64,000 bases of DNA from Candidatus Methylomirabilota bacterium (GTDB lineage: Bacteria; Methylomirabilota; Methylomirabilia; Rokubacteriales; CSP1-6), in NCBI GenBank assembly GCA_035709005.1, contig DASTFB010000041.1, positions 1 through 64,000 of the forward strand. Reading direction: 5' to 3'. Positions within the stretch are counted from its first letter, which is position 1. Every line of letters begins with the position of its first letter. The notes under the pieces are model-generated. The model searched no databases. It saw only the letters and a list, made by a program, of their open reading frames with translations, and was not told the DNA's origin. Both the position numbers and the translations under genes were made by a program. Positions 1-64,000 of this stretch are shown piece after piece.

Positions 1-74
1 TGCCCTCCGGCACCACAGGGCGCCAGCATGCCGGCGATGATCGCGACGAGGACGACGAGGGGCGCGCGCCTCAT
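1..74 (-). CDS. N-terminus of an exported protein (partial)
   Basis: An ATG on the minus strand at 74 opens a frame that runs off the left edge of the window. The 24 visible residues begin MRRAPLVVLVAIIAGMLAPC: a short basic start, a hydrophobic core and a Cys. This reads as a secretion signal. The residue before the Cys is Pro, which is poor for a lipobox, so lipoprotein status is doubtful. Function cannot be told from this fragment. Confidence 0.45.
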   Translation of the reverse strand, partial: MRRAPLVVLVAIIAGMLAPCGAGG

Positions 75-353
75 GGGCAAGTTTCGTCTGCTCGGTCCGG
101 AGTGGCGCCCATGGCGCCCCGATCTTCGCCAGTCGTCGAACTATAATTCGACCCCGGGATAGGCTGGTCTGGATATCCCGCAGATGCTGCGGGTGACCGC
201 TGCCTATCACCGAATCGAAACCGCTTGCCTATTCGCTCTTTGCCTTCTCTTTCCAGCCATTCGGTCGAGCACGGCGCTGCTGCACGATCTGGATATGCTG
301 CAGCACTCTGCAGCCCATCCCGTCGCGTTTGCATTCAAACACGGCGAGAGGAG
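75..353. other. Intergenic stretch, no convincing gene
   Basis: The 279 bases between the exported-protein start and the integrase stop hold no frame that looks coding. They are less GC-rich than the surroundings and contain an 18-bp inverted repeat (135-152). The octamer ctggatat occurs twice, near 171 and 288. I see no integron attC-like site here. Confidence 0.4.
135..152. repeat. Short inverted repeat, possible operator
   Basis: The sequence gtcgaa-ctataa-ttcgac has perfect 6-bp arms around an AT-rich centre. It lies about 60 bases upstream of the minus-strand exported-protein start. Its centre read on the minus strand contains a TATAGT-like -10 element, so it could be a promoter overlapped by an operator. 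No functional evidence beyond symmetry. Confidence 0.3.
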
Positions 354-1361
354 TCATGGCGCGAACATCCTATCCGCCGGGCTCCGGACGGCGGCAGGGC
401 CGCGGTTGAGGGCGTGGGTATAGATCATGGTGGTGGCGACGTCGCGGTGGCCGAGCAGTTCCTGTACGGTCCGGATGTCGTGGCCGTCCTCGAGCAGGTG
501 CGTCGCGAACGAGTGGCGAAGCGTGTGAGGGGCCGCGCGCTTGGCGATCCCGGCCCGCCGGACGGCACTCTTCACGGCACGCTGGAGGACCGACTCGTGC
601 AGGTGGTGTCGACGTACCTGGCTGGTCAGGCGGTCTCGATAGACACGCGTGGCCGGGAAGACCCACTGCCAGGCCCATTCCCGGCCGGCATTCGGATATT
701 TCCTGAGGAGAGCAGTCGGCAACGCCACCCAACCTGCACCTGCCGCCAGATCGGCTCGATGCTGGGCCCGGACGACCTCGAGGTGTCGACCGAGATCGGC
801 CTTGGCGACGACCGGGAGCATTGTGACCCTGTCCTTGTCCCCCTTGCCACCCCGAACGAGGATCTGATTTGTCGTGAAGTCGACGTCCTGGACCCGGAGA
901 CGGCAACACTCGAGCACCCGCAGACCGGCACCATAAAGCAGGCAGGCCATCAGGCGGGGCTCGCCCTCGAGACGTTGGAGGATGGCCCGAACCTCCTCGC
1001 GTGTGAGCACGACCGGAAGTCGAACAGGTCGCTTGGCTCGGACGATCCCATCGAGCCAGGGCAGGTCGACCCCCAGCACGTCACGGTACAGGAACAGGAG
1101 CGCGCTGAGCGCCTGGTTCTGGGTGGAAGCGGCCACCCGGTCATCGACAGCCAGTGAGGTGAGAAACGCCGTCACCTCCGGAGCGCCCATCTCGGCAGGG
1201 TGGCGCTTGCCGTGAAAGACGATGAAGCGGCGGATCCAGGCGACGTAAGAGGCTTCGGTGCGTCGGCTGTAGTCGCGTGAGCGAACGGCGGCCCGCACTC
1301 GGTCCAAAAGCCGCGGCTTCGGCTGATCGACAGGCCCGGGCGCAACCGTTTCACACACCAT
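354..1361 (-). CDS. Integron-type tyrosine recombinase (IntI family), no cassette array seen
   Basis: This is a 335-residue site-specific tyrosine recombinase. It has an N-terminal SAM-like core-binding domain (about 20-105: [20 protein letters not shown]) and a C-terminal catalytic domain. The catalytic set is visible: Arg in [12 protein letters not shown], His-x-x-Arg in [11 protein letters not shown], and [14 protein letters not shown] supplying the second His and the nucleophilic Tyr. The segment [19 protein letters not shown] corresponds to the extra patch that separates integron integrases from XerC/D. Integrases of this kind recombine attI with attC sites of gene cassettes. The expected attI side is beyond 1361, but that space leads straight into a helicase gene and I found no attC-like structures. 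It is either a chromosomal integrase without cassettes or a relic. Confidence 0.85.
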
Positions 1362-1579
1362 CGGGCAGCGCCCGGCACCTGCCTCAGCCGGGTAGTGAGC
1401 CGGCGCACTCGATCGCAGAAGGGTCGCTGCGGCCGCCCCCTTTCGCTCGCGTCAGCACTATAGCCGACGTGGCGGACGCCGACAATGCTGGCGTCGGTTT
1501 ATCCAACCGATGGCTTTGCCACCCCCGCCGCGTCGCAATCTACTTGCACCGCTGGCGGCGTTCCTATAGAGATACACGT

Positions 1580-2992
1580 GTGGCGCGTGCTCACGCGCTG
1601 AGCTTCGATCGGGGCTCGCTGCGCCTCGACGCGCCGGCGACGGTGCAGGTGCCGCCCTACTTCGTCTGGGATGAGCGCGTCAGCGCCTGGCGCACGGCGG
1701 CCGTCAACCACTTCCGAATCTGCGAAGACGCCGCGACCTACCGGCTGCCGCTCGCCGACCAGGCGCCCCGCTTCTTCCCGGCCCCCTCGCTCAAGACGGC
1801 GCTGCCCCCACTCCGGCCCGACCAGCAGATGGCGATCGAGGCCTGGGAGCAGGCGGGCGGCCGCGGCGTGATCGTCAAGCCCACCGGCACGGGCAAGACC
1901 GAGATCGCGCTCTCGATCGTGGCCCGGCATCAGACGCCGACCCTGGTGGTCGCGCCGCTCCGCGACCTCATGTACCAGTGGCAGCGCCGCATCAAGCAGG
2001 GGCTCGGCTTCGACGCCGGCGTGCTCGGCGACGGGCGGCAAGAGGTCTGGCCCATCACGGTGACCACGTACGACAGCGCCTGGATCCACATGAAGGACAT
2101 CGGCAACCGGTTCCGGCTGATCGTGTACGACGAGGTCCACCACCTGCCCGGGCCCGTCCAGCACGAGAGCGCGCTCGACTGTCTGGCTCCGCTCCGGCTT
2201 GGCCTCAGCGCGACGCCCTGGCGGGCCGACGGCCGGGACGCGATGCTGGCCGAGCTGGTCGGTCCCATCGTGTACCAGGAGGATCTGGCCCAGGCGCGCG
2301 GCCACACGGTGGCCGATTACGTGATCGTGCGGGTGCCCATCTACCTCACCGAGGAGGAGCAGGCCGAGTTCGACGAGCTGTCGCGGAGCATCCGGCACTA
2401 CGTGGCGGCCTGCCGGCTGGAGGAGGGAAGCTTCGACTGGAGGGACATGGCCCGGCGCTCCCGCGCCGATCCCCAGGCCCGCGAGATCCTCCGGCGCTGG
2501 CGGCGCAAGCTGGCCATCGTCAACCGCTCGGCCGAGAAGCTGCGCGTGCTGGAGGACGTCTTTCGCCTGCACCCGGACGAGCCCGTCATCGTCTTCACGG
2601 CCTCCAACCGGATGGCCCTGGACGTGTCGGCGCGGTTCCTGATCCCGGCCCTCACCGCCCACTCCGACAAGCACGAGCGCAACCGGGTGCTGGACGCCTT
2701 CGCGGCCGGTCGGATCAAGGCGCTGGCCGCCTGCGAGGTCCTCAACGAGGGCTGGGACGCGCCCGCCGTGAAGGTGGGCGTCGTGCTGGGCGGCGAGAAG
2801 GGGGTGCGCGAGGCCGTGCAGCGGCTGGGCCGCCTCTTGCGGAGATCGGGAGACCGCACCGCCCGGCTCTACGAGGTCGTGGTCCAGGAGACTCCGGACG
2901 TTGCCCGGGCGCGACGTCGGGGAACGGTCGATGCTTACCGCCGCGCTACGCGTCTATCACTGGGACAGGCGAACCAGCTCGATCTCTTCTGA
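1580..2992 (+). CDS. XPB/Rad25-like superfamily 2 DNA helicase
   Basis: This is a DNA-dependent ATPase/helicase of the XPB type, about 470 residues from a GTG at 1580. I chose that start because the family-like N-terminus (LSFDRGSLRLD) begins just after it; longer frames back to 1277 run into the integrase. Visible motifs: Walker A PTGTGKTE (about 102-108), DEVH box (184-187), motif III SAT (210-212) and motif VI QRLGRLLRR (414-422). Where XPB proteins carry the RED triplet after motif III, this one reads R-A-D (215-217). The next gene overlaps its end by 62 bases and is a Bax1 relative, the known archaeal XPB partner, so the two probably act together in DNA repair or cleavage. Confidence 0.9.
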   Translation: MARAHALSFDRGSLRLDAPATVQVPPYFVWDERVSAWRTAAVNHFRICEDAATYRLPLADQAPRFFPAPSLKTALPPLRPDQQMAIEAWEQAGGRGVIVKPTGTGKTEIALSIVARHQTPTLVVAPLRDLMYQWQRRIKQGLGFDAGVLGDGRQEVWPITVTTYDSAWIHMKDIGNRFRLIVYDEVHHLPGPVQHESALDCLAPLRLGLSATPWRADGRDAMLAELVGPIVYQEDLAQARGHTVADYVIVRVPIYLTEEEQAEFDELSRSIRHYVAACRLEEGSFDWRDMARRSRADPQAREILRRWRRKLAIVNRSAEKLRVLEDVFRLHPDEPVIVFTASNRMALDVSARFLIPALTAHSDKHERNRVLDAFAAGRIKALAACEVLNEGWDAPAVKVGVVLGGEKGVREAVQRLGRLLRRSGDRTARLYEVVVQETPDVARARRRGTVDAYRRATRLSLGQANQLDLF

Positions 2993-4211
2993 CCGGCTCG
3001 AGAACGAGGTGCTGCCCGTTCTCGAGCCGGCGCTGGCCGTCTACCGCGGCGCGGTCGGCCAGACGCGGGGCGTCGTTCGGAATGCCTGCCGGCGGGCGCT
3101 GCGGGGACTGCGGCCCGATCGCGTGGAGCCGATGGTAAAGCTCCTCGACGACGTGGCCACCTACGAGTGGCCCGCTTCCGCCCGCTGCGCCGGGCGACGG
3201 GTAGAAGTCTTCGAGCGGGCGGCCGCGCGCCATCCGGTGCTCGACGCGGGCGCCGTCACCGCTCTGCTGGCCGAGGAATATAGGCCGCCACCGGCCGGGC
3301 ACGCCGAGGCCGTCGCCGCGCTCTACGCCGACTATCCCGAGTACCACCGCCTGACGGCCTTTCCAGCCGACTACACCGCCGAGCGGCTGCGTGCCGACTA
3401 CGATCTGGCCCAGGCCCAGGCGCTGCTCTACTCGGCCACGCGGGTGACGCTGGAGGCCGGGCGCGACTTCAAGCACATCCTTCGCTACGCCCGCCTGGCG
3501 AGGCTGCTCCATCGCGTGGAGCGGCTCCGGGGCGCGCCAGCCGGCCGGGAGCCGCGGAAGTCGTCAGGCAAGCTGGGAGGGCGCCGGCGTCGCCGGGCCG
3601 CCGCCGCGGCGGTGGTCCTCGCCGACGGGGGCTACCGCTTCGTGCTCGACGGGCCGAACTCGGTGCTGCGCCGGACGCGCGCCTACGGGGTGGACTTCTC
3701 GCGGTTCCTGGCCGCGCTGGTGCGGCTGCCCGACTGGCGGCTCCAGGCCGAGATCGAGCTGCGCCGGGGCTGGCGGCCCTTCACGCTCACGCTCGCTGCG
3801 GGCGCCGGCCTGGGGCTCGGGGCCACGCCGCCCGCCGAGTTCGACTCCACCCTGGAGGCGGCGATCGCTCGCAAATTCGGCCGGCAGCGGGAAGGTTGGC
3901 GGCTGGTGCGGGAGGGGGCGGTGCTCGACGTGGGAGGCAGCTTGCTGGTTCCGGACTTCGTGTTCCGCCACCGGGACGGAACCGAGGTGCTGCTGGAGAT
4001 CGTCGGATACTGGACGCCCGAGTACCTGGCCGACAAGCTGGGCAAGCTCGCGGCAGTCCGCGGCGTGAACCTCATCGTGGCCGTGCCCCGTCGGCTGGCC
4101 GTGCGGGCCGGCCGCCTCCCGGCGACGGTGCTGCCGTTCAAGCGCCGGCTGCTCCTCCGTGACCTCCTCCCGCGCCTGGAGGCGTTTCGCGGCCCTGCCG
4201 CCGGACGCTGA
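2931..4211 (+). CDS. DUF790 / Bax1-like nuclease partner of XPB
   Basis: A 426-residue protein of the DUF790 family, the bacterial equivalent of archaeal Bax1, which binds XPB and carries a nuclease domain. The ATG at 2931 is preferred because it gives an MLTAALRVYHW start similar to Bax1. An upstream TTG at 2901 is possible. The C-terminal part holds the nuclease-like signature: VPDFVF (Asp about 342), then EIVGYW (Glu about 356) and a Lys-rich helix (about 369-373). The segment around residues 190-220 is very basic (GKLGGRRRRRAAAAA), a likely DNA-contacting linker. Overlap with the helicase gene implies translational coupling and fixed stoichiometry. Confidence 0.85.
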   Translation: MLTAALRVYHWDRRTSSISSDRLENEVLPVLEPALAVYRGAVGQTRGVVRNACRRALRGLRPDRVEPMVKLLDDVATYEWPASARCAGRRVEVFERAAARHPVLDAGAVTALLAEEYRPPPAGHAEAVAALYADYPEYHRLTAFPADYTAERLRADYDLAQAQALLYSATRVTLEAGRDFKHILRYARLARLLHRVERLRGAPAGREPRKSSGKLGGRRRRRAAAAAVVLADGGYRFVLDGPNSVLRRTRAYGVDFSRFLAALVRLPDWRLQAEIELRRGWRPFTLTLAAGAGLGLGATPPAEFDSTLEAAIARKFGRQREGWRLVREGAVLDVGGSLLVPDFVFRHRDGTEVLLEIVGYWTPEYLADKLGKLAAVRGVNLIVAVPRRLAVRAGRLPATVLPFKRRLLLRDLLPRLEAFRGPAAGR

Positions 4212-4259
4212 ACCGCCGGGCGCTGAGCCCGGTGTATCATCGCGGAAAGGAGCGTAACC

Positions 4260-5444
4260 ATGCCCGACGCCGTCATCGTCTCCACCGCGCGAACCCCGAT
4301 CGGCCGTGCCTACCGCGGCGCTTTCAACAACACCCACGGCGCCGTGCTCGGCGGTCACGTCATCAAGCACGCCGTCGAGCGCGCCCGGCTGGACCCGGGC
4401 GAGGTCGAGGACGTCATCATGGGCTGCGCCATGCCAGAAGGCGCGACCGGTCACAACATCGCCCGGCAGGCGGCGATCCGCGCCGGGCTGCCCGTGACCA
4501 CCGCCGGCGTGACGGTCAATCGCTTCTGCTCCTCGGGTTTGCAGACGATCGCAATGGCGGCCCATCGCGTCATCGTCGATCGGGTACCGGTGGTCGTGGC
4601 CGGAGGCCTGGAATCCATCAGCCTGGTGCAGAACGAGCACATGAACCTGCATCGGTTCCGCGAGGCCTGGCTGGAGGAGCACAAGCCCGAGATCTACATG
4701 TCGATGATCGAGACGGCCGAGGTGGTGGCCAAGCGTTACTACGTCACCCGCGAGCGGCAGGACGAGTACGCCCTGGCCAGCCAGCAGCGCACGGCGGCCG
4801 CCCAGCGCGAAGGCCGCCTGGCCGCCGAGATCGTCCCCCTGCCGACGGTCAAGCTCGTCCAGGACAAGGCAACGGGCGAGGTGCGCGAGGAAGCGGTCAC
4901 GCTGACCCGCGACGAGGGCAACCGCCCCGACACCACGCTGGAGGGGTTGGCCGCGCTCAAGCCAGTGACCGGTGAGAAAGGTCATATCACCGCGGGCAAC
5001 GCGAGCCAGCTCTCGGACGGCGCGTCCGCGTGTGTCGTGATGGATGCCGGGCTCGCCGAGCGACGGGGGCTGCAGCCGCTGGGGATCTTCCGCGGCTTCA
5101 CCGTCGCCGCCTGCGAGCCGGACGAGATGGGGATCGGTCCCGTCTTCGCGGTGCCCCGGCTGCTCGAGCGGACGGGCATGCGGATGGACCAGATCGACCT
5201 CTGGGAGCTCAATGAGGCCTTCGCCGTGCAGGTTGTCTACTGTCGCGACCGGCTCGGCATCCCCATGGAGCGGCTCAACGTGGACGGTGGCGCCATCTCT
5301 ATCGGGCACCCGTACGGCATGAGTGGCGCGCGGCTGACCGGCCACGCGCTCATCGAGGGCAAGCGGCGGGGGGCCCAGTACGTCGTGGTCACCATGTGCA
5401 TCGGCGGGGGGATGGGGGCGGCCGGCCTGTTCGAGGTCGCCTGA
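4260..5444 (+). CDS. Acetyl-CoA acetyltransferase / thiolase
   Basis: A 394-residue thiolase that condenses two acyl-CoA units or cleaves 3-ketoacyl-CoA. The nucleophile is Cys90 in NRFCSSGLQ, with His350 in GHPYG and the general-base Cys380 in CIGGGMG; the NEAFA motif is near residue 320. Length and motifs are those of type I/II thiolases (FadA/AtoB/PhaA). An aaaggag ribosome site lies just upstream. Substrate chain length cannot be read from sequence. It starts a run with a carbonic anhydrase-like gene two bases downstream and an SDR gene facing it, and fits the acyl-CoA theme of the window. Confidence 0.95.
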
Positions 5445-5446
5445 AC

Positions 5447-5959
5447 GTGATCCGGTCCGTCCCCGGGCGCACGCCCCGGGTCCATCCCGGGGCCTGGGTG
5501 GATCCGGCCGCTCAGGTCATCGGCGACGTAGAGATCGGCGAGGCCTCCAGCATCTGGCCGGGAACCATCGTCCGAGGCGACCAGGACAACTACATTCGCA
5601 TCGGGCGCAACACGAACGTCCAGGACTGCTCGGTGCTGCACGTCACGCCGCAGTACCCCTGTCTGGTCGGCGACAACGTCACCATTGGCCACCGGTGCGT
5701 GGTCCACGCGTGCACCGTCAAGGACAACGTCCGGATCGGGATCGGCGCGGTGGTGCTCAACGGGGCGGTGGTGGAAGAGTGGGCTCAGGTCGGCGCGGGC
5801 GCGCTCGTGCCGCCGGGCAAGGTGGTGCCGTCGGGCTGGCTCGTCATGGGGGTGCCGGCCAAGCCTGTCCGGAAGATGAGCCAGGAAGAGCTCGACGACA
5901 TCGCGCGCAACGCCGTGGAGTACATCGAGCTCTGGCGGCGCGACTACGGCAACCGCTGA
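5447..5959 (+). CDS. Gamma-carbonic anhydrase family hexapeptide-repeat protein
   Basis: A 170-residue left-handed beta-helix protein of the gamma-carbonic anhydrase/YrdA/PaaY family. The GTG at 5447 lies two bases after the thiolase stop, so the pair is co-translated. Hexapeptide repeats run through residues 15-140. The three expected zinc-ligand histidines are present in CSVLHV and GHRCVVHAC. Members are trimeric; some hydrate CO2, while PaaY-type members act as CoA-thioester hydrolases. Position directly behind a thiolase makes a thioester role plausible, but that is inference. Confidence 0.9.
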   Translation: MIRSVPGRTPRVHPGAWVDPAAQVIGDVEIGEASSIWPGTIVRGDQDNYIRIGRNTNVQDCSVLHVTPQYPCLVGDNVTIGHRCVVHACTVKDNVRIGIGAVVLNGAVVEEWAQVGAGALVPPGKVVPSGWLVMGVPAKPVRKMSQEELDDIARNAVEYIELWRRDYGNR

Positions 5960-5977
5960 GGACGGCGCGCGGCTGCG

Positions 5978-6760
5978 CTAGCCCGCGGGATCGCCGGCGT
6001 TGACGGCGATGCACTGGCCCGAGATGTTCCGGGCCAGGGGACTGCAGAGAAAGACGGCCATGGCCACGATGTCCTCGGCGGTGACCATGCGCTTGAGCGG
6101 CGAGCGCTCGATCCAGCTCCGGCGCATCTCCTCCACCGGCACGCCCCGCACCTCGGCCTGGCCGGCGATCACCCGGTCGATGCGATCGCCTTCCACGGCC
6201 CCGGGGGCGATCGCGTTGACGGTGATGTTGTGGGGCGCCAGCTCCAGCGCCATGCCGTAGGTCATGCCGACCTGCCCGGCCTTGGCCGAGCAGTAGCCGA
6301 TCCGGTAGGGCAGGCCGCGACGCCCGGCCATCGAGGAGATGTTGACGATCGCGCCGCCGCCGGCCTTGATCAGCTCGGGCGTCGCGAACCGGATCATCAT
6401 GTACGACGTCGTGAGGCAGGAGTTGATCGTGTAGAACCAGTCCTCGGTCGTGTACTCCTGGATCTTCTTGGTCGGGCCCCCGTCGCCGGCGTTGTTGACG
6501 AGCAGGTGCACGGCGCCGAAGGCCCGGACCGCGGCCTCCACCGTCTGCCGGGCCCCCTCCTCGGTCGCCACGTCGGCGACGAGGGCCACCGCCTTGCCGC
6601 CGGCCTTCGTGACCAGCTTCGCCGTCTCCCCGACGAGCCCGGCCGAGCGGGCCGCGCACACCACGCCGGCGCCTTCGTCGGCGAAGCGCTGGCTGGCGAC
6701 CCGGCCGATCCCCTTGCTGGCTCCCGTGATGATGGCGACCCGGCCTGTCAGCAGTCCCAT
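5978..6760 (-). CDS. SDR-family NAD(P)-dependent oxidoreductase
   Basis: A 260-residue short-chain dehydrogenase/reductase. It shows TGASKGIG (12-19) for cofactor binding, NNAG (89-92), Ser142/143, and the catalytic YCSAK (Tyr156, Lys160). The start at 6760 has a good gggag site; longer in-frame Met codons upstream give only a non-SDR tail. Substrate is unknown; relatives include 3-ketoacyl reductases and acyl-CoA-linked alcohol dehydrogenases. It converges on the thiolase/carbonic-anhydrase pair (19-base gap) and diverges from the pcp gene. Confidence 0.9.
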   Translation of the reverse strand: MGLLTGRVAIITGASKGIGRVASQRFADEGAGVVCAARSAGLVGETAKLVTKAGGKAVALVADVATEEGARQTVEAAVRAFGAVHLLVNNAGDGGPTKKIQEYTTEDWFYTINSCLTTSYMMIRFATPELIKAGGGAIVNISSMAGRRGLPYRIGYCSAKAGQVGMTYGMALELAPHNITVNAIAPGAVEGDRIDRVIAGQAEVRGVPVEEMRRSWIERSPLKRMVTAEDIVAMAVFLCSPLARNISGQCIAVNAGDPAG

Positions 6761-6878
6761 GCGCGCTCCCCCGTCGCGTTCAAGATGAGCCGGACCGATC
6801 GACTGGCCCGGAGCGCGGGCAGCGTAGCCCGCCCCGCCGGTTCGGGTCAAGCGCCGCCCGGAATAGAATGAAGGTGGC

Positions 6879-7508
6879 ATGATCCTCGTCACCGGGTTCG
6901 AGCCCTTCGGGCCTCACGCCGACAACCCCTCCCGGGAGATCGCCAAGGCCGTGGACGGCCGGCGTGTCGGCGGTCAGGACGTGCTGGGCAGCGTGCTGCC
7001 CGTGCACCACGCCGAGGCCGCTGCAGCCATGGAACGGCTGCTGGCCGAGGTCGACCCGCTGGCCGTGCTGCATCTGGGCCTTGCCGAGGGCCGCGCCCGG
7101 ATCGGTCTCGAGCGCGTGGCCATCAACGTGCTGGACTACCCGATCCCGGACGCCGGAGGCTATCGCGCGGCGAACGAGCCCTGCGTCGTGGGGGGCCCGA
7201 CGGCGTATCTGAGCACGTTACCGCTACGGTCGATCCTGGCGGCCCTCACTGCGGAGGGAATTCCCGCGTTCATCTCGAACAGCGCGGGCACTTACCTCTG
7301 CAACCAGACGCTCTACAGCACCCTGCACCTCGTCGCCACGCGCCGGCGTCGGACCCGTGTCGGCTTTGTCCACCTGCCGTTGCTTCCCTCGATGGTGGCG
7401 GCGAGCGGGCTGGACCAGCCCAGCATGGCAGCCGGCACCATGCTGAGGGCGGTCGAGGTGACGCTCGAGGTGATCGCGGGCGACGGGGAAGAGAGGGGGT
7501 CGGGCTAG
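6879..7508 (+). CDS. pcp: Pyroglutamyl-peptidase I (C15 cysteine peptidase)
   Basis: A 209-residue cytosolic peptidase that removes N-terminal pyroglutamate. The catalytic triad is visible: Glu70 in GLAEGR, Cys141 in SNSAGTYLCNQ and His165 in GFVHLP, and the N-terminal VTGFEPFG is diagnostic. The ATG at 6879 follows a TAGAAT-like -10 hexamer (6864-6869) by only nine bases, so the mRNA may be leaderless. The C-terminus overlaps the stop of the convergent small gene at 7505. Confidence 0.93.
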   Translation: MILVTGFEPFGPHADNPSREIAKAVDGRRVGGQDVLGSVLPVHHAEAAAAMERLLAEVDPLAVLHLGLAEGRARIGLERVAINVLDYPIPDAGGYRAANEPCVVGGPTAYLSTLPLRSILAALTAEGIPAFISNSAGTYLCNQTLYSTLHLVATRRRRTRVGFVHLPLLPSMVAASGLDQPSMAAGTMLRAVEVTLEVIAGDGEERGSG

Positions 7509-7777
7509 AGCCGCTGCCCCGCCCGCGAGGTGCGCCGTTCCCGCGAGGCGGCGTGGAGCAGCTCGCACCACCGGCGGTTGGCCTCGCCGCCCGCCTCGGC
7601 GCTTCCCGACAGGAACGCTTCCGAGGTCACGACGGCGTCGTCGGAGCCGTCGCGGGCTGGCGCATGGCCATCGCACCAGCGCACGTCGAGGACTTCACGG
7701 GTGGGATCGGCCCCCGGCTCGCAGCCAGGACAGTAGGCGCGGGCGACGCACGTGGCGTCCGCGATAAACTCTGTCAC
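7505..7777 (-). CDS. Small hypothetical protein with Cys motifs
   Basis: A 90-residue frame with a GTG start at 7777. It is rich in Cys and Trp: ATCVARAYCPGC near the N-terminus, then VRWCDGH and NRRWCELLH. The CPGC pair with the later Cys/His residues could hold a metal, but I recognise no family. Support for it being real: a promoter-like TTGATG-N17-CATAGT sits directly upstream, and its stop overlaps the pcp stop by four bases. Function unknown. Confidence 0.6.
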   Translation of the reverse strand: MTEFIADATCVARAYCPGCEPGADPTREVLDVRWCDGHAPARDGSDDAVVTSEAFLSGSAEAGGEANRRWCELLHAASRERRTSRAGQRL

Positions 7778-7780
7778 CGG

Positions 7781-7809
7781 ACTATGGCGACATCACGTTG
7801 CGCCATCAA
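7781..7809 (-). promoter_or_regulatory. Candidate sigma70-type promoter of the small Cys protein gene
   Basis: On the minus strand TTGATG (7809-7804) and CATAGT (7786-7781) are separated by exactly 17 bases. The predicted transcript start falls at about the GTG codon (7777), implying a leaderless or near-leaderless message. Confidence 0.4.
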
Positions 7810-7899
7810 GTTCGACGCTAGCACAACAGGGTCGCGCAAACGAAGTTTCGCGGCTATAGTCGCCCCCGTCCCGAAGCGCTAGCGAGAGGAGCGTGAGCC

Positions 7900-8088
7900 A
7901 TGCCTAACATCACGATCCAGTGGTATGCCGGTCGGACCCCCGAGCAGAAGCGCCAGCTCGTCGCCGCCATCACCGAGGCCGTGGTCAAGATCGGCAAGAC
8001 GACGCCCGACCAGGTCCACATCGTCTTCCAGGACGTCGAGAAGTCCGACTGGGGTTACAACGGCCGCCTGGCCAGCGACCCGGCCTGA
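7900..8088 (+). CDS. 4-oxalocrotonate tautomerase family protein
   Basis: A 62-residue tautomerase-superfamily subunit. The residue after the initiator Met is Pro, the catalytic base of the family (Pro1 after Met removal), and the sequence continues NITIQWYAGRTPEQKRQL as in 4-OT proteins. These hexameric enzymes isomerise unsaturated 2-oxo acids in aromatic meta-cleavage pathways, though many members act elsewhere. It has an agaggag ribosome site and a TATAGT hexamer about 40 bases upstream. The HpcH/HpaI aldolase gene begins seven bases downstream, matching the tautomerase-aldolase order of catechol meta-cleavage clusters. Confidence 0.9.
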   Translation: MPNITIQWYAGRTPEQKRQLVAAITEAVVKIGKTTPDQVHIVFQDVEKSDWGYNGRLASDPA

Positions 8089-8095
8089 GGCCCTC

Positions 8096-8694
8096 GTGAG
8101 ACCCAACACCCTGCGGGAGATCTGGCGGCGCGGCGGGGCCGTGGTGAACGGGTGGCTGGCCATCCCCAGCGCGTTCTCGGCGGAGGTGATGGCCCACCAG
8201 GGCTTCGACTCCCTCACCATCGACATGCAGCACGGGGTCGTCGACTATCAGGCCGCGGTCACCATGCTGCAGGCGGTGGCCACGACGCCCGTCATCCCCC
8301 TGGCCCGGGTGCCCTGGAACGATCCGGCCCCGATCATGAAGATCCTCGACGCCGGCGCGTACGGGTGATCTGCCCCATGGTCAATACGGCCGAGGAGGCG
8401 GTCTACGTGGGGCCGTCGGACCTCAGCCTGGCGCTGGGCTTCAAGCCCCGGCTCGACCAGACGGAGCCGGCGGTGGTGGAAGCCCAGCGGGAGATCGTGG
8501 AGGTGTGCCGCCGGCGCGGGGTGGTGGCGGGCATCCACAACGCCACGGCCGCCTACGCCCAGAAGATGGTGGCGGCCGGCTACCAGTTCGTCACGCTGGC
8601 CAGCGACAGTCGCTTCCTCGCCGCCAAGGCCGCCGAAGAAGCGGCCGCCGTCCGCAAGACCGCCGGCGGCGGGGGACGCCTGCCCGCGTACTAG
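8096..8694 (+). pseudogene. HpcH/HpaI-family aldolase, frameshifted and internally deleted
   Basis: Two reading frames together match a class II 2-oxo-acid aldolase/citrate-lyase-like protein. The first (8096-8368, GTG start) gives RPNTLREIWRRGG through FDSLTIDMQHGVVDYQ to DAGAYG, then a stop. The second continues from about 8368 as VICPMVNTAEEA and then VYVGPSDLSLALG to 8694. Restoring one G in the ggg run at 8363-8365 would rejoin the frames. In intact relatives roughly 80-90 residues lie between VICPMVNT and VYVGPSDL, including metal- and substrate-binding parts, and these are missing here. A single-base error could explain the frameshift but not the deletion, so the enzyme is probably non-functional. 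Confidence 0.8.
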
Positions 8695-8698
8695 GCGC

Positions 8699-9349
8699 AT
8701 GGGCGGCCCCGGGCTGGACGGCGTGCTCGCCAGCTGGCTGCCGACCGCAGGGCAGGGGCCGCTGATGCACGTCGTCGTGGCCACCGCCACGTTCATCGAC
8801 GCCACGGGCCTGCCCTTCCCGGGGCGCCTGTTTCTCGTCGCCGCTGGTGCCAGCGCCGGCGACCCGATGCGGGCGGCGACGCTGGCGGTCGCCGGCGCGG
8901 TCGGTGCGGTGGCCGGCGATCACCTCTGGTACGCCACCGGACGGTTGGGCGGCCACAGCCTGCTGCGGGCCTACTGCCGCCTGTCGCTCGGCTCCGGGCG
9001 CTGCGTGAGCCGGGCGCGGGAGCACTTCGAGCGGTTCGGCCCGCTGACCATCATCATGGGGCGGTTCGTGGCCGGCGTGCGCATCTTCGCCGCGCCCATG
9101 GCCGGGACAGGGCTCATCTCCTACCCTCAGTACCTGCTCTTCGACGCCGTGGGCGGGCTGGTCTGGGCGGGGGCGTTCGTCGGCCTGGGCTACCTGCTGG
9201 GAGATCAGTGGCGCGATATGATCGATCGGTTCGGAGCCGGTCCGGTGATCGTCGCCGCCCTGGCTGCCGTCGTGCTGGCCGCGGCGGCGACGATGGCCGT
9301 GCGCCTGCTGCGCCGGCGCCGCCACGGGCCTGCGCGCCTGGCGGGCTGA
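8699..9349 (+). CDS. DedA-family integral membrane protein
   Basis: A 216-residue polytopic inner-membrane protein of the DedA/VTT family, implicated in undecaprenyl-phosphate or phospholipid flipping. Family marks are present: AVGAVAGDHLWYATGRLGG in the N-half, and the amphipathic FERFGPLTIIMGRFVAGVR with its conserved Gly-Arg-Phe and Arg. About five hydrophobic segments are visible and the C-terminus is strongly basic (LRRRRHG). The ATG follows the aldolase remnant by four bases. Confidence 0.88.
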   Translation: MGGPGLDGVLASWLPTAGQGPLMHVVVATATFIDATGLPFPGRLFLVAAGASAGDPMRAATLAVAGAVGAVAGDHLWYATGRLGGHSLLRAYCRLSLGSGRCVSRAREHFERFGPLTIIMGRFVAGVRIFAAPMAGTGLISYPQYLLFDAVGGLVWAGAFVGLGYLLGDQWRDMIDRFGAGPVIVAALAAVVLAAAATMAVRLLRRRRHGPARLAG

Positions 9350-9365
9350 CCGCCGGCTCGTATAC

Positions 9366-9395
9366 TTGCGCGCGCCCCTGGCGGGCGCCTACAAT
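9366..9395 (+). promoter_or_regulatory. Candidate promoter for the GntR-led operon
   Basis: TTGCGC (9366-9371) and TACAAT (9390-9395) are 18 bases apart. The start codon of the regulator is at 9510, leaving a leader of about 108 bases that contains the palindrome at 9476-9489. Confidence 0.5.
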
Positions 9396-9475
9396 GGTTT
9401 CGTCTGCGGCGCGCCGTTGTCCTCATCGCTGCCGTTTCATCTCTGCTGGCGCTTCGCCGGACGGGTGCTTCGGGA

Positions 9476-9489
9476 GTGTTCTAGAACAC
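9476..9489. promoter_or_regulatory. Perfect 14-bp palindrome, candidate GntR/HutC operator
   Basis: The sequence gtgttctagaacac is a perfect dyad in a GC-rich neighbourhood. It lies in the leader between the predicted promoter and the regulator start at 9510. Family members of the HutC type bind short dyads and commonly repress their own operon, so this is the best candidate site for autoregulation and for control of the downstream etf/mutase genes. Confidence 0.55.
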
Positions 9490-9509
9490 CGGGCGAGGAG
9501 CACGGGCGG

Positions 9510-10238
9510 ATGAACGGTCGCACGCCTCGATATCTCAAGATCGCGGACGCGCTGCGCGGGCGGATCCGCAGCGGCGAGCACGCCGCCGGTGACCAGCTGC
9601 CCAACCAGCGCCAGTTGGCCCGCGAGTTCGGCGTCACCCTCATGACGTTGCGCCAGGCCCTGGAGGTGCTCGAGCGGGACCGCCTGATCCGTCGGCGCCA
9701 TGGCCTGGGCACCTTCGTGGCGGCCCCCTTCATCGACTACGACATCCTCCAGCACCAGCGCTTCGCCACCGACCTCCGGGCCCAGGGCGAGCCGGTGAGC
9801 ACGCGGCTGCTGGCGAGCCGGTTCGTCATCGGCGACCGCCGTGTCACGGCCGCGCTCGGTCTGGGCGCCCGGGCCCGCGTGCTCCAGCTGGAGCGCTTGC
9901 GGCTGGTCGATGGCCACCCCATGAGTCTGCAGCGCTCGTTTCTGGCCGCTCGCCTGGGGGAGGAGCTGGTGAAGGCCGACCTGGCGGCGACGCCGCTGCG
10001 TCAGGCCCTGGAGTTCAAGCTGGGTGTGACGATCGAGCGCGCCAAAGAGACCGTCTCCGCCGTCCGGCTCGGCCGACGCGAGGCCCGCGAGCTCGGCTGC
10101 CGCCTGGAAGCGCCGGCCTTCGAGTCCGAGCGGGTCTCGTTCGCCGCGGACGGTCAGCCCGTCGTCTTCGACCGTGTCTACATTCCCGGCGATCGGTTCC
10201 GCATCACCCGCGAGCTGCAGTACCAAGGAGCCTCGTGA
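9510..10238 (+). CDS. GntR-family (HutC subfamily) transcriptional regulator
   Basis: A 242-residue regulator. An N-terminal winged helix-turn-helix (about 5-72: YLKIADALRGRIRSGEHAAG, then QRQLAREFGVTLMTLRQALE) is followed by a UTRA ligand-binding domain (about 90-235). I chose the ATG at 9510 because it has a gcgaggag site and starts exactly at the HTH; the frame upstream is open but non-homologous. Its stop overlaps the etfB start (tgatg), so it leads the operon. The ligand is probably a pathway acid or CoA ester, which is inference from context. Confidence 0.9.
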   Translation: MNGRTPRYLKIADALRGRIRSGEHAAGDQLPNQRQLAREFGVTLMTLRQALEVLERDRLIRRRHGLGTFVAAPFIDYDILQHQRFATDLRAQGEPVSTRLLASRFVIGDRRVTAALGLGARARVLQLERLRLVDGHPMSLQRSFLAARLGEELVKADLAATPLRQALEFKLGVTIERAKETVSAVRLGRREARELGCRLEAPAFESERVSFAADGQPVVFDRVYIPGDRFRITRELQYQGAS

Positions 10239-11017
10239 TGAAGATCCTGGTAGCCATCAAGCAAGTTCCAGATACCGCCACCCAGGTGAAGATCGGCGCC
10301 GACGCCAAGGGCATCGACACCGCCGGCATCACCTGGATCGTCTCCCCCTACGACGAGTTCGCCGTGGAGGAGGCGCTGCGCATCAAGGAAAAGGCGGGGC
10401 AGGGGGAGGTCGTCGCGGTGACGCTCGGTCCCGAACGCGCCAAGGAGGCCCTGCGCTCGTGCCTGGCCATGGGCTGCGACCGGGCCATTCACCTCAACGA
10501 TCCTGCCTGGGGCGGCACCGATACGCTGGTGACCGCGCGGGCACTGGCGGCCGTCGTCAAGCAAGAGGCCCCCCAGCTCGTGCTCTGCGGGCGCCAGGCG
10601 ATCGACGACGACATGGGCGCGACCCCGGCGCAGCTCGCCGAAGCGCTGGGCTGGCCGTGCGCATACTGGATCATGGAAGAAGCGGTGGCGGCGGATGGCC
10701 AATCGATCCGGGTGGCCCGGCAGGTCGAGGGCGGCCTGGAAGTTTTCGACGTCCCCCTGCCGGCGGTCCTCACGTGCCAGAAGGGACTGAACGAACCGCG
10801 CTATCCCACGCTCAAGGGGATCATGGGCGCCAAGAAGAAAGAGATCAAGGACGTGAAGGCTGGGGATCTGGGGCTCGAGCCCGGCGGCGAGCAGCTCAGC
10901 GTGGTCGCGCTCGAAGCGCTGCCGCCCCGTCCGCCGGGACGCATCATCCAGGGTGACGTCCCGACCGCCGTCAAGGAGCTCGTGCGCTCACTCCGGGAGG
11001 AAGCGAAAGCGATCTAG
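10238..11017 (+). CDS. etfB: Electron transfer flavoprotein beta subunit
   Basis: A 259-residue ETF small subunit. It carries MKILVAIKQVPDT at the start and the AMP-site region typical of EtfB (CGRQAIDDDMGATPAQLAE). With EtfA it accepts electrons from the acyl-CoA dehydrogenases encoded downstream and passes them to the respiratory chain via an ETF:quinone reductase not seen in this window. The ATG at 10238 overlaps the gntR stop; a GTG one codon upstream is an alternative. Confidence 0.95.
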   Translation: MKILVAIKQVPDTATQVKIGADAKGIDTAGITWIVSPYDEFAVEEALRIKEKAGQGEVVAVTLGPERAKEALRSCLAMGCDRAIHLNDPAWGGTDTLVTARALAAVVKQEAPQLVLCGRQAIDDDMGATPAQLAEALGWPCAYWIMEEAVAADGQSIRVARQVEGGLEVFDVPLPAVLTCQKGLNEPRYPTLKGIMGAKKKEIKDVKAGDLGLEPGGEQLSVVALEALPPRPPGRIIQGDVPTAVKELVRSLREEAKAI

Positions 11018-11026
11018 TCACGTTGG

Positions 11027-11099
11027 GCTTGCGCCGGCTTTGCCGGCGCAAGCGATCATAGGGGGAGGCCTCGGAGGGGGCCGTCGAGGCCCCCTCCGA
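11027..11099. repeat. Composite palindromic repeat, inverted copy (etfB-etfA gap)
   Basis: Two perfect hairpins fill the gap. The first is gcttgcgccggc/gccggcgcaagc (11027-11053, 12-bp stem, ttt loop). The second is tcggagggggcc/ggccccctccga (11071-11099, 12-bp stem, 5-base loop). The reverse complement of about 11061-11100 matches 16393-16430 at all but one or two positions. It could act as a REP/BIME-like element or an attenuating hairpin between etfB and etfA. No T-tract follows, so a simple intrinsic terminator is unlikely. Confidence 0.75.
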
Positions 11100-11112
11100 T
11101 CAGGAGACGAAC

Positions 11113-12090
11113 ATGGCAGGCGCGTTCTGGTGCGTGGTCGAGGACGACCGCAGCGGCCGTCCCAAGAAGGTGATGTCCGAGGTGCTCGGCGAGGCCACCC
11201 GACTGGCGGGGGCCGCCGAGGCGGTCTGGCTCACCGACAAGGCCACGGACGAAGGCCTCAAGCAGCTTGGCGAGTGGGGCGCCGTGAAGATCTGGCTGCT
11301 CGAGCACGCGGACCTGGCGCCGTATCGAGGCGAGGTGTGGGTGCCGGTTCTGGAGGCGCTGGTCGAACGGGAGTCGCCCAAGGCCATCTTCGGCCCGGTG
11401 ACGAGCCGCCAGCGGGAGTTCCTCGCGCGTCTGGCCGCGCGCCTCGGCGTGGGCCTCGCCGCCGATTGCGTGGCCCTGGCGCTGGAGGGTGACCGCCTGG
11501 TCGCCACCCGTCCGGTCTACGCGGGCAAGCTGCTGAGCAAGGTGGCCTGGGCCAAGACGCCCTGGGTCGCCACGCTGCGTCCGAACGTGTTCCGCCCGGC
11601 CGACGCCCAGGCCGGACGCACGGCGTCCGTGGAGCGCCCCGCGCTGACGCTGCCGGCGGCACGGATGAAGCTCGTGGAGCGCCGCGAGGAGGTCTCCACG
11701 GGGCTGCCCGAGCTCACCGAGGCCGAGATCGTGCTCTCGGGCGGGCGGGGCATGAAGGGGCCGGAGAACTACGTGATCCTCGAGGAGCTGGGCGGCGTCA
11801 TCGGCGCCGCGGTCGGGGCCTCCCGGGCCGCTGTCGACGCGGGCTGGCGGCCCCATCGCTTCCAGATCGGCCAGACCGGCCGCACGATCTCGCCCAAGCT
11901 CTACATGGGGTTCGGCGTGTCCGGCGCCATCCAGCACCTGGCCGGGATGCGGACGTCCAAAGTGATCGTCGCCGTCAACAAGGATCCCGAGGCGCCCATC
12001 TTCAAGATCGCCGATTACGGGATCGTGGCCGACCTCTTCGAGGTCGTGCCTCACCTGACGCAGGAATTCAAGAAGCTGCTGGAGAAGTGA
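11113..12090 (+). CDS. etfA: Electron transfer flavoprotein alpha subunit
   Basis: A 325-residue ETF large subunit. The C-terminal FAD domain shows [14 protein letters not shown], then [31 protein letters not shown] and [19 protein letters not shown], the standard EtfA/FixB signature. It binds FAD and pairs with EtfB upstream, separated only by the palindromic repeat. The stop overlaps the start of the acyl-CoA dehydrogenase gene (tgatg), so expression is coupled to its electron donor. Confidence 0.95.
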
Positions 12091-13234
12091 TGCGGTTGGA
12101 CCTGACGGACGAGCAGCAGATGATCCAGTCGATGGCGCGGGAGTTCGCCGAGAGCGAGATCAAGCCCATCGCCGAGGAGATCGATCGGGACGGGCGCTTC
12201 CCCCACGAGACGGTCAAGCGCATGGGCGAGCTCGGTCTGCTCGGCATCGCGGTGCCCGAGGCCTGGGGCGGCAGCGGGGCCGACACCGTCTCCTACGTCG
12301 TCGCGCTGGTCGAGATTGCCAGGCACTGCGCTTCGCACGCCGTCGTCATGTCGGTCAACAACTCGCTCTTCTGCGACCCCGTGCTGAAGTTCGGCTCGGA
12401 TGCGCAGCGGGAGCGCTTTCTCCGGCCGTTCGCGGCCGGGCACCAGATCGGCTGCTTCGCCCTGACCGAGCCGCAGGCCGGCTCCGACGCCCGGAACCAG
12501 CACACCCTGGCCACGCGCGACGGCGATCACTACGTCCTCAACGGTCGGAAGGCGTTCGTCACGAACGGTCGCGAGGCGGCCGCCGCCCTGGTCTTCGCCC
12601 AGACGGATCGCGCCCTGGGCCACCGCGGCATCGCGGCCTTCCTGATCGAGAAGGGCACGCCGGGCTTCCTCGTGCCCAAGACCGAGGACAAGCTGGGGCT
12701 GCGCGCGTCCGACACCGCGGAGTTCGTGTTCGAGGATTGCCGGGTGCCGGTGGCCAATCGCCTGGGCCAGGAGGGCCAGGGCTTCGGGATCGCGCTCAGC
12801 GCGCTCGACGCCGGCCGCATCGGCATCGCCGCGCAGGCGGTGGGTATCGCCGAGGGCGCCTGGGCGCGCGCGGTGGCCTACGCGCGCGAGCGTCGGGCCT
12901 TCGGCGTGCCGATCGGCCAGCACCAGATGGTGCAATGGATGCTGGCCGACATGACGACGGCCATCGAAGGCGCGCGCCTGTTGACGCTGCGGGCGGCCAC
13001 GCTCAAGGACCGGGGCCAGCCCTTCCGGCCCGCGGCGGCCATGGCCAAGCTCTTCGCCGCGGAGACGGCGATGAAGGTCACCACCGACGCCGTCCAGGTC
13101 CACGGCGGGTACGGGTTCATCCGGGAGTACCAGGTGGAGCGGCATTTCCGCGACGCCAAGATCACGCAGATCTACGAGGGCACATCGCAGATCCAGAAGC
13201 TGGTGATCGCGCGCGCGGTCTTGGGGGAGCCAGC

Positions 13235-13238
<4 letters not shown>
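12090..13238 (+). CDS. Acyl-CoA dehydrogenase (short/branched-chain type)
   Basis: A 382-residue FAD-dependent dehydrogenase that forms the alpha,beta double bond of an acyl-CoA. The catalytic Glu is about residue 363 in [18 protein letters not shown], the placement used by short- and medium-chain enzymes. [10 protein letters not shown] and the flavin-site FVTNG are also visible. Placement between ETF and a B12 mutase with isobutyryl-type active site makes butyryl-, isobutyryl- or 2-methylbutyryl-CoA plausible substrates, but this cannot be settled from sequence. Confidence 0.93.
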
Positions 13239-14884
<1,646 letters not shown>

Positions 14885-14895
14885 GGGGCAGGGGT

Positions 14896-15963
14896 ATGAG
14901 TGACGCGATCCGGATCACCAGGGCGGCCACGAAGAAGGCCAAGCCGAAGGACGCCGAGCTCGGCTTCGGCTCCGTCTTCACCGACCACATGTTCGTGATG
15001 GACTTTCAGGAGGAGAAGGGCTGGTACGACCCCCGGATCGCGCCGTACGGACCGTTCAACCTGGACCCGGCGACCGCGGTGCTGCACTACGGCCAGGGAC
15101 TGTTCGAGGGTCTCAAGGCCTTCCGCGGCCGGGATGGCAAGATCCGGCTCTTCCGCCCCCACCAGCACGTGGCCCGGCTGAACCGCACGGCCGAGCGCAT
15201 GTGCATCCCGGCCCTCGACTCCGAGATGGTCCTGAAGTCCTGGATGACGCTGGTCGACCTCGATCGGGACTGGGTGCCCTCGCGGGAGGGCACGTCCCTG
15301 TACATCCGTCCGACCGTGATCGCCAGCGAGCCCTTCCTTGGCGTGCGGCCGGCCAAGGAGTACCTGTGCTTCGTCATCCTGTCGCCGGTCGGGGCCTACT
15401 ATCCCGAAGGCATCAATCCCGTCAAGATCAAGGTCATCGACAACTACGTGCGGGCGGTGCCGGGCGGTCTGGGCGAAGCCAAGACCGCGGCGAACTACGC
15501 GGCCAGCCTGTATGCGGCCGAAGAGGCCAAGCACGAGGGCTTCACCCAGGTGCTGTGGCTGGACGGCGTGCACCGCAAGTACATCGAGGAAGTGGGCACC
15601 ATGAACCTCATGCTGAAGATCGGCGACGAGGTCATCACCCCGCCGCTGGCCGGCACCATCCTGGCCGGCGTTACGCGCGATTCGGTGCTCACGCTGCTCG
15701 GCCAGTGGGGCGTGCGGGTCTCCGAGCGCCCGATCTCCATCGACGAGGTCGTCAACGCCGCCCGCACGAACACTCTCAAAGAGGTGTGGGGCACCGGCAC
15801 CGCCGCCGTCATCTCGCCGGTGGGGGAGCTCGCCTACCGCGGCGAGCGCATCGTCGTGGGCGGCGGCAGGATCGGGGAGCTCACGCAGCGTCTGTACGAC
15901 GCGATCGTGGGCATCCAGTACGGCACCGCGCCCGACACGCACGGCTGGACGGTCGAAGTCTGA
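14896..15963 (+). CDS. ilvE: Branched-chain amino acid aminotransferase
   Basis: A 355-residue class IV PLP aminotransferase that interconverts Val/Leu/Ile and their 2-oxo acids. The PLP lysine is Lys196 in GGLGEAKTAANYAASL, followed by EEVGTMN and the C-terminal GTGTAAVISPVG. Length and N-terminus (FGSVFTDHMFVMDF) are those of the longer BCAT form. Its place between the two mutase subunit genes ties the operon to branched-chain amino acid turnover, with valine leading to isobutyryl-CoA. Confidence 0.95.
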   Translation: MSDAIRITRAATKKAKPKDAELGFGSVFTDHMFVMDFQEEKGWYDPRIAPYGPFNLDPATAVLHYGQGLFEGLKAFRGRDGKIRLFRPHQHVARLNRTAERMCIPALDSEMVLKSWMTLVDLDRDWVPSREGTSLYIRPTVIASEPFLGVRPAKEYLCFVILSPVGAYYPEGINPVKIKVIDNYVRAVPGGLGEAKTAANYAASLYAAEEAKHEGFTQVLWLDGVHRKYIEEVGTMNLMLKIGDEVITPPLAGTILAGVTRDSVLTLLGQWGVRVSERPISIDEVVNAARTNTLKEVWGTGTAAVISPVGELAYRGERIVVGGGRIGELTQRLYDAIVGIQYGTAPDTHGWTVEV

Positions 15964-15975
15964 CGGGGGACGGTC

Positions 15976-16476
15976 ATGACTGACTGCGTCTTCTGCAAGA
16001 TCCGGGACGGCCAGATTCCCTCGATGCGCGTGTACGAGGACGAGCGGACCATCTGCTTCATGGACATCAACCCGCTGAACCCTGGGCACTGTCTCGTCGT
16101 GAGCCGGGCGCACGCGCCCACCATCTTCGACGCCGACGAAGCCGATCTGAAAGCCGCGATCGTCACGGCCAGGCGCGTGGCCATCGCCCTGCGCGAGGCC
16201 GTGAAGCCGGACGGCCTCAACCTGTTGCAGGCCAACGGGGCGGCCGCGTTTCAGTCGGTGCCGCACTTTCACCTCCACCTGCTCCCTCGCTGGATCAACG
16301 ACGGCAAAGGGTTCGATTGGAAGCTCGTGCCGGGGGACCGGGCGCAGGTCATGGCGATGGCCGACAAGATCCGCTCCGCCGTGGCGAAATCTTCGGAGGG
16401 GGCCTCGACGGCCCCCTCCGAGACCTCCCCCAGGAGTGGCGCGGGCCAAGCCCGCGCTCGAACGGGCGATTCGTGA
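15976..16476 (+). CDS. HIT-family protein with a repeat-derived C-terminus
   Basis: A 166-residue histidine-triad nucleotide hydrolase/transferase. The triad HFHLHLLPR (His97, His99, His101) and the N-terminal CVFCKI are clear. The conserved fold ends near residue 138 ([10 protein letters not shown]). The last 27 or so residues ([14 protein letters not shown] and onward) are encoded by a palindromic repeat that also occurs between genes elsewhere in this window, so the original stop was probably displaced by a repeat insertion. Its stop overlaps the start of the mutase small subunit (gtga). Cellular role beyond nucleotide-phosphoramidate or dinucleotide hydrolysis is unknown. Confidence 0.9.
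16393..16465. repeat. Composite palindromic repeat inside the HIT gene 3' end
   Basis: The first hairpin is tcggagggggcc/ggccccctccga (16393-16421, perfect 12-bp stem). After a gacctcccccaggag spacer comes a second, gcgcgggc/gcccgcgc (16439-16457), ending in tcgaacgg. The same order and tail recur at 46481-46587, and the first hairpin recurs inverted at 11071-11099. It is translated as the C-terminal tail of the HIT protein. Confidence 0.8.
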
Positions 16477-16877
16477 GCGAGCGCCGAATTCGAGTAGTCG
16501 TGGCCAAGCCCGGTCTGGATGGGCACGACCGGGGGGCGAAGGTGGTGGCCCGGGCGCTGCGGGATGCCGGCTTCGAGGTGATCTACACCGGGCTGCATCA
16601 GACGCCGGAGCAGGTCGTCGCCACCGCCGTGCAGGAAGACGCGGACGCGATCGGGCTGAGCGTGCTCTCGGGCGCCCACAATCATCTGTTCAAGCGGGTG
16701 CTGGAGCTCCTCAGGGAGAAGGGCGCCGAGGACATCGTCGTCTTCGGCGGGGGCATCATCCCGCCCGAGGACGTCGCCGCGCTGAAGGCCCTCGGCGTCA
16801 AAGAGCTCTTCGGTCCCGGTACGACGACCCAGGAGATCGTCCGCTTCGTTCGGGAAAACGTCCGCACGGCGGTGTGA
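16473..16877 (+). CDS. icmB: B12-binding small subunit of the acyl-CoA mutase
   Basis: A 134-residue cobalamin-binding Rossmann-like protein. The DxHxxG motif (GLDGHDRG, Asp16-His18-Gly21) supplies the His that coordinates cobalt; [10 protein letters not shown] and FGGGIIP complete the family pattern. The GTG at 16473 overlaps the HIT stop; frames upstream pass through the repeat and are not homologous. Size matches separate IcmB-type subunits. It should pair with the large subunit at 13235. Confidence 0.93.
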
Positions 16878-16898
16878 AGGCGCGCCGAGGAGAAGCGA

Positions 16899-17156
16899 AT
16901 GGCCGACGACGAGGCGTTGCACCAGGAGCTGGAGCGGCTGCGCCGGGAGAATGAGGCGCTCAAGGCCCGGACGGCCCGGGGCCTCTCCCTGCGCGTCAGC
17001 GAGAAAGGCGGTGTCTCCGTCTACGGGCTGGGGCGGTTTCCTGTCACGCTCTACAAGGAACAATGGGACAAGCTGCTGGCCATGGCCGACGAGATCCGCG
17101 CCTTCATCCGCGAGCACGAGCCGGAGCTCAAAGCCAAAGAGCCCCGCGAGCGGTAG
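16899..17156 (+). CDS. Small protein with N-terminal coiled coil, function unknown
   Basis: An 85-residue protein. Residues 5-25 ([17 protein letters not shown]) are a leucine-heptad coiled coil. The rest reads [20 protein letters not shown] and [19 protein letters not shown], like small conserved proteins of unknown role. It sits 21 bases after the B12 subunit and one base before the second dehydrogenase, so it is an operon member. A chaperone or assembly role for the mutase would be speculation. Confidence 0.8.
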
Positions 17157-17157
17157 C

Positions 17158-18303
17158 GTGGATTTCGAGCTCACCGCCGAGCAGCAGGCCGTCCGGGACG
17201 TGGCCCACCAGTTCGCCGAGGCCGAGCTGGGATCGCAGATGGTGCCCTACGACGAGCGTCACGAGTTTCCCCACGCCATCATCGGCAAGCTGGGCGAGCT
17301 CGGGTTCCTGGGCGCGCTGGTGCCGCCGGAGTACGGGGGCGCCGGGCTGGATTACGTCTCCTACGCGCTCGTGGTCGAGGAGCTGAACCGGGGTGACGCC
17401 TCGGTCGGCATCACCATGTGGGCTCACAACTCGCTGTGCACCAACCATCTGCTGACGTTCGGCTCGACCGAGCAGAAGGCCCGCTACCTGCCGCGTCTGG
17501 CTCGCGGGGAGCTGCTGGGCGCCTGGGGCCTCACCGAGCCGGGTTCGGGCTCGGACGCGGCGGCCCTGCGCACCCGGGCCGAGTGGCGCGAGGGACGCTG
17601 GGTGCTGAACGGCAGCAAGGCCTTCATCACCAACGCCAGCGTGGGCGGCGTGGCGGTCATCATGGCCCGCAGCGAGCCCGAGGAGGGCGCCCGGGGGATC
17701 TCGGCGTTCGTGCTGGAGAAAGGCGTGCCAGGCTTTTCCGCCGGCCGGCCCTATCGCAAGCTCGGCCTGCACGCCTCCGACACCGCCGAGCTCGTGCTGG
17801 AGGACGTCCGTCTGCCGGCCGAGGCGCTCATCGGCGCGCGCGGCCGGGGCTTCGCGCAAGCGCTGCAGATCCTGGAGGGCGGGCGCATCGCCATGGCCGC
17901 CATGGGCGTGGGCATCGCCCAGGCCGCGCTCGACCACGCCGTCCGGTACATGAAGCAGCGGACGGCCTTCGGCCGCACGCTGGCCGAGTTCAACGGGCTG
18001 CAGGGCATGGTCGCCGACATGGCCACCGACATCGAGGTCGCGCGGTTGCTCACGCTGCGGGCCGCCTGGCTCAAGGATCAGGGACGCCCGGCCATGCACG
18101 CCGCGGCCATGGCCAAGCTATTCGCCTCCGAGACGGCCATGCGGGCTGCGACGCGAGCCGTGCAGATCCACGGCGGCGCCGGCTACATTACGGAGTTCCC
18201 GGTCGAGCGGATCTTCCGCGACGCCAAGCTGACCGAGATCGGTGAGGGCACCTCCGAGATTCAGCGGATGGTCATCGCGCGCGAGGTCTTGCAGCTCGGC
18301 TGA
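17158..18303 (+). CDS. Acyl-CoA dehydrogenase (second in operon)
   Basis: A 381-residue acyl-CoA dehydrogenase from a GTG at 17158, one base after the preceding stop. The catalytic Glu is about residue 363 in [27 protein letters not shown] and FITNASVGG are the flavin-site marks. It is clearly distinct in sequence from the enzyme at 12090, so the operon encodes two dehydrogenase specificities feeding one ETF. The last 186 bases overlap, convergently, the open frame of the SurA-like gene. Confidence 0.93.
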
Positions 18304-18948
18304 CGGGTTCGCGATCATCGGCAACGGGCAGTCCACGCGGTCCCGCCGATCCAGCAGGCGCCGAACGGACACGCGTCGCTCGGTCTCGGCGCGCCACTCG
18401 TTGAAGCGCCGCTCCACCTCGCGGGCTTCCAGCGCCGCCCGGGCCCGGGCCTGCGCGTCGGGCGAATGCTCCCCCGGACCCAGCTCGGCCAGCACGTCGT
18501 CGATGGGAACGAAGACGAACGCGCGGAAGCGCAGATCGAGGAAGCGCTGCCGGTCGACATCCGCGGCGATCAGCCGTCGGGCCCAGGCCGGCCCCACGCC
18601 GGTCTGCTCGAGCCAGCGCTCGAGCGCGGCGCGACCGCCGACACGGCGGGCGGCCTCGTCCCAGGCCTGTTGCACCTCGTCGTCGGTGCCGCCGATGCCC
18701 AGCCGCCGGGCTTCGCTCACGACGAGCTGACCCGCGATGAGCCGCTCGACGTCCTCGTAGCCGATCGGCGCCGCCGAGGGCGAGGCGCCGAACAGGCTGA
18801 GCGCGCGGGCCACGGCCACATCGCTGGCGGTGATGGGCTGGCCTTCCACGTCGGCCAGGACGGCATCGACGAATCTCGTGCCCGCCGCCGCGATCGCCGT
18901 CGTGACCAGCCCGGTCACGGCCAGCAGCGCGATGAACCGACGCCTCAA
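18118..18948 (-). CDS. SurA N-terminal-like periplasmic protein
   Basis: A 276-residue frame begun by TTG at 18948, overlapping the stop of the beta-barrel gene (ttga). An uncleaved or cleavable signal ([20 protein letters not shown]) precedes a region like the SurA/PpiD N-terminal chaperone domain: [20 protein letters not shown], then [21 protein letters not shown]. No parvulin isomerase domain follows. The sequence up to about VDCPLPM looks natural; the remaining 60 or so codons lie antisense to the acyl-CoA dehydrogenase gene and are proline/charge-rich, so the original stop may have been lost. It probably helps fold or escort outer-membrane proteins with the BamA/TamB neighbours. Confidence 0.7.
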
Positions 18949-21680
18949 AACGGGTGTCCCACGGTGAGGTAGAAGCGGATCGTCTGTTCCTCGTCGTGGA
19001 TCCGATCCAGGGGGTAGCCGACGTCCAGCCGGATCGGCCCGACCGGAGTGACCAGACGGAGCCCTCCACCGACGCCCGCGACCAGCGCGCCCACCGACAG
19101 GTCGGCAGCCGAATCGGTCACCGTCCCCGTGTCGAAGAAGACGGTGCCACCCAGCCAGCGCCAGATGGGAAAACGCCACTCGGCGTTGAAGACGGCCAGG
19201 CCGTTGCCGCCGGCCGGGTTGCCCCGGTTGTCGCGCGGGCCGAGCCGCCGCTCCCGATAGCCGCGCACGGTGCCGCTCCCCCCGGCGAAGAATCGCTCCT
19301 CGATCGGCAGGCTCGTGGTGTTGCGCAGCGGCGTGGCCACGCCCAGGCGGCCGGAGAGGACCACCACCGTCGGGGGCAGCCACGAGAAGAACCAGTGCGT
19401 CTCCAGCCTGGTCTTGACGAAGTCGCTGTCGCCGCCCAGGACGACGCCGCCCAGCTCGACCGCGATCAGGTGAAAGCTGCCCCGGGTGGGATCGAGGGGG
19501 TTGTCCCGCCGCTCCAGGCTCAGCTCGGGCTCGATGGAGGACAGGAGCTCGCGGCCGCGCTCGACGTCCTCCTCGAGGAGGGTCGGCTCGATGTTGAAGC
19601 GATCCACCTGCGCCAGCTCGTAACGCGCGCTGATCCGCAGGCCGGGTAGCAGCTCGTTGAGCTCCCGGCTGGCCTCGAGGCCGGTGCCCACTCGCTGGAA
19701 GTCGTAGCCGATCTCGGTCCGGTGCTCGTAGAAGACGTCGGCCTCCCCCCGCCAGAGCGTGTCGAAGATCCGGGGCACACCATAGGCGAGGTCGCCCCGC
19801 TCGCCTCGTTCGCTGGCCTGCAAGCGCAGCCTCAGGCTGTGGGCGATTCCGAAGAGGTTGTCGTGACCGCCCTCCACGAATCCCCGCAGCCCCTCATAGG
19901 TGGCGTAGCCGGCGCCGAACCCGACGTGCCACGGCTTGCCTTCGCGCACGGTAACGTGGACGTCCGCGTAGGGCACGGGCGGAGGCCTGAGCGGCTCGAC
20001 GTCCACGCGCTCGAAGACCCCCAACCCACCCAACCGGCGCTGGGCCCGCACGAGGTCCTCCGGGTTGAAGGGGTCGCCCTCACGAAACGGCAATTCTCGC
20101 ACTACGACGGACTCCTTCGTGCGGGTGAGGCCACTGAGAAGGATGCGACCGATCCGCGTCTGCGGGCCTTCGTCGATCCGATAGACGACGTCCTGGACGT
20201 CGTCGCGGCGCGTGGCCTCCACCGCGACCCGGGTGTTGAGGAACCCGCGCCGGGCATAGCGGCGCTCCAGCACGCGCCGCCCCTCCTCGGCAGTGGCGGC
20301 GCTCCATGGTTGCCCGGGCTCGAGCGGGATCTCCGAGCTGAGCTCCTGGGCGGAGAAGATCCGGGCGCCGTCGATGACGACGGCGCCGACCCGCACGCGC
20401 GGGCCCTCCTCGACCGGGATGGTGATCCGAACCCGAGACCGATCCTCGGAGAAGCTCATCCGGGCCGGACCGACCTTGGCGTCGGGAAATCCCCGGGAGC
20501 GGAGGAAGGTCTGGATCGCCTGCACGTCGCGCTCGAGGGCTTCGGCCCGGTAGCGGCCCCGGTGGATCAGCCGGGGAGGCCGCGTCTGCATCTGGGCCAG
20601 GAGGCGATCCGGCGGCTCGGTCGTCTGGCCCTCGATCTCGACGGACTCGACTACGACCCGCGGTCCCTCGACGATGTCGAAGCGGATCACCCGCCCCCGG
20701 TCTTTCTCGCGCACGGACGGCGTCACGGTGACGAAGTGATAGCCCGCCTCACGGTAGGCGGCCTCGAGCTGGCGGGCGCTGGCCCGCAGCTCCGGCTCGT
20801 CGACCGTCCCCGTGTGCGGGAAGGTCAACCGCTCCCGCAGGCGCTTTTCGTCCAGGGCGGTGGCGCCGGCGAATTCCACGCGGAAGTGCGAACCGGCCTC
20901 GGCGTGAACGACGAGATCGACCCGGTTCGTGCCGGCGTCCCAGCGCGGTGGCTCCGCCGACACCCGCGCCTCGAAGAAGCCTGCCTGCCGAAGCCGCGCT
21001 TCCGCGGCCTGCAGACCATCGCGCAACGCCTCGTCGCGATAGGGCCGACCCTCCCGCAGCCCGAGGGCCGCCCGGACCAACTCGGCCACGGTGGGCGGCT
21101 CCGCGGTGAGCTGGACGCTGCCGATCCGGGCCCGGTCTCCGGCCGCCACGACGAAGGTCACGTCGTGCGCGTTGGTCACGGAATCGGGCCGCGTCTGTAC
21201 CTCGACCCGGGCGGCGCGGAAGCCTTCGCGTCGGAGTCGGGCCAAGATGGCCTCCCGCGCCTGTTCCAATCGCCCGGGCTCGGCGCTTCCTCCCGGCGCC
21301 AGCCCGGCGGCCTCCACCAGGTCGACGTCGGCCAGGCCCAGGTCGCCCCGAAAGGTTACGCTTCCCAGATGGGGCCGCCGCTCCAGGTAGAAGACGAGCC
21401 GGACTCCGCCAGCCTCGGGCCGCTCTTCCACGCGGACCACGGAGAACAGCCCCAGCGCCCACAGACGGTCGAGCGTCTCACGAATCAGGAACTGCTGCCG
21501 TGGCCGACCGGTAAGGGCGCCGATCGCCTCCCGTACCTCGCGCTCCGGCAGCCCGTGGGGGGAGACCAGCTCGACGCCGACGACCAGCGGCGGCGCGGCC
21601 GCCGCCGGCGGCGCCGCGTCGGCGAGGGCCAGTGGCCAGATCCCGAGCACACCGAGGATGGCGCCAAGGGCCCGCCTCAT
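18945..21680 (-). CDS. BamA/TamA-family outer-membrane assembly protein with about seven POTRA domains
   Basis: A 911-residue Omp85 protein. After a signal peptide (MRRALGAILGVLGIWPLALA) I count about seven POTRA-like repeats, each opening with a strand such as VVGVELVSPHG, HLGSVTFRGDL, RIGSVQLT, HFRVEFAG, VVVESVEIEG, RVGAVVIDGA and RIGRILLSG. The C-terminal 16-strand barrel includes the L6 signature GSGTVRGYRERRLG and ends in Phe (VGHPF). BamA usually has five POTRAs and TamA three. The start overlaps the tamB stop (atga) and its own stop overlaps the SurA-like gene, giving one coupled operon. It inserts outer-membrane proteins, probably with TamB. Confidence 0.92.
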   Translation of the reverse strand: MRRALGAILGVLGIWPLALADAAPPAAAAPPLVVGVELVSPHGLPEREVREAIGALTGRPRQQFLIRETLDRLWALGLFSVVRVEERPEAGGVRLVFYLERRPHLGSVTFRGDLGLADVDLVEAAGLAPGGSAEPGRLEQAREAILARLRREGFRAARVEVQTRPDSVTNAHDVTFVVAAGDRARIGSVQLTAEPPTVAELVRAALGLREGRPYRDEALRDGLQAAEARLRQAGFFEARVSAEPPRWDAGTNRVDLVVHAEAGSHFRVEFAGATALDEKRLRERLTFPHTGTVDEPELRASARQLEAAYREAGYHFVTVTPSVREKDRGRVIRFDIVEGPRVVVESVEIEGQTTEPPDRLLAQMQTRPPRLIHRGRYRAEALERDVQAIQTFLRSRGFPDAKVGPARMSFSEDRSRVRITIPVEEGPRVRVGAVVIDGARIFSAQELSSEIPLEPGQPWSAATAEEGRRVLERRYARRGFLNTRVAVEATRRDDVQDVVYRIDEGPQTRIGRILLSGLTRTKESVVVRELPFREGDPFNPEDLVRAQRRLGGLGVFERVDVEPLRPPPVPYADVHVTVREGKPWHVGFGAGYATYEGLRGFVEGGHDNLFGIAHSLRLRLQASERGERGDLAYGVPRIFDTLWRGEADVFYEHRTEIGYDFQRVGTGLEASRELNELLPGLRISARYELAQVDRFNIEPTLLEEDVERGRELLSSIEPELSLERRDNPLDPTRGSFHLIAVELGGVVLGGDSDFVKTRLETHWFFSWLPPTVVVLSGRLGVATPLRNTTSLPIEERFFAGGSGTVRGYRERRLGPRDNRGNPAGGNGLAVFNAEWRFPIWRWLGGTVFFDTGTVTDSAADLSVGALVAGVGGGLRLVTPVGPIRLDVGYPLDRIHDEEQTIRFYLTVGHPF

Positions 21681-24600
21681 CGGAACCGGAACCGGATCAG
21701 CACGTCGCCTCCGAAGCCGCCGCGGAAGTCCTGCTCGCCGGCGACCCGCAGGGGCCCGAAGACCTGGTACTCGACGCGCAGTCTCCGCTCGTCGGTCGTG
21801 CTCAGGCCTTGCGAATAGACCATCAGCATCTGCGGGGTGAGCTGCTTGCCGACCTTCACGGTCCGATCGCCGGTCTCGGATGTCTCGACCTCGAACACGT
21901 CGACCCCGCCCCGGCCGGGCTGGACGCCGAAGAGGTCCTGAATCAAGAAGCCGGCCACCTCGCCGGCGAAGGCGCCGGCGCCGGCCTGGCCCATCTGGGC
22001 CCGGGTGGCGCCGAACGCGACGAGGCTCAACACGTCCTCGTCGGGCAGGGACGGCGAGGACGTGAACTCGATTCGGAGATCGTCGCTGCGCCCCGTCAGC
22101 TGCATGGTGACGTCGTAGTCCTTGATGCGGGCCGTGCCCCGCACGTCGAGCTCGGGATCGATCCGCCGCGGATCGGTGAAGCGCACGCTGGCCGAGCTGA
22201 GCTCGAAGGTGTGCTTCCGGAACACGATCTGGCCCTCGCGGATGGCCACCGTTCCGAAGACGATGGGCGCCGCGGTCGTGCCCTGGACGCGCAGGGTGCC
22301 GCCGGCCCGCAGCCGCGCCAGGTCGGTACGAACGACGAGGTTGTCGTCCAGGTTGGCGCTCAGGTCGAGCTGGACGCCGGCGGCGGTCGGCCCGCCGCCG
22401 GCCGGGCGGCGTTCCAGGAGCAGACGTAACAGCGAGATGTCGCGCGCGTAGAGGCCGCGCACCAACCGGGCCTGGCCCCGCAGCAGGGCCCGGGCGCGCA
22501 AGCCCAGCAGCTCGAGATCGGCATCCCACGCGGTGTCGAAGCCCTCCAGCGGGGCGAAGGCGATGCGGCGGGCGGTGACTGCCACGCGGAAGTTGCCCAC
22601 CTGACCGTTCTGGATCTGCACGTCGCCGGCCGCGCTCAGCGAGCCGCCGCCCACCGTGGCCGTGGCCTTGACGATCCTGACGGCGCTGGGCGAGGCGCGG
22701 AGCTCGGCTCGCACCGCCCGTAACGCCTCGGGATAGTCGCGCAGAACGAGGAGGCCGTCGCTGATCGTGCCGTCGCCCGTCGCCTCCGGCGCCGCGATTG
22801 TTCCGGCGATCCTGACATTGGCGGCCAGGACGCCGGCCGCTTCCTGGATCTCGGGCCGGAGCGTGGCGAGGGCGGTCAGAGGAATTCGGCCCCGCACCCT
22901 GATGTCCAGGCGGCCCCCGTCGTGGACGGCGCCGCCGGCGCTCAGCGTCCCCAGGGCCCCGGTCATCTCGACGGCGTCCAGATGCACGGCGTCGGGGGTG
23001 CGCCGCACCCGCAGGGGCCCCTGGTTCTGCCAGTTTTCCCCTGCGACCACGAGCCGCAGCGGATCGATGATCATCGTGCCTTGAGCCCGGGCTGGGTCGG
23101 CGACGGGAACTGCGAGCTCGGTCCTGAGCGAGGCCCGGCCGCCGACGGTGTCCGCCAGCATCGGGGCCACCCGCTGCAGCACGGGGCGCACGTCGACGTC
23201 CTCCATGCGCGCGTTGACGTGCACGCTATCGCGCGGGCCCAGGCGGCCGGTGGCCGTCGCGGCCAGGCGCGCGGCGGGAAAGTCCATGCCACCCTGGATG
23301 GCGTCCGCCTGCAGCATCACTCGCGCCGTCCCCGCGCCGAGCGCGAGCCCCCCGACCGACACGTCGGCAGCGTCCACGTCGAGCGAGCCGGACAGGCGTC
23401 CGGCGTCGAGTGTCAGTGCCGCCTGACCGGTGACCCGGCCCGCCGCGCCGAGCCGCTCGGGCATGACCGGCAGCTCGGCCAGCGACGCGGGACCCAGGTC
23501 CGCCGTTGCGCCTCCGCGGCCGTCCCAGCGCCAGTCGCCCTTTGCCGTGACGGGAACGCCGAGGGCGCGCACGGTGAGCGACGAGACGTCCAGACCCTGC
23601 GCATCGACCCCGACCTGCGCGCTCAGCCGCTCCAGAGGATAGCGAAGCGTCAGCGTGGCGGCCTGGATCTGGCCGGTGGCGCGCCAGCGGGCCGCCACGC
23701 CGCCGAGCCGTCCGGTGACCGTGAAGCGACCGCTGCCGCGCCACGCTTCGGGGAGCCAGGGGTTGACGTCTTCCATGCGGGCCGACGGGACCCGGATGTC
23801 CAGGTCGAGGCGCAGGCGCTCCGCGATCGGTGCCACCCCGGCTCGAGCCTCGAGCCCGGCCACGCTGCCGCCGACGCGGATCTCACTCTGGCCCAACATC
23901 GCCCGGGCCTGATCGATACGGATCACGTCGTCCTGAAATCTGAGCCCGGCGGCGACGCGTTCGAGGCGGACACCGGAGACGACGAGGACGGGCACGTGCG
24001 CCTGGCCGTCGATCACGGGCGATGTCCACCGCCCGCGCAGCTCGGCGACCGCCGTAGCTTCACCCGCGAGGTCCTTCACCCATCCGAGCTGGCTGTTCAA
24101 GGCGCGCAGATCGGCCCGGAGCGTCGTGCGCAAGCCGCGCGGGCCCTGGAGCGTCACGGGGCCGCCGAGCTCGACCGCGGCGGCGGTCCAGCGCGCCTCG
24201 GCGCGCGCCACGTCGAGGACGCCGTCAGCGAGCCGGGCCTCTCCGCTCACCGTGGCCGGGCCCAGCCGGCCTGCCTCGCCGGGAAACGTCACCGTGCTCG
24301 GCTCCAGGCGGAGCCAGCCCCGGCCTGCCGCCGGGTTTCGGGGATCGCCCGTCAGCTCGGCTTCGAGCGTGGCCCGGCCATCGAAGGCCGGGGCCCGGCC
24401 GGCGGCCTGCTCCAGCTCGGCCACGGAGACCCGGACCAGGCGCGCCCGGATGCGCGTCTGCGACAACTGCTCGGGCCGCAGGGTCAGCGAGGCGCGCACC
24501 TCGCCTCCGAGCGCCTGGGCCCGCAGCTCGCTCACCACCAGCCCGCCGTCGCTCCAGCGACCTTCGGCCGCGACCTGCCGGGCGCGGACGCCGCGCACAG

Positions 24601-25498
24601 TGACGTCGGCGGCGGTCGTCTTCGCCGTCACGACGACCCCGGGCAAGGCGCCGCGCACGGTCGCGCGCACGTCGGCCATGCCCTCGACGGGCAGCGTGGT
24701 CCCCGCACGCGAGGCCAGGCGGGCCAGAGGCAACTGCCCGTCCACGCGGAGAGCCAGCTCGGGACGCGTGAACAGCGACGCCAGCTCCCCGTCCAGCCGC
24801 ACCTGGCCGCCCTGCCAGCGCGCGCTCAGGCGCCGCAGGACCAGACGATCGGCGTCGAGGCGTCCACCGACCTCGAGAGCGTCCACCACCTCGTCGAGCC
24901 CGGACGCGACCACGCGAACGCGCTCCGCCTGGCCGACCACGTCCAGCCCGCCGGCGGCCGGCCGGACTGTGACCGTGGCGCGTTCGACCACGACCCGCCG
25001 TCCGGTGGCCGGCTCCTGATAGTCCAACGCGAGGCGGTCGACGACGACGGCCTGGATGAAGGCGGTCACCGGGCCCAGGCCGATTCGGTCCGGAATGGCG
25101 ATCGGCTGCATCGCGCCGGCCGTTCCCGCGGCGACGTAGCGGACGTCGACCTCGCTGAGCTCGATGCGCGAGAGCACGAGCTCCCGCCGCCAGAGGCTGC
25201 TGATCCCCACGTGCAGCGTGATCCGAGCGATCTCGAGCAGCGTCCCCGCCTGCCAGGTGTCGCCGGCGGCCACGGCGACCCCCTCGAGCGCCAGCCGGCC
25301 CAGCCACGGCTGCAGCGCCACGCGCTCCACGCGCACGGGGCGCTGCAGGGCGGAGGCGAGCCCCGCTTCGATGCGCTCCCGGGTGATCTCCGGGCCGTAC
25401 GTGCGGACGAACCACCAGCCGGCGGCTGTCGCGAGCACGACGAGGACCAGCAGGAAGGTTGCGGAGACGAGGAGCCAACGCCGGCGGGTCGCAGCCAT
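21677..25498 (-). CDS. tamB: TamB-like translocation/assembly module protein (DUF490)
   Basis: A 1273-residue AsmA/TamB-type protein. It has one N-terminal membrane anchor (WLLVSATFLLVLVVLATAAGW region), a long series of beta-rich repeats, and the C-terminal DUF490 signature (FGTVAIREGQIVFRKHTFEL, then ELDVRGTARIKDYDVTMQL and DEDVLSLVAFGATRAQM). Such proteins bridge inner and outer membranes, serving Omp85 partners or moving phospholipid. Coupling to the BamA-family gene by an ATGA overlap supports a TAM-like complex. The start at 25498 lies 39 bases after the preceding gene. Confidence 0.92.
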   Translation of the reverse strand: MAATRRRWLLVSATFLLVLVVLATAAGWWFVRTYGPEITRERIEAGLASALQRPVRVERVALQPWLGRLALEGVAVAAGDTWQAGTLLEIARITLHVGISSLWRRELVLSRIELSEVDVRYVAAGTAGAMQPIAIPDRIGLGPVTAFIQAVVVDRLALDYQEPATGRRVVVERATVTVRPAAGGLDVVGQAERVRVVASGLDEVVDALEVGGRLDADRLVLRRLSARWQGGQVRLDGELASLFTRPELALRVDGQLPLARLASRAGTTLPVEGMADVRATVRGALPGVVVTAKTTAADVTVRGVRARQVAAEGRWSDGGLVVSELRAQALGGEVRASLTLRPEQLSQTRIRARLVRVSVAELEQAAGRAPAFDGRATLEAELTGDPRNPAAGRGWLRLEPSTVTFPGEAGRLGPATVSGEARLADGVLDVARAEARWTAAAVELGGPVTLQGPRGLRTTLRADLRALNSQLGWVKDLAGEATAVAELRGRWTSPVIDGQAHVPVLVVSGVRLERVAAGLRFQDDVIRIDQARAMLGQSEIRVGGSVAGLEARAGVAPIAERLRLDLDIRVPSARMEDVNPWLPEAWRGSGRFTVTGRLGGVAARWRATGQIQAATLTLRYPLERLSAQVGVDAQGLDVSSLTVRALGVPVTAKGDWRWDGRGGATADLGPASLAELPVMPERLGAAGRVTGQAALTLDAGRLSGSLDVDAADVSVGGLALGAGTARVMLQADAIQGGMDFPAARLAATATGRLGPRDSVHVNARMEDVDVRPVLQRVAPMLADTVGGRASLRTELAVPVADPARAQGTMIIDPLRLVVAGENWQNQGPLRVRRTPDAVHLDAVEMTGALGTLSAGGAVHDGGRLDIRVRGRIPLTALATLRPEIQEAAGVLAANVRIAGTIAAPEATGDGTISDGLLVLRDYPEALRAVRAELRASPSAVRIVKATATVGGGSLSAAGDVQIQNGQVGNFRVAVTARRIAFAPLEGFDTAWDADLELLGLRARALLRGQARLVRGLYARDISLLRLLLERRPAGGGPTAAGVQLDLSANLDDNLVVRTDLARLRAGGTLRVQGTTAAPIVFGTVAIREGQIVFRKHTFELSSASVRFTDPRRIDPELDVRGTARIKDYDVTMQLTGRSDDLRIEFTSSPSLPDEDVLSLVAFGATRAQMGQAGAGAFAGEVAGFLIQDLFGVQPGRGGVDVFEVETSETGDRTVKVGKQLTPQMLMVYSQGLSTTDERRLRVEYQVFGPLRVAGEQDFRGGFGGDVLIRFRFR

Positions 25499-25537
25499 AG
25501 GGGTCAGGGTAACAGCACAGGCGCAGACGGCGCCGGT

Positions 25538-26923
25538 TCAGCCGCTCTGGGGGTGAGTGGGATGCCGACGGCGGACTCGCGCCTGAACATCGCGCACGAC
25601 GCCGTCGCGCAGGGCGATCTCGACCTCGTGGTCCTCGACGTCCCAGCTCTTCACGGTGGCCAACCAGCCGAAGGTGCGGCGGCGGTGCGGCACCGTGCGT
25701 CGGCCGCGGAAGATCAGCGTCTTGCCCTCCGGATCGTCCAGCCGCTCGTGCTCTTCCGGCGGCCCACCGATCAGACGAGTCAGCTCGGAATACGTCGTCT
25801 CCCCGGGGATGATGCGGGCCAGCGTCTCGCGAGGAATCAGGACGCCGCTCTGCCGGCCCGGCTCGGCTGGGCCCACGTGCACGCGCGACGACAGCACCCT
25901 GCCGGCACGCTCGGCCAGCCCGCGGACTATGACGGCGGCGACGTTACCGAGCACGAAGAACAGGACGGGGATGAGAATGGGAGCCCACGCCTGCACGCCC
26001 GTGAGGTAGCCGAACTGGAGGTTGAGCACCTGGGGGCTCAGCCCCTCCTCGTAGTCCAGGAAGACCGAGACGACCTCGGTGTTGTCCAGCGACTGGCTGA
26101 GCCGGCGCCCGGCCGAGGGCGGCGCCATCTCCTCGATCCGCAGGCGGTCGGCGGCGGAGAAGTTGATCACGAGCTGCGAGGGGTCTTCGCTGAGCCGGAT
26201 CCGGCGGTCCCGGTTCCAGAAGTAGAGCGGGAACACCGCGCCGTGCCGCACGTCGTTGAAGCCGAGCGTGATGCGGTGCCGGGCTCCCCACAGGACGCGC
26301 TCGACCCACGTCGCCGGCTTGGTCTTGATGAGACCCTGCGCCGTGAGGCGGAGGTCGATGAGCCAGACGCGGTTGACGACCTGTGGGGTCCAGGGAATGC
26401 GGACCCACGTGGCCGGCGCGGTCAGCCCCTGCGCGCCGGACGTGCCGACGAAGGTGACGTACGGCGCGCCTCCGGAGACGAGGATGGCCTGTCCCGTGCT
26501 CAGCTCTCCCTCGCCGGAGACCTGGTAGAGATGCCGGGCGAACAGGGGCAGCCGACCCTGATCGATGACGGAGAATCCCTGGGCCTCGACGAACCGAGCC
26601 AGGGCCGGCTCGGGTGGACCGAGATCGCTCTCCCCGGTGACGGCGCCCGGCCAGACGAAGAACAGGTCCTGCTCCAGCCCCACGGCGCTCTGCGTGGGCG
26701 GCACCGCCACGGTGAAGAGGACGTCGACGACGACGTCGCCGAGCGCGGGCGTCACCGCGGCCCGCACGAACAGCGGTCCGATCCGGAACTCGGGGTTGGG
26801 CCGCGTGGCGAAGAAGAGCTGGGCTGCGGCTGGCGCCGGAGCGGCCGCCAGCAGCAGCCCGGCGATGACGGCCAGGCGGAGCAGCAGCCGTCGCGTCGCT
26901 TGACAGGGCCGATCGTTTCTCAT
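25538..26923 (-). CDS. Secreted/membrane protein of unknown function with a BamE-like segment
   Basis: About 461 residues from the ATG at 26923. A signal peptide (LLLRLAVIAGLLLAAAPAPA) is followed by some 290 residues of unrecognised, probably periplasmic sequence rich in beta strands. A hydrophobic helix comes next (APILIPVLFFVLGNVAAVIV), and then a tail containing IPGETTYSELTRLIGGPPEE. That tail pattern resembles SmpA/BamE lipoproteins, although the helix would place it in the cytoplasm. It is first in the tamB-bamA-surA-like operon, so a role in envelope assembly is likely but not shown. Met codons at 26965 and 26947 are alternative starts. Confidence 0.75.
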   Translation of the reverse strand: MRNDRPCQATRRLLLRLAVIAGLLLAAAPAPAAAQLFFATRPNPEFRIGPLFVRAAVTPALGDVVVDVLFTVAVPPTQSAVGLEQDLFFVWPGAVTGESDLGPPEPALARFVEAQGFSVIDQGRLPLFARHLYQVSGEGELSTGQAILVSGGAPYVTFVGTSGAQGLTAPATWVRIPWTPQVVNRVWLIDLRLTAQGLIKTKPATWVERVLWGARHRITLGFNDVRHGAVFPLYFWNRDRRIRLSEDPSQLVINFSAADRLRIEEMAPPSAGRRLSQSLDNTEVVSVFLDYEEGLSPQVLNLQFGYLTGVQAWAPILIPVLFFVLGNVAAVIVRGLAERAGRVLSSRVHVGPAEPGRQSGVLIPRETLARIIPGETTYSELTRLIGGPPEEHERLDDPEGKTLIFRGRRTVPHRRRTFGWLATVKSWDVEDHEVEIALRDGVVRDVQARVRRRHPTHPQSG

Positions 26924-26994
26924 ACGGTGAGCGCAGTTTTGACGCATCGTACAGTCTCGCCCCACCGATGGACAGACCCCGCGCCGATGCCGTC

Positions 26995-27783
26995 ATGACG
27001 ACCAGCCCGGTGACGTACGACACCCACGCCGGCGTGGCGCGGATCACGCTGAATCGCCCGAGCGTCCTCAATGCCCTGGACGCCGAGCTGTCCCTGGCCC
27101 TCGCCGATCACGCCGCCGCGGCGGCGGCCGACCGTGCCGTCGGGCTCGTGATCGTCCGGGGCGCTGGCCGCGCGTTCTGCTCGGGTATCGATCGCACTGC
27201 GCTGGCCGAGGGACGCATCGATGAGGCGTTCTACCGCCACTGGATCCGCGCGCTGAACACCCTGGAGGACATGCCCAAGCTGGTGCTGGCCGTGCTGCAC
27301 GGCTACTGTCTGGGCGGGGGATTGCAGCTCGCTCTGGCCTGCGATCTGCGCCTGGCGACCGACGACGCGATCATCGGCCTGGGGGCGACGCGTCACGGCC
27401 TCATCCCCGACGGGGCCGTGCTGCGGCTAGCCAGGGTAGTGGGGCTCGGCCGGGCCAAGGAGCTGGCGCTGCTGAACGACACGGTGCCGCCGGCCGAGGC
27501 GCGAGGCATGGGGCTGCTCAACTGGGTTTGTCCCGCCGCCGACCTGGATGGCACTGTGGAGCAGGTTGTGGCCAAGAGCCGGAGCGCCTCCCCCACGGCG
27601 GTCGGCCACACCAAGCGCCTCCTCCACGAATCGTTCCACTCCGATCCCCGGGCGATGATCGAGGCGCTCGTCCGGGCCCAGGACGATTGCATGACCTCCT
27701 GGGAGATCGCGGAGGCCAACCGGGCCTGGCAGGAAAAGCGGGAGGCGGTCTTCTATCCGCGGCCCGTCGGCCGCCCCCGTTGA
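26995..27783 (+). CDS. Enoyl-CoA hydratase/isomerase family protein (crotonase fold)
   Basis: A 262-residue crotonase-superfamily protein. RGAGRAFCSGIDRTALAEG and VLHGYCLGGGLQLALACDLR supply the two oxyanion-hole strands and CoA site. At the position of the first catalytic Glu of enoyl-CoA hydratase (the Pro-Glu-Ile segment) it reads GATRHGLIP, and the second Glu site appears to be Asp (IPDGAVLRL). Classical hydration is therefore uncertain; an isomerase, hydrolase or other crotonase activity is possible. The ATG at 26995 begins the homologous region; an upstream ATG at 26968 is an alternative. It diverges from the envelope operon. Confidence 0.88.
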   Translation: MTTSPVTYDTHAGVARITLNRPSVLNALDAELSLALADHAAAAAADRAVGLVIVRGAGRAFCSGIDRTALAEGRIDEAFYRHWIRALNTLEDMPKLVLAVLHGYCLGGGLQLALACDLRLATDDAIIGLGATRHGLIPDGAVLRLARVVGLGRAKELALLNDTVPPAEARGMGLLNWVCPAADLDGTVEQVVAKSRSASPTAVGHTKRLLHESFHSDPRAMIEALVRAQDDCMTSWEIAEANRAWQEKREAVFYPRPVGRPR

Positions 27784-27984
27784 GTCGACGGCCGGCCCGG
27801 GCGCCATTCGAACGCTCGCACCAATAATTAACACTCCGTATTCACGTTTCCTGGGGGCGACGTCATTCGAACCTGGGTGGCAACCCCGACGGCTCGGCGT
27901 TCTTCGGCATGGTCTTCGTCCCCGACGGGGCGGAAGGCCATCCCGACGACCCGATCGATCGGCCCCGTGTACACTGCCCGCCGG
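27784..27984. other. Intergenic spacer upstream of the purine permease gene
   Basis: This 201-base gap has an AT-rich island (caataattaacactccg, about 27820-27837), exceptional for this DNA. The word cattcgaac occurs twice, near 27808 and 27866. Near its end a TACACT hexamer (27969-27974) lies 11 bases before the permease ATG and could be a -10 for a nearly leaderless transcript. No coding frame looks real. Confidence 0.4.
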
Positions 27985-29346
27985 ATGCCGCCAGCCAGCG
28001 CTCCGCCCACCGCCCTGGCCACCGAGATCCGTGCCGGGATCACGACGTTCATGGTCATGGCCTACATCATCTTCGTGAACCCCCTGATCCTGGGCTTCGC
28101 CAACGTGCCCGGCCTGGAGGGCCGCGGACTGCCATTTGCCGCCACCCTGACCGTCACCTGCTTCACGGCGGGCGTGCTGTCGATCGCGATGGGCCTCTTC
28201 ACCAACTATCCGCTGGCGATGGCCCCGGGGATGGGTCTCAACGCGGTGGTGGCCTTCGAGCTGGTCGCCGGGCGTGGCCTGACCTGGCCGCAGGCCATGA
28301 CCGTGGTGTTCCTGGAAGGCGTGGTCATCACCATCCTGGTCCTCACGCGGTTCCGCGAAGCGATGATGAACGCCGTCCCGCTGGCTCTCAAGCGGGCCAT
28401 CAGCGTGGGCATCGGGCTGTTCATCGCCTTCATCGGCTTCTTCACCTCGGGCTTCGTCGTCAAGCCCGCGGCGGGACCGCTCCCCGTCGGGCTCGGCTCC
28501 CTGACCGGGCTGCCGACGGCCGTGTTCCTGGCGGGGTTCGTCCTGACGGCGTGGCTGCTCGCCCGCCGCGTGCAGGGCGCGTTGCTCATCGGCATCCTGG
28601 GCACCACGGTCCTGGCCATCGCGCTCAACGGCCTGGTGGCCGGCTGGCAGGGCTTTCCCACGCCGGGCGCCGCGACCCTGCCGGCGGCCATCGTGCAGCT
28701 TCCGGATTTCTCGACCTTCGGACGTCTGGATTTCGGGCTCGTCGCCAGGCTCGGCGTGCTGACCGCGGTGCTGGTGGTCTTCTCCGTCATGCTGAGCGAC
28801 TTCTTCGACACGATGGGCACCATCATCGGCGTGGGTGGCAAGGGCGGGTACCTGGACAGCGAGGGACGCCTGCCGCGAGTCAACCGGGTTCTGCTCGTGG
28901 ATTCCCTGGGGGCGATATTCGGCGGCTACGCCAACGCCAGCAGCAACACCACCTACGTCGAGAGCGCGGCCGGCGTGGCGGAAGGGGCACGGACCGGCGC
29001 CGCGGCCGTCGTGGTCGGTGTGCTCTTTCTCCTGGCGATGTTCTTCTCACCCCTGGCGGCGGTGATCCCCGCCCAGGCCACTGCGCCGGCGTTGATCCTG
29101 GCCGGCTTCTACATGATGACCGTCGCTCGCGAGATCGTCTGGGACGACTACGAGGAGGCCGTGCCCGCCTTCGTCACGATGCTGGCCATGCCCTTCACGT
29201 GGTCGATCACCAACGGCATTGGCGCGGGGTTCGTGACGTACGTGGCCATCAAGGTGCTGAGCGGCCGCGGCGGCCAGGTGCACTGGATGCTCTACCTGGC
29301 CTCGGCCGCCTTCCTCGTCTACTTCGCGCTACCCGGGCTCGAGTAG
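27985..29346 (+). CDS. NCS2-family purine permease, AzgA type
   Basis: A 453-residue polytopic transporter of the AzgA/PbuG branch of the NCS2 superfamily, importing adenine, guanine or hypoxanthine by proton symport. Signatures: GITTFMVMAYIIFVNP at the start, NYPLAMAPGMGLNA, MLSDFFDTMGTIIGVGGKGG and ANASSNTTYVESAAGVAEGA, the last two holding substrate-site residues. About 12-14 membrane segments are visible. No linked purine gene is present. The ATG at 27985 follows the candidate -10 closely. Confidence 0.93.
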   Translation: MPPASAPPTALATEIRAGITTFMVMAYIIFVNPLILGFANVPGLEGRGLPFAATLTVTCFTAGVLSIAMGLFTNYPLAMAPGMGLNAVVAFELVAGRGLTWPQAMTVVFLEGVVITILVLTRFREAMMNAVPLALKRAISVGIGLFIAFIGFFTSGFVVKPAAGPLPVGLGSLTGLPTAVFLAGFVLTAWLLARRVQGALLIGILGTTVLAIALNGLVAGWQGFPTPGAATLPAAIVQLPDFSTFGRLDFGLVARLGVLTAVLVVFSVMLSDFFDTMGTIIGVGGKGGYLDSEGRLPRVNRVLLVDSLGAIFGGYANASSNTTYVESAAGVAEGARTGAAAVVVGVLFLLAMFFSPLAAVIPAQATAPALILAGFYMMTVAREIVWDDYEEAVPAFVTMLAMPFTWSITNGIGAGFVTYVAIKVLSGRGGQVHWMLYLASAAFLVYFALPGLE

Positions 29347-29362
29347 ATACTGCCCTGAGCCC

Positions 29363-29908
29363 TCACGCTGCAGGCGGCTCGCTTCCCCGGATGCGCTGCC
29401 ACAGGCGCCGGCACTCCGCCGGCAGCGCTTCGAGCGTCGCCTCGACCTCGCCGATGAGCGTGGCGCCCCCCGGGCCGGCGAGGAGTTGCTCGATATCCCA
29501 GGCGTCCTGGGGCCCCCCGGCGTAGAGCTTCAGCAAGATCAGGTCAGCCGCGGACGCCACGGGAACGGCCACGCCTTCGATCGCGGCCGGCCGGGACCGC
29601 GGGAAGATCTGCGCCTGCCAGGAACTCTGGCCAACGACCACGTCGATCGGATGCTCGCGCGGGGCGCTGACCCTGACGACGCCGGCCAGCGGGTCCTGGC
29701 TATCGCCGCGTTCTATTCGGACCTTCACGCCGGCATCCTGGAGCCCCTGCCAGGTCTGGGGGTTCAGGACGTCCGCGAGGACGGTGAAGAGGTCCAGATC
29801 GCGGGTCGAGCGACTGACGCCGTGTACCGCCATCGCCGCGGCCCCGATGACGGCGAAGGGGATCCGCCGCTGTTGCAGTAGCGCGGCGACTCGCGCGAGC
29901 AGCGTCAG
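29363..29908 (-). CDS. Nucleotidyltransferase-fold protein (toxin-like member of a pair)
   Basis: A minimal nucleotidyltransferase-like protein: VIGAAAMAVHGVSRSTRDLDLF is the Gly...Arg-x-Thr-x-Asp-x-Asp signature also found in AbiEii/MenT-type toxins and related transferases. The first Met (29833) falls inside that signature, which would destroy the fold. The frame is open upstream with family-like residues (LLQQRRIPF) back to a CTG at 29908 that overlaps the previous stop (ctga), so I extend it there (181 residues). There are no ATG, GTG or TTG codons in between. With the 75-residue gene upstream it forms a two-gene unit resembling a toxin-antitoxin module. Confidence 0.7.
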   Translation of the reverse strand: MTLLARVAALLQQRRIPFAVIGAAAMAVHGVSRSTRDLDLFTVLADVLNPQTWQGLQDAGVKVRIERGDSQDPLAGVVRVSAPREHPIDVVVGQSSWQAQIFPRSRPAAIEGVAVPVASAADLILLKLYAGGPQDAWDIEQLLAGPGGATLIGEVEATLEALPAECRRLWQRIRGSEPPAA

Positions 29909-30132
29909 CCGATCAGCTCCTCGATCGCGCGGCTGCGCCGCCGCCCGGCCTGCCGGCGACGTTCCAGGATCCGCGTCGCGTCCTCGGGCGACAGCGGGGG
30001 GTCATGGGCTCGGCGAAAGCTGTCCAGGTCGCGGGCGCCGAGAGCGAGGGAGAGCGCGAGCCGGTCGGCAGGCGGGAGCGCCAGCACCGTCTCACGCGTT
30101 TCGATTCGCAGGCGATCGACCACGCTCGGCAT
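29905..30132 (-). CDS. Small antitoxin-like protein
   Basis: A 75-residue, charged, helix-rich protein: VVDRLRIETRETVLALPPAD, then LALGARDLDSFRRAH and a very basic tail (LERRRQAGRRRSRAIEEL). I recognise no named family. Size, charge and overlap with the downstream nucleotidyltransferase gene resemble antitoxins or regulatory partners of minimal nucleotidyltransferases. Confidence 0.65.
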   Translation of the reverse strand: MPSVVDRLRIETRETVLALPPADRLALSLALGARDLDSFRRAHDPPLSPEDATRILERRRQAGRRRSRAIEELIG

Positions 30133-30172
30133 TACCGCCGACTATAGCAGGTCCACAGAGCGGACGTCCCGG

Positions 30173-30436
30173 CTAGGGCGTGAGGTCCATGGCCTCCACG
30201 ATGCGGGAGAACGGCAGCTTGGCGCGCTCGTTCAGCTCCTTGACGGCCTGCTGGCTCGGCGCCTCGAACAGGCACATGCAGCGCCCCTCGCCCGGGACGA
30301 ACGTGCTCCGGATGTAGCGCACAGCCTGGCCTTGCGAGCTCATGTCCTTGCCGGTCTGGATGGCCGCCTTCTGAGCCGTGGCGAGCTGGTCCATCGTGAT
30401 GCCCTTGAGGTCGCGCTCGACCATGTACACCGCCAT
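30173..30436 (-). CDS. DUF4242 family protein (possible nickel-binding small protein)
   Basis: An 87-residue ferredoxin-like-fold protein: MAVYMVERDLKGITMDQL, then VRYIRSTFVPGEGRCMCLFE and AVKELNERAKLPFSRIVEAM. This layout (Y-strand, helix, strand with Cys, helix, I-V-E-A end) is typical of DUF4242/SCO4226-like proteins, one of which binds nickel. It has a strong ggaggggg ribosome site. It stands alone between the nucleotidyltransferase pair and the deoxyhypusine-synthase-like gene. Biological role unknown. Confidence 0.82.
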   Translation of the reverse strand: MAVYMVERDLKGITMDQLATAQKAAIQTGKDMSSQGQAVRYIRSTFVPGEGRCMCLFEAPSQQAVKELNERAKLPFSRIVEAMDLTP

Positions 30437-30534
30437 ACTCCCCCTCCTTCGTCGATGTGCCCCGAACGTCGCGTCCTTGACCTATCACGATCGCCTGAGC
30501 CGGTCAAACCGCCGCTAGCACGGAGCGCTCCGGG

Positions 30535-31617
30535 CTAGCGGCTGGCGTCGTTGAGAATGGTGCGCAACGCGGGGGCGATGGTGGCGCGCGCCGGACGCAC
30601 GTGGTCGGGGCCGTAGTGTTCGAGGAGCCCCTGGCACAGCAGGGGCAAGGCGATCGTGAAGTCGGTGAAGACCATGACGTTCAGCCCGGCCGGCGACTCC
30701 TTGCCCCACGAGATGCACTCCGAGGCGACGCTGGCCCCGCCCAGCCCGCCGAACACGGTGTTGTCGGTAGTGATCTGGATGGCGGCCAGGTGGGGGCTGG
30801 TCCCGTGGCCCCGGATCGCGCACACGCTGGTGGCGGTGATCTGGATGAAGTCCTTGGGCACACCGCCGCCCAGGAAAATCGCGGCCGTCCCCAGCCCGGG
30901 TTGCATGAAGCGCTCCATCATGGCCAGGGCGATCTCGTAGTCCTTGAAGAAGTCCGCCACGGGGCCCTTGGCTTTCGCCGTCCGGTACCCTTCGGAGAGC
31001 GGCCCGTCCACGGCAGCCGGCAGGAACAGCGGCACGCCATGACGCGCGCAAGTGGCCGCGATCGCTCCGCTAAGCCCCTGATCGTCCAACCACTGGCCGA
31101 ACTCGTACATCAGGCGCACGGCGGGAATCGTGGAGCGCGGCCAGCGGTGGGCCAGGTGCTCGAAGAAGTCGGCGGTGAAGTCCTCCATGGCGTCGTAGTC
31201 GCTCGCGCTGACCACATGGTCGTAGAAGCGGTAGAGCCGCCGCTCCAGCAGCGCGGCGTCGTCCACGTGTTCGGGATCCACCTGATAGAACCGGCTCGCG
31301 CGCTGCTCGAGCAGATCCTCCGTCACATTGGCCGCGGTCGACACGACCAGGTCGACGTAGCCGCGCTCGACCAGCCAGGCCACCAGGGGCCCGAGGCCGG
31401 CGCTCGACATCGAGCCGGCCAGCCCGATGGCGATGAGGCCGTGCCCGTCGATGATGCGCTGCCAGACCTCGAAGGCTTCCCCCAGCTTGCGTCCCTGGAA
31501 GGCCGACTGGCGCATGCGGCCCAGCAGCGCGCTCACCGTTCCGGCCTGCCCGTCCACCTCCACCAGCCGCATCGGGGCCCGGATCGGTCCGGGGGCCCCT
31601 CTCGATCCGTCGCTCAT
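30535..31617 (-). CDS. Deoxyhypusine synthase-like protein
   Basis: A 360-residue NAD-dependent enzyme of the deoxyhypusine synthase family. The Lys that forms the imine intermediate sits in SECISWGKES, matching the eukaryotic EAVSWGK site. GSMSSAGLGPLVAWLVERG and IFLGGGVPKDFIQ resemble the NAD-binding loops. Bacteria lack eIF-5A, so members of this family are thought to act on small amines or other targets. The ATG at 31617 has a gcgagga site; a longer frame to 31725 is open but unlike the family. No polyamine gene is adjacent. Confidence 0.85.
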   Translation of the reverse strand: MSDGSRGAPGPIRAPMRLVEVDGQAGTVSALLGRMRQSAFQGRKLGEAFEVWQRIIDGHGLIAIGLAGSMSSAGLGPLVAWLVERGYVDLVVSTAANVTEDLLEQRASRFYQVDPEHVDDAALLERRLYRFYDHVVSASDYDAMEDFTADFFEHLAHRWPRSTIPAVRLMYEFGQWLDDQGLSGAIAATCARHGVPLFLPAAVDGPLSEGYRTAKAKGPVADFFKDYEIALAMMERFMQPGLGTAAIFLGGGVPKDFIQITATSVCAIRGHGTSPHLAAIQITTDNTVFGGLGGASVASECISWGKESPAGLNVMVFTDFTIALPLLCQGLLEHYGPDHVRPARATIAPALRTILNDASR

Positions 31618-31700
31618 GCATTCCTCGCAAGGTGTGATCGCCTCGGCTCGGCCTCCGCAGTTTAGACTGTGACCGGGCCGACGGTCGAGCGAGGATCGCG

Positions 31701-32534
31701 ATGGACTACGATGCCATGGCCACAACCTATGAATCCCTCGAGCCGTGGTACGAGCATCTCTACGACACCCTGCACGCCATCGTGCGCGCCGAGCTGACGC
31801 CGCCAGGCGAGCCTCGCGGCCGCGCCCTGGACGCCGGCTGCGGCACCGGCTTCCAGGCCGCCGTGCTGGCCTCGCTCGGCTATCGCACCCACGGCCTCGA
31901 CGTCTCCGCCGGGTTGCTGGCGGTGGCCCGGCGCCGCCGGCCGTCGATCGTGCTCGCCCGCGGCGACATCGAGTCGCTGCCGTACGCGAGGGAGACCTTC
32001 GACGCCGTCACGTGCTGCGGCAGCACGCTGTCGTACGTCCACGCTCCGGCGCGGGCGCTGGCCGAGATCGGCCGCGTGCTCCGTCCGGAAGGCTTGCTGC
32101 TACTGGAGTGCGAGCACCGCTGGAGCCTCGATCTGCTCTGGGAGGCCATCAGCAGCCTGACGGGTGATTCTCTGGGTTACGGCCTGCACCCCCGCGACGT
32201 GTGGCGCCACCTCGGCGCGCGAGGGGAGGCGGGATGTCGCCTCCCGTATCCCGGCTACGGCACGATCCGGCTCTTCAGCGTCAGGGAGATCCGCGCGTGG
32301 CTCGATGCGGCCGGGCTGGAGCCGGTGGGGATGTGGGGCATTCACGTGCTGACGAACGTCATCCCATCCACCGTGCTCCACCGCCAGCGCCTGGCCGGCC
32401 CGCTGGCCAGATGCTACAGAATCCTCTGTAGCCTGGACGACGGTTTGCGCCGTTTGCCCCTTGCCGCTCGGGCTGCCAACAGTCTGGTAATGCTCGCGCG
32501 GAAGCGCAGTACCGCGCGTCCACACGAACCGTAA
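31701..32534 (+). CDS. Class I SAM-dependent methyltransferase
   Basis: A 277-residue methyltransferase. Motif I is LDAGCGTG (43-50), with the acidic THGLDVS end of strand 2 and ARGDIESLPY as motif II. A basic C-terminal third (DGLRRLPLAARAANSLVMLARK) may be a membrane-associating helix. Substrate cannot be read; the UbiE/COQ5-like core suggests a small molecule. TAGACT at 31663-31668 may be its -10 box. Confidence 0.88.
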   Translation: MDYDAMATTYESLEPWYEHLYDTLHAIVRAELTPPGEPRGRALDAGCGTGFQAAVLASLGYRTHGLDVSAGLLAVARRRRPSIVLARGDIESLPYARETFDAVTCCGSTLSYVHAPARALAEIGRVLRPEGLLLLECEHRWSLDLLWEAISSLTGDSLGYGLHPRDVWRHLGARGEAGCRLPYPGYGTIRLFSVREIRAWLDAAGLEPVGMWGIHVLTNVIPSTVLHRQRLAGPLARCYRILCSLDDGLRRLPLAARAANSLVMLARKRSTARPHEP

Positions 32535-32560
32535 GTCCTCGTCTTTACGTTCCGATTGGC

Positions 32561-32589
32561 TTGACAGGGCTCCCGTGTCCCGCTAGACT
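32561..32589 (+). promoter_or_regulatory. Strong sigma70-type promoter of the transporter/ligase operon
   Basis: TTGACA (32561-32566), 17-base spacer, TAGACT (32584-32589): a consensus -35, ideal spacing and near-consensus -10. The predicted start is near 32596, giving a leader of about 28 bases before the ATG at 32624. It stands before a co-oriented run of genes that continues to 47887 with no obvious second promoter. Confidence 0.75.
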
Positions 32590-32623
32590 CTGCCCCACTC
32601 TGACGCACCGGACGACGCACGGT

Positions 32624-34582
32624 ATGAGCCTTCCCGACCTCTCGGTCGATCCTCAGCTCGACACCTTCCCCAAGCTCGTCCGTCGCAATGCGGAGCAGCT
32701 CGGCGGCCGGGTCGCGATGCGGGAGAAAGATTTCGGCATCTGGCAGTCCTACACGTGGGCGAAGTACTTTGCCGAAGCGCGGCTCATCGGGCTGGGGCTG
32801 GCCGCGTTCGGCTTCGCCCGGGGCGACAAGGCCGCGATCATCGGTGACAACCGCCCCGAGCTCTACTGGGCGGTCATGGCCACCCAGGCTCTGGGCGGGG
32901 TGCCGGTCCCGATCTACCAGGACTCCAGCGAAAAGGAGCTGGCATACATCCTCGACCACGCCGAGGTCCGATTCGCGGTCGGGGAGGACCAGGAGCAGGT
33001 CGACAAGCTGCTCCGCGTGAAGCAGCAGTGTCGGGGGCTCGAGTGTGTGATCTACAAGAACCCCCGGGGCCTGCGGTCCTACGTCGAGCCCTCCTTGCTG
33101 AGCCTCGAGCAGGTGAAAGAGCGCGGCCGGCAGTTCGCCCTGGAGCATCCCGGCTACTTCGAGGACGAGCTGGCCAAGGGGATCGCCGACGACATCGCGG
33201 TCATCTGTTACACGTCGGGCACGACCGGAGCCCCCAAGGGGGCCATGCTCTCGTACCGGAACCTCATCGTGACCGCACGGAGCGCCGCCGAGACCGAAGG
33301 GTTGGGCTCCGACGAGAACATCCTGTCGTATCTACCGATGGCCTGGGTGGGCGATCATATCTTCTCCTACGCCCAGTCCGTGCTCGTGGGTTTCACCGCC
33401 AACTGTCCGGAGAGCGCGGCCACGGTGCTGGCGGACCTCCACGAGATCGCCCCGACCTATTTCTTCGCGCCGCCCGGCATCTGGGAGCGGATCCTCACCA
33501 ACGTCATGGTTCGCATCGAGGACTGCGCCTGGCTCAAGCGCCGGCTGGTGGGGTTTTTCCTGCAGCTGGCCCAGACGGTCGAGCGGCAGCGCCTGTCCGG
33601 ACAGCGCCCGTCGGCCTGGCGGCGGCTGCTCTATCCGCTGGGCGATCTGCTGGTCTACGGGCCCCTGCGCGACAACCTGGGGCTCCGGCGCGTGCGCCGC
33701 GCCTACACGGCGGGCGAGGCCATCGGGCCCGAGATCTTCGTGTTCTTCCGCGCGCTCGGCATCAACATGAAGCAGCTCTACGGCATGACCGAGGCCAGCG
33801 TGTTCATCACCATCCAGCGGGACGGCGATGTCCGGCTGGATACGGTCGGCACCCCCATTCCCGGCGTGCAGATTCGCGTCTCGCCGGAGGGCGAGGTGCT
33901 CTTCAGCAGCCCCGGCATCTTCCAGGGGTACTACAAGAATCCCGAGGCCACCCGCCAGACCCGGGACGACGGCTGGATGCGCACCGGGGACGCCGGCCTC
34001 ATCGACCATGCCGGGCATCTGAAGATCATCGACCGCGCCCGCGACGTCGGCCGGCTCGCCGGGGGCACCCTGTTCTCCCCCAAGTACCTCGAGAACAAGC
34101 TCAAGTTCTCCCCTTACATCCGCGAGGCCGTCTGCGTGGGCCAGGACCGGCCCTGGGTCGTCGCCCTGATCAACATCGACCTGGCCGCCGTGGGGAACTG
34201 GGCCGAGCGCCGGAACATTACGTACACGAGCTATACCGATCTGGCCCAGAAATCCGAGGTTTACGACTTGATCCATCAGGAGGTCGTCCGGGTGAACCGC
34301 AGCCTGGCCGAGGACGAGGCCCTGCGGGGCGCCCAGATCCGAAAGTTCCTGATTCTCCACAAGGAGCTGGATCCCGACGACGAGGAGATCACCCGCACCC
34401 GCAAGGTGCGGCGCGGGTACATCGCCCGCAAGTACGAAACCCTGATCGAGGCCCTGTACTCGCAGCGCGACCGGGTGCAGGTCGAGGCCCAGGTGACCTA
34501 CGAGGACGGCCGCACGGGCACGATCCGGGCCGATTTGAAGATCCGCCCGGTGGCGGACCTAGCCATGGAAGCCACCGGGTGA
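32624..34582 (+). CDS. AMP-dependent acyl-CoA synthetase (long-chain type), first copy
   Basis: A 652-residue ANL-superfamily ligase that activates a carboxylic acid to its CoA thioester through an acyl-adenylate. The AMP-binding loop is YTSGTTGAPKG (196-206), with YGMTEAS and DAGLIDHAGHLKIIDRARD for the second half. The large size and LKFSPYIREAVCVG segment match long-chain FadD/FAA-type enzymes used with Liv-type transporters. It is first in the operon behind the 32561 promoter, and its stop overlaps the livG-type gene (gtga). The second copy at 40322 is similar throughout but clearly diverged. Confidence 0.92.
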   Translation: MSLPDLSVDPQLDTFPKLVRRNAEQLGGRVAMREKDFGIWQSYTWAKYFAEARLIGLGLAAFGFARGDKAAIIGDNRPELYWAVMATQALGGVPVPIYQDSSEKELAYILDHAEVRFAVGEDQEQVDKLLRVKQQCRGLECVIYKNPRGLRSYVEPSLLSLEQVKERGRQFALEHPGYFEDELAKGIADDIAVICYTSGTTGAPKGAMLSYRNLIVTARSAAETEGLGSDENILSYLPMAWVGDHIFSYAQSVLVGFTANCPESAATVLADLHEIAPTYFFAPPGIWERILTNVMVRIEDCAWLKRRLVGFFLQLAQTVERQRLSGQRPSAWRRLLYPLGDLLVYGPLRDNLGLRRVRRAYTAGEAIGPEIFVFFRALGINMKQLYGMTEASVFITIQRDGDVRLDTVGTPIPGVQIRVSPEGEVLFSSPGIFQGYYKNPEATRQTRDDGWMRTGDAGLIDHAGHLKIIDRARDVGRLAGGTLFSPKYLENKLKFSPYIREAVCVGQDRPWVVALINIDLAAVGNWAERRNITYTSYTDLAQKSEVYDLIHQEVVRVNRSLAEDEALRGAQIRKFLILHKELDPDDEEITRTRKVRRGYIARKYETLIEALYSQRDRVQVEAQVTYEDGRTGTIRADLKIRPVADLAMEATG

Positions 34583-35364
34583 CGGCCGGCGACGGCCGGC
34601 CGCTCCTAGAGGTGGAAGATGTCAGCGTCCGCTTCGGCGCGCTGGTGGCGCTGAATCGCGTCAGCCTGGCGGTCCGGCGGGGGGAGCTGCTCGCCATCAT
34701 CGGGCCCAACGGCGCCGGCAAGACCACCCTGCTCAACGTGATCAGCGGCTTCTACCACCCTGCCACCGGCCGCATCCGCTTCCAGGGGCAGGATCGCACT
34801 CGCCTGCGGCCGCCCGACGTGGCCGCGCTCGGCATCGCCCGCACGTTCCAGAACGTGGCGCTGTTCAAGGGCATGACCGTGCTCGACAACATCATGACGG
34901 GCCGGGTGCTGAAGATGCGGGGGAGCTTCCTGCTCGACGCGCTCTGGTGGGGGCCGGCCAGGCGCCAGGAGCTCGCCCACCGGGCCTTCGTCGAGCGCAT
35001 CATCGACTTCCTCGAGATCGAGGCCATTCGCAAGACGCCGGCTGGCCGCCTGCCTTACGGGCTGCAGAAGCGCGTGGAGCTGGCCCGGGCCCTGGCCGCC
35101 GAGCCCCAGCTCCTGCTGCTCGACGAGCCGATGGCGGGCATGAACGTCGAGGAGAAGGAGGACATGTGCCGCTTCATCCTCGACGTCAACGCCGAGTTCG
35201 GCACCACCATCGCCCTCATCGAGCACGACATGGGCGTGGTCATGGACATCTCGGACCGGGTAGCGGTGCTCGACTACGGACGCAAGATCGCCGAGGGAAC
35301 GCCGGACGAGGTCCGCAAGGACCCCGCCGTGCTCGATGCCTACCTCGGGGTGCCCCATGAGTGA
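34579..35364 (+). CDS. livG: Branched-chain-type ABC transporter ATPase (LivG), first copy
   Basis: A 261-residue ATPase of the HAAT (LivG) family. Walker A GPNGAGKTT, the LivG-typical ARTFQNVALFKGMTVLDNI, the signature LPYGLQKRVELARAL in place of LSGGQ, Walker B LLLLDEPMAGM and the switch His in ALIEHDM are all visible. The altered PYGLQKR signature is shared by the copy at 39568 and is typical of aromatic/organic-acid-linked LivG proteins. The GTG overlaps the ligase stop. Confidence 0.93.
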   Translation: MTAGDGRPLLEVEDVSVRFGALVALNRVSLAVRRGELLAIIGPNGAGKTTLLNVISGFYHPATGRIRFQGQDRTRLRPPDVAALGIARTFQNVALFKGMTVLDNIMTGRVLKMRGSFLLDALWWGPARRQELAHRAFVERIIDFLEIEAIRKTPAGRLPYGLQKRVELARALAAEPQLLLLDEPMAGMNVEEKEDMCRFILDVNAEFGTTIALIEHDMGVVMDISDRVAVLDYGRKIAEGTPDEVRKDPAVLDAYLGVPHE

Positions 35365-36295
35365 GGCCCTGTGGGCGGTGCTCGTCGGTCCCTTCCACGA
35401 CATCGTCAGCGGGCCTGCCTTCTTCGTCGAAGTGCTCATCGGAGGCATCTTCGCCGGCCTCATGTACTCGCTGGTCGCCCTGGGCTTCGTGCTCATCTTC
35501 AAGGCCTCCGGCGTCTTCAACTTCGCCCAGGGGGTGATGGTCCTGTTCGCCGCCCTCACCCTGGTGGGCTTGCTCGAGCGGGCAGTGCCCGTCGTCCTGG
35601 CGCTGGCCCTCACCGCCGGCGTCATGGTGGCGCTGGCCTTCGTGATCGAGCGCGTGGTCCTGCGCCCCCTGGTCAACCAGGAGCACATCACCCTGTTCAT
35701 GGCCACGATCGGGCTGACGTTCTTCCTGGAAGGGTTCGGCGAGATGCTCTGGGGATCGAACGTCAAGAAACTCGATATCGGCATCCCCGACACCTCGTTC
35801 ATCGTCTCCGGGGTCCTGATCAACCGGCTGGAGCTCTGGGCGGCCATCACGGCCGGCGTGCTGGTCACCGTGCTGGCCGTCTTCTTTCACGGGACCCGCG
35901 TCGGGCGCGCGCTGCGGGCGGTGGCCGACGACCACGAGGCAGCGCTGAGCATCGGGATCCCCTTGTCGACCATCTGGGTGATCGTGTGGTCGGTGGCCGG
36001 CCTGGTGGCCATCGTGGCCGGCATCATGTGGGGCGCCAAGAGCGGCGTGCAGTTCAGCCTGTCGTTGATCGCCCTCAAGGCCCTGCCCGTCCTCATCCTG
36101 GGCGGCTTCACGTCCGTGCCCGGCGCCATCGTGGGCGGGCTGATCATCGGGGTGGGGGAGAAGCTCGGCGAAGTCTACTGGGGGCCGCTCGTCGGGGGCG
36201 CCATCGAGAACTGGTTCGCCTACGTGGTGGCCCTCGTGTTCCTGCTGTTCCGTCCCCAGGGCCTCTTCGGCGAGAGGATCATTGAACGTGTGTGA
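35357..36295 (+). CDS. livH: Branched-chain-type ABC transporter permease (LivH), first copy
   Basis: A 312-residue inner-membrane permease. The LivH marks are GIFAGLMYSLVALGFVLIFK at the first helices, FNFAQGVMVL, and RALRAVADDHEAALSIGI, the cytoplasmic coupling loop to the ATPase. About eight membrane helices are visible. The start at 35357 overlaps the livG stop by eight bases, so translation is coupled. Confidence 0.93.
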   Translation: MSEALWAVLVGPFHDIVSGPAFFVEVLIGGIFAGLMYSLVALGFVLIFKASGVFNFAQGVMVLFAALTLVGLLERAVPVVLALALTAGVMVALAFVIERVVLRPLVNQEHITLFMATIGLTFFLEGFGEMLWGSNVKKLDIGIPDTSFIVSGVLINRLELWAAITAGVLVTVLAVFFHGTRVGRALRAVADDHEAALSIGIPLSTIWVIVWSVAGLVAIVAGIMWGAKSGVQFSLSLIALKALPVLILGGFTSVPGAIVGGLIIGVGEKLGEVYWGPLVGGAIENWFAYVVALVFLLFRPQGLFGERIIERV

Positions 36296-36303
36296 TCACG
36301 CGT

Positions 36304-36323
36304 GGGGCGAAGCCCCCCTCCGA
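36304..36323. repeat. Partial palindromic repeat, inverted
   Basis: The 20 bases ggggcgaagcccccctccga are the exact reverse complement of 46481-46500, the start of the repeat copy near 46.5 kb. It occupies the short gap between the two permease genes and forms a small hairpin (ggggc/gcccc). Confidence 0.65.
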
Positions 36324-36328
36324 GCAAC

Positions 36329-37405
36329 ATGATTTATCGGGCCGCCGGGCAGTTCAAGACGACCTACGCTGCCGACCAGGCGATCTTTCCCATCGCCCAG
36401 GACCGCGTGGTCGTGTTGCTGGCCGTCGTGGCCGCGTTCGTCGTTCCGCCCCTCCTGGCCGATGAGTACTGGCTGCAGGCCGTCCTCATTCCTTTCCTCG
36501 TCTATTCGCTGGCGGCGCTCGGGTTGAATCTACTGACCGGCTATGCCGGCCAGCTCTCGCTGGGCACGGGGGGATTCATGGCCGTGGGCGCCTACAGCGC
36601 CTTCAAGCTCACCCTGGCCTTTCCCCACGTCAACATCGTGGCGGTCTTCCTTGCCTCCGGGCTCATCGCCGCCGCGGTCGGGCTCCTCTTCGGCATCCCC
36701 AGCCTGCGCATCAAGGGCTTCTACCTGGCCGTGGCCACCCTGGCCGCCCAGTTCTTCCTGATCTGGCTGTTCAACAAGGTGCCCTGGTTCGTCGACTACG
36801 CCCCTTCGGGCACCATCACCGCGCCGCCGCGCAGCGTGCTGGGCGTGATGGTGACCGGCCCCGAGGCCACGGCCGGGGCGCGCTATGTCATGGCCCTGGC
36901 GTTTGTGGCCGTCTTCGCCCTGGTCGCCAAGAACCTGGTCCGGGGCCGGCTCGGGCGGTCCTGGATGGCCATCCGCGACCGGGATATCGCCGCCGAGATC
37001 ATCGGCATACGCCCGCTGCGGACCAAGCTCCTGGCTTTCGGTATCAGCTCGTTCTACTGCGGGATGGCCGGCGCCGAGCTCGTGTTCCTGTACCTGGGCA
37101 GCGCCGAGACCCTCGCCTTCGATGTCAGCGTGTCGTTTCTCGTTCTGTTCATGGTCATCATCGGCGGTCTGGGCAGCATCCTCGGCTCGTTCCTGGGCGC
37201 GGCCTTCATCGTGCTGGTCCCGATCTTCCTGGCCAACCTGCCGCACCTGCTCGGCATCGACATGTCCACGGCGCTCCAGAAGCAGATCGAGCTGATGATC
37301 TTCGGCGGGCTGATCATCTTCTTCCTGATCGTCGAGCCCCACGGGCTGGCCCGGCTCTGGCAGATCACCAAGGAAAAGCTGCGTCTCTGGCCGTTCCCCC
37401 ACTAA
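36329..37405 (+). CDS. livM: Branched-chain-type ABC transporter permease (LivM), first copy
   Basis: A 358-residue permease. It shows the LivM helices (LAALGLNLLTGYAGQLSLGT and GIPSLRIKGFYLAVATLAAQ) and the coupling segment SWMAIRDRDIAAEIIGI. An N-terminal leader of about 30 residues (AGQFKTTYAADQAIFP) before the first helix is shared with the second copy at 43288. The ATG at 36329 follows the partial repeat; no strong ribosome site is seen. Confidence 0.93.
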   Translation: MIYRAAGQFKTTYAADQAIFPIAQDRVVVLLAVVAAFVVPPLLADEYWLQAVLIPFLVYSLAALGLNLLTGYAGQLSLGTGGFMAVGAYSAFKLTLAFPHVNIVAVFLASGLIAAAVGLLFGIPSLRIKGFYLAVATLAAQFFLIWLFNKVPWFVDYAPSGTITAPPRSVLGVMVTGPEATAGARYVMALAFVAVFALVAKNLVRGRLGRSWMAIRDRDIAAEIIGIRPLRTKLLAFGISSFYCGMAGAELVFLYLGSAETLAFDVSVSFLVLFMVIIGGLGSILGSFLGAAFIVLVPIFLANLPHLLGIDMSTALQKQIELMIFGGLIIFFLIVEPHGLARLWQITKEKLRLWPFPH

Positions 37406-37422
37406 CCGGAGAGGAGAAAACC

Positions 37423-38742
37423 ATGACGCGGAGAACGCTCTCCACCGTCCTGCTGGCCGCCGCCGTGGCCCTGGCGCCGCTCACCGGCCCGGCCCTGGCC
37501 CAGGACAAGACGATCTTCATCCCGCTCCTGGTCTACCGGACGGGACCCTACGCGCCCAGCGGCGTTCCTGCGGCCAACGGCTTCAACGACTACTTCAATC
37601 TCGTCAACGAGCGCGACGGCGGCATCAACGGCGTCAAGATTGCCTTCGAGGAGTGCGAGACCCAGTACGACACCAAGCAAGGGGTCGAGTGCTACGAGCG
37701 CCTGAAGGCCAGGAACCCGGTGCTGGTCAATCCCTTCAGCACGGGCATCACCTACCAGCTCATCCCCAAGGCCCCCGTCGACAAGGTCGTCATCCACTCG
37801 GCGGGCTACGGCATGACGGCCTCGGCCGACGGGCGCTGGTTCCCCTGGGTCTTCAACTTCCCGATGACCTACTGGAGCCAGGCCTCCGCCTTCGTCAAGC
37901 ACGTGGGCCAGCAGGAAGGCGGGATGGACAAGCTCAAGGGCAAGAAGATCGTGCACGTCTATCACAACAGCCCCTACGGGCGTGAGGCCAATCCCACGCT
38001 GGAGACCCTGGCCCGGCAGCTCGGCTTCGAGCTCACGCTGCTGGCCGTGGACCACCCCGGCCAGGAGCAGAAGGCGACGTGGTTGCAGGTGCGGCGGATC
38101 CGGCCGGACTGGATCTACATCTCGGGATGGGGCGTCATGAATCAGGTCGCCGTCAAGGAGGCGGGCGCCCACGGCATGAAGATGGATCGGGTGGTGGGCA
38201 ACTGGTGGACGGGGACCGAAGCCGACGTGGTGCCCGCCGGCGACGCGGCCAGGGGCTACAAGTCGATGACCTTCCACGCCCCCGGCGCCAATTTCAAGGT
38301 GCACCAGGACATCTTCAAGCACGTGTACGCCAAGGGGAAGGGCGCTGCCAAGAAGGAGGCGGTGGGGGAGGTCCTCTACAACCGCACCATCATCAACGCG
38401 ATGCTGAACGTCGAGGCGATCCGTACGGCGATGGCCAAGTACGGCAACAAGCCGCTCACCGGCGAGCAGGTGCGGTGGGGCATGGAGAACCTGAACCTCA
38501 CCGAGCAACGCTTGGAGCAGCTCGGCATGAAGGGCCTCCTGCGCCCGCTGCGGGTGACGTGCGAGAACCACGAGGGCAACGGCATGGCGGCCGTCCAGCA
38601 GTGGGACGGTAAGAAGTGGAACATCGTCTCGGACTGGATCGAGCCCATGCGGGACGTCGTGCGGCCCAAGCTGGAGGCGGCGGCCGTCGAGGAGTCCAAG
38701 AAACTCAACTACACGAAGCGCGACTGCGCCAAGGAGAAGTAG
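37423..38742 (+). CDS. Periplasmic substrate-binding protein of Liv-type transporter, first copy
   Basis: A 439-residue type I periplasmic binding protein (Peripla_BP_6 family). A clear signal peptide (TLSTVLLAAAVALAPLTGPA-LA) precedes the mature start QDKTIFIP. The two-lobed fold is indicated by YRTGPYAPSGVPAANGFNDY, GGINGVKIAFEECETQY and HVYHNSPYGREANP. Ligands of such proteins include branched-chain amino acids, aromatic acids and other carboxylates; the flanking CoA ligases favour a carboxylate. An aggag site lies just upstream. Confidence 0.92.
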   Translation: MTRRTLSTVLLAAAVALAPLTGPALAQDKTIFIPLLVYRTGPYAPSGVPAANGFNDYFNLVNERDGGINGVKIAFEECETQYDTKQGVECYERLKARNPVLVNPFSTGITYQLIPKAPVDKVVIHSAGYGMTASADGRWFPWVFNFPMTYWSQASAFVKHVGQQEGGMDKLKGKKIVHVYHNSPYGREANPTLETLARQLGFELTLLAVDHPGQEQKATWLQVRRIRPDWIYISGWGVMNQVAVKEAGAHGMKMDRVVGNWWTGTEADVVPAGDAARGYKSMTFHAPGANFKVHQDIFKHVYAKGKGAAKKEAVGEVLYNRTIINAMLNVEAIRTAMAKYGNKPLTGEQVRWGMENLNLTEQRLEQLGMKGLLRPLRVTCENHEGNGMAAVQQWDGKKWNIVSDWIEPMRDVVRPKLEAAAVEESKKLNYTKRDCAKEK

Positions 38743-38746
38743 CGAG

Positions 38747-39571
38747 GTGAGCGACGCCGGCGCGGTCCCCCGGCCGCTCCTGTCGGTCAACAACGTCGAG
38801 GTCATCTACGACCACGTGATCCTGGTGCTCAAGGGGGTCTCGTTGCAAATCCCCGAGGGGGGCATCGTGGCCCTCCTCGGGGCCAACGGCGCCGGCAAAT
38901 CCACCACGCTCAAGGCCATCTCGGGCCTGTTGCGCACGGAGCGGGGCGAGGTCACCAAGGGGCACATCGAGCTCGAGGGCGAGCCGATTCACCGGCTTGG
39001 CCCCGCCGCCGTCGTCCGGCGCGGCATCGTCCAGGTCATGGAAGGCCGGCACGTCTTCGAGCACCTCACCGTCGAGGAGAATCTCCTTACCGGCGCCTAC
39101 AGCCGCCGCAACGGGCACACCCTGCGCCGGGACCTCGACCTCGTCTACACGTACTTCCCCCGTCTCACCGAGCGCCGGGGGACCAAGGCCGGCTACGTGT
39201 CGGGCGGCGAGCAGCAGATGCTCGCCATCGGACGTGCCCTGATGGCCCGGCCCAAGGTCATGCTGCTGGACGAGCCGTCCATGGGGCTGGCCCCGATGCT
39301 CGTGCGCGAGATCTTCGAGATCGTGGCCCGGCTCAACCGCGAGGAGAAGGTCACCGTGCTGCTGGCCGAGCAGAACGCCACCATGGCCCTGCGCTTCGCC
39401 CAGTACGGCTACGTGATGGAAAGCGGCCGCATCGTCCTCGACGGCGAGGCCCGGACGATCAGTGAGAACGAGGACATCCGGGAGTTCTACCTGGGGCTCA
39501 CCGGCGTCGGTCAGCGCAAGAGCTACCGCGACGTGAAGCACTACAAGCGGCGTAAGCGCTGGCTGTCGTGA
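38747..39571 (+). CDS. livF: Branched-chain-type ABC transporter ATPase (LivF), first copy
   Basis: A 274-residue ATPase. Walker A GANGAGKST, signature VSGGEQQMLAIGRAL, Walker B MLLDEPSMGLAP and the His-less switch VLLAEQNA identify LivF. It ends with a basic extension SYRDVKHYKRRKRWLS that lies beyond the usual LivF end and is identical in the second copy. GTG start at 38747; its stop overlaps the next GTG. Confidence 0.93.
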   Translation: MSDAGAVPRPLLSVNNVEVIYDHVILVLKGVSLQIPEGGIVALLGANGAGKSTTLKAISGLLRTERGEVTKGHIELEGEPIHRLGPAAVVRRGIVQVMEGRHVFEHLTVEENLLTGAYSRRNGHTLRRDLDLVYTYFPRLTERRGTKAGYVSGGEQQMLAIGRALMARPKVMLLDEPSMGLAPMLVREIFEIVARLNREEKVTVLLAEQNATMALRFAQYGYVMESGRIVLDGEARTISENEDIREFYLGLTGVGQRKSYRDVKHYKRRKRWLS

Positions 39572-40341
39572 GCGCCCTGCTCGAGATCCGGGATGTCTCG
39601 AAAGCCTTCGGCGGCGTGCAGGCCGTCACCGCGGTCAGCCTGGACGTCGTGCGCGGCGAGATCTTGTCGGTCATCGGCCCCAACGGGGCGGGCAAGACCA
39701 CCTTGCTGAACATGATCAGCGGCTTCTATCACCCCGACCGCGGGCGGATCGTCGCCGACGGCGTCGACATCACCGACTACCCGCCTCATCGAGTGGCGGC
39801 GCTCGGCATCGCCCGGACGTTCCAGAACATCGCCCTCTTCAAGGGCATGACCGTGCTCGACAACCTCATGCTGGGACGCCACGTCCACATGCGCTCGGGC
39901 GTCCTGGCGTCCTTCGTGTACTGGGGGCTGGCCCAGCGGGAAGAGATCGCCCACCGCAAGCGGGCCGAGGACGTGATCGACTTCCTCAAGATCCAGGATC
40001 TGCGCCGGCGGCCCACCGGCTCGCTACCCTACGGCCTGCAGAAGCGGGTCGAGCTCGGACGCGCCCTGGCCATGGATCCCCGCATCCTGCTCCTCGACGA
40101 GCCGATGGGCGGGTGCAATCACGAGGAGAAGGAGGACATGGCGCGGTTCATCCTCGACGTCAACGAGGAATGGGGCAGCACCATCATCCTCATCGAGCAC
40201 GACATGGGGGTGGTCATGGACATCTCGGACCGGGTGGCCGTCCTGGACATGGGACAGAAGATCGCCGAGGGCAAGCCCGAGGAGGTACGCGTCGATCCCC
40301 GGGTCACCAAGGCGTATCTGGGTGAGTCGCGCCGTGGCTGA
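39568..40341 (+). CDS. livG: Branched-chain-type ABC transporter ATPase (LivG), second copy
   Basis: A 257-residue LivG-type ATPase with GPNGAGKTT, ARTFQNIALFKGMTVLDNL, signature PYGLQKRVELGRAL, Walker B LLLDEPMGG and LIEHDMGVVMDISD. It most likely serves the second permease pair (42240, 43288), although it adjoins the first LivF. The GTG at 39568 overlaps the livF stop (gtga). Confidence 0.93.
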   Translation: MSALLEIRDVSKAFGGVQAVTAVSLDVVRGEILSVIGPNGAGKTTLLNMISGFYHPDRGRIVADGVDITDYPPHRVAALGIARTFQNIALFKGMTVLDNLMLGRHVHMRSGVLASFVYWGLAQREEIAHRKRAEDVIDFLKIQDLRRRPTGSLPYGLQKRVELGRALAMDPRILLLDEPMGGCNHEEKEDMARFILDVNEEWGSTIILIEHDMGVVMDISDRVAVLDMGQKIAEGKPEEVRVDPRVTKAYLGESRRG

Positions 40342-42247
40342 GCTCGCGACGCTCCCCGGCCGCCTGTTGCGCAACGCCGAGCGGTACGCGACCCGCCCGG
40401 CGATCCGCGAGAAAGACCGCGGCATCTGGCAGGCCCTCACCTGGCGCCAGTATCGGGACCAGGTCCGCGACCTGGCCCTGGGCCTGGCCGCGCTCGGCTT
40501 CGGCCGCGGCGAGACCCTGTCGGTCATCGGCGACAACCGGCCGCGCCTGTACAGCGCCCAGCTCGCCGCCCAGAGCCTGGGGGGGATCGCCGTGCCCGTC
40601 TACCAGGACTCCATCGCCCGGGAGCTGGCCTACGTGTGGAACCACGCCGAGGTGGCGGTGATCGTGGCCGAGGATCAGGAACAGGTCGACAAGGTCCTCG
40701 CCCTGCGTGATCAGCTGCCCCGCCTCCGCCACGTCGTCTACGACGACCCTCGGGGGCTGGGCCAGTACCGCTTCGACTGGCTCCGCTCGTTCGAGGAGGT
40801 GCAAGAGCTCGGTCGCAGCTTCGGCCGCGAGCATCCGGGGTACTTCGAGGCCGAGATCGCCAGAGGCCAGCCCGACGACGTCGCCATGATCTGTTACACC
40901 TCGGGGACCACGGCCAACCCCAAGGGGGCGATGCTCACCCACCGCAACGCCATCGAGACGGCCCGCGCCCTCCTGCAGACCGAATCGATCCATCCCGACG
41001 ACGAGTACCTCGCGTATCTGCCCATGGCCTGGGTGGGAGATGCCTTCTACACGCTGGTGCTGAGCCTCGAGGTGGGTTCCGTCGTGAACTGCCCGGAGAG
41101 TCCCGAGACCGTGCAGCGCGACCTCCGCGAGCTCGGCCCCACCATCGTCCTGGCCCCGCCCCGGATCTGGGAGAACATGCTGACGGCCGTGCAGGTGAGG
41201 GCGGCCGACGCCACCCCGCTCAAGCGGTGGATCTTCGAGCGCTTTCGCGCCGTCGCCGAGCAGGTGGAAATCCTCAGGTCCGAAGGCCGCCCGGTGCCGC
41301 TCGGGCTCCGCCTGGCTGCGGCCCTGGGCGAGGTGTTCGTGTACGCGCCGGTCCGTGACCAGCTCGGCCTGCGGCGGGCGCGCTGGGCCCTGACCGGGGG
41401 CGCCCCCCTCGGCCCCGACACCTTCCGCTTCTTCCGCTCGTTCGGGATCAATCTCAAGCAGGTGTACGGGTCCACCGAGACGATGGGGCTGGTCGCCATC
41501 CAGCCCGACGCGGAGGCCAACCCGACCACGGTGGGCCGGCCGTGCCCGGGCGTCGAGGTGAAGGTGGCCGACAGGGGTGAGGTGCTGATCCGTAGCGCGG
41601 GCACCTTCAAGGGCTACTTCAAGGCCGAGGAGGCGACGCACGAGGCTCTGGACGCCGAGGGGTGGTTCCACAGCGGCGACGCCGGCTTCCTCGACCCGCG
41701 CGGGCACCTGGTGATCATCGACCGGGCCAAGGACGTCGGGGCTCTGGCCGACGGCACCCCCTTCGCGCCGCAGTTCATCGAGAACAAGCTGAAGTTCAGC
41801 CCCTATGTTCGAGAGGCGGTGGCCTTTGGCCACGAGCGACCCTTTGTCAGCGCGATGATCGCCATCGATCTCGGCACGGTCGGCAACTGGGCGGAGCGTC
41901 GAGGGATTCCGTACACCTCCTACACGGACCTCAGCCAGAAGCCCCGGGTACGCGAGCTCATCGGCGAGGAAATCCGGAAAAGCAACGCCACCCTGCCGGA
42001 GGGGGCCCGCGTCCGGCGCTTCCTGGTCCTGCCCAAGGACCTCGACGCCGACGATGCCGAGATGACGCGGACCCGGAAGCTCCGCCGTCGTTACATCGCC
42101 GAGAAATACGCGGCGGTCGCCGAGGCCATCTATGCGGGCCGGGACGAGGTGATCATGACGACCACGATCACCTACGAGGACGGCCGGCAGGGAAGCATCC
42201 AATCACGGGTTCTGGTGGAGGACGTCGAGGCGCTGGCCCATGCTTGA
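40322..42247 (+). CDS. AMP-dependent acyl-CoA synthetase (long-chain type), second copy
   Basis: A 641-residue acyl-CoA ligase, paralogue of the gene at 32624. Its AMP loop is YTSGTTANPKG (192-202), with YGSTETMG and DAGFLDPRGHLVIIDRAKD. The GTG at 40322 overlaps the preceding livG stop by 20 bases; a GTG at 40334 is an equally good start. Its stop overlaps the livH start. Different residues around the acyl pocket suggest a substrate different from the first copy, but this cannot be named. Confidence 0.92.
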   Translation: MSRAVAELATLPGRLLRNAERYATRPAIREKDRGIWQALTWRQYRDQVRDLALGLAALGFGRGETLSVIGDNRPRLYSAQLAAQSLGGIAVPVYQDSIARELAYVWNHAEVAVIVAEDQEQVDKVLALRDQLPRLRHVVYDDPRGLGQYRFDWLRSFEEVQELGRSFGREHPGYFEAEIARGQPDDVAMICYTSGTTANPKGAMLTHRNAIETARALLQTESIHPDDEYLAYLPMAWVGDAFYTLVLSLEVGSVVNCPESPETVQRDLRELGPTIVLAPPRIWENMLTAVQVRAADATPLKRWIFERFRAVAEQVEILRSEGRPVPLGLRLAAALGEVFVYAPVRDQLGLRRARWALTGGAPLGPDTFRFFRSFGINLKQVYGSTETMGLVAIQPDAEANPTTVGRPCPGVEVKVADRGEVLIRSAGTFKGYFKAEEATHEALDAEGWFHSGDAGFLDPRGHLVIIDRAKDVGALADGTPFAPQFIENKLKFSPYVREAVAFGHERPFVSAMIAIDLGTVGNWAERRGIPYTSYTDLSQKPRVRELIGEEIRKSNATLPEGARVRRFLVLPKDLDADDAEMTRTRKLRRRYIAEKYAAVAEAIYAGRDEVIMTTTITYEDGRQGSIQSRVLVEDVEALAHA

Positions 42248-43133
42248 CTGGCAGTTCTTCGTGCTGCTGATGTCGAACGGCGTCCTCATCGGGCTCATGT
42301 ACTCGCTCATCGCCCTCGGCTTCGTTCTGGTCTACAAGGCCACCGACGCGATCAACTTCGCGCAGGGCGAGTTCGTGATGATCGCTGGCTTCGTGGTCGC
42401 CGTGACGCTGGGGGCCTATGGCGCGCCCCTGCCGGCGGCGGTCGCCGCCGGCCTGGCCGCCATGATCGGCCTGGGGTTCGGCCTGGAGCGCGTCGTGCTG
42501 CGGCCGTTGATCGGCCGGCCCATCATCGCGGTCGTCATGGCCACCATCGGCCTGGCCGCCGTTCTGCGCGGCCTGGGGCCGCTCACGTGGGGCGCGGAGA
42601 CCAAGCCCCTGCCGCTGCCGATTCCCGACGAGCCATTCATCCTGGGGCCGCTCTTCATCCCCCCGATCCAGCTGCTCGGGGCGGTCGTGGCCCTCCTGTT
42701 CCTGGCCGTGTTCGGGTGGTTCTTCCTCAAGTCGCGCAAGGGGGTTGCCATGCGGGCCATCGCCGACAGCCAGCAAGTGGCCATGGCGATGGGGATCAAT
42801 GTCGAGCGATACTTCGCGTTGGCCTGGGCCATGACGGGCGTGGTGTCCGCGCTGGGCGGCATGGTCTGGGGCAACCTGCTGGGCGTGGACGTGCATCTCT
42901 CGCTGGTGGGCCTCAAAGTCTTCCCGGTGGTGATCCTGGGCGGCCTCGACTCGATCTTGGGCGCCATCGTGGGAGGCCTCATCGTGGGAATCGTCGAGAA
43001 CGTCGCGGCCGGCTACATCGACCCCTACGTGGGTGGCGGCACCAAGGACTTCGCGCCCTACGTGCTCATGATCCTGGCCCTCATGATCCGCCCCTACGGC
43101 ATCTTCGGCAAGAAGATCATCGAGCGGGTGTGA
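42240..43133 (+). CDS. livH: Branched-chain-type ABC transporter permease (LivH), second copy
   Basis: A 297-residue permease with GVLIGLMYSLIALGFVLVYK, INFAQGEFVMIAGF and the coupling loop MRAIADSQQVAMAMGINVER. Eight or so membrane helices are visible. The ATG at 42240 overlaps the ligase stop by eight bases. A repeat-bearing gap of about 150 bases separates it from the second LivM gene. Confidence 0.93.
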   Translation: MLDWQFFVLLMSNGVLIGLMYSLIALGFVLVYKATDAINFAQGEFVMIAGFVVAVTLGAYGAPLPAAVAAGLAAMIGLGFGLERVVLRPLIGRPIIAVVMATIGLAAVLRGLGPLTWGAETKPLPLPIPDEPFILGPLFIPPIQLLGAVVALLFLAVFGWFFLKSRKGVAMRAIADSQQVAMAMGINVERYFALAWAMTGVVSALGGMVWGNLLGVDVHLSLVGLKVFPVVILGGLDSILGAIVGGLIVGIVENVAAGYIDPYVGGGTKDFAPYVLMILALMIRPYGIFGKKIIERV

Positions 43134-43211
43134 TGGCGCCGGGACAGTGTCCAGCGGAGATCGGGACTCGGATCGGGCGACCAACCGTTCGCCGACGGTG
43201 CTTCCGGCGGG

Positions 43212-43281
43212 GCGCGGGCGTGGCGAAGCCCGGGCGCCCGCGCCCTGCGCGGGCGTGGCGAAGCCCGGGTGCCCGCGCCCT
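43212..43281. repeat. Tandem pair of 35-bp palindromic units
   Basis: Two adjacent 35-base units (43212-43246 and 43247-43281) differ at a single base (cccgggc versus cccgggt). Each has the form gcgcgggc, then gtggcgaagcccggg, then gcccgcgccct, so each can fold into a gcgcgggc/gcccgcgc hairpin, the same stem as the second arm of the repeats at 16439 and 46561. It lies directly before the second livM start. Confidence 0.85.
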
Positions 43282-43287
43282 GTTCAA

Positions 43288-44355
43288 ATGATCCATCGGG
43301 AGTGCGGCGTCCTCAAGACGACGTACGCGGCCGACATGGCCCTCTATCCGTTGCCCATCGCGCGCTGGACGGTGGCCGGCCTGGCCGTGCTCTTCGGGCT
43401 GGTGCTGCCGTTCGCCCTGCACGAGTATTACCTCTCGATCGTGAACCTGATCGCCATCGCCGTGGTGGGGGCCCTGGGGCTCAACATCCTGGTCGGCTGG
43501 ACGGGACAGATCTCCATCGGCCACGGGGCCTTCATGTCGGTCGGCGCCTACACGGCGGCCAACTTCGCCGTCCGCCTGGACTTTCCCTTCTGGCTGGCGC
43601 TGCCCCTCGGCGGCTTGATGGCGGCGCTGGTGGGCGCCGTCGTCGGCATCCCGTCGCTGCGAATCAAGGGCCTGTACCTGGCCATCGCCACGCTCGCCGG
43701 GCAGCTCATCATCGAGTGGACGATCAACCACGTCACCTTCATCAGCGGCGGCGTCCAGGCGTCGATCGAGGTGCCCCGCCCGACGCTCGGGTCGTTCGTG
43801 ATCGCGTCCCAGCTCGAGATGTATTTTCTCCTCATGACCTTCGTCGTGATCGCCATCGTCGCCACCCTCAACCTCATGCGCAGCCGGGTCGGGCGGGCCT
43901 TCATCGCCATCCGGGACCACGACATCGCCGCCGAGCTGACCGGCGTCAACATCTTCCGCTACAAGCTGGTGGCTTTCGCCGTCTCCTCCTTCTACGCGGG
44001 GGTGACCGGGGTGCTCTACACGTACTACCTGGGCATCGCCAACTACGAGCAGTTTCAGATCGTGACGTCGATCGACTACCTGGCTATGATCATCATCGGC
44101 GGCCTCGGGTCGGTGCTGGGCTCGATCTTCGGGGCGATCTTCGTAACGCTGTTACCCATCCTGATCCCCTACGCCATGGAGGCCTTCGGCGGCCTCTTCA
44201 TGTCCCAGGCCGCGGTGCGGAACACCATTCCGAATCTGCGGTTGATCCTCTTTGGCAGCCTCATCATCATCTTTCTCGTCGTGGAGCCGGAGGGCCTGAA
44301 CCGTTTGTGGCGGAACATCCGCAACTACTTCCGGTTCTGGCCGTTCGCGTACTGA
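43288..44355 (+). CDS. livM: Branched-chain-type ABC transporter permease (LivM), second copy
   Basis: A 355-residue permease. Signatures: VGALGLNILVGWTGQISIGH, GIPSLRIKGLYLAIATLAGQ and AFIAIRDHDIAAELTGVNIF. The ATG at 43288 comes right after the tandem repeat. The frame stays open upstream to 43147, but only through the repeat and without family similarity. The N-terminal leader CGVLKTTYAADMALYPLP parallels the first LivM. Confidence 0.93.
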   Translation: MIHRECGVLKTTYAADMALYPLPIARWTVAGLAVLFGLVLPFALHEYYLSIVNLIAIAVVGALGLNILVGWTGQISIGHGAFMSVGAYTAANFAVRLDFPFWLALPLGGLMAALVGAVVGIPSLRIKGLYLAIATLAGQLIIEWTINHVTFISGGVQASIEVPRPTLGSFVIASQLEMYFLLMTFVVIAIVATLNLMRSRVGRAFIAIRDHDIAAELTGVNIFRYKLVAFAVSSFYAGVTGVLYTYYLGIANYEQFQIVTSIDYLAMIIIGGLGSVLGSIFGAIFVTLLPILIPYAMEAFGGLFMSQAAVRNTIPNLRLILFGSLIIIFLVVEPEGLNRLWRNIRNYFRFWPFAY

Positions 44356-44380
44356 CGGGCCACACGAAAGGAGAGGCCTC

Positions 44381-45616
44381 ATGAGAATGCTGGCGATAGT
44401 GCTCACAGGGCTGGTCGGGGTCGCGCTGGTCGGGGTGGGCCCGGCCGGGGCCAGCCACGAGATCGTCCTCGGGTTGCAGTGTGACCGTACCGGCGCCACG
44501 CAAACGGTGGGCGTGAACCTGTGCCCCGGGTATCACGACTACGTCAAGCTGATCAACGCCAAGGGCGGTGTGAACGGCCACAAGATCCGCGCCCTGGAGA
44601 TCGACCACGAATACAAGGTGCCCCAGGGGGTGGCAGCCTACGGGCGCCACAAGCAGGAAGGCGCGGTGGTCATCAGCCTCTACGGCACGCCTCACACCTA
44701 TGCCCTGACCCAGAAGCTCACCGAGGACAAGATCCCGGGCACCTCACCGGGGTTCGGGCGGGCCGACGCCACCGACGGGACCCGCTATCCCTATATCTTC
44801 CCCATCGCCGCGTCGTACTGGTCGCAGGGCGCCGCCGCCGTAAAATTCGCCAAGGACCAGCTCAAGGGCCTGAAGGGCAAGAAGATCGCGTACCTCTTCT
44901 ACGACAACCCGGCCGGGCGCGAACCGATCCCGGTCCTGGAAGATCTGGCCAAGCAGGAGGGCTTTCAGCTCCGGACCTTCGCGGTGCCGCCCCCCGGTGT
45001 GGAGATGGGGGCCCAGGCGCTCGATATCGCCCAACGGTACCGGGCCGACTTCGTGATCGCCCATCTGTTCGGCCGCTCCCCGTCGGTCTCCATCAAGGAG
45101 CTCAAGCGGGTGGGCTACCCGCTCCGCAAGGTCGTCTCCTTCGTGTGGGGCTCGGCCGAAGCCGACGTGGAAGCCGCCGGCGGCTTCGGTGTCGCCGAAG
45201 GCTACAACACCATGCAGTACGCGGGCGTGGGCCAGGACTTCCAGGTCATCAAGGAGATCCGCGAGCTCTACAAGAAGGAGGGCAAGGAGCCGCCCGAGGT
45301 GATGGCCTCGACCGTCTACTACAACCGGGGCATCCTGTGGGCGGCGGTGGCCGTGGAGGCCGTTCGGAACGCGCTCAAGGCCAAGCCGGATGGCAAGATC
45401 ACGGGCGACGACGTCAAGAAGGGATTCGAGCGAATCAAGGGAGTGACCCTGGGTGGGCTGCTGCCGCCCCTGGAGATCACGCCCACCGACCACGAGGGCG
45501 GGGGCTGGGTCCAGATCTGGCAAGTCAAAGGCGGCAAGTTCGTGAAGACGACCGACTGGTTCAAGGCCTACCAGGACGTCGTGGCCAAACACATCCAAGA
45601 AGCCGGAAAGAAGTGA
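44381..45616 (+). CDS. Periplasmic substrate-binding protein of Liv-type transporter, second copy
   Basis: A 411-residue type I periplasmic binding protein. Its signal peptide (MLAIVLTGLVGVALVGVG, then PAGASH) precedes mature HEIVLGLQCDRTGATQTVG. GGVNGHKIRALEIDHEYKVP and AYLFYDNPAGREPIP mark the two lobes. It is only distantly similar to the first binding protein, implying a different ligand. aaggagag ribosome site. Confidence 0.92.
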   Translation: MRMLAIVLTGLVGVALVGVGPAGASHEIVLGLQCDRTGATQTVGVNLCPGYHDYVKLINAKGGVNGHKIRALEIDHEYKVPQGVAAYGRHKQEGAVVISLYGTPHTYALTQKLTEDKIPGTSPGFGRADATDGTRYPYIFPIAASYWSQGAAAVKFAKDQLKGLKGKKIAYLFYDNPAGREPIPVLEDLAKQEGFQLRTFAVPPPGVEMGAQALDIAQRYRADFVIAHLFGRSPSVSIKELKRVGYPLRKVVSFVWGSAEADVEAAGGFGVAEGYNTMQYAGVGQDFQVIKEIRELYKKEGKEPPEVMASTVYYNRGILWAAVAVEAVRNALKAKPDGKITGDDVKKGFERIKGVTLGGLLPPLEITPTDHEGGGWVQIWQVKGGKFVKTTDWFKAYQDVVAKHIQEAGKK

Positions 45617-46479
45617 CGGTGGTGGCGGAAGGCCTGTCGACGGAGGAGCGCCGGGTGGAGGGACCGCCCGGCGCTCCTGCGCCGATGCTGTTGCTGAACA
45701 ACGTCGAGGTCATCTATGACGGCGTGATCCTCGTCCTCAAAGGGGTATCGCTGGCCGTTGCCTCCGGGGGGATCACGACGTTGTTGGGGGCCAACGGGGC
45801 CGGCAAGACCACGACGCTCAAAGCGATCTCGGGCTTGCTGCACCCCGAGCGCGGCGAGGTCACCAAGGGGTCGATCGAGTTCGACGGCCACCGGGTCGAC
45901 CGGCTGCCCGCGCACGAGATCGTCAAGCGCGGCATCGCGCAGGTCTTCGAGGGGCGGCGCGTGTTCGAGCACCTCACCACCGAGGAGAACCTGATCGCCG
46001 GCGCCCACGTTCGCCGCGAGCTGCGCGAGGTGCGGCGGACGCTGGAGGCGGTGTACGGGTACTTTCCCCGGCTACGCGAGCGGCGCCGGGTGCCCTCGGG
46101 CTACCTGTCGGGCGGAGAGCAGCAGATGCTCGTGATCGGGCGCGCCCTCATGTCGGAGCCGCGCCTGATGCTGCTCGACGAGCCGTCGCTGGGTCTGGCC
46201 CCGATGCTGGTGGAGGAGATCTTCCACATCGTTCAGCGGCTGAACCGGGAACGCGGGCTCACCGTGCTTCTCGTCGAGCAGAACGCCACGCTGGCGCTGA
46301 CCATCGCCGAGCGCGGCTACGTCATGGAAAATGGCCGCATCGTGCTGGAGGACTCGGCGGCAGCGCTGCGGGAGAACGCGGACGTCCGCGAGTTCTACCT
46401 GGGGCTCACCGAGCTGGGGACCCGACGATCCTACCGCGACGTCAAACACTACAAGCGCCGCAAGCGCTGGTTGTCGTGA
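45613..46479 (+). CDS. livF: Branched-chain-type ABC transporter ATPase (LivF), second copy
   Basis: A 288-residue ATPase with Walker A GANGAGKTT, signature LSGGEQQMLVIGRAL, Walker B MLLDEPSLGLAP and VLLVEQNA. The GTG at 45613 overlaps the binding-protein stop. It ends in the same basic extension, SYRDVKHYKRRKRWLS, as the first LivF. Confidence 0.93.
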   Translation: MTVVAEGLSTEERRVEGPPGAPAPMLLLNNVEVIYDGVILVLKGVSLAVASGGITTLLGANGAGKTTTLKAISGLLHPERGEVTKGSIEFDGHRVDRLPAHEIVKRGIAQVFEGRRVFEHLTTEENLIAGAHVRRELREVRRTLEAVYGYFPRLRERRRVPSGYLSGGEQQMLVIGRALMSEPRLMLLDEPSLGLAPMLVEEIFHIVQRLNRERGLTVLLVEQNATLALTIAERGYVMENGRIVLEDSAAALRENADVREFYLGLTELGTRRSYRDVKHYKRRKRWLS

Positions 46480-46480
46480 C

Positions 46481-46587
46481 TCGGAGGGGGGCTTCGCCCC
46501 CCTTCCGACGGCGCTGCGGGCCTGACGGCCCGCGTGCGCCTGCCTCCCCCCAGGAGGGTTGCGCGGGCTCCGCCCGCGCTCGAACGG
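46481..46587. repeat. Composite palindromic repeat (livF - PaaK-like gap)
   Basis: Three hairpins fill the gap: tcggaggggggc/gccccccttccga (46481-46508), gcgggcc/ggcccgc (about 46515-46532) and gcgcgggc/gcccgcgc (46561-46579), ending tcgaacgg. The first and third, the intervening cccccaggag and the end tag recur in the same order at 16393-16465; the middle hairpin is extra here. Confidence 0.8.
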
Positions 46588-46615
46588 CGCCAATTCTTCG
46601 GCGTGGAGGAGATGA

Positions 46616-47887
46616 GTGACGACGGTCGACCGCCGCACGGGGTATTGGAATCGCGAGAAGGAGACGATGAAGGCCGCGGCGCGCGAGCGCTACCAGGCGG
46701 GCTGGCTGAGCCGGCTGCTCGAGCACGCCTGGGCCGCGGCGCCCGGCGTGCGGCGCCGGTTGGAGCGGGCCGGCCTCCGTCCCCAGGACATCCGCGGGAT
46801 CGAGAAGCTGGCCCGGCTGCCCGTGCTCAAGAAGAGCGAGATGCCCGAGCTGCAGAAGGCCGACCCGCCTTTCGGCGGCTTCTGCGCGGTGCCCCCGGCC
46901 AGCCTCCGTCGCATCTTCGTCTCGCCGGGGCCCATCCTGGAGCCCATGGGGTCGGCGGTCAGCGCGTGGCACGCCGAGACCTGCCTCTACGCCGGCGGTT
47001 TCCGCCCCGGCGACGTCGTGCTCGATACGTATCTCTATCATCTGGTGCCGGCCGCCCACGAGATCGACGAAGCTCTGATGCTCATCGGCTGCACCGTCGT
47101 GCCGACCGGGGTGGGCAACACCGACACGCAGGTGATGGTGGCCAGGGCCCTGGGCGCCACCGGCTACGTGGGCACTCCGAGCTTCCTGATGACGATCCTC
47201 AAGCGCGCCCGGGAGATGGGCGGCGCCAAGCTGTCACTGCAGGTGGCGCAGGTTGGGGCGGAGCCGCTTCCCGAGACGCTGCGCGCCGAGCTCGAGGCGG
47301 AGTACGGCATCCTGACTCGTCAGGGGTTCGGCACGGCCGATCTCGGCCTCATCGCCTACGAGTGCCCGGAGAAGTCCGGCATGCATTTGGTGGAGGACGC
47401 CATCGTCCAGGTCTGCGATCCGCAGAGCGGAGAGCCGCTGCCGCCGGGACGGATCGGCGAGATCGTCGCGACCGTCGACAACCCGACCTATCCGATGATC
47501 CGCTTCGCCACCGGCGATCTGACCATGATCGACGACGCCCCGTGCCCATGCGGTCGCACCTCCGATCGGATGCTGGGCTGGCGGGGCCGCGCCGACGAGG
47601 TGACGAAGGTCCGCGGGATGTTCGTTCACCCCCGCCAGGCCGACGAGGTCGCGGCGCGAGTGGCCGGCCTGGCTCGTTACCAGGTCGTCGTCACCCGGGT
47701 GGGCCACGAAGACGTCTTGACCTTCCGCGTCGAGCTCACGCCCCAGGCGGCGCCAGCGGCGGTCACGGCCCCGCTGGTCGAGGCCATCCGCGACGTGATG
47801 AAGCTGCGGGGCACCGTCGAGATCGTCCCGCCCGGCACCATCCCCGACGGCGCGAAGAAGATCAGTGACGAGCGCACCTGGCGGTAG
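46616..47887 (+). CDS. Phenylacetate-CoA ligase (PaaK)-like adenylate-forming enzyme
   Basis: A 423-residue ligase of the PaaK branch: YVGTPSFLMTILKRAREMG, then RQGFGTADLGLIAYEC, RFATGDLTMID, CPCGRTSDRMLGWRGRADE and the C-terminal KVRGMFVHPRQ. PaaK-type enzymes activate phenylacetate and related aryl acids to CoA esters. The GTG at 46616 is used; an ATG four bases earlier is in another frame. As the last gene of the run it provides a third acid-activating enzyme, pointing to aromatic acids among the imported substrates. Confidence 0.88.
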   Translation: MTTVDRRTGYWNREKETMKAAARERYQAGWLSRLLEHAWAAAPGVRRRLERAGLRPQDIRGIEKLARLPVLKKSEMPELQKADPPFGGFCAVPPASLRRIFVSPGPILEPMGSAVSAWHAETCLYAGGFRPGDVVLDTYLYHLVPAAHEIDEALMLIGCTVVPTGVGNTDTQVMVARALGATGYVGTPSFLMTILKRAREMGGAKLSLQVAQVGAEPLPETLRAELEAEYGILTRQGFGTADLGLIAYECPEKSGMHLVEDAIVQVCDPQSGEPLPPGRIGEIVATVDNPTYPMIRFATGDLTMIDDAPCPCGRTSDRMLGWRGRADEVTKVRGMFVHPRQADEVAARVAGLARYQVVVTRVGHEDVLTFRVELTPQAAPAAVTAPLVEAIRDVMKLRGTVEIVPPGTIPDGAKKISDERTWR

Positions 47888-47902
47888 CGGCGCCGTCGAG
47901 CG

Positions 47903-48745
47903 GTGAGCGCTCCCGATTTCGTCGCCGTCGGGCACGTCACCCTCGATCGCTTCGGTGACGTCACCCGGCCCGGCGGCGCCGCGCTGTTTGCCGCCGTCAC
48001 GGCGCAGCGGCTTGGCCTGTCGGCAGGCGTGCTCACCAGCCACGCCGCTGATTTCCCGCTGGACCTGCTCCCGCCGCAGATCGAGGTCGTGTCCCTGGAC
48101 GCGCCGGCCACCACCGTCTTCGAGCACCGCCAGCACGCGGGCCGCCGGGCGCTGCGGTTACTGTCGGCGGGGGCCCCACAGGCCGCCGCCGACGTCCCCG
48201 AGGACTGGGGCGACGCCGGGCTGGTGATGCTGGCGCCGGTGGCCGGCGAGGTCGACCCGCAGCTCGTCGAGGCGTTTCCCGACGCTACTCTCGCCGCCGA
48301 GGGCCAGGGCTGGCTGCGCGCGGCGGGGCCCGACGGGGCCATCGGCCCCCGGCCGTGGGCGCCGCCGCGCGGGCTGCTGGAGCGGTTGCAGGCGCTGTTC
48401 CTGAGCGCCGAAGACGTCCGTGGCCAGGAGCCGGCCATGCTCGAATGGCTCCAGCGCCTGCCGATCGCCGTGCTCACCGCGGGCAGCGCCGGCGCGCTGC
48501 TCTATGTCAACGGCGAGCGCTACGAGGTCCGGCCGCGCCCGGCGCGTGTGGTCGATGTCACCGGAGCCGGCGACGTGTTCGCCGCCACGTTCCTGCTGCG
48601 CTACCACCTCGACGGCGACCCCTGGGACGCCGCCGCCGCCGCCGCGTGCGCCGCGTCGCTGTCGCTGCAAGCGACAGGCTGGGACGCCGTCCCCGACCAC
48701 GCCGCGCTGAAGGCTGCCCTGGCCGAATACCGCGCGGCGGTGTGA
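47903..48745 (+). CDS. PfkB/ribokinase-family carbohydrate kinase
   Basis: A 280-residue sugar or nucleoside kinase. The C-terminal VVDVTGAGDVFAATFLL holds the anion-hole Gly-Ala-Gly and catalytic Asp; FVAVGHVTLDRFG and RPGGAALFAAVTAQRLG form the N-terminal substrate site. It is shorter than typical ribokinase (about 300), with a small lid. Substrate unknown. GTG start, 15 bases after the ligase. The IS element begins just beyond its stop. Confidence 0.88.
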   Translation: MSAPDFVAVGHVTLDRFGDVTRPGGAALFAAVTAQRLGLSAGVLTSHAADFPLDLLPPQIEVVSLDAPATTVFEHRQHAGRRALRLLSAGAPQAAADVPEDWGDAGLVMLAPVAGEVDPQLVEAFPDATLAAEGQGWLRAAGPDGAIGPRPWAPPRGLLERLQALFLSAEDVRGQEPAMLEWLQRLPIAVLTAGSAGALLYVNGERYEVRPRPARVVDVTGAGDVFAATFLLRYHLDGDPWDAAAAAACAASLSLQATGWDAVPDHAALKAALAEYRAAV

Positions 48746-48763
48746 GCCGTCGCCCCTGTCAAG

Positions 48764-48815
48764 CCATCTGAGAATGTGACCGACGCCGGGATCATCGCGC
48801 CACTGGGGATGTGAC
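48764..48815 (+). repeat. Left terminal inverted repeat of the IS
   Basis: The inner 25 bases (48791-48815) pair with 50130-50106 on the other strand at 20 of 25 positions. The outer part ccatctgagaatgtgaccg is weakly mirrored by 50155-50138. Confidence 0.65.
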
Positions 48816-50093
48816 CGGGGTGAAGGATGGGCGCGAGCCGGTGGCCGGGCGCCGGTGGATCTCGAAGCGCCGGCCCACGCGGGGGCGCTTGAGGGGAACG
48901 GCAACCGGGCTCGCGGGGCTGGCAGGCAGCGGCGAGGGGCGGCGCCCGGTGGCGAGCGCAAAGATCGCCGCGAGTTTCCGGTCGATCGTCTGGGCCAGGG
49001 TGAAGGGGTCCAGGCGGGCCCGAAGCGCGAGCAGTTCGGCCACACGGCGGGGGTCGGCCTGGGGGCAGGCACGCACGCGTTCGAGCGGGGTCTGCGGGGC
49101 GTCGTAGTGGCGGCGGACCCGGGCGCCGACGCGGGTCTTGCGCAGCAGCTTGACCGAGGGCAGGAAGAGGTTCTGCAGGAGCCGCAGGTCGTGTCGGTAG
49201 AGGTCGTGGATGGCCGCAACCGCGGTCGGGCTATCGTAGCGAACGTAGCCGAGGAGCTTGCGCACGTGGGTCCAGTTCTTCTGCTCGATGTGGGCGTTGT
49301 CGTCTTTCTTGTACGGGCGACCCCGCGTGAACTGGATCTCCTGCCGCTGGCAGTACTCCCAGAGATGCTGGTTGATGAACTCTGAGCCGTTGTCCGAGTC
49401 GATGCCGCGGAGCCGGAAGGGCAGCGCCTGGCGGAGCTCGTCGAGCGCTGCCTGCACGCCAGCCTGGCTCCGGCCGAGGACGGCGGCGGTCTCGACCCAG
49501 GTCGTGTGGATGTCGGTCAGATTGAGGGAATGCGCGAACTCGCCGTCACCCGAGGGGCCACAGTGGGCGACGAGGTCGATTTCGGTGAAGCCGGGCACGG
49601 CGACATCCCAGCGATCCGTCCTCAGCGGGATATGGTGCTTGAGGAGGGTGCCGGGCTTCGTGCGGCCATAGAGCCGCTTGGTGAGCTGGCGGCGGTGGGG
49701 GGCCAGCCGGCGATCCATCTGCCGCGGGCTGATGGCCAGCAGGTGCTGCTCCACCGCCGGCCGCAGCCGCAGCCGGCGCCGCGCCCAGGGCAGCCACAGC
49801 GGCAGCAGGGCCTTGAGCCGCACCGACCAGGGGTAGCCGGCCGCGGCCCAGATCGCCCGCAACGCCTCGATCACCGCAGGTCCGTAGAGCGCCGGGCGGT
49901 GGCGCGGGGCCGGGGCCGCCCCCGGCGCCCGGCCGCGGAGCACGCGGATGGCATGCTTGCGGTGATAGCCGGTGACCTGGCAGAACTCGTCCAGGATCCG
50001 TTGCTTCTCCGGCCGCCTCGCCGCCCGATAGCGCTGATAGATCACCTGCACGTACTCCCGCTTGGCGCGCACACTCACGATGGCTGTCTCCAT
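48792..50093 (-). CDS. DDE transposase (rve-type integrase core)
   Basis: A 433-residue transposase. A helix-turn-helix region (about 30-55: RILDEFCQVTGYHRKHAIRV) precedes an RNase-H-like catalytic core with Asp173 in FTEIDLVAH, Asp234 in GIDSDNGSEF and Glu270 in NAHIEQKNW, the D,D,35E arrangement. SP-rich basic tail at the C-terminus. It looks intact, so the element may still move. The layout resembles IS481/ISNCY-like single-gene elements; I do not assign a family firmly. Confidence 0.9.
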   Translation of the reverse strand: METAIVSVRAKREYVQVIYQRYRAARRPEKQRILDEFCQVTGYHRKHAIRVLRGRAPGAAPAPRHRPALYGPAVIEALRAIWAAAGYPWSVRLKALLPLWLPWARRRLRLRPAVEQHLLAISPRQMDRRLAPHRRQLTKRLYGRTKPGTLLKHHIPLRTDRWDVAVPGFTEIDLVAHCGPSGDGEFAHSLNLTDIHTTWVETAAVLGRSQAGVQAALDELRQALPFRLRGIDSDNGSEFINQHLWEYCQRQEIQFTRGRPYKKDDNAHIEQKNWTHVRKLLGYVRYDSPTAVAAIHDLYRHDLRLLQNLFLPSVKLLRKTRVGARVRRHYDAPQTPLERVRACPQADPRRVAELLALRARLDPFTLAQTIDRKLAAIFALATGRRPSPLPASPASPVAVPLKRPRVGRRFEIHRRPATGSRPSFTPVTSPVAR

Positions 50094-50105
50094 AGACCAC
50101 GGAAA

Positions 50106-50155
50106 GTAACATCGCGAATGGCGCGACGATTCCCGTTCGGTAGCATCCTAGACGG
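50106..50155 (-). repeat. Right terminal inverted repeat of the IS
   Basis: Reverse complement partner of 48764-48815. The best-conserved part is 50106-50130 (gtaacatcgcgaatggcgcg and five more bases). Confidence 0.65.
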
Positions 50156-50232
50156 CGCGATACGCCGCCTTGACTTCGCCCGACGCCGGGGACTAGGCTG
50201 GCTGTGAACGGCGAGCGCAGCAGGAGGAGAGC

Positions 50233-50883
50233 ATGAAAATTTTTCTCGACACGGCGAACATCGGCGAGATCCGGGAAGGCGTGGCGCTCGGCGTCGTTGA
50301 TGGCGTCACCACCAATCCCACGCTGGTCGCCAAGGAGAAGCGGCCGTTCCGCCCGCACGTCGAGGAGATCTGCTCGATCGTCCCGGGCGACGTCAGCCTG
50401 GAAGTGGTGGCCACCGACGTCGAGGGCATGGTGAAGGAAGGCGAGGAGCTCGCCCAGATCGCGCCGAACGTCGTCGTGAAGTGTCCGCTGACCAAGGACG
50501 GGCTGAAGGCCGTCAAGCGCCTGAGCGGCCAGGGCATCCGGGTCAACCAGACGCTCTGCTTCTCGGCGGCCCAGGCCCTGCTCTCGGCCAAGGCCGGCGC
50601 CTTCTACATCAGCCCGTTCCTGGGCCGGCTCGACGACATCGGCCACGTCGGCATGGACCTGGTCCGCGATATCTGTGAGATCTACCGGACCTGTGGGTTC
50701 ACCACCCAGGTCCTGGCCGCGTCCATCCGGAACCCGCTCCACGTCATCGACGCCGCCAAGGCCGGCGCCCACGTGGCCACGATGCCCTTTGCGGTCCTCG
50801 AGCAGCTCGTGAAGCACCCGCTCACCGACGTCGGCCTCAAGAAGTTCCTGGACGACTGGGCGAAGTCCGGCGCCAAGATCTAG
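50233..50883 (+). CDS. tal: Transaldolase (short TalC/FSA-type)
   Basis: A 216-residue class I aldolase-fold enzyme. The Schiff-base Lys is Lys83 in [26 protein letters not shown] and [15 protein letters not shown] are standard. It transfers dihydroxyacetone units in the pentose phosphate pathway or acts as fructose-6-phosphate aldolase. An aggagag site precedes the ATG. The native promoter may have been altered by the IS, whose right end is about 78 bases upstream. Confidence 0.95.
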
Positions 50884-50901
50884 GTCGGAGGGGGCGCCGC
50901 G

Positions 50902-52527
50902 TCAGTCGACGGGGTGCACCACGCGGCTTCGCAGCTCGCCGGTGTCGATCATCTCGGCCAGGCGGGAGCGCTGGATCTTTCCGCTGGAGGTCTTCGGGAT
51001 GGTGCCCGGCTGAACCAGGAGCACGCGGGCCGGACGGTGGCCGCGTTCCTCGTGGATGCTCCGCACGATGTCGCCGGTGAGCTGGCGCAACGCCTCGCCC
51101 TCCGACGTCTCGCCCCGGACCTCGGCCACCACGTAGAGGCGCTGGGTTCCGGTACGCTCGCTGTCGATCCCCACCACGGCCGAGTAGCGGATGCCGGTGA
51201 GGTGATCCACGATCTCCTCGATGTCGCCGGGGACGACATTCTCGCCGCCCAGGACGATCACATCTTTCAGACGCCCGGTGATGTAGAGGTCGCCCTCCTG
51301 ATCGACGAAGCCCAGGTCGCCGCTGCGCAGCCACCCGCCGGGGGAGAGCACCTGCGCCGTGCCTTCGGGGTTGTTGTAGTACCCGCGCATCACCCCCGGG
51401 CCTTTCACGCAGATCTCGCCGATGGTCCCCCTGGGAAGCTCCCTCGTCGCGGTGTCTTCATCACGCGGAGGGACGATGGCGACCTCCACGCCCCGACAGG
51501 GCCGCCCCACCGACACAAAGCGCCCGCTCGGGTCCGTCTTGATGGGCACGCCGAACGGCCAGATGGCGACAGCCAGTGTGGCTTCGGCAAGCCCGTAGCA
51601 GGGCGCGATGATGTTCTCGAGACCGAAGTGGCGCTCGAAGGCCCGGATGGTGGAGACGCGCACGGGCTCGGCGCCCGAGAGCGCCGCGCGCAGGCTGCCG
51701 AGGTCGAGCCCCGTCCTGTCCTTGATGTTCCTCACGCAGTTGCGGTAGCCGAAGTCGGGCGAGACGGTGAACGTGGCCCGGACCTCGGTGATCAGCTCCA
51801 GCCACTGACGGGGATTGCGCAGGTCGGGGGGCAGGAGCCAGAGCGGGGTGGCCGTGAGCGGCGGCGTGAACGAGCAGCCGATCAGCCCCATGTCGTGGTA
51901 GAGGGGCAGCCACGAGACGACGCGGTCCGCGGGGGTGAGCCCGGCGGCCTCGGCCATGAAGTGGCAGGTGCTCACCACGTTGCGGTGAGTCAGCACCACG
52001 CCGCGGGGCTGCCCGGTGCTGCCCGACGTGTATTGCAAAAACGCCACGTCCTCGGCGTCCGCCTCGGGGAACCGCGTCAGCGGCGGCTCGCTCTCGAGCT
52101 CGGCGGGCTCGAGCACGGCGCGCACGCCGGGAGCCCCGGTCACGCTGGCGTCGACCGACTTGCGGAACCAGCCGATCGTGGTCACCGCCACGGTGTCGGA
52201 ATCGCGGAGGATCGCCGCCGTCGATTCCACGCCCAGCGTGGGGTACAGCGGCACGGGGACGGCGCCCAGCCGCAGGGCCCCCACGAAGGTGTAGAAGAAC
52301 TCCGCGCACGTCGGGTAGACCAGGCACACGGTCTCGCCCTTGCCGACGCCGGCCCGGGCCAGCGACGCGGCGTAGCGCGCGCTCTGCGCCCAGAGCTGCT
52401 CGTAGGTGACCGTCTCGCCGTACAGGTGAAAGTACGGCCGGTCGCCGCTCAGGGCTACCCGTCGCTCCAGCATCTCGGTGAGCGTCGGCGCCGCCTGTGG
52501 ATCCCGTCTGGCCATGGCCGAGCTCAT
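50902..52527 (-). CDS. Fatty acyl-AMP ligase (FAAL-type ANL enzyme)
   Basis: A 541-residue adenylating enzyme. YTSGSTGQPRGVVLTHRNV (from residue 166) and SWLPLYHDMGLIG are the FAAL hallmark; the motif DLGFVDQEGDLYITGRLKDV begins the C-terminal lobe, and PKTSSGKIQRSRL holds the Lys of the C-domain. FAALs make acyl-adenylates and usually hand them to acyl carrier proteins of lipid or polyketide pathways. No carrier protein or PKS lies in the window. Its ATG overlaps the peptidase stop (atga), so it is co-transcribed with the M28 peptidase and perhaps the deacetylase. Confidence 0.92.
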   Translation of the reverse strand: MSSAMARRDPQAAPTLTEMLERRVALSGDRPYFHLYGETVTYEQLWAQSARYAASLARAGVGKGETVCLVYPTCAEFFYTFVGALRLGAVPVPLYPTLGVESTAAILRDSDTVAVTTIGWFRKSVDASVTGAPGVRAVLEPAELESEPPLTRFPEADAEDVAFLQYTSGSTGQPRGVVLTHRNVVSTCHFMAEAAGLTPADRVVSWLPLYHDMGLIGCSFTPPLTATPLWLLPPDLRNPRQWLELITEVRATFTVSPDFGYRNCVRNIKDRTGLDLGSLRAALSGAEPVRVSTIRAFERHFGLENIIAPCYGLAEATLAVAIWPFGVPIKTDPSGRFVSVGRPCRGVEVAIVPPRDEDTATRELPRGTIGEICVKGPGVMRGYYNNPEGTAQVLSPGGWLRSGDLGFVDQEGDLYITGRLKDVIVLGGENVVPGDIEEIVDHLTGIRYSAVVGIDSERTGTQRLYVVAEVRGETSEGEALRQLTGDIVRSIHEERGHRPARVLLVQPGTIPKTSSGKIQRSRLAEMIDTGELRSRVVHPVD

Positions 52528-54173
52528 GGCCGGGCGTCGAGGGTCTCGCTGCCGACCCGGGGCTGGCCATCCCTCAGGTACACCACGGTGAAACGGTCGC
52601 CCGGACGCCGGCGGCGCACGGCCTGCTGGAAGTCGGGGAAGCCGGCGATGGGGACGTCGTCGAAGCGCACGATCACGTCGCCTTCGGCGAGACCGGCCCG
52701 GGCCGCCGCGCTGGCCGGCACCACGGCGCCCACCGGGACCCCGTCGCCCTGCGCACGGCCGTCGAACATGATGCCGAAGAAGGCGGTGCCCGAGGCGCCG
52801 GCGCCGGAACGGGCCGGCCCCGAGAGCTGCACGTAGCGGGGCCGCGGGCCCGCAGCCAGCTCGGAGACCAGGCGCGAGGCCGCCCGCGCGATGCGGGCGA
52901 GACCGGCCGTCTCGATCTTATCCGGCGTGTCGGTCGGACGGTGGTAGTCCGCGTGGCGGCCCGTGAAGAAGAAGAGCACCGGCGCGCCGGCGGCGTAGAA
53001 GCGCTGGTGATCGGAGGGCGCCCAGGGTGAGCCCTCGGCGACCACCTCCAGTCCTTCCCCCCGCAGGGCGGCCTGCACGAGCCCGCGCAGGGTGCTGCCG
53101 CTGTCGACGCCGCCCACGTGCAGCCGGTCATCGCGCAGCCGTCCCACCATGTCGAAGTTCAGCATGGCTGCCGTGCGCGGCAGCGGCACGGTCGGCCGCC
53201 CGACGTAGTGTCGCGACCCGAGCAATCCCAGCTCCTCGCCGCCGAAGAAGGCGAACACCAGGGTCCGGGACGCGCCGCCCGCGGCGGCGAAGGCGCGGGC
53301 CAACCCCAGCACGAGGGCCGTGCCCGAGGCATTATCGTCAGCTCCCGGGTGGACCGCCCCGTCGACCTCTCCCAGATGGTCGTAGTGCGCGCCGATCACG
53401 ATCGCCTCGGCGGCGAGCTCGGGATGGCGACCGGGCAGCAAGCCGATCACGTTCGCCGCGCGCTGCTCCCGGCGGATCAGCGAGACCGCCAGCCGTAGCC
53501 TCGCCGGGTCACGGGCCCGTAGAGCCTCGGCCATGGCCGGCGTCACGCTCGCCGACGGGATGTCGACCCGGGTCCCCGTCGCCGCCAGCGAGGGCAGCGG
53601 CTCTTCCACGACGAGAACGCCCACCGCCCCGCGGGCCCGCGCCGAGAGCAGCTTGTCGAGCCGGGACGACGGCAGCCCGTCGGGGCTGCCTCCCCGGACG
53701 ACCACGAGACGACCCCGGACGTCGAGACCGCCGTAATCGTCGCGTCCGGGAGCGACCACGCCGTGACCGGCGAACACGACCTCCGCGGTCAGCTCGGTGT
53801 CGGGCGCCCCGCCGTGGGGCGCCCAGTCGCGGCCGACCACGAAGGGCGGGCCGCCGTCGGCCTGGAGCAGATTCGTCCCCGGGCCAGCGAGCCCGGTTCC
53901 CGTCGTCAGCACGAACGACTGGAGAAACGTTCCGGCGTCGCCGGCGGGCCGCAGCCCCAGACCGGCCAGCGCGGCGGCCAGATAGCGGGCGGCCCGCTCA
54001 CCATCCTCGGTCCCGGAGCGCCGTCCCCGCATCTCGGGTCCGGCCAGCGCGTGGACCTGCGCTCCCAGCCACTCGGCCGTCGGCGCCGACGGCGCGTCGG
54101 CGGCCTGCGTCAGGACGGCGGGAAGGAGGAGGATCAGAGCGCCCAGGACACGCATACGCCGGGGACGGCTCAC
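52524..54173 (-). CDS. M28-family zinc aminopeptidase with PA and PDZ domains
   Basis: A 549-residue exported peptidase. A signal peptide (MRVLGALILLLPAVLTQAA, Met7 start at 54155 possible) is followed by a PA insert (about 125-215) and the M28 zinc core: His263 and Asp266 in AHYDHLG, Asp279 in GADDNASG, Glu313/Glu314 in GGEELG, Asp341 in NFDMVGR and His411 in DYHRPTDT. A C-terminal PDZ domain (about 450-540: GAVVPASAAARAGLAEGDVI) follows. It likely trims peptides in the periplasm. It shares an ATGA junction with the FAAL gene. Confidence 0.93.
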   Translation of the reverse strand: MSRPRRMRVLGALILLLPAVLTQAADAPSAPTAEWLGAQVHALAGPEMRGRRSGTEDGERAARYLAAALAGLGLRPAGDAGTFLQSFVLTTGTGLAGPGTNLLQADGGPPFVVGRDWAPHGGAPDTELTAEVVFAGHGVVAPGRDDYGGLDVRGRLVVVRGGSPDGLPSSRLDKLLSARARGAVGVLVVEEPLPSLAATGTRVDIPSASVTPAMAEALRARDPARLRLAVSLIRREQRAANVIGLLPGRHPELAAEAIVIGAHYDHLGEVDGAVHPGADDNASGTALVLGLARAFAAAGGASRTLVFAFFGGEELGLLGSRHYVGRPTVPLPRTAAMLNFDMVGRLRDDRLHVGGVDSGSTLRGLVQAALRGEGLEVVAEGSPWAPSDHQRFYAAGAPVLFFFTGRHADYHRPTDTPDKIETAGLARIARAASRLVSELAAGPRPRYVQLSGPARSGAGASGTAFFGIMFDGRAQGDGVPVGAVVPASAAARAGLAEGDVIVRFDDVPIAGFPDFQQAVRRRRPGDRFTVVYLRDGQPRVGSETLDARP

Positions 54174-54211
54174 GGTGTCGATTGTACCCCGGCAGCAGCC
54201 GGGCGTGGCCC

Positions 54212-54910
54212 TCAGCGAGGGATCACGATGCGATCAAACGTCTCTGCGTAGGCGTACCCGCGGGGCTTGCCCAGCTCCGCGCCACGCTCGCGCACTCGCG
54301 CCTCGACGGAGCCGAAGTCGGGCAGCTGGCTCTGGTGGCAGGCCAGCGCCTTGATTTTTAGATCCATGGTCTCGGAGATATCCACGACGAGCTGCGGGTT
54401 CTCCCACTGCATGACGTGGACCTCGCGGACCTTGTGCGGCTCGTATTCCGGCATGAGCTCGGGGAAGGACATGTGATCACGAGCCAGCGGGTACACGCAG
54501 TCCAGGACGACCCCGGCGGTAATGCGATGGTCACGGTGCGAGGCGTAGAGGTTCATCGTCCGGTGCGGATTCTGGGTGATCACCAGACCCGGCCGCCACT
54601 TGCGGATCTGACGGGTCACGTCCAGGCGGAGCTGGCGCGTGTCCTCCACCTCGCCGTCCTCGTAGCCCAGGAGCTCCACGCGCTCGACGCCCAGGACGCG
54701 GGCGGCCTGGCGCTGCTCGGCCTCCCGGATGCGGGCCAGGCGCTCCGGGGTCATGGTCCGGTCGCTGCTGCCCTTGTCGCCATTGGTGACGATGACGTAG
54801 GTCACCTCACGCCCCTGCTTCACCAGCCTGGCGATGGTGCCGCCGGCGCCGAACTCGGCGTCGTCGGGGTGGGCGGTGATCACCATCACACGCTCGATCT
54901 TGTCGGCCAT
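54212..54910 (-). CDS. PIG-L/LmbE-family deacetylase
   Basis: A 232-residue zinc-dependent N-acetyl-sugar deacetylase-like protein. AHPDDAEFG (His14, Asp16, Asp17) and ASHRDHR provide the metal and catalytic residues. GlcNAc-type substrates are known in the family (mycothiol, bacillithiol, GPI precursors, antibiotics). Its C-terminus (SQLPDFGSVEARVRERG and YAYAETFDR) resembles BshB-like members. It is transcribed toward the peptidase gene, 38 bases away. Confidence 0.92.
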   Translation of the reverse strand: MADKIERVMVITAHPDDAEFGAGGTIARLVKQGREVTYVIVTNGDKGSSDRTMTPERLARIREAEQRQAARVLGVERVELLGYEDGEVEDTRQLRLDVTRQIRKWRPGLVITQNPHRTMNLYASHRDHRITAGVVLDCVYPLARDHMSFPELMPEYEPHKVREVHVMQWENPQLVVDISETMDLKIKALACHQSQLPDFGSVEARVRERGAELGKPRGYAYAETFDRIVIPR

Positions 54911-54946
54911 GCACGATCCTCCTCGGTCCTGCCCAGCATACCGTCT

Positions 54947-54952
54947 TATAAT
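54947..54952 (+). promoter_or_regulatory. Consensus TATAAT -10 element
   Basis: A perfect TATAAT lies 14 bases before the ATG of the membrane protein gene at 54967, with no good -35 at 17 bases. If used, the leader would be only about eight bases long. Confidence 0.4.
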
Positions 54953-54966
54953 CCACGCCGGTATTC

Positions 54967-56607
54967 ATGGCCGACAGGCGACACGCCGGCATCCTGGCCG
55001 TGCTCCTTCTCCTGGCCGGTGGCCTTGCGCTGGCCACGCCGGTCGGTCCCGGCAGCGCCCGGCTCTTCGGCGTCAGCTTGCTCTGGTGGTACTGCGCGGC
55101 GGTGGCGCCGCTGCTGAGCCTGCTCGTCGCCTTCGTGACGCTGCCGACGCCGCCGGCGCGCCTCGCCGCCTCGCTGAGTCCCGTGCTGGTGGCCACGCTC
55201 GTGGCTCGCGTCTTCGCCGGAGCGCCGGAAGCCCCGCTCCTGATCCTCGCTGCCGCGACGGCGCCGCTCCTGGGCAGTCTGGTCGGGCCGCTGCCGGGCC
55301 GACGTGACGGCTTCGCCGCCGTGGCCGGGCTGGCCAGCTCGGGTCTTCTCGTCTGGGCTGGCTTGTCGCTCGCAGGTGATCTGGCCCTGGCCTTGGGTCG
55401 AGAGCGCTGGCACGGCGTCGGCCTGGCGGCGGCTGTTGCCCTGGTGGGCAGCCTGCGATGTGTGGGCCGCCTCCAGGCCGGGTTGCTCGCCGCGGGCCTC
55501 GTGATCCTCGCCGCCCCCGTCCTGCTGCTGTCAGCCAGGGGGGTAGCCCCCTGGCACGCCTGGGCGGCGGTGGCGTCGCGGCCGGCGCTGCTCTTCGGCG
55601 AGAACGCGGCCGCGGCCAACGAGGGCCTCGTGCTGCGCGTCGCCACGGCCGTCGATTTCGACGAAGCGCACCGGGTGACGGCGTTGAGCCCGGCCGTCTA
55701 CCGGGTCGTCGAGCGAGACGGCGATGTGCCGGCTGTTCGAGAGTGGCGGCTCAAGCCCGGCGATGCGCTCATGCTGCGGCCGGGCGACCGCCTGGAGCTC
55801 GCCGCCGGCGTTCGCGTCCGCTTCGAGGCCGGTAAGCGCATTCCGGGGGCCGCCGTGTCAGGGGTCGCATGGGCCGATCCCATCGACCGTGACCACGCGG
55901 TCACGTTCGACGTCGCCGCGGCCGCCCTCACGCTGGCCGCCGGCACCGCCGCGCTGTCGGCGGGCCGACGGGCCGGCCGGAGCACGCGCGGGTCGGGGTG
56001 GGCGCGGGCGGCGGCGCTGGCGCTGCCGGTGGTGTCGGCCCTGCTGGCGGCATGTTGGGGCGTGTACGCGGCCCACGCCGCGCCCGAGCTGGGGCTGGGC
56101 GCACCGTCCGTCGCCGCGCTCGCCGGCCTGCCCGCCGGCTTGCCCGGCGCGCTCCTGCCCGCGGTCGCCGTCGTAGCCGTCCTGGCAGCCCTGGCGGCGC
56201 TGTTCGCTGCCAACGTGAGCGCGCTGGGCGGGCGCGTGGTCTACCGGGCCCGCGGTCGGAACAGGTCGCGGCTGCCCCTGGTCTGGACGGCGATGATCCT
56301 GTTCGCGGCCGGCTTCGCCTTGCCGGCGTTCGACGCCTGGCGCGCGCTCACCTGGGGCTGGGGACTCGCCGCCGCGACCCTGGTGACGCCGGTACTCGCC
56401 ACCGAGCGGGCGACGGTGCACCGGGCCGCGGCCGTCGTGGGGGCGCTCGTCTTCGCGAGCCTCGCGATCGGCGGGCGAGCCCTGGCACCGTGGGCGCCGG
56501 TCGTCGCCGACTATCCGGCCCTCGTCGCGCTGCCGGCCGCCTGGGCGCTGGCCGCCGCGCTGGGCCGACGGCTGCCGGCCCGCCGCGTGGTGAGGGCGTC
56601 GCGCTGA
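54967..56607 (+). CDS. Polytopic membrane protein of unknown function
   Basis: A 546-residue protein with about 13-15 hydrophobic segments. The first five or so helices are followed by a soluble, beta-rich insert of about 110 residues (roughly 205-315, including YRVVERDGDVPAVREWRLKP and LRPGDRLELAAGVRVRFE). More helices and a basic end (LGRRLPARRVVRASR) follow. The insert reads like a small periplasmic domain. I recognise no family; cytochrome-biogenesis and complex I-like antiporter folds were considered but no motif supports them. It is probably independent of uvrA downstream. Confidence 0.75.
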   Translation: MADRRHAGILAVLLLLAGGLALATPVGPGSARLFGVSLLWWYCAAVAPLLSLLVAFVTLPTPPARLAASLSPVLVATLVARVFAGAPEAPLLILAAATAPLLGSLVGPLPGRRDGFAAVAGLASSGLLVWAGLSLAGDLALALGRERWHGVGLAAAVALVGSLRCVGRLQAGLLAAGLVILAAPVLLLSARGVAPWHAWAAVASRPALLFGENAAAANEGLVLRVATAVDFDEAHRVTALSPAVYRVVERDGDVPAVREWRLKPGDALMLRPGDRLELAAGVRVRFEAGKRIPGAAVSGVAWADPIDRDHAVTFDVAAAALTLAAGTAALSAGRRAGRSTRGSGWARAAALALPVVSALLAACWGVYAAHAAPELGLGAPSVAALAGLPAGLPGALLPAVAVVAVLAALAALFAANVSALGGRVVYRARGRNRSRLPLVWTAMILFAAGFALPAFDAWRALTWGWGLAAATLVTPVLATERATVHRAAAVVGALVFASLAIGGRALAPWAPVVADYPALVALPAAWALAAALGRRLPARRVVRASR

Positions 56608-56653
56608 CCTCCGCAGTTGCTACGGCGGGGCCGGACTGACAGAATAGGCTGGC

Positions 56654-59545
<2,892 letters not shown>

Positions 59546-59562
59546 GGAGGAGGCGCGAAGGC

Positions 59563-60990
59563 GTGCGTCGAACCAAGATCGTGTGCACCATCGGGCCGGC
59601 TTGCTCCAGCTTCGAGCAGCTGGAAAAGCTGGTCGCCGCCGGCATGGACGTGGCCCGCCTCAATTTCTCTCACGGCACCCACGCCGAGCACGCCGAGGTC
59701 ATCAGGCAGATCAGGGCCGGCGAGGAGCGCTGGGGCCGGCCGACGGCGATCTTGCAGGATCTGCAGGGCCCCAAGATCCGCCTCGGGACGTTCGGCCCGG
59801 CGGGCGGCGGCCGGGTGGATCTGGAGACCGGGCAGCTGTTCACGCTCGCCATGAAGCCGGTGGTGGGAACGGCGGAGCAGGCCTCCGTCTTTCCATCCGC
59901 GTACCTGACCCAGGTGCGTCCCGGCGACGAGATCCTCCTGGACGACGGCTCCATCCAGCTGCGCGTGGAGGCGGTGACGCCCGACGGGGTGCGTTGCCGG
60001 GTGGTGGCGGGCGGCCGTCTCAGCGACCACAAGGGCTTGTCGCTGCCTCACGTGCCGCTGCCCGCCTCCTGCCTGACCGACAAGGACAAGGAGGATCTGC
60101 GCTTCGGCATCCGCCACGGCATCGACTTCGTGGCCGTCTCGTTCGTGCGCTCGGCCGCCGACATCAGCGAGGTCCGCAAGTTCCTCCACGATCACGGCGC
60201 CGACGTCCCCATCGTGGCCAAGCTCGAGCGCCAGGAGGTCATCGCCAACCTGCCCGGTATCCTGACCATGGTGGACGCGGTGATGGTGGCGCGCGGCGAC
60301 CTCGGGCTGGACGTGCCGCTGGAAGAGGTGCCGCACATCCAGAAGGAGGTCATCCGGCAAGCGCGGGCGGCCAAGGTGCCCGTCATCGTGGCCACCCAGA
60401 TGCTGGAGTCGATGGTGACCCACCTCCGACCGACCCGGGCCGAGGTCTCCGACGTGTCGACGGCCATCTTCGACGGGGCCGACGCCATCATGCTCTCGGC
60501 GGAGACGGCGACGGGGCGCTATCCGATCGAGGCCACGCAGGTGATGGCCCGCATCGCCGAGCGCGCCGAGCTGGCCGCGCTCCGGATGGCGGCGCCGCGG
60601 GCGCACCGCGAGGGGGTGGGCTTCCCCGAGGCGATCTCCGACGCGGCGGCGATGGCCGCCCACGTCCTGGGCGCGCGGGCGATCGTGGCGTTCACCCAGT
60701 CGGGCTTCTCGGCGCGCCTGATCTCCCAGGAACGGCCACGCGTTCCCATCATCGCGCTGACCCCCTTCGTGGAGGTGCAACGGCGGCTGGCCCTGTCCTG
60801 GGGGGTGTCGTCGCGGCTCATCCGCAAGGTCGAGACCACGGACGAGATGATCGAGGAGGTGGAGGCCACGCTTCTCGGCGACGGCTCCGTCCGCGTCAAC
60901 GACGTCATCGTGATCATCTCCGGATCGCCGATGTGGGTCACGGGGACGACCAACCTCCTCAAGCTGCACCGGATCGGCGAACGACGCTGA
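59563..60990 (+). CDS. pyk: Pyruvate kinase
   Basis: A 475-residue glycolytic enzyme that converts PEP and ADP to pyruvate and ATP. RRTKIVCTIGPACSS at the start, LNFSHGTHAEH, QGPKIRLG, the catalytic MVARGDLGLDVPLEEVP and ATQMLESM are all visible, with the C-terminal allosteric-type domain (AIVAFTQSGFSARLISQERP). The GTG at 59563 is 17 bases after uvrA with a gggaggagg site. Part of a uvrA-pyk-sensor run. Confidence 0.95.
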   Translation: MRRTKIVCTIGPACSSFEQLEKLVAAGMDVARLNFSHGTHAEHAEVIRQIRAGEERWGRPTAILQDLQGPKIRLGTFGPAGGGRVDLETGQLFTLAMKPVVGTAEQASVFPSAYLTQVRPGDEILLDDGSIQLRVEAVTPDGVRCRVVAGGRLSDHKGLSLPHVPLPASCLTDKDKEDLRFGIRHGIDFVAVSFVRSAADISEVRKFLHDHGADVPIVAKLERQEVIANLPGILTMVDAVMVARGDLGLDVPLEEVPHIQKEVIRQARAAKVPVIVATQMLESMVTHLRPTRAEVSDVSTAIFDGADAIMLSAETATGRYPIEATQVMARIAERAELAALRMAAPRAHREGVGFPEAISDAAAMAAHVLGARAIVAFTQSGFSARLISQERPRVPIIALTPFVEVQRRLALSWGVSSRLIRKVETTDEMIEEVEATLLGDGSVRVNDVIVIISGSPMWVTGTTNLLKLHRIGERR

Positions 60991-63900
60991 TCCCGGCCAC
61001 CCGGCCGCACGTCGCCCGGCTGAGCCTCGTCCTGGCCGCCCTGGCTGCGCTGTGGGGCGCCGGGGGCGTGATCCTCCATCGTCAGCTCGAAGCGCGCCAG
61101 GCCACGCGGACGCGCGACGCCGTCGCCGTGGCCCAGCGGGTGGTGGAGGACGTCCAGCAGAGCCTGCTGCGGGAGGCGCGCCTGCTGGCGCGCGAGCCCG
61201 CGGTCGTCGCGGGCGCCGCCCGGGGCGACTGGGGGATGCTGGCCCGCGAGGCGTCCCCGCGCCTCATCTCGCTGAGCGTCGAGGGCATCGCCGAGCTTCT
61301 GATGCTCATCGACGGCAACGGCGCCACGCTGGTCCAGGTCCCGACGGCTCCGCGCGTGGTCGCGGCGGGACTGGGCGCGCCCACGGCGCCGACCGTCCGG
61401 GCGCGGGTGCTCGCGGGCCAGGCCTATCTGCTGGCCACGGCGCCCATCCTCGGCCTGGACGGCGCGCCGGTGGGGACCGCCGCCGTCGGTCGCAACCTCG
61501 CCCGCGTGGAGCGGGCCTTCGCGGGCGCTCCGGCGACGGCCGTGCTGGTTGCCGTGGACGGCGACCGCGTCATCGCCGCGTCGCGCACCGACGTGCCGAC
61601 CCAGGGCTGGCAGTCGGTGATCCGCACCGGTCGCGTGAGCCTGGCGGGCGCGACGTGGAGCCTCTGGCCCCTGGCCGGCAACGCCGGCGTCTGGGCCCTG
61701 GTCTCGGGCGCCGAGGATGCTCGCGAGCTGAGGTGGCTGTGGGGTGCGCTGGTCGTCTCCTTCCTGGCGGCCAGCGCCGCGCTGGTCGGCGGCCTCTCGC
61801 TGCGCCGCCCGCCGCCGGTGCTCGGCCTGAGGGCGCTGGTTCCGCTCCTGGACACCACCCGCAGGCTGGTGCTCCGGCCCGGCGAGCCGAGTGCCGAGAT
61901 CTTCGCCGCCGTAGCCCGAAGCGCGGCCGCGCTGCCGGGCGCCCGGGTCGCCCGCGTGTGGATCCACGATCCGGCCCGGCAGGAGCTGCGGACAGTGGCG
62001 ACCTGCGGCGTGGCGCCGGCCGCCGAGCGGATGCTCGCCGACCTCGACACGGTGCCCTGCGGTCACGGCGTCATCGGCTACGTGTTCGAGTCGGCCGCCC
62101 CCCTCAACATCGCCGATGTGCAGCAGGATCCGCGCTGGCTCAACCGGGGATTCGCCCGGGCGGCTGGGCTGCGCGGGTACGCCGGCATCCCGATCGTCGC
62201 CGCCGAGCGGGCGGTCGGCGTCCTGGCCATCCTGTTCGGCGGGCCGCGCCGACTGACGCCCGAGGAAATCGAGCTCATGCGGCGGCTGGCCGACCAGGCG
62301 GCCCTGGCCGTTACCAGCGCTCAGCGGGTCGGCGACGAGGAGGTCCGGCGCGCGCAGCTCGGCGCGCTGCTCGACATCAACCGGAAGATCGGCGCGGCTC
62401 AATCCACGGACGCGCTGCTACACGCCATCGCCGAGGAGGCCGCCCGGCTGCTCGACGTCGACAACGCCGGCTTCAGGTTGGTGGAGGGCGGCGACCTCGT
62501 GGTGGCCGGCCTGGCCGGCGCCGCGGGTGAGACGATGCTGCGGCCCCGCATCAAGATCGGGGAGAGCTTGAGCGGCCGCGTCGTGGAGGAGGCGCGGTCG
62601 CTCACCTCCAGCCTGGCCGAGGCGCCCGACCTGCTGCCGGACCACCGCGCGGCGGACGAGCGGCTCGGATACACGCACTGGCTCGGTGTCCCCGTCATGG
62701 CCGGCCAGCGCGCGATCGGCGTGTTCGCGTTCCGGGCCCGGCGTCCGTTCACGGCCCAGGACCAGGAGCTGGCCGAGGCCTTCGCCGCTCAGGCCGCGGT
62801 GGTCCTGGGGCAGACGCGTCTGTACCGGGAGGCGCAACGGCAGGCCGAGCGCATGCGCGCCCTGGCCGACGTGGAGCGGCTGCTCTCGGAGACGCTGGAT
62901 CCCGACGTCGTGGCCCAGCGGATCGCCGACAGCGTGCGCACGATGCTGGGGGCGCTGGCATCGGCGGTGTACCGGCTCGAGCCGGAGACCGGCCACCTGG
63001 TCGCCATCGCCGATGCCGGCGACAGCGACACCGGGGTCCGGGCCGAGACGACGCTCCCGCGCGGCGAGGGCGTGGCCGGGCTCGCGGTACGCGAGCGGCG
63101 GACCGTGGCCAGCCCCGACCTCTTGACCGACCCGGCCATCACGCTGACGAGCGACCTGCGCGCCCGCGTCGAGCGCGCCGCGTATCGATCAGTGCTGGCC
63201 GTGCCGCTTCGCGTGCACGACCGCGTGATCGGTGCGCTGGGAGTGACGGACCGGCCCGGGCGGATCTTCGGTTCCGAGGACGTGTACCTGGCCGAGGCCT
63301 TCGGCGCCCAGGCCGCGCTGGCCCTGGAGAACGCCCGGCTCTACTCGCTGGAGGCGGCCCGCCGGGCGCAGATCGAGACGCTGGCCAGGATCGAGCGTGA
63401 GTTCGCCGCCGAGCTGAACCTCGACCGGCTGCTCGGCCTGGTCATCGATCGGGCCACCCGTCTGTTCGCCGCCGAGGGCGTGATCCACCTGGCCAACGAC
63501 CAGGGGGTCCTGGAACCCTGCGCGTGGAGCGACCGCGCCCGCTTCGACCGGCCTGCGGTCCTGGGCCACGGCGTGACCGGCGCCTGCGCGGCCGAGCGAC
63601 GGGGCCTGCTGCTCAACGACTATCCGACCTCGCCCTACGCGCTGCCGGACTACGTCGCCCTCGGCTTCACGCGGTTCCTGGCCCACCCGCTGACCCTCGG
63701 CGAGCGGTGCCTGGGCGTCATCACGCTGTCCCGCACCGGGCCGGGGCCGCCAACTTTCACGGCCGACGACCTCGCGGTGCTGGAGAGCCTGGCGACCCAG
63801 GCGGCCATCGCCATCGACAACGCGCGCCTGCACGAAGAGCTGGAGGCGCGCACCAGGCGGTTGCGCATGCTGGCCACCGTGAATCGCATCGTCTCGTCCT

Positions 63901-64000
63901 CGCTGGACACCGGCGAGGTGCTGCGCACCATCGCCTGCGCGGCGGCCGAGCTGATGGGCGGGACCCTGGTGGCCTTCTGGATCGCCGACGAGAGCACGCG
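60933..64000 (+). CDS. Membrane-anchored multi-GAF sensor protein (partial)
   Basis: A large protein running off the right edge. The frame is open from within pyk; a GTG at 60933 is the nearest standard start, and a CTG at 60987 overlapping the pyk stop is another. A first membrane helix (LSLVLAALAALWGAGGVIL), a periplasmic double-strand sensor region and a second helix (LWGALVVSFLAASAALVGGL) are followed by at least four complete GAF domains and the start of a fifth. Their openings include LDTTRRLVLRPGEP, LLDINRKIGAAQSTDA, DVERLLSETLDPDVV, RIEREFAAELNLDRL and TVNRIVSSSLDTGEV. The output domain (histidine kinase, GGDEF or PP2C) lies outside the window. Confidence 0.85.
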   Translation, partial: MGHGDDQPPQAAPDRRTTLIPATRPHVARLSLVLAALAALWGAGGVILHRQLEARQATRTRDAVAVAQRVVEDVQQSLLREARLLAREPAVVAGAARGDWGMLAREASPRLISLSVEGIAELLMLIDGNGATLVQVPTAPRVVAAGLGAPTAPTVRARVLAGQAYLLATAPILGLDGAPVGTAAVGRNLARVERAFAGAPATAVLVAVDGDRVIAASRTDVPTQGWQSVIRTGRVSLAGATWSLWPLAGNAGVWALVSGAEDARELRWLWGALVVSFLAASAALVGGLSLRRPPPVLGLRALVPLLDTTRRLVLRPGEPSAEIFAAVARSAAALPGARVARVWIHDPARQELRTVATCGVAPAAERMLADLDTVPCGHGVIGYVFESAAPLNIADVQQDPRWLNRGFARAAGLRGYAGIPIVAAERAVGVLAILFGGPRRLTPEEIELMRRLADQAALAVTSAQRVGDEEVRRAQLGALLDINRKIGAAQSTDALLHAIAEEAARLLDVDNAGFRLVEGGDLVVAGLAGAAGETMLRPRIKIGESLSGRVVEEARSLTSSLAEAPDLLPDHRAADERLGYTHWLGVPVMAGQRAIGVFAFRARRPFTAQDQELAEAFAAQAAVVLGQTRLYREAQRQAERMRALADVERLLSETLDPDVVAQRIADSVRTMLGALASAVYRLEPETGHLVAIADAGDSDTGVRAETTLPRGEGVAGLAVRERRTVASPDLLTDPAITLTSDLRARVERAAYRSVLAVPLRVHDRVIGALGVTDRPGRIFGSEDVYLAEAFGAQAALALENARLYSLEAARRAQIETLARIEREFAAELNLDRLLGLVIDRATRLFAAEGVIHLANDQGVLEPCAWSDRARFDRPAVLGHGVTGACAAERRGLLLNDYPTSPYALPDYVALGFTRFLAHPLTLGERCLGVITLSRTGPGPPTFTADDLAVLESLATQAAIAIDNARLHEELEARTRRLRMLATVNRIVSSSLDTGEVLRTIACAAAELMGGTLVAFWIADEST

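Follow-up and report, generated by a model that had tools for sequence, protein, structure and literature searches.

A Rokubacterial XPB-Bax1 helicase-nuclease pair carries a candidate sliding-clamp-binding motif within its gene overlap

What does an XPB-Bax1 helicase-nuclease pair, a partnership characterized in archaea, do in Rokubacteria, which are bacteria of soil and groundwater? We addressed this question at one locus in a window of 64,000 nucleotides (positions 1 to 64,000 of contig DASTFB010000041.1, assembly GCA_035709005.1, forward strand). An original prediction, made from the sequence alone, had recognized such a pair there and had singled out two oddities: an R-A-D triplet in place of the RED motif of XPB, and a neighboring integron integrase. 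The pair was correctly identified, and both oddities turned out to be ordinary. Our main finding is a feature that the prediction did not contain, namely that the helicase ends in the pentapeptide QLDLF.

The locus encodes an XPB helicase and a Bax1 nuclease

The two genes overlap by 62 nt, in agreement with the overlap that had been predicted, and were annotated as follows.

1580..2992, + strand: XPB-family SF2 helicase, 470 aa, GTG start at 1580 and TGA stop ending at 2992; profile, PDB and AF2 matches
1580..2992, + strand: XPB domain layout, consisting of the damage recognition domain (DRD), two RecA domains, a thumb insertion and a C-terminal tail
2931..4211, + strand: Bax1 (DUF790) nuclease, 426 aa, ATG start at 2931 within the xpb gene
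2931..2992, + strand: xpb/bax1 overlap, 62 nt, in differing frames; kept at 13 of 13 clade loci
3855..3857, + strand: Bax1 Glu309, equivalent to AfBax1 Glu275, in the DSTLE motif
3954..3956, + strand: Bax1 Asp342, equivalent to AfBax1 Asp305, in the PDF motif
3996..3998, + strand: Bax1 Glu356, equivalent to AfBax1 Glu318, in the EIxGYWT motif

The helicase matched the Pfam families XPB_DRD (PF18458, the N-terminal damage recognition domain; 4.5e-8), ERCC3_RAD25_C (3.4e-6), ResIII (1.6e-22) and Helicase_C (2.7e-12). The XPB_DRD match exceeded its curated cut-off, and the match to the ERCC3/RAD25 C-terminal domain was just at its cut-off. The best PDB chains were StXPB (6p4f, 2.4e-82) and AfXPB (2fwr, 1.1e-78), with RadD far weaker (5e-8). 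AlphaFold (AF2) models of the two proteins had mean pLDDT values of 87-88, from input alignments that left out nine rows from plasmid records. In the comparison with archaeal XPB-Bax1 structures that had been proposed as a check, the helicase model superposed best on 6p4f_C, the StXPB chain (TM 0.82 by query/0.87, rmsd 3.1 A) of an XPB-Bax1-forked-DNA crystal (PMC7672443). The motor motifs were intact (Walker A GTGKT, DEVHH and motif VI QRLGRLLR), and their key residues were invariant in an alignment of 44 sequences. The thumb appeared in the model as a helical insertion, with Trp in the column of StXPB F278, the aromatic wedge. As in the window, the wedge residue is Trp across its clade and in the majority of other bacteria; it is Tyr in haloarchaea, and Phe in Thermoproteota and the crystal-structure sequences.

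The downstream protein matched almost the whole DUF790 model (247 bits, cut-off 28.8; 3e-73), and its PDB matches were Bax1 chains only (8gy8, 5e-25; 6p4f/6p4w, 4e-21); 8gy8 was labelled as an IF-2 homolog in the sequence match and as Pyrococcus Bax1 in the fold match. For its AF2 model (pLDDT 88), all eight PDB fold matches below 0.001 were Bax1 (1e-23 to 2e-20); the global superposition was loose (rmsd about 11 A), which fits domains joined by flexible linkers. The nuclease triad has been mapped in AfBax1 to E275, D305 and E318 (PMC7293015). The two nuclease residues named in the prediction, Asp342 and Glu356, are intact and correctly numbered from the ATG at 2931, and Glu309 completes the triad; all three were invariant among 48 aligned Bax1 sequences. 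At the proposed second, N-terminal site (AfBax1 D133 and E135), the Asp was invariant (D134 here) and the position of E135 was non-acidic. We thus found neither a helicase from outside XPB nor a partner without a nuclease fold; StXPB/AfXPB and Bax1 were the best matches, and the XPB-Bax1 assignment holds for both genes by Pfam, PDB and AF2 matches. At one related locus (L006:3391-4173), a second, partial bax1 with the nuclease part only lies downstream of a complete copy.

Distribution and descent of the pair

The DUF790 gene of the pair was found in 16 of the 95 genomes of the window's phylum. It also occurs among Planctomycetota, Armatimonadota, Chloroflexota and Myxococcota, as well as in other groups. 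One archaeal phylum had it in 25 of 29 genomes, and plasmids of Deinococcus and haloarchaea carry it too. A 2005 study had reported DUF790 in Archaea and Cyanobacteria, usually with SSL2-type helicases (PMC1189080). At the loci examined, xpb preceded bax1 in the same orientation wherever both genes were found, and the phylogenetic trees of the two proteins gave the same clades, indicating that the pair travels as a unit.

The window's clade (hereafter clade A) had a support of 100 in both the XPB and the Bax1 trees, with Thermoproteota apart. Next to it stood the Planctomycetes, with a support of 100 in the XPB tree and of 99, together with Armatimonadota, in the Bax1 tree. A transfer from archaea that phylogeny could date, as the original prediction had envisaged, did not emerge: the pair falls within a Rokubacterial clade whose sister group is Planctomycetes/Armatimonadota and which lies far from Thermoproteota and the crystal-structure sequences. 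A recent archaeal transfer is unsupported by these trees, which are unrooted and leave the ultimate direction open. Rokubacteria also hold a second, distant type of pair, which grouped with Myxococcota. One genome (G082) carries both types (L053 and L058), the second of them lacking the RED motif (R-D-A).

The R-A-D triplet is a common natural variant

In the DNA-bound structure of StXPB, the 'RED motif' is R205-D206-D207, of which the Arg contacts the backbone phosphate and both Asp touch unpaired or mismatched bases (PMC7672443). The motif has been termed 'absolutely conserved' (PMC3353954), and the original prediction had treated its reading in the window as a notable departure.

2222..2230, + strand: R-A-D in the place of the RED motif, XPB residues 215-217, aligned to the RED of AfXPB; a clade-wide natural variant

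We compared the middle residue across 54 XPBs. It was Glu in Thermoproteota and AfXPB and Asp in StXPB. Among the 12 aligned members of clade A, 11 (including the window) read R-A-D and one R-S-D; all five Deinococcus sequences read R-S-D; and the haloarchaeal plasmid copies (n = 4) had A, T or P in the middle, with R-A-D in two. The flanking Arg and Asp were retained in Thermoproteota, the crystal-structure sequences, clade A, Deinococcus and the haloarchaeal copies, and several other bacterial XPBs lacked the motif. Thus the middle residue of a supposedly absolutely conserved motif varies, and the motif is wholly lost in some bacterial XPBs linked to Bax1.

The window XPB does not read R-E-D in the strict sense and does read R-x-D. 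Because the strict reading also fails for StXPB, an accepted and structurally solved XPB, R-E-D is not a defining test of the family. With R-D-D in StXPB, R-A-D or R-S-D throughout clade A, and R-A-D on haloarchaeal plasmids, the triplet is a common natural variant, archaea included, and its claimed distinctiveness falls away. We also considered whether the middle residue covaries with the wedge, acidic residues going with Phe and small ones with Trp; the tree showed only two independent changes, too few to support such a link.

Clade A helicases end in a predicted clamp-binding motif

The gene overlap encodes a tail that sets the helicases of clade A apart.

2930..2989, + strand: clade-specific XPB C-terminal extension (DAYRRATRLSLGQANQLDLF), of low predicted confidence and flexible
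2975..2989, + strand: QLDLF at the extreme XPB C-terminus, by motif a canonical beta-sliding-clamp-binding pentapeptide

Directly before the stop codon, the XPBs of clade A read QLDLF at 11 of 13 distinct loci and QLDLL at the remaining two, and at all 13 the xpb gene runs 62 nt into bax1 before it stops. Other XPB-Bax1 groups have overlaps of 1, 14 or about 29 nt, or a gap between the genes. Outside clade A, no clamp-like motif was found in the last 45 residues of the XPBs examined, a comparison that covered archaeal, haloarchaeal, Deinococcus, Planctomycete, Chloroflexi, Myxococcota and second-clade Rokubacterial XPBs. In a scan of 0.95 Mb of retrieved DNA, which contained 45,434 stop codons, QL[SD]LF occurred immediately before a stop 16 times (repeat fetches included), and every occurrence was a C-terminus of a clade A XPB. 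A search of the XPB and Bax1 relatives for PIP boxes gave just one match, internal to the Chloroflexi XPB of L016. The tail was predicted by AF2 with low confidence, as expected of a flexible end.

QLDLF has been termed a canonical clamp-binding motif in Pol Y1 of B. subtilis (PMC11381352), and the bacterial beta-clamp-binding consensus is QL(S/D)LF, at the C-terminus (PMC9690074). The host genome carries dnaN as well as uvrA and uvrB. In its DnaE the clamp motif is matched less well, by QASFF, and no clamp motif was found in its sole Pol IV-type match. A literature search for XPB with the clamp or DnaN brought to light, among the results listed, no paper that evidently joins the two. Two of the clade A loci (L007 and L009), both with QLDLL tails, come from MAGs labelled Bacillota whose pairs nest in the Rokubacterial clade, which would reflect either transfer or a misassigned MAG.

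Alternative explanations for the tail and the pair

The motif lies wholly within the overlap, where each nucleotide serves two frames. This could mean that we are looking at a conventional XPB-Bax1 repair pair unconnected with the clamp, in which QLDLF is a by-product of selection on the N-terminus of Bax1. The Bax1 frame over the motif is indeed conserved as well (SSISS at 11 of the 13 clade loci), membership in the family requires no clamp, and part of the conservation of the motif may come from Bax1, since the stretch is dual-coding and has few substitutions. However, four sites vary within the 15-nt motif, and three of them are silent for XPB but alter Bax1 (SSIFF in L062 and NSIFS in L007), the fourth changing the XPB residue from F to L; the three substitutions thus preserve QLDL(F/L) at the expense of the other frame. 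The SSISS of the clade also deviates from the family consensus, in which Pro is common: of 36 rows from the rest of the family, 29 have it as the last of these residues, as against 0 of 12 in clade A. Such a departure would be expected if Bax1 had yielded to a demand on XPB. Moreover, the peptide agrees exactly with the consensus for bacterial clamp binding and sits at the very C-terminus. We therefore regard an origin as a mere by-product as unlikely. The substitutions support, and do not prove, that constraint acts on the XPB frame, the sample being small and both frames being conserved, and so short a tail could lack a function.

The original prediction had further suggested a role in repair or defense, because the pair sits beside an integron integrase.

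354-1361, - strand: integron integrase, full length (TIGR02249, 459 bits, 315/315)

If the neighboring integron had captured the pair as a gene cassette, the position of the genes would be apt, in that they occupy the place of a would-be first cassette, divergent from a full-length intI. Yet this genome alone had the integrase next to the pair; it was absent at every relative locus examined. The window held no attC site and no attC-like box pair, only one isolated upstream 7-mer; no core site was found at 4151-4300, where bax1 ends, and the next gene is 48 nt away. Integron integrases above the cut-off occurred in 16 of 60 related genomes, so an integrase as a chance neighbor is unsurprising. 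Cassette capture is accordingly extremely improbable, and the suggested association with the integron is not upheld. No Rfam elements were detected in 1-6000, and a search for flanking target-site duplications gave only GC-rich repeats of low identity, with nothing duplication-like.

An anti-phage system that processively cuts foreign DNA would fit the patchy presence of the pair in its phylum (16/95 genomes) and its carriage on plasmids of Deinococcus and haloarchaea. Neighboring genes in a few distant relatives also match candidate defense models, the DUF4143 ATPase of L061 matching PDC-S01 and the SNF2 helicase of L060 having ZorD/DpdE-like matches. Against this, other copies of the pair have mostly transporter and metabolic genes as neighbors, which vary from one genome to the next, with no defense island, and among the clade A neighbors scanned the only defense-like match was a weak one to a Uma2-type protein. 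Bax1 matched no PADLOC model, the XPB matches are to helicase parts of other proteins, and the searches used detected nothing on contigs of phages or viruses. We consider a defense function very unlikely; of the two roles suggested, repair stays plausible. A phage or viral origin of the pair was likewise considered and gave no match. At the two loci of the second Rokubacterial type, L060 and L061, the neighbors include an impB/mucB/samB-family gene in addition to the SNF2 helicase and the DUF4143 ATPase, which hints at a repair or defense context there.

A possible replication-linked role

Judging from motif, fold and co-inheritance, the pair is probably a clamp-tethered XPB-Bax1 helicase-nuclease for replication-linked repair, with predicted binding to DnaN. 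The overlapping frames of xpb and bax1 suggest coupled translation, and the fold and the shared inheritance of the two proteins suggest a heterodimer as in the crystals. The XPB tail would tether this complex to DnaN. With its motor, wedge and thumb intact, XPB, a 3'-5' SF2 motor, may open a fork, a bubble, a gap edge or a distorted site, and the PD-(D/E)XK domain of Bax1, whose triad is intact, may then incise the exposed strand near the junction of double- and single-stranded DNA, as in archaea. The complex would most likely act at replication forks or at clamp-marked gaps and repair patches, alongside the UvrA and UvrB of the cell. The uvrA gene is complete in the window (56666-59467, + strand), and a second uvrA homologue is present on another contig.

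We also lean, somewhat less firmly, toward a history in which the C-terminus of XPB lengthened into the beginning of bax1 and came to carry QLDLF, so that overprinting would have re-wired XPB-Bax1 to the sliding clamp in this lineage and yielded a replication-coupled XPB helicase-nuclease. Such a replication-coupled mode is not described for any XPB in the literature that we found. In archaea, the repair phenotypes of XPB-Bax1 are weak, and a clamp-binding tail offers a concrete, testable hypothesis, replication-linked repair, for the role of XPB-Bax1 in vivo.

Comparison with known systems

The gene pair is the same as that of Archaeoglobus fulgidus, Sulfurisphaera tokodaii and Saccharolobus (PMC7293015, PMC7672443). 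Shared features are the DRD, HD1, thumb and HD2 of the helicase, the NTD, CRD and nuclease domains of Bax1, the catalytic triad, the R and D of the RED motif, and the aromatic wedge. In contrast to the archaeal pairs, the window's pair has a bacterial host, R-A-D instead of R-E-D or R-D-D, Trp instead of Phe as the wedge, a 62-nt overlap and a QLDLF tail, and it lacks an acid at the place of AfBax1 Glu135. The Deinococcus pairs resemble it in their bacterial host, in having the helicase immediately upstream of DUF790, in their triplet (R-S-D) and in the Trp wedge, whereas their overlap is 1 or 14 nt and they have no clamp motif; identity to the window is about 35-37% for XPB and 30% for Bax1. 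The XPB of Mycobacterium and Kineococcus is likewise a bacterial XPB-family helicase, with another N-terminal domain, no thumb and no known Bax1 partner (PMC3353954); unlike this type, the window XPB has the archaeal DRD and the thumb.

Clamp tethering of repair nucleases has precedent in NucS and RecBCD, which our pair would parallel if the proposed tethering is true. EndoMS/NucS is a repair nuclease of archaea and some bacteria whose C-terminal peptide binds PCNA in archaea and beta in Actinobacteria (PMC8228993). Its architecture is unrelated, and it carries the clamp motif on the nuclease, whereas here the motif is on the helicase partner. RecBCD, whose proteins are unrelated to XPB-Bax1, is a helicase-nuclease complex with a clamp-binding motif, QVEMEF in RecB (PMC13254535); that motif is internal, in contrast to the C-terminal QLDLF of the window XPB.
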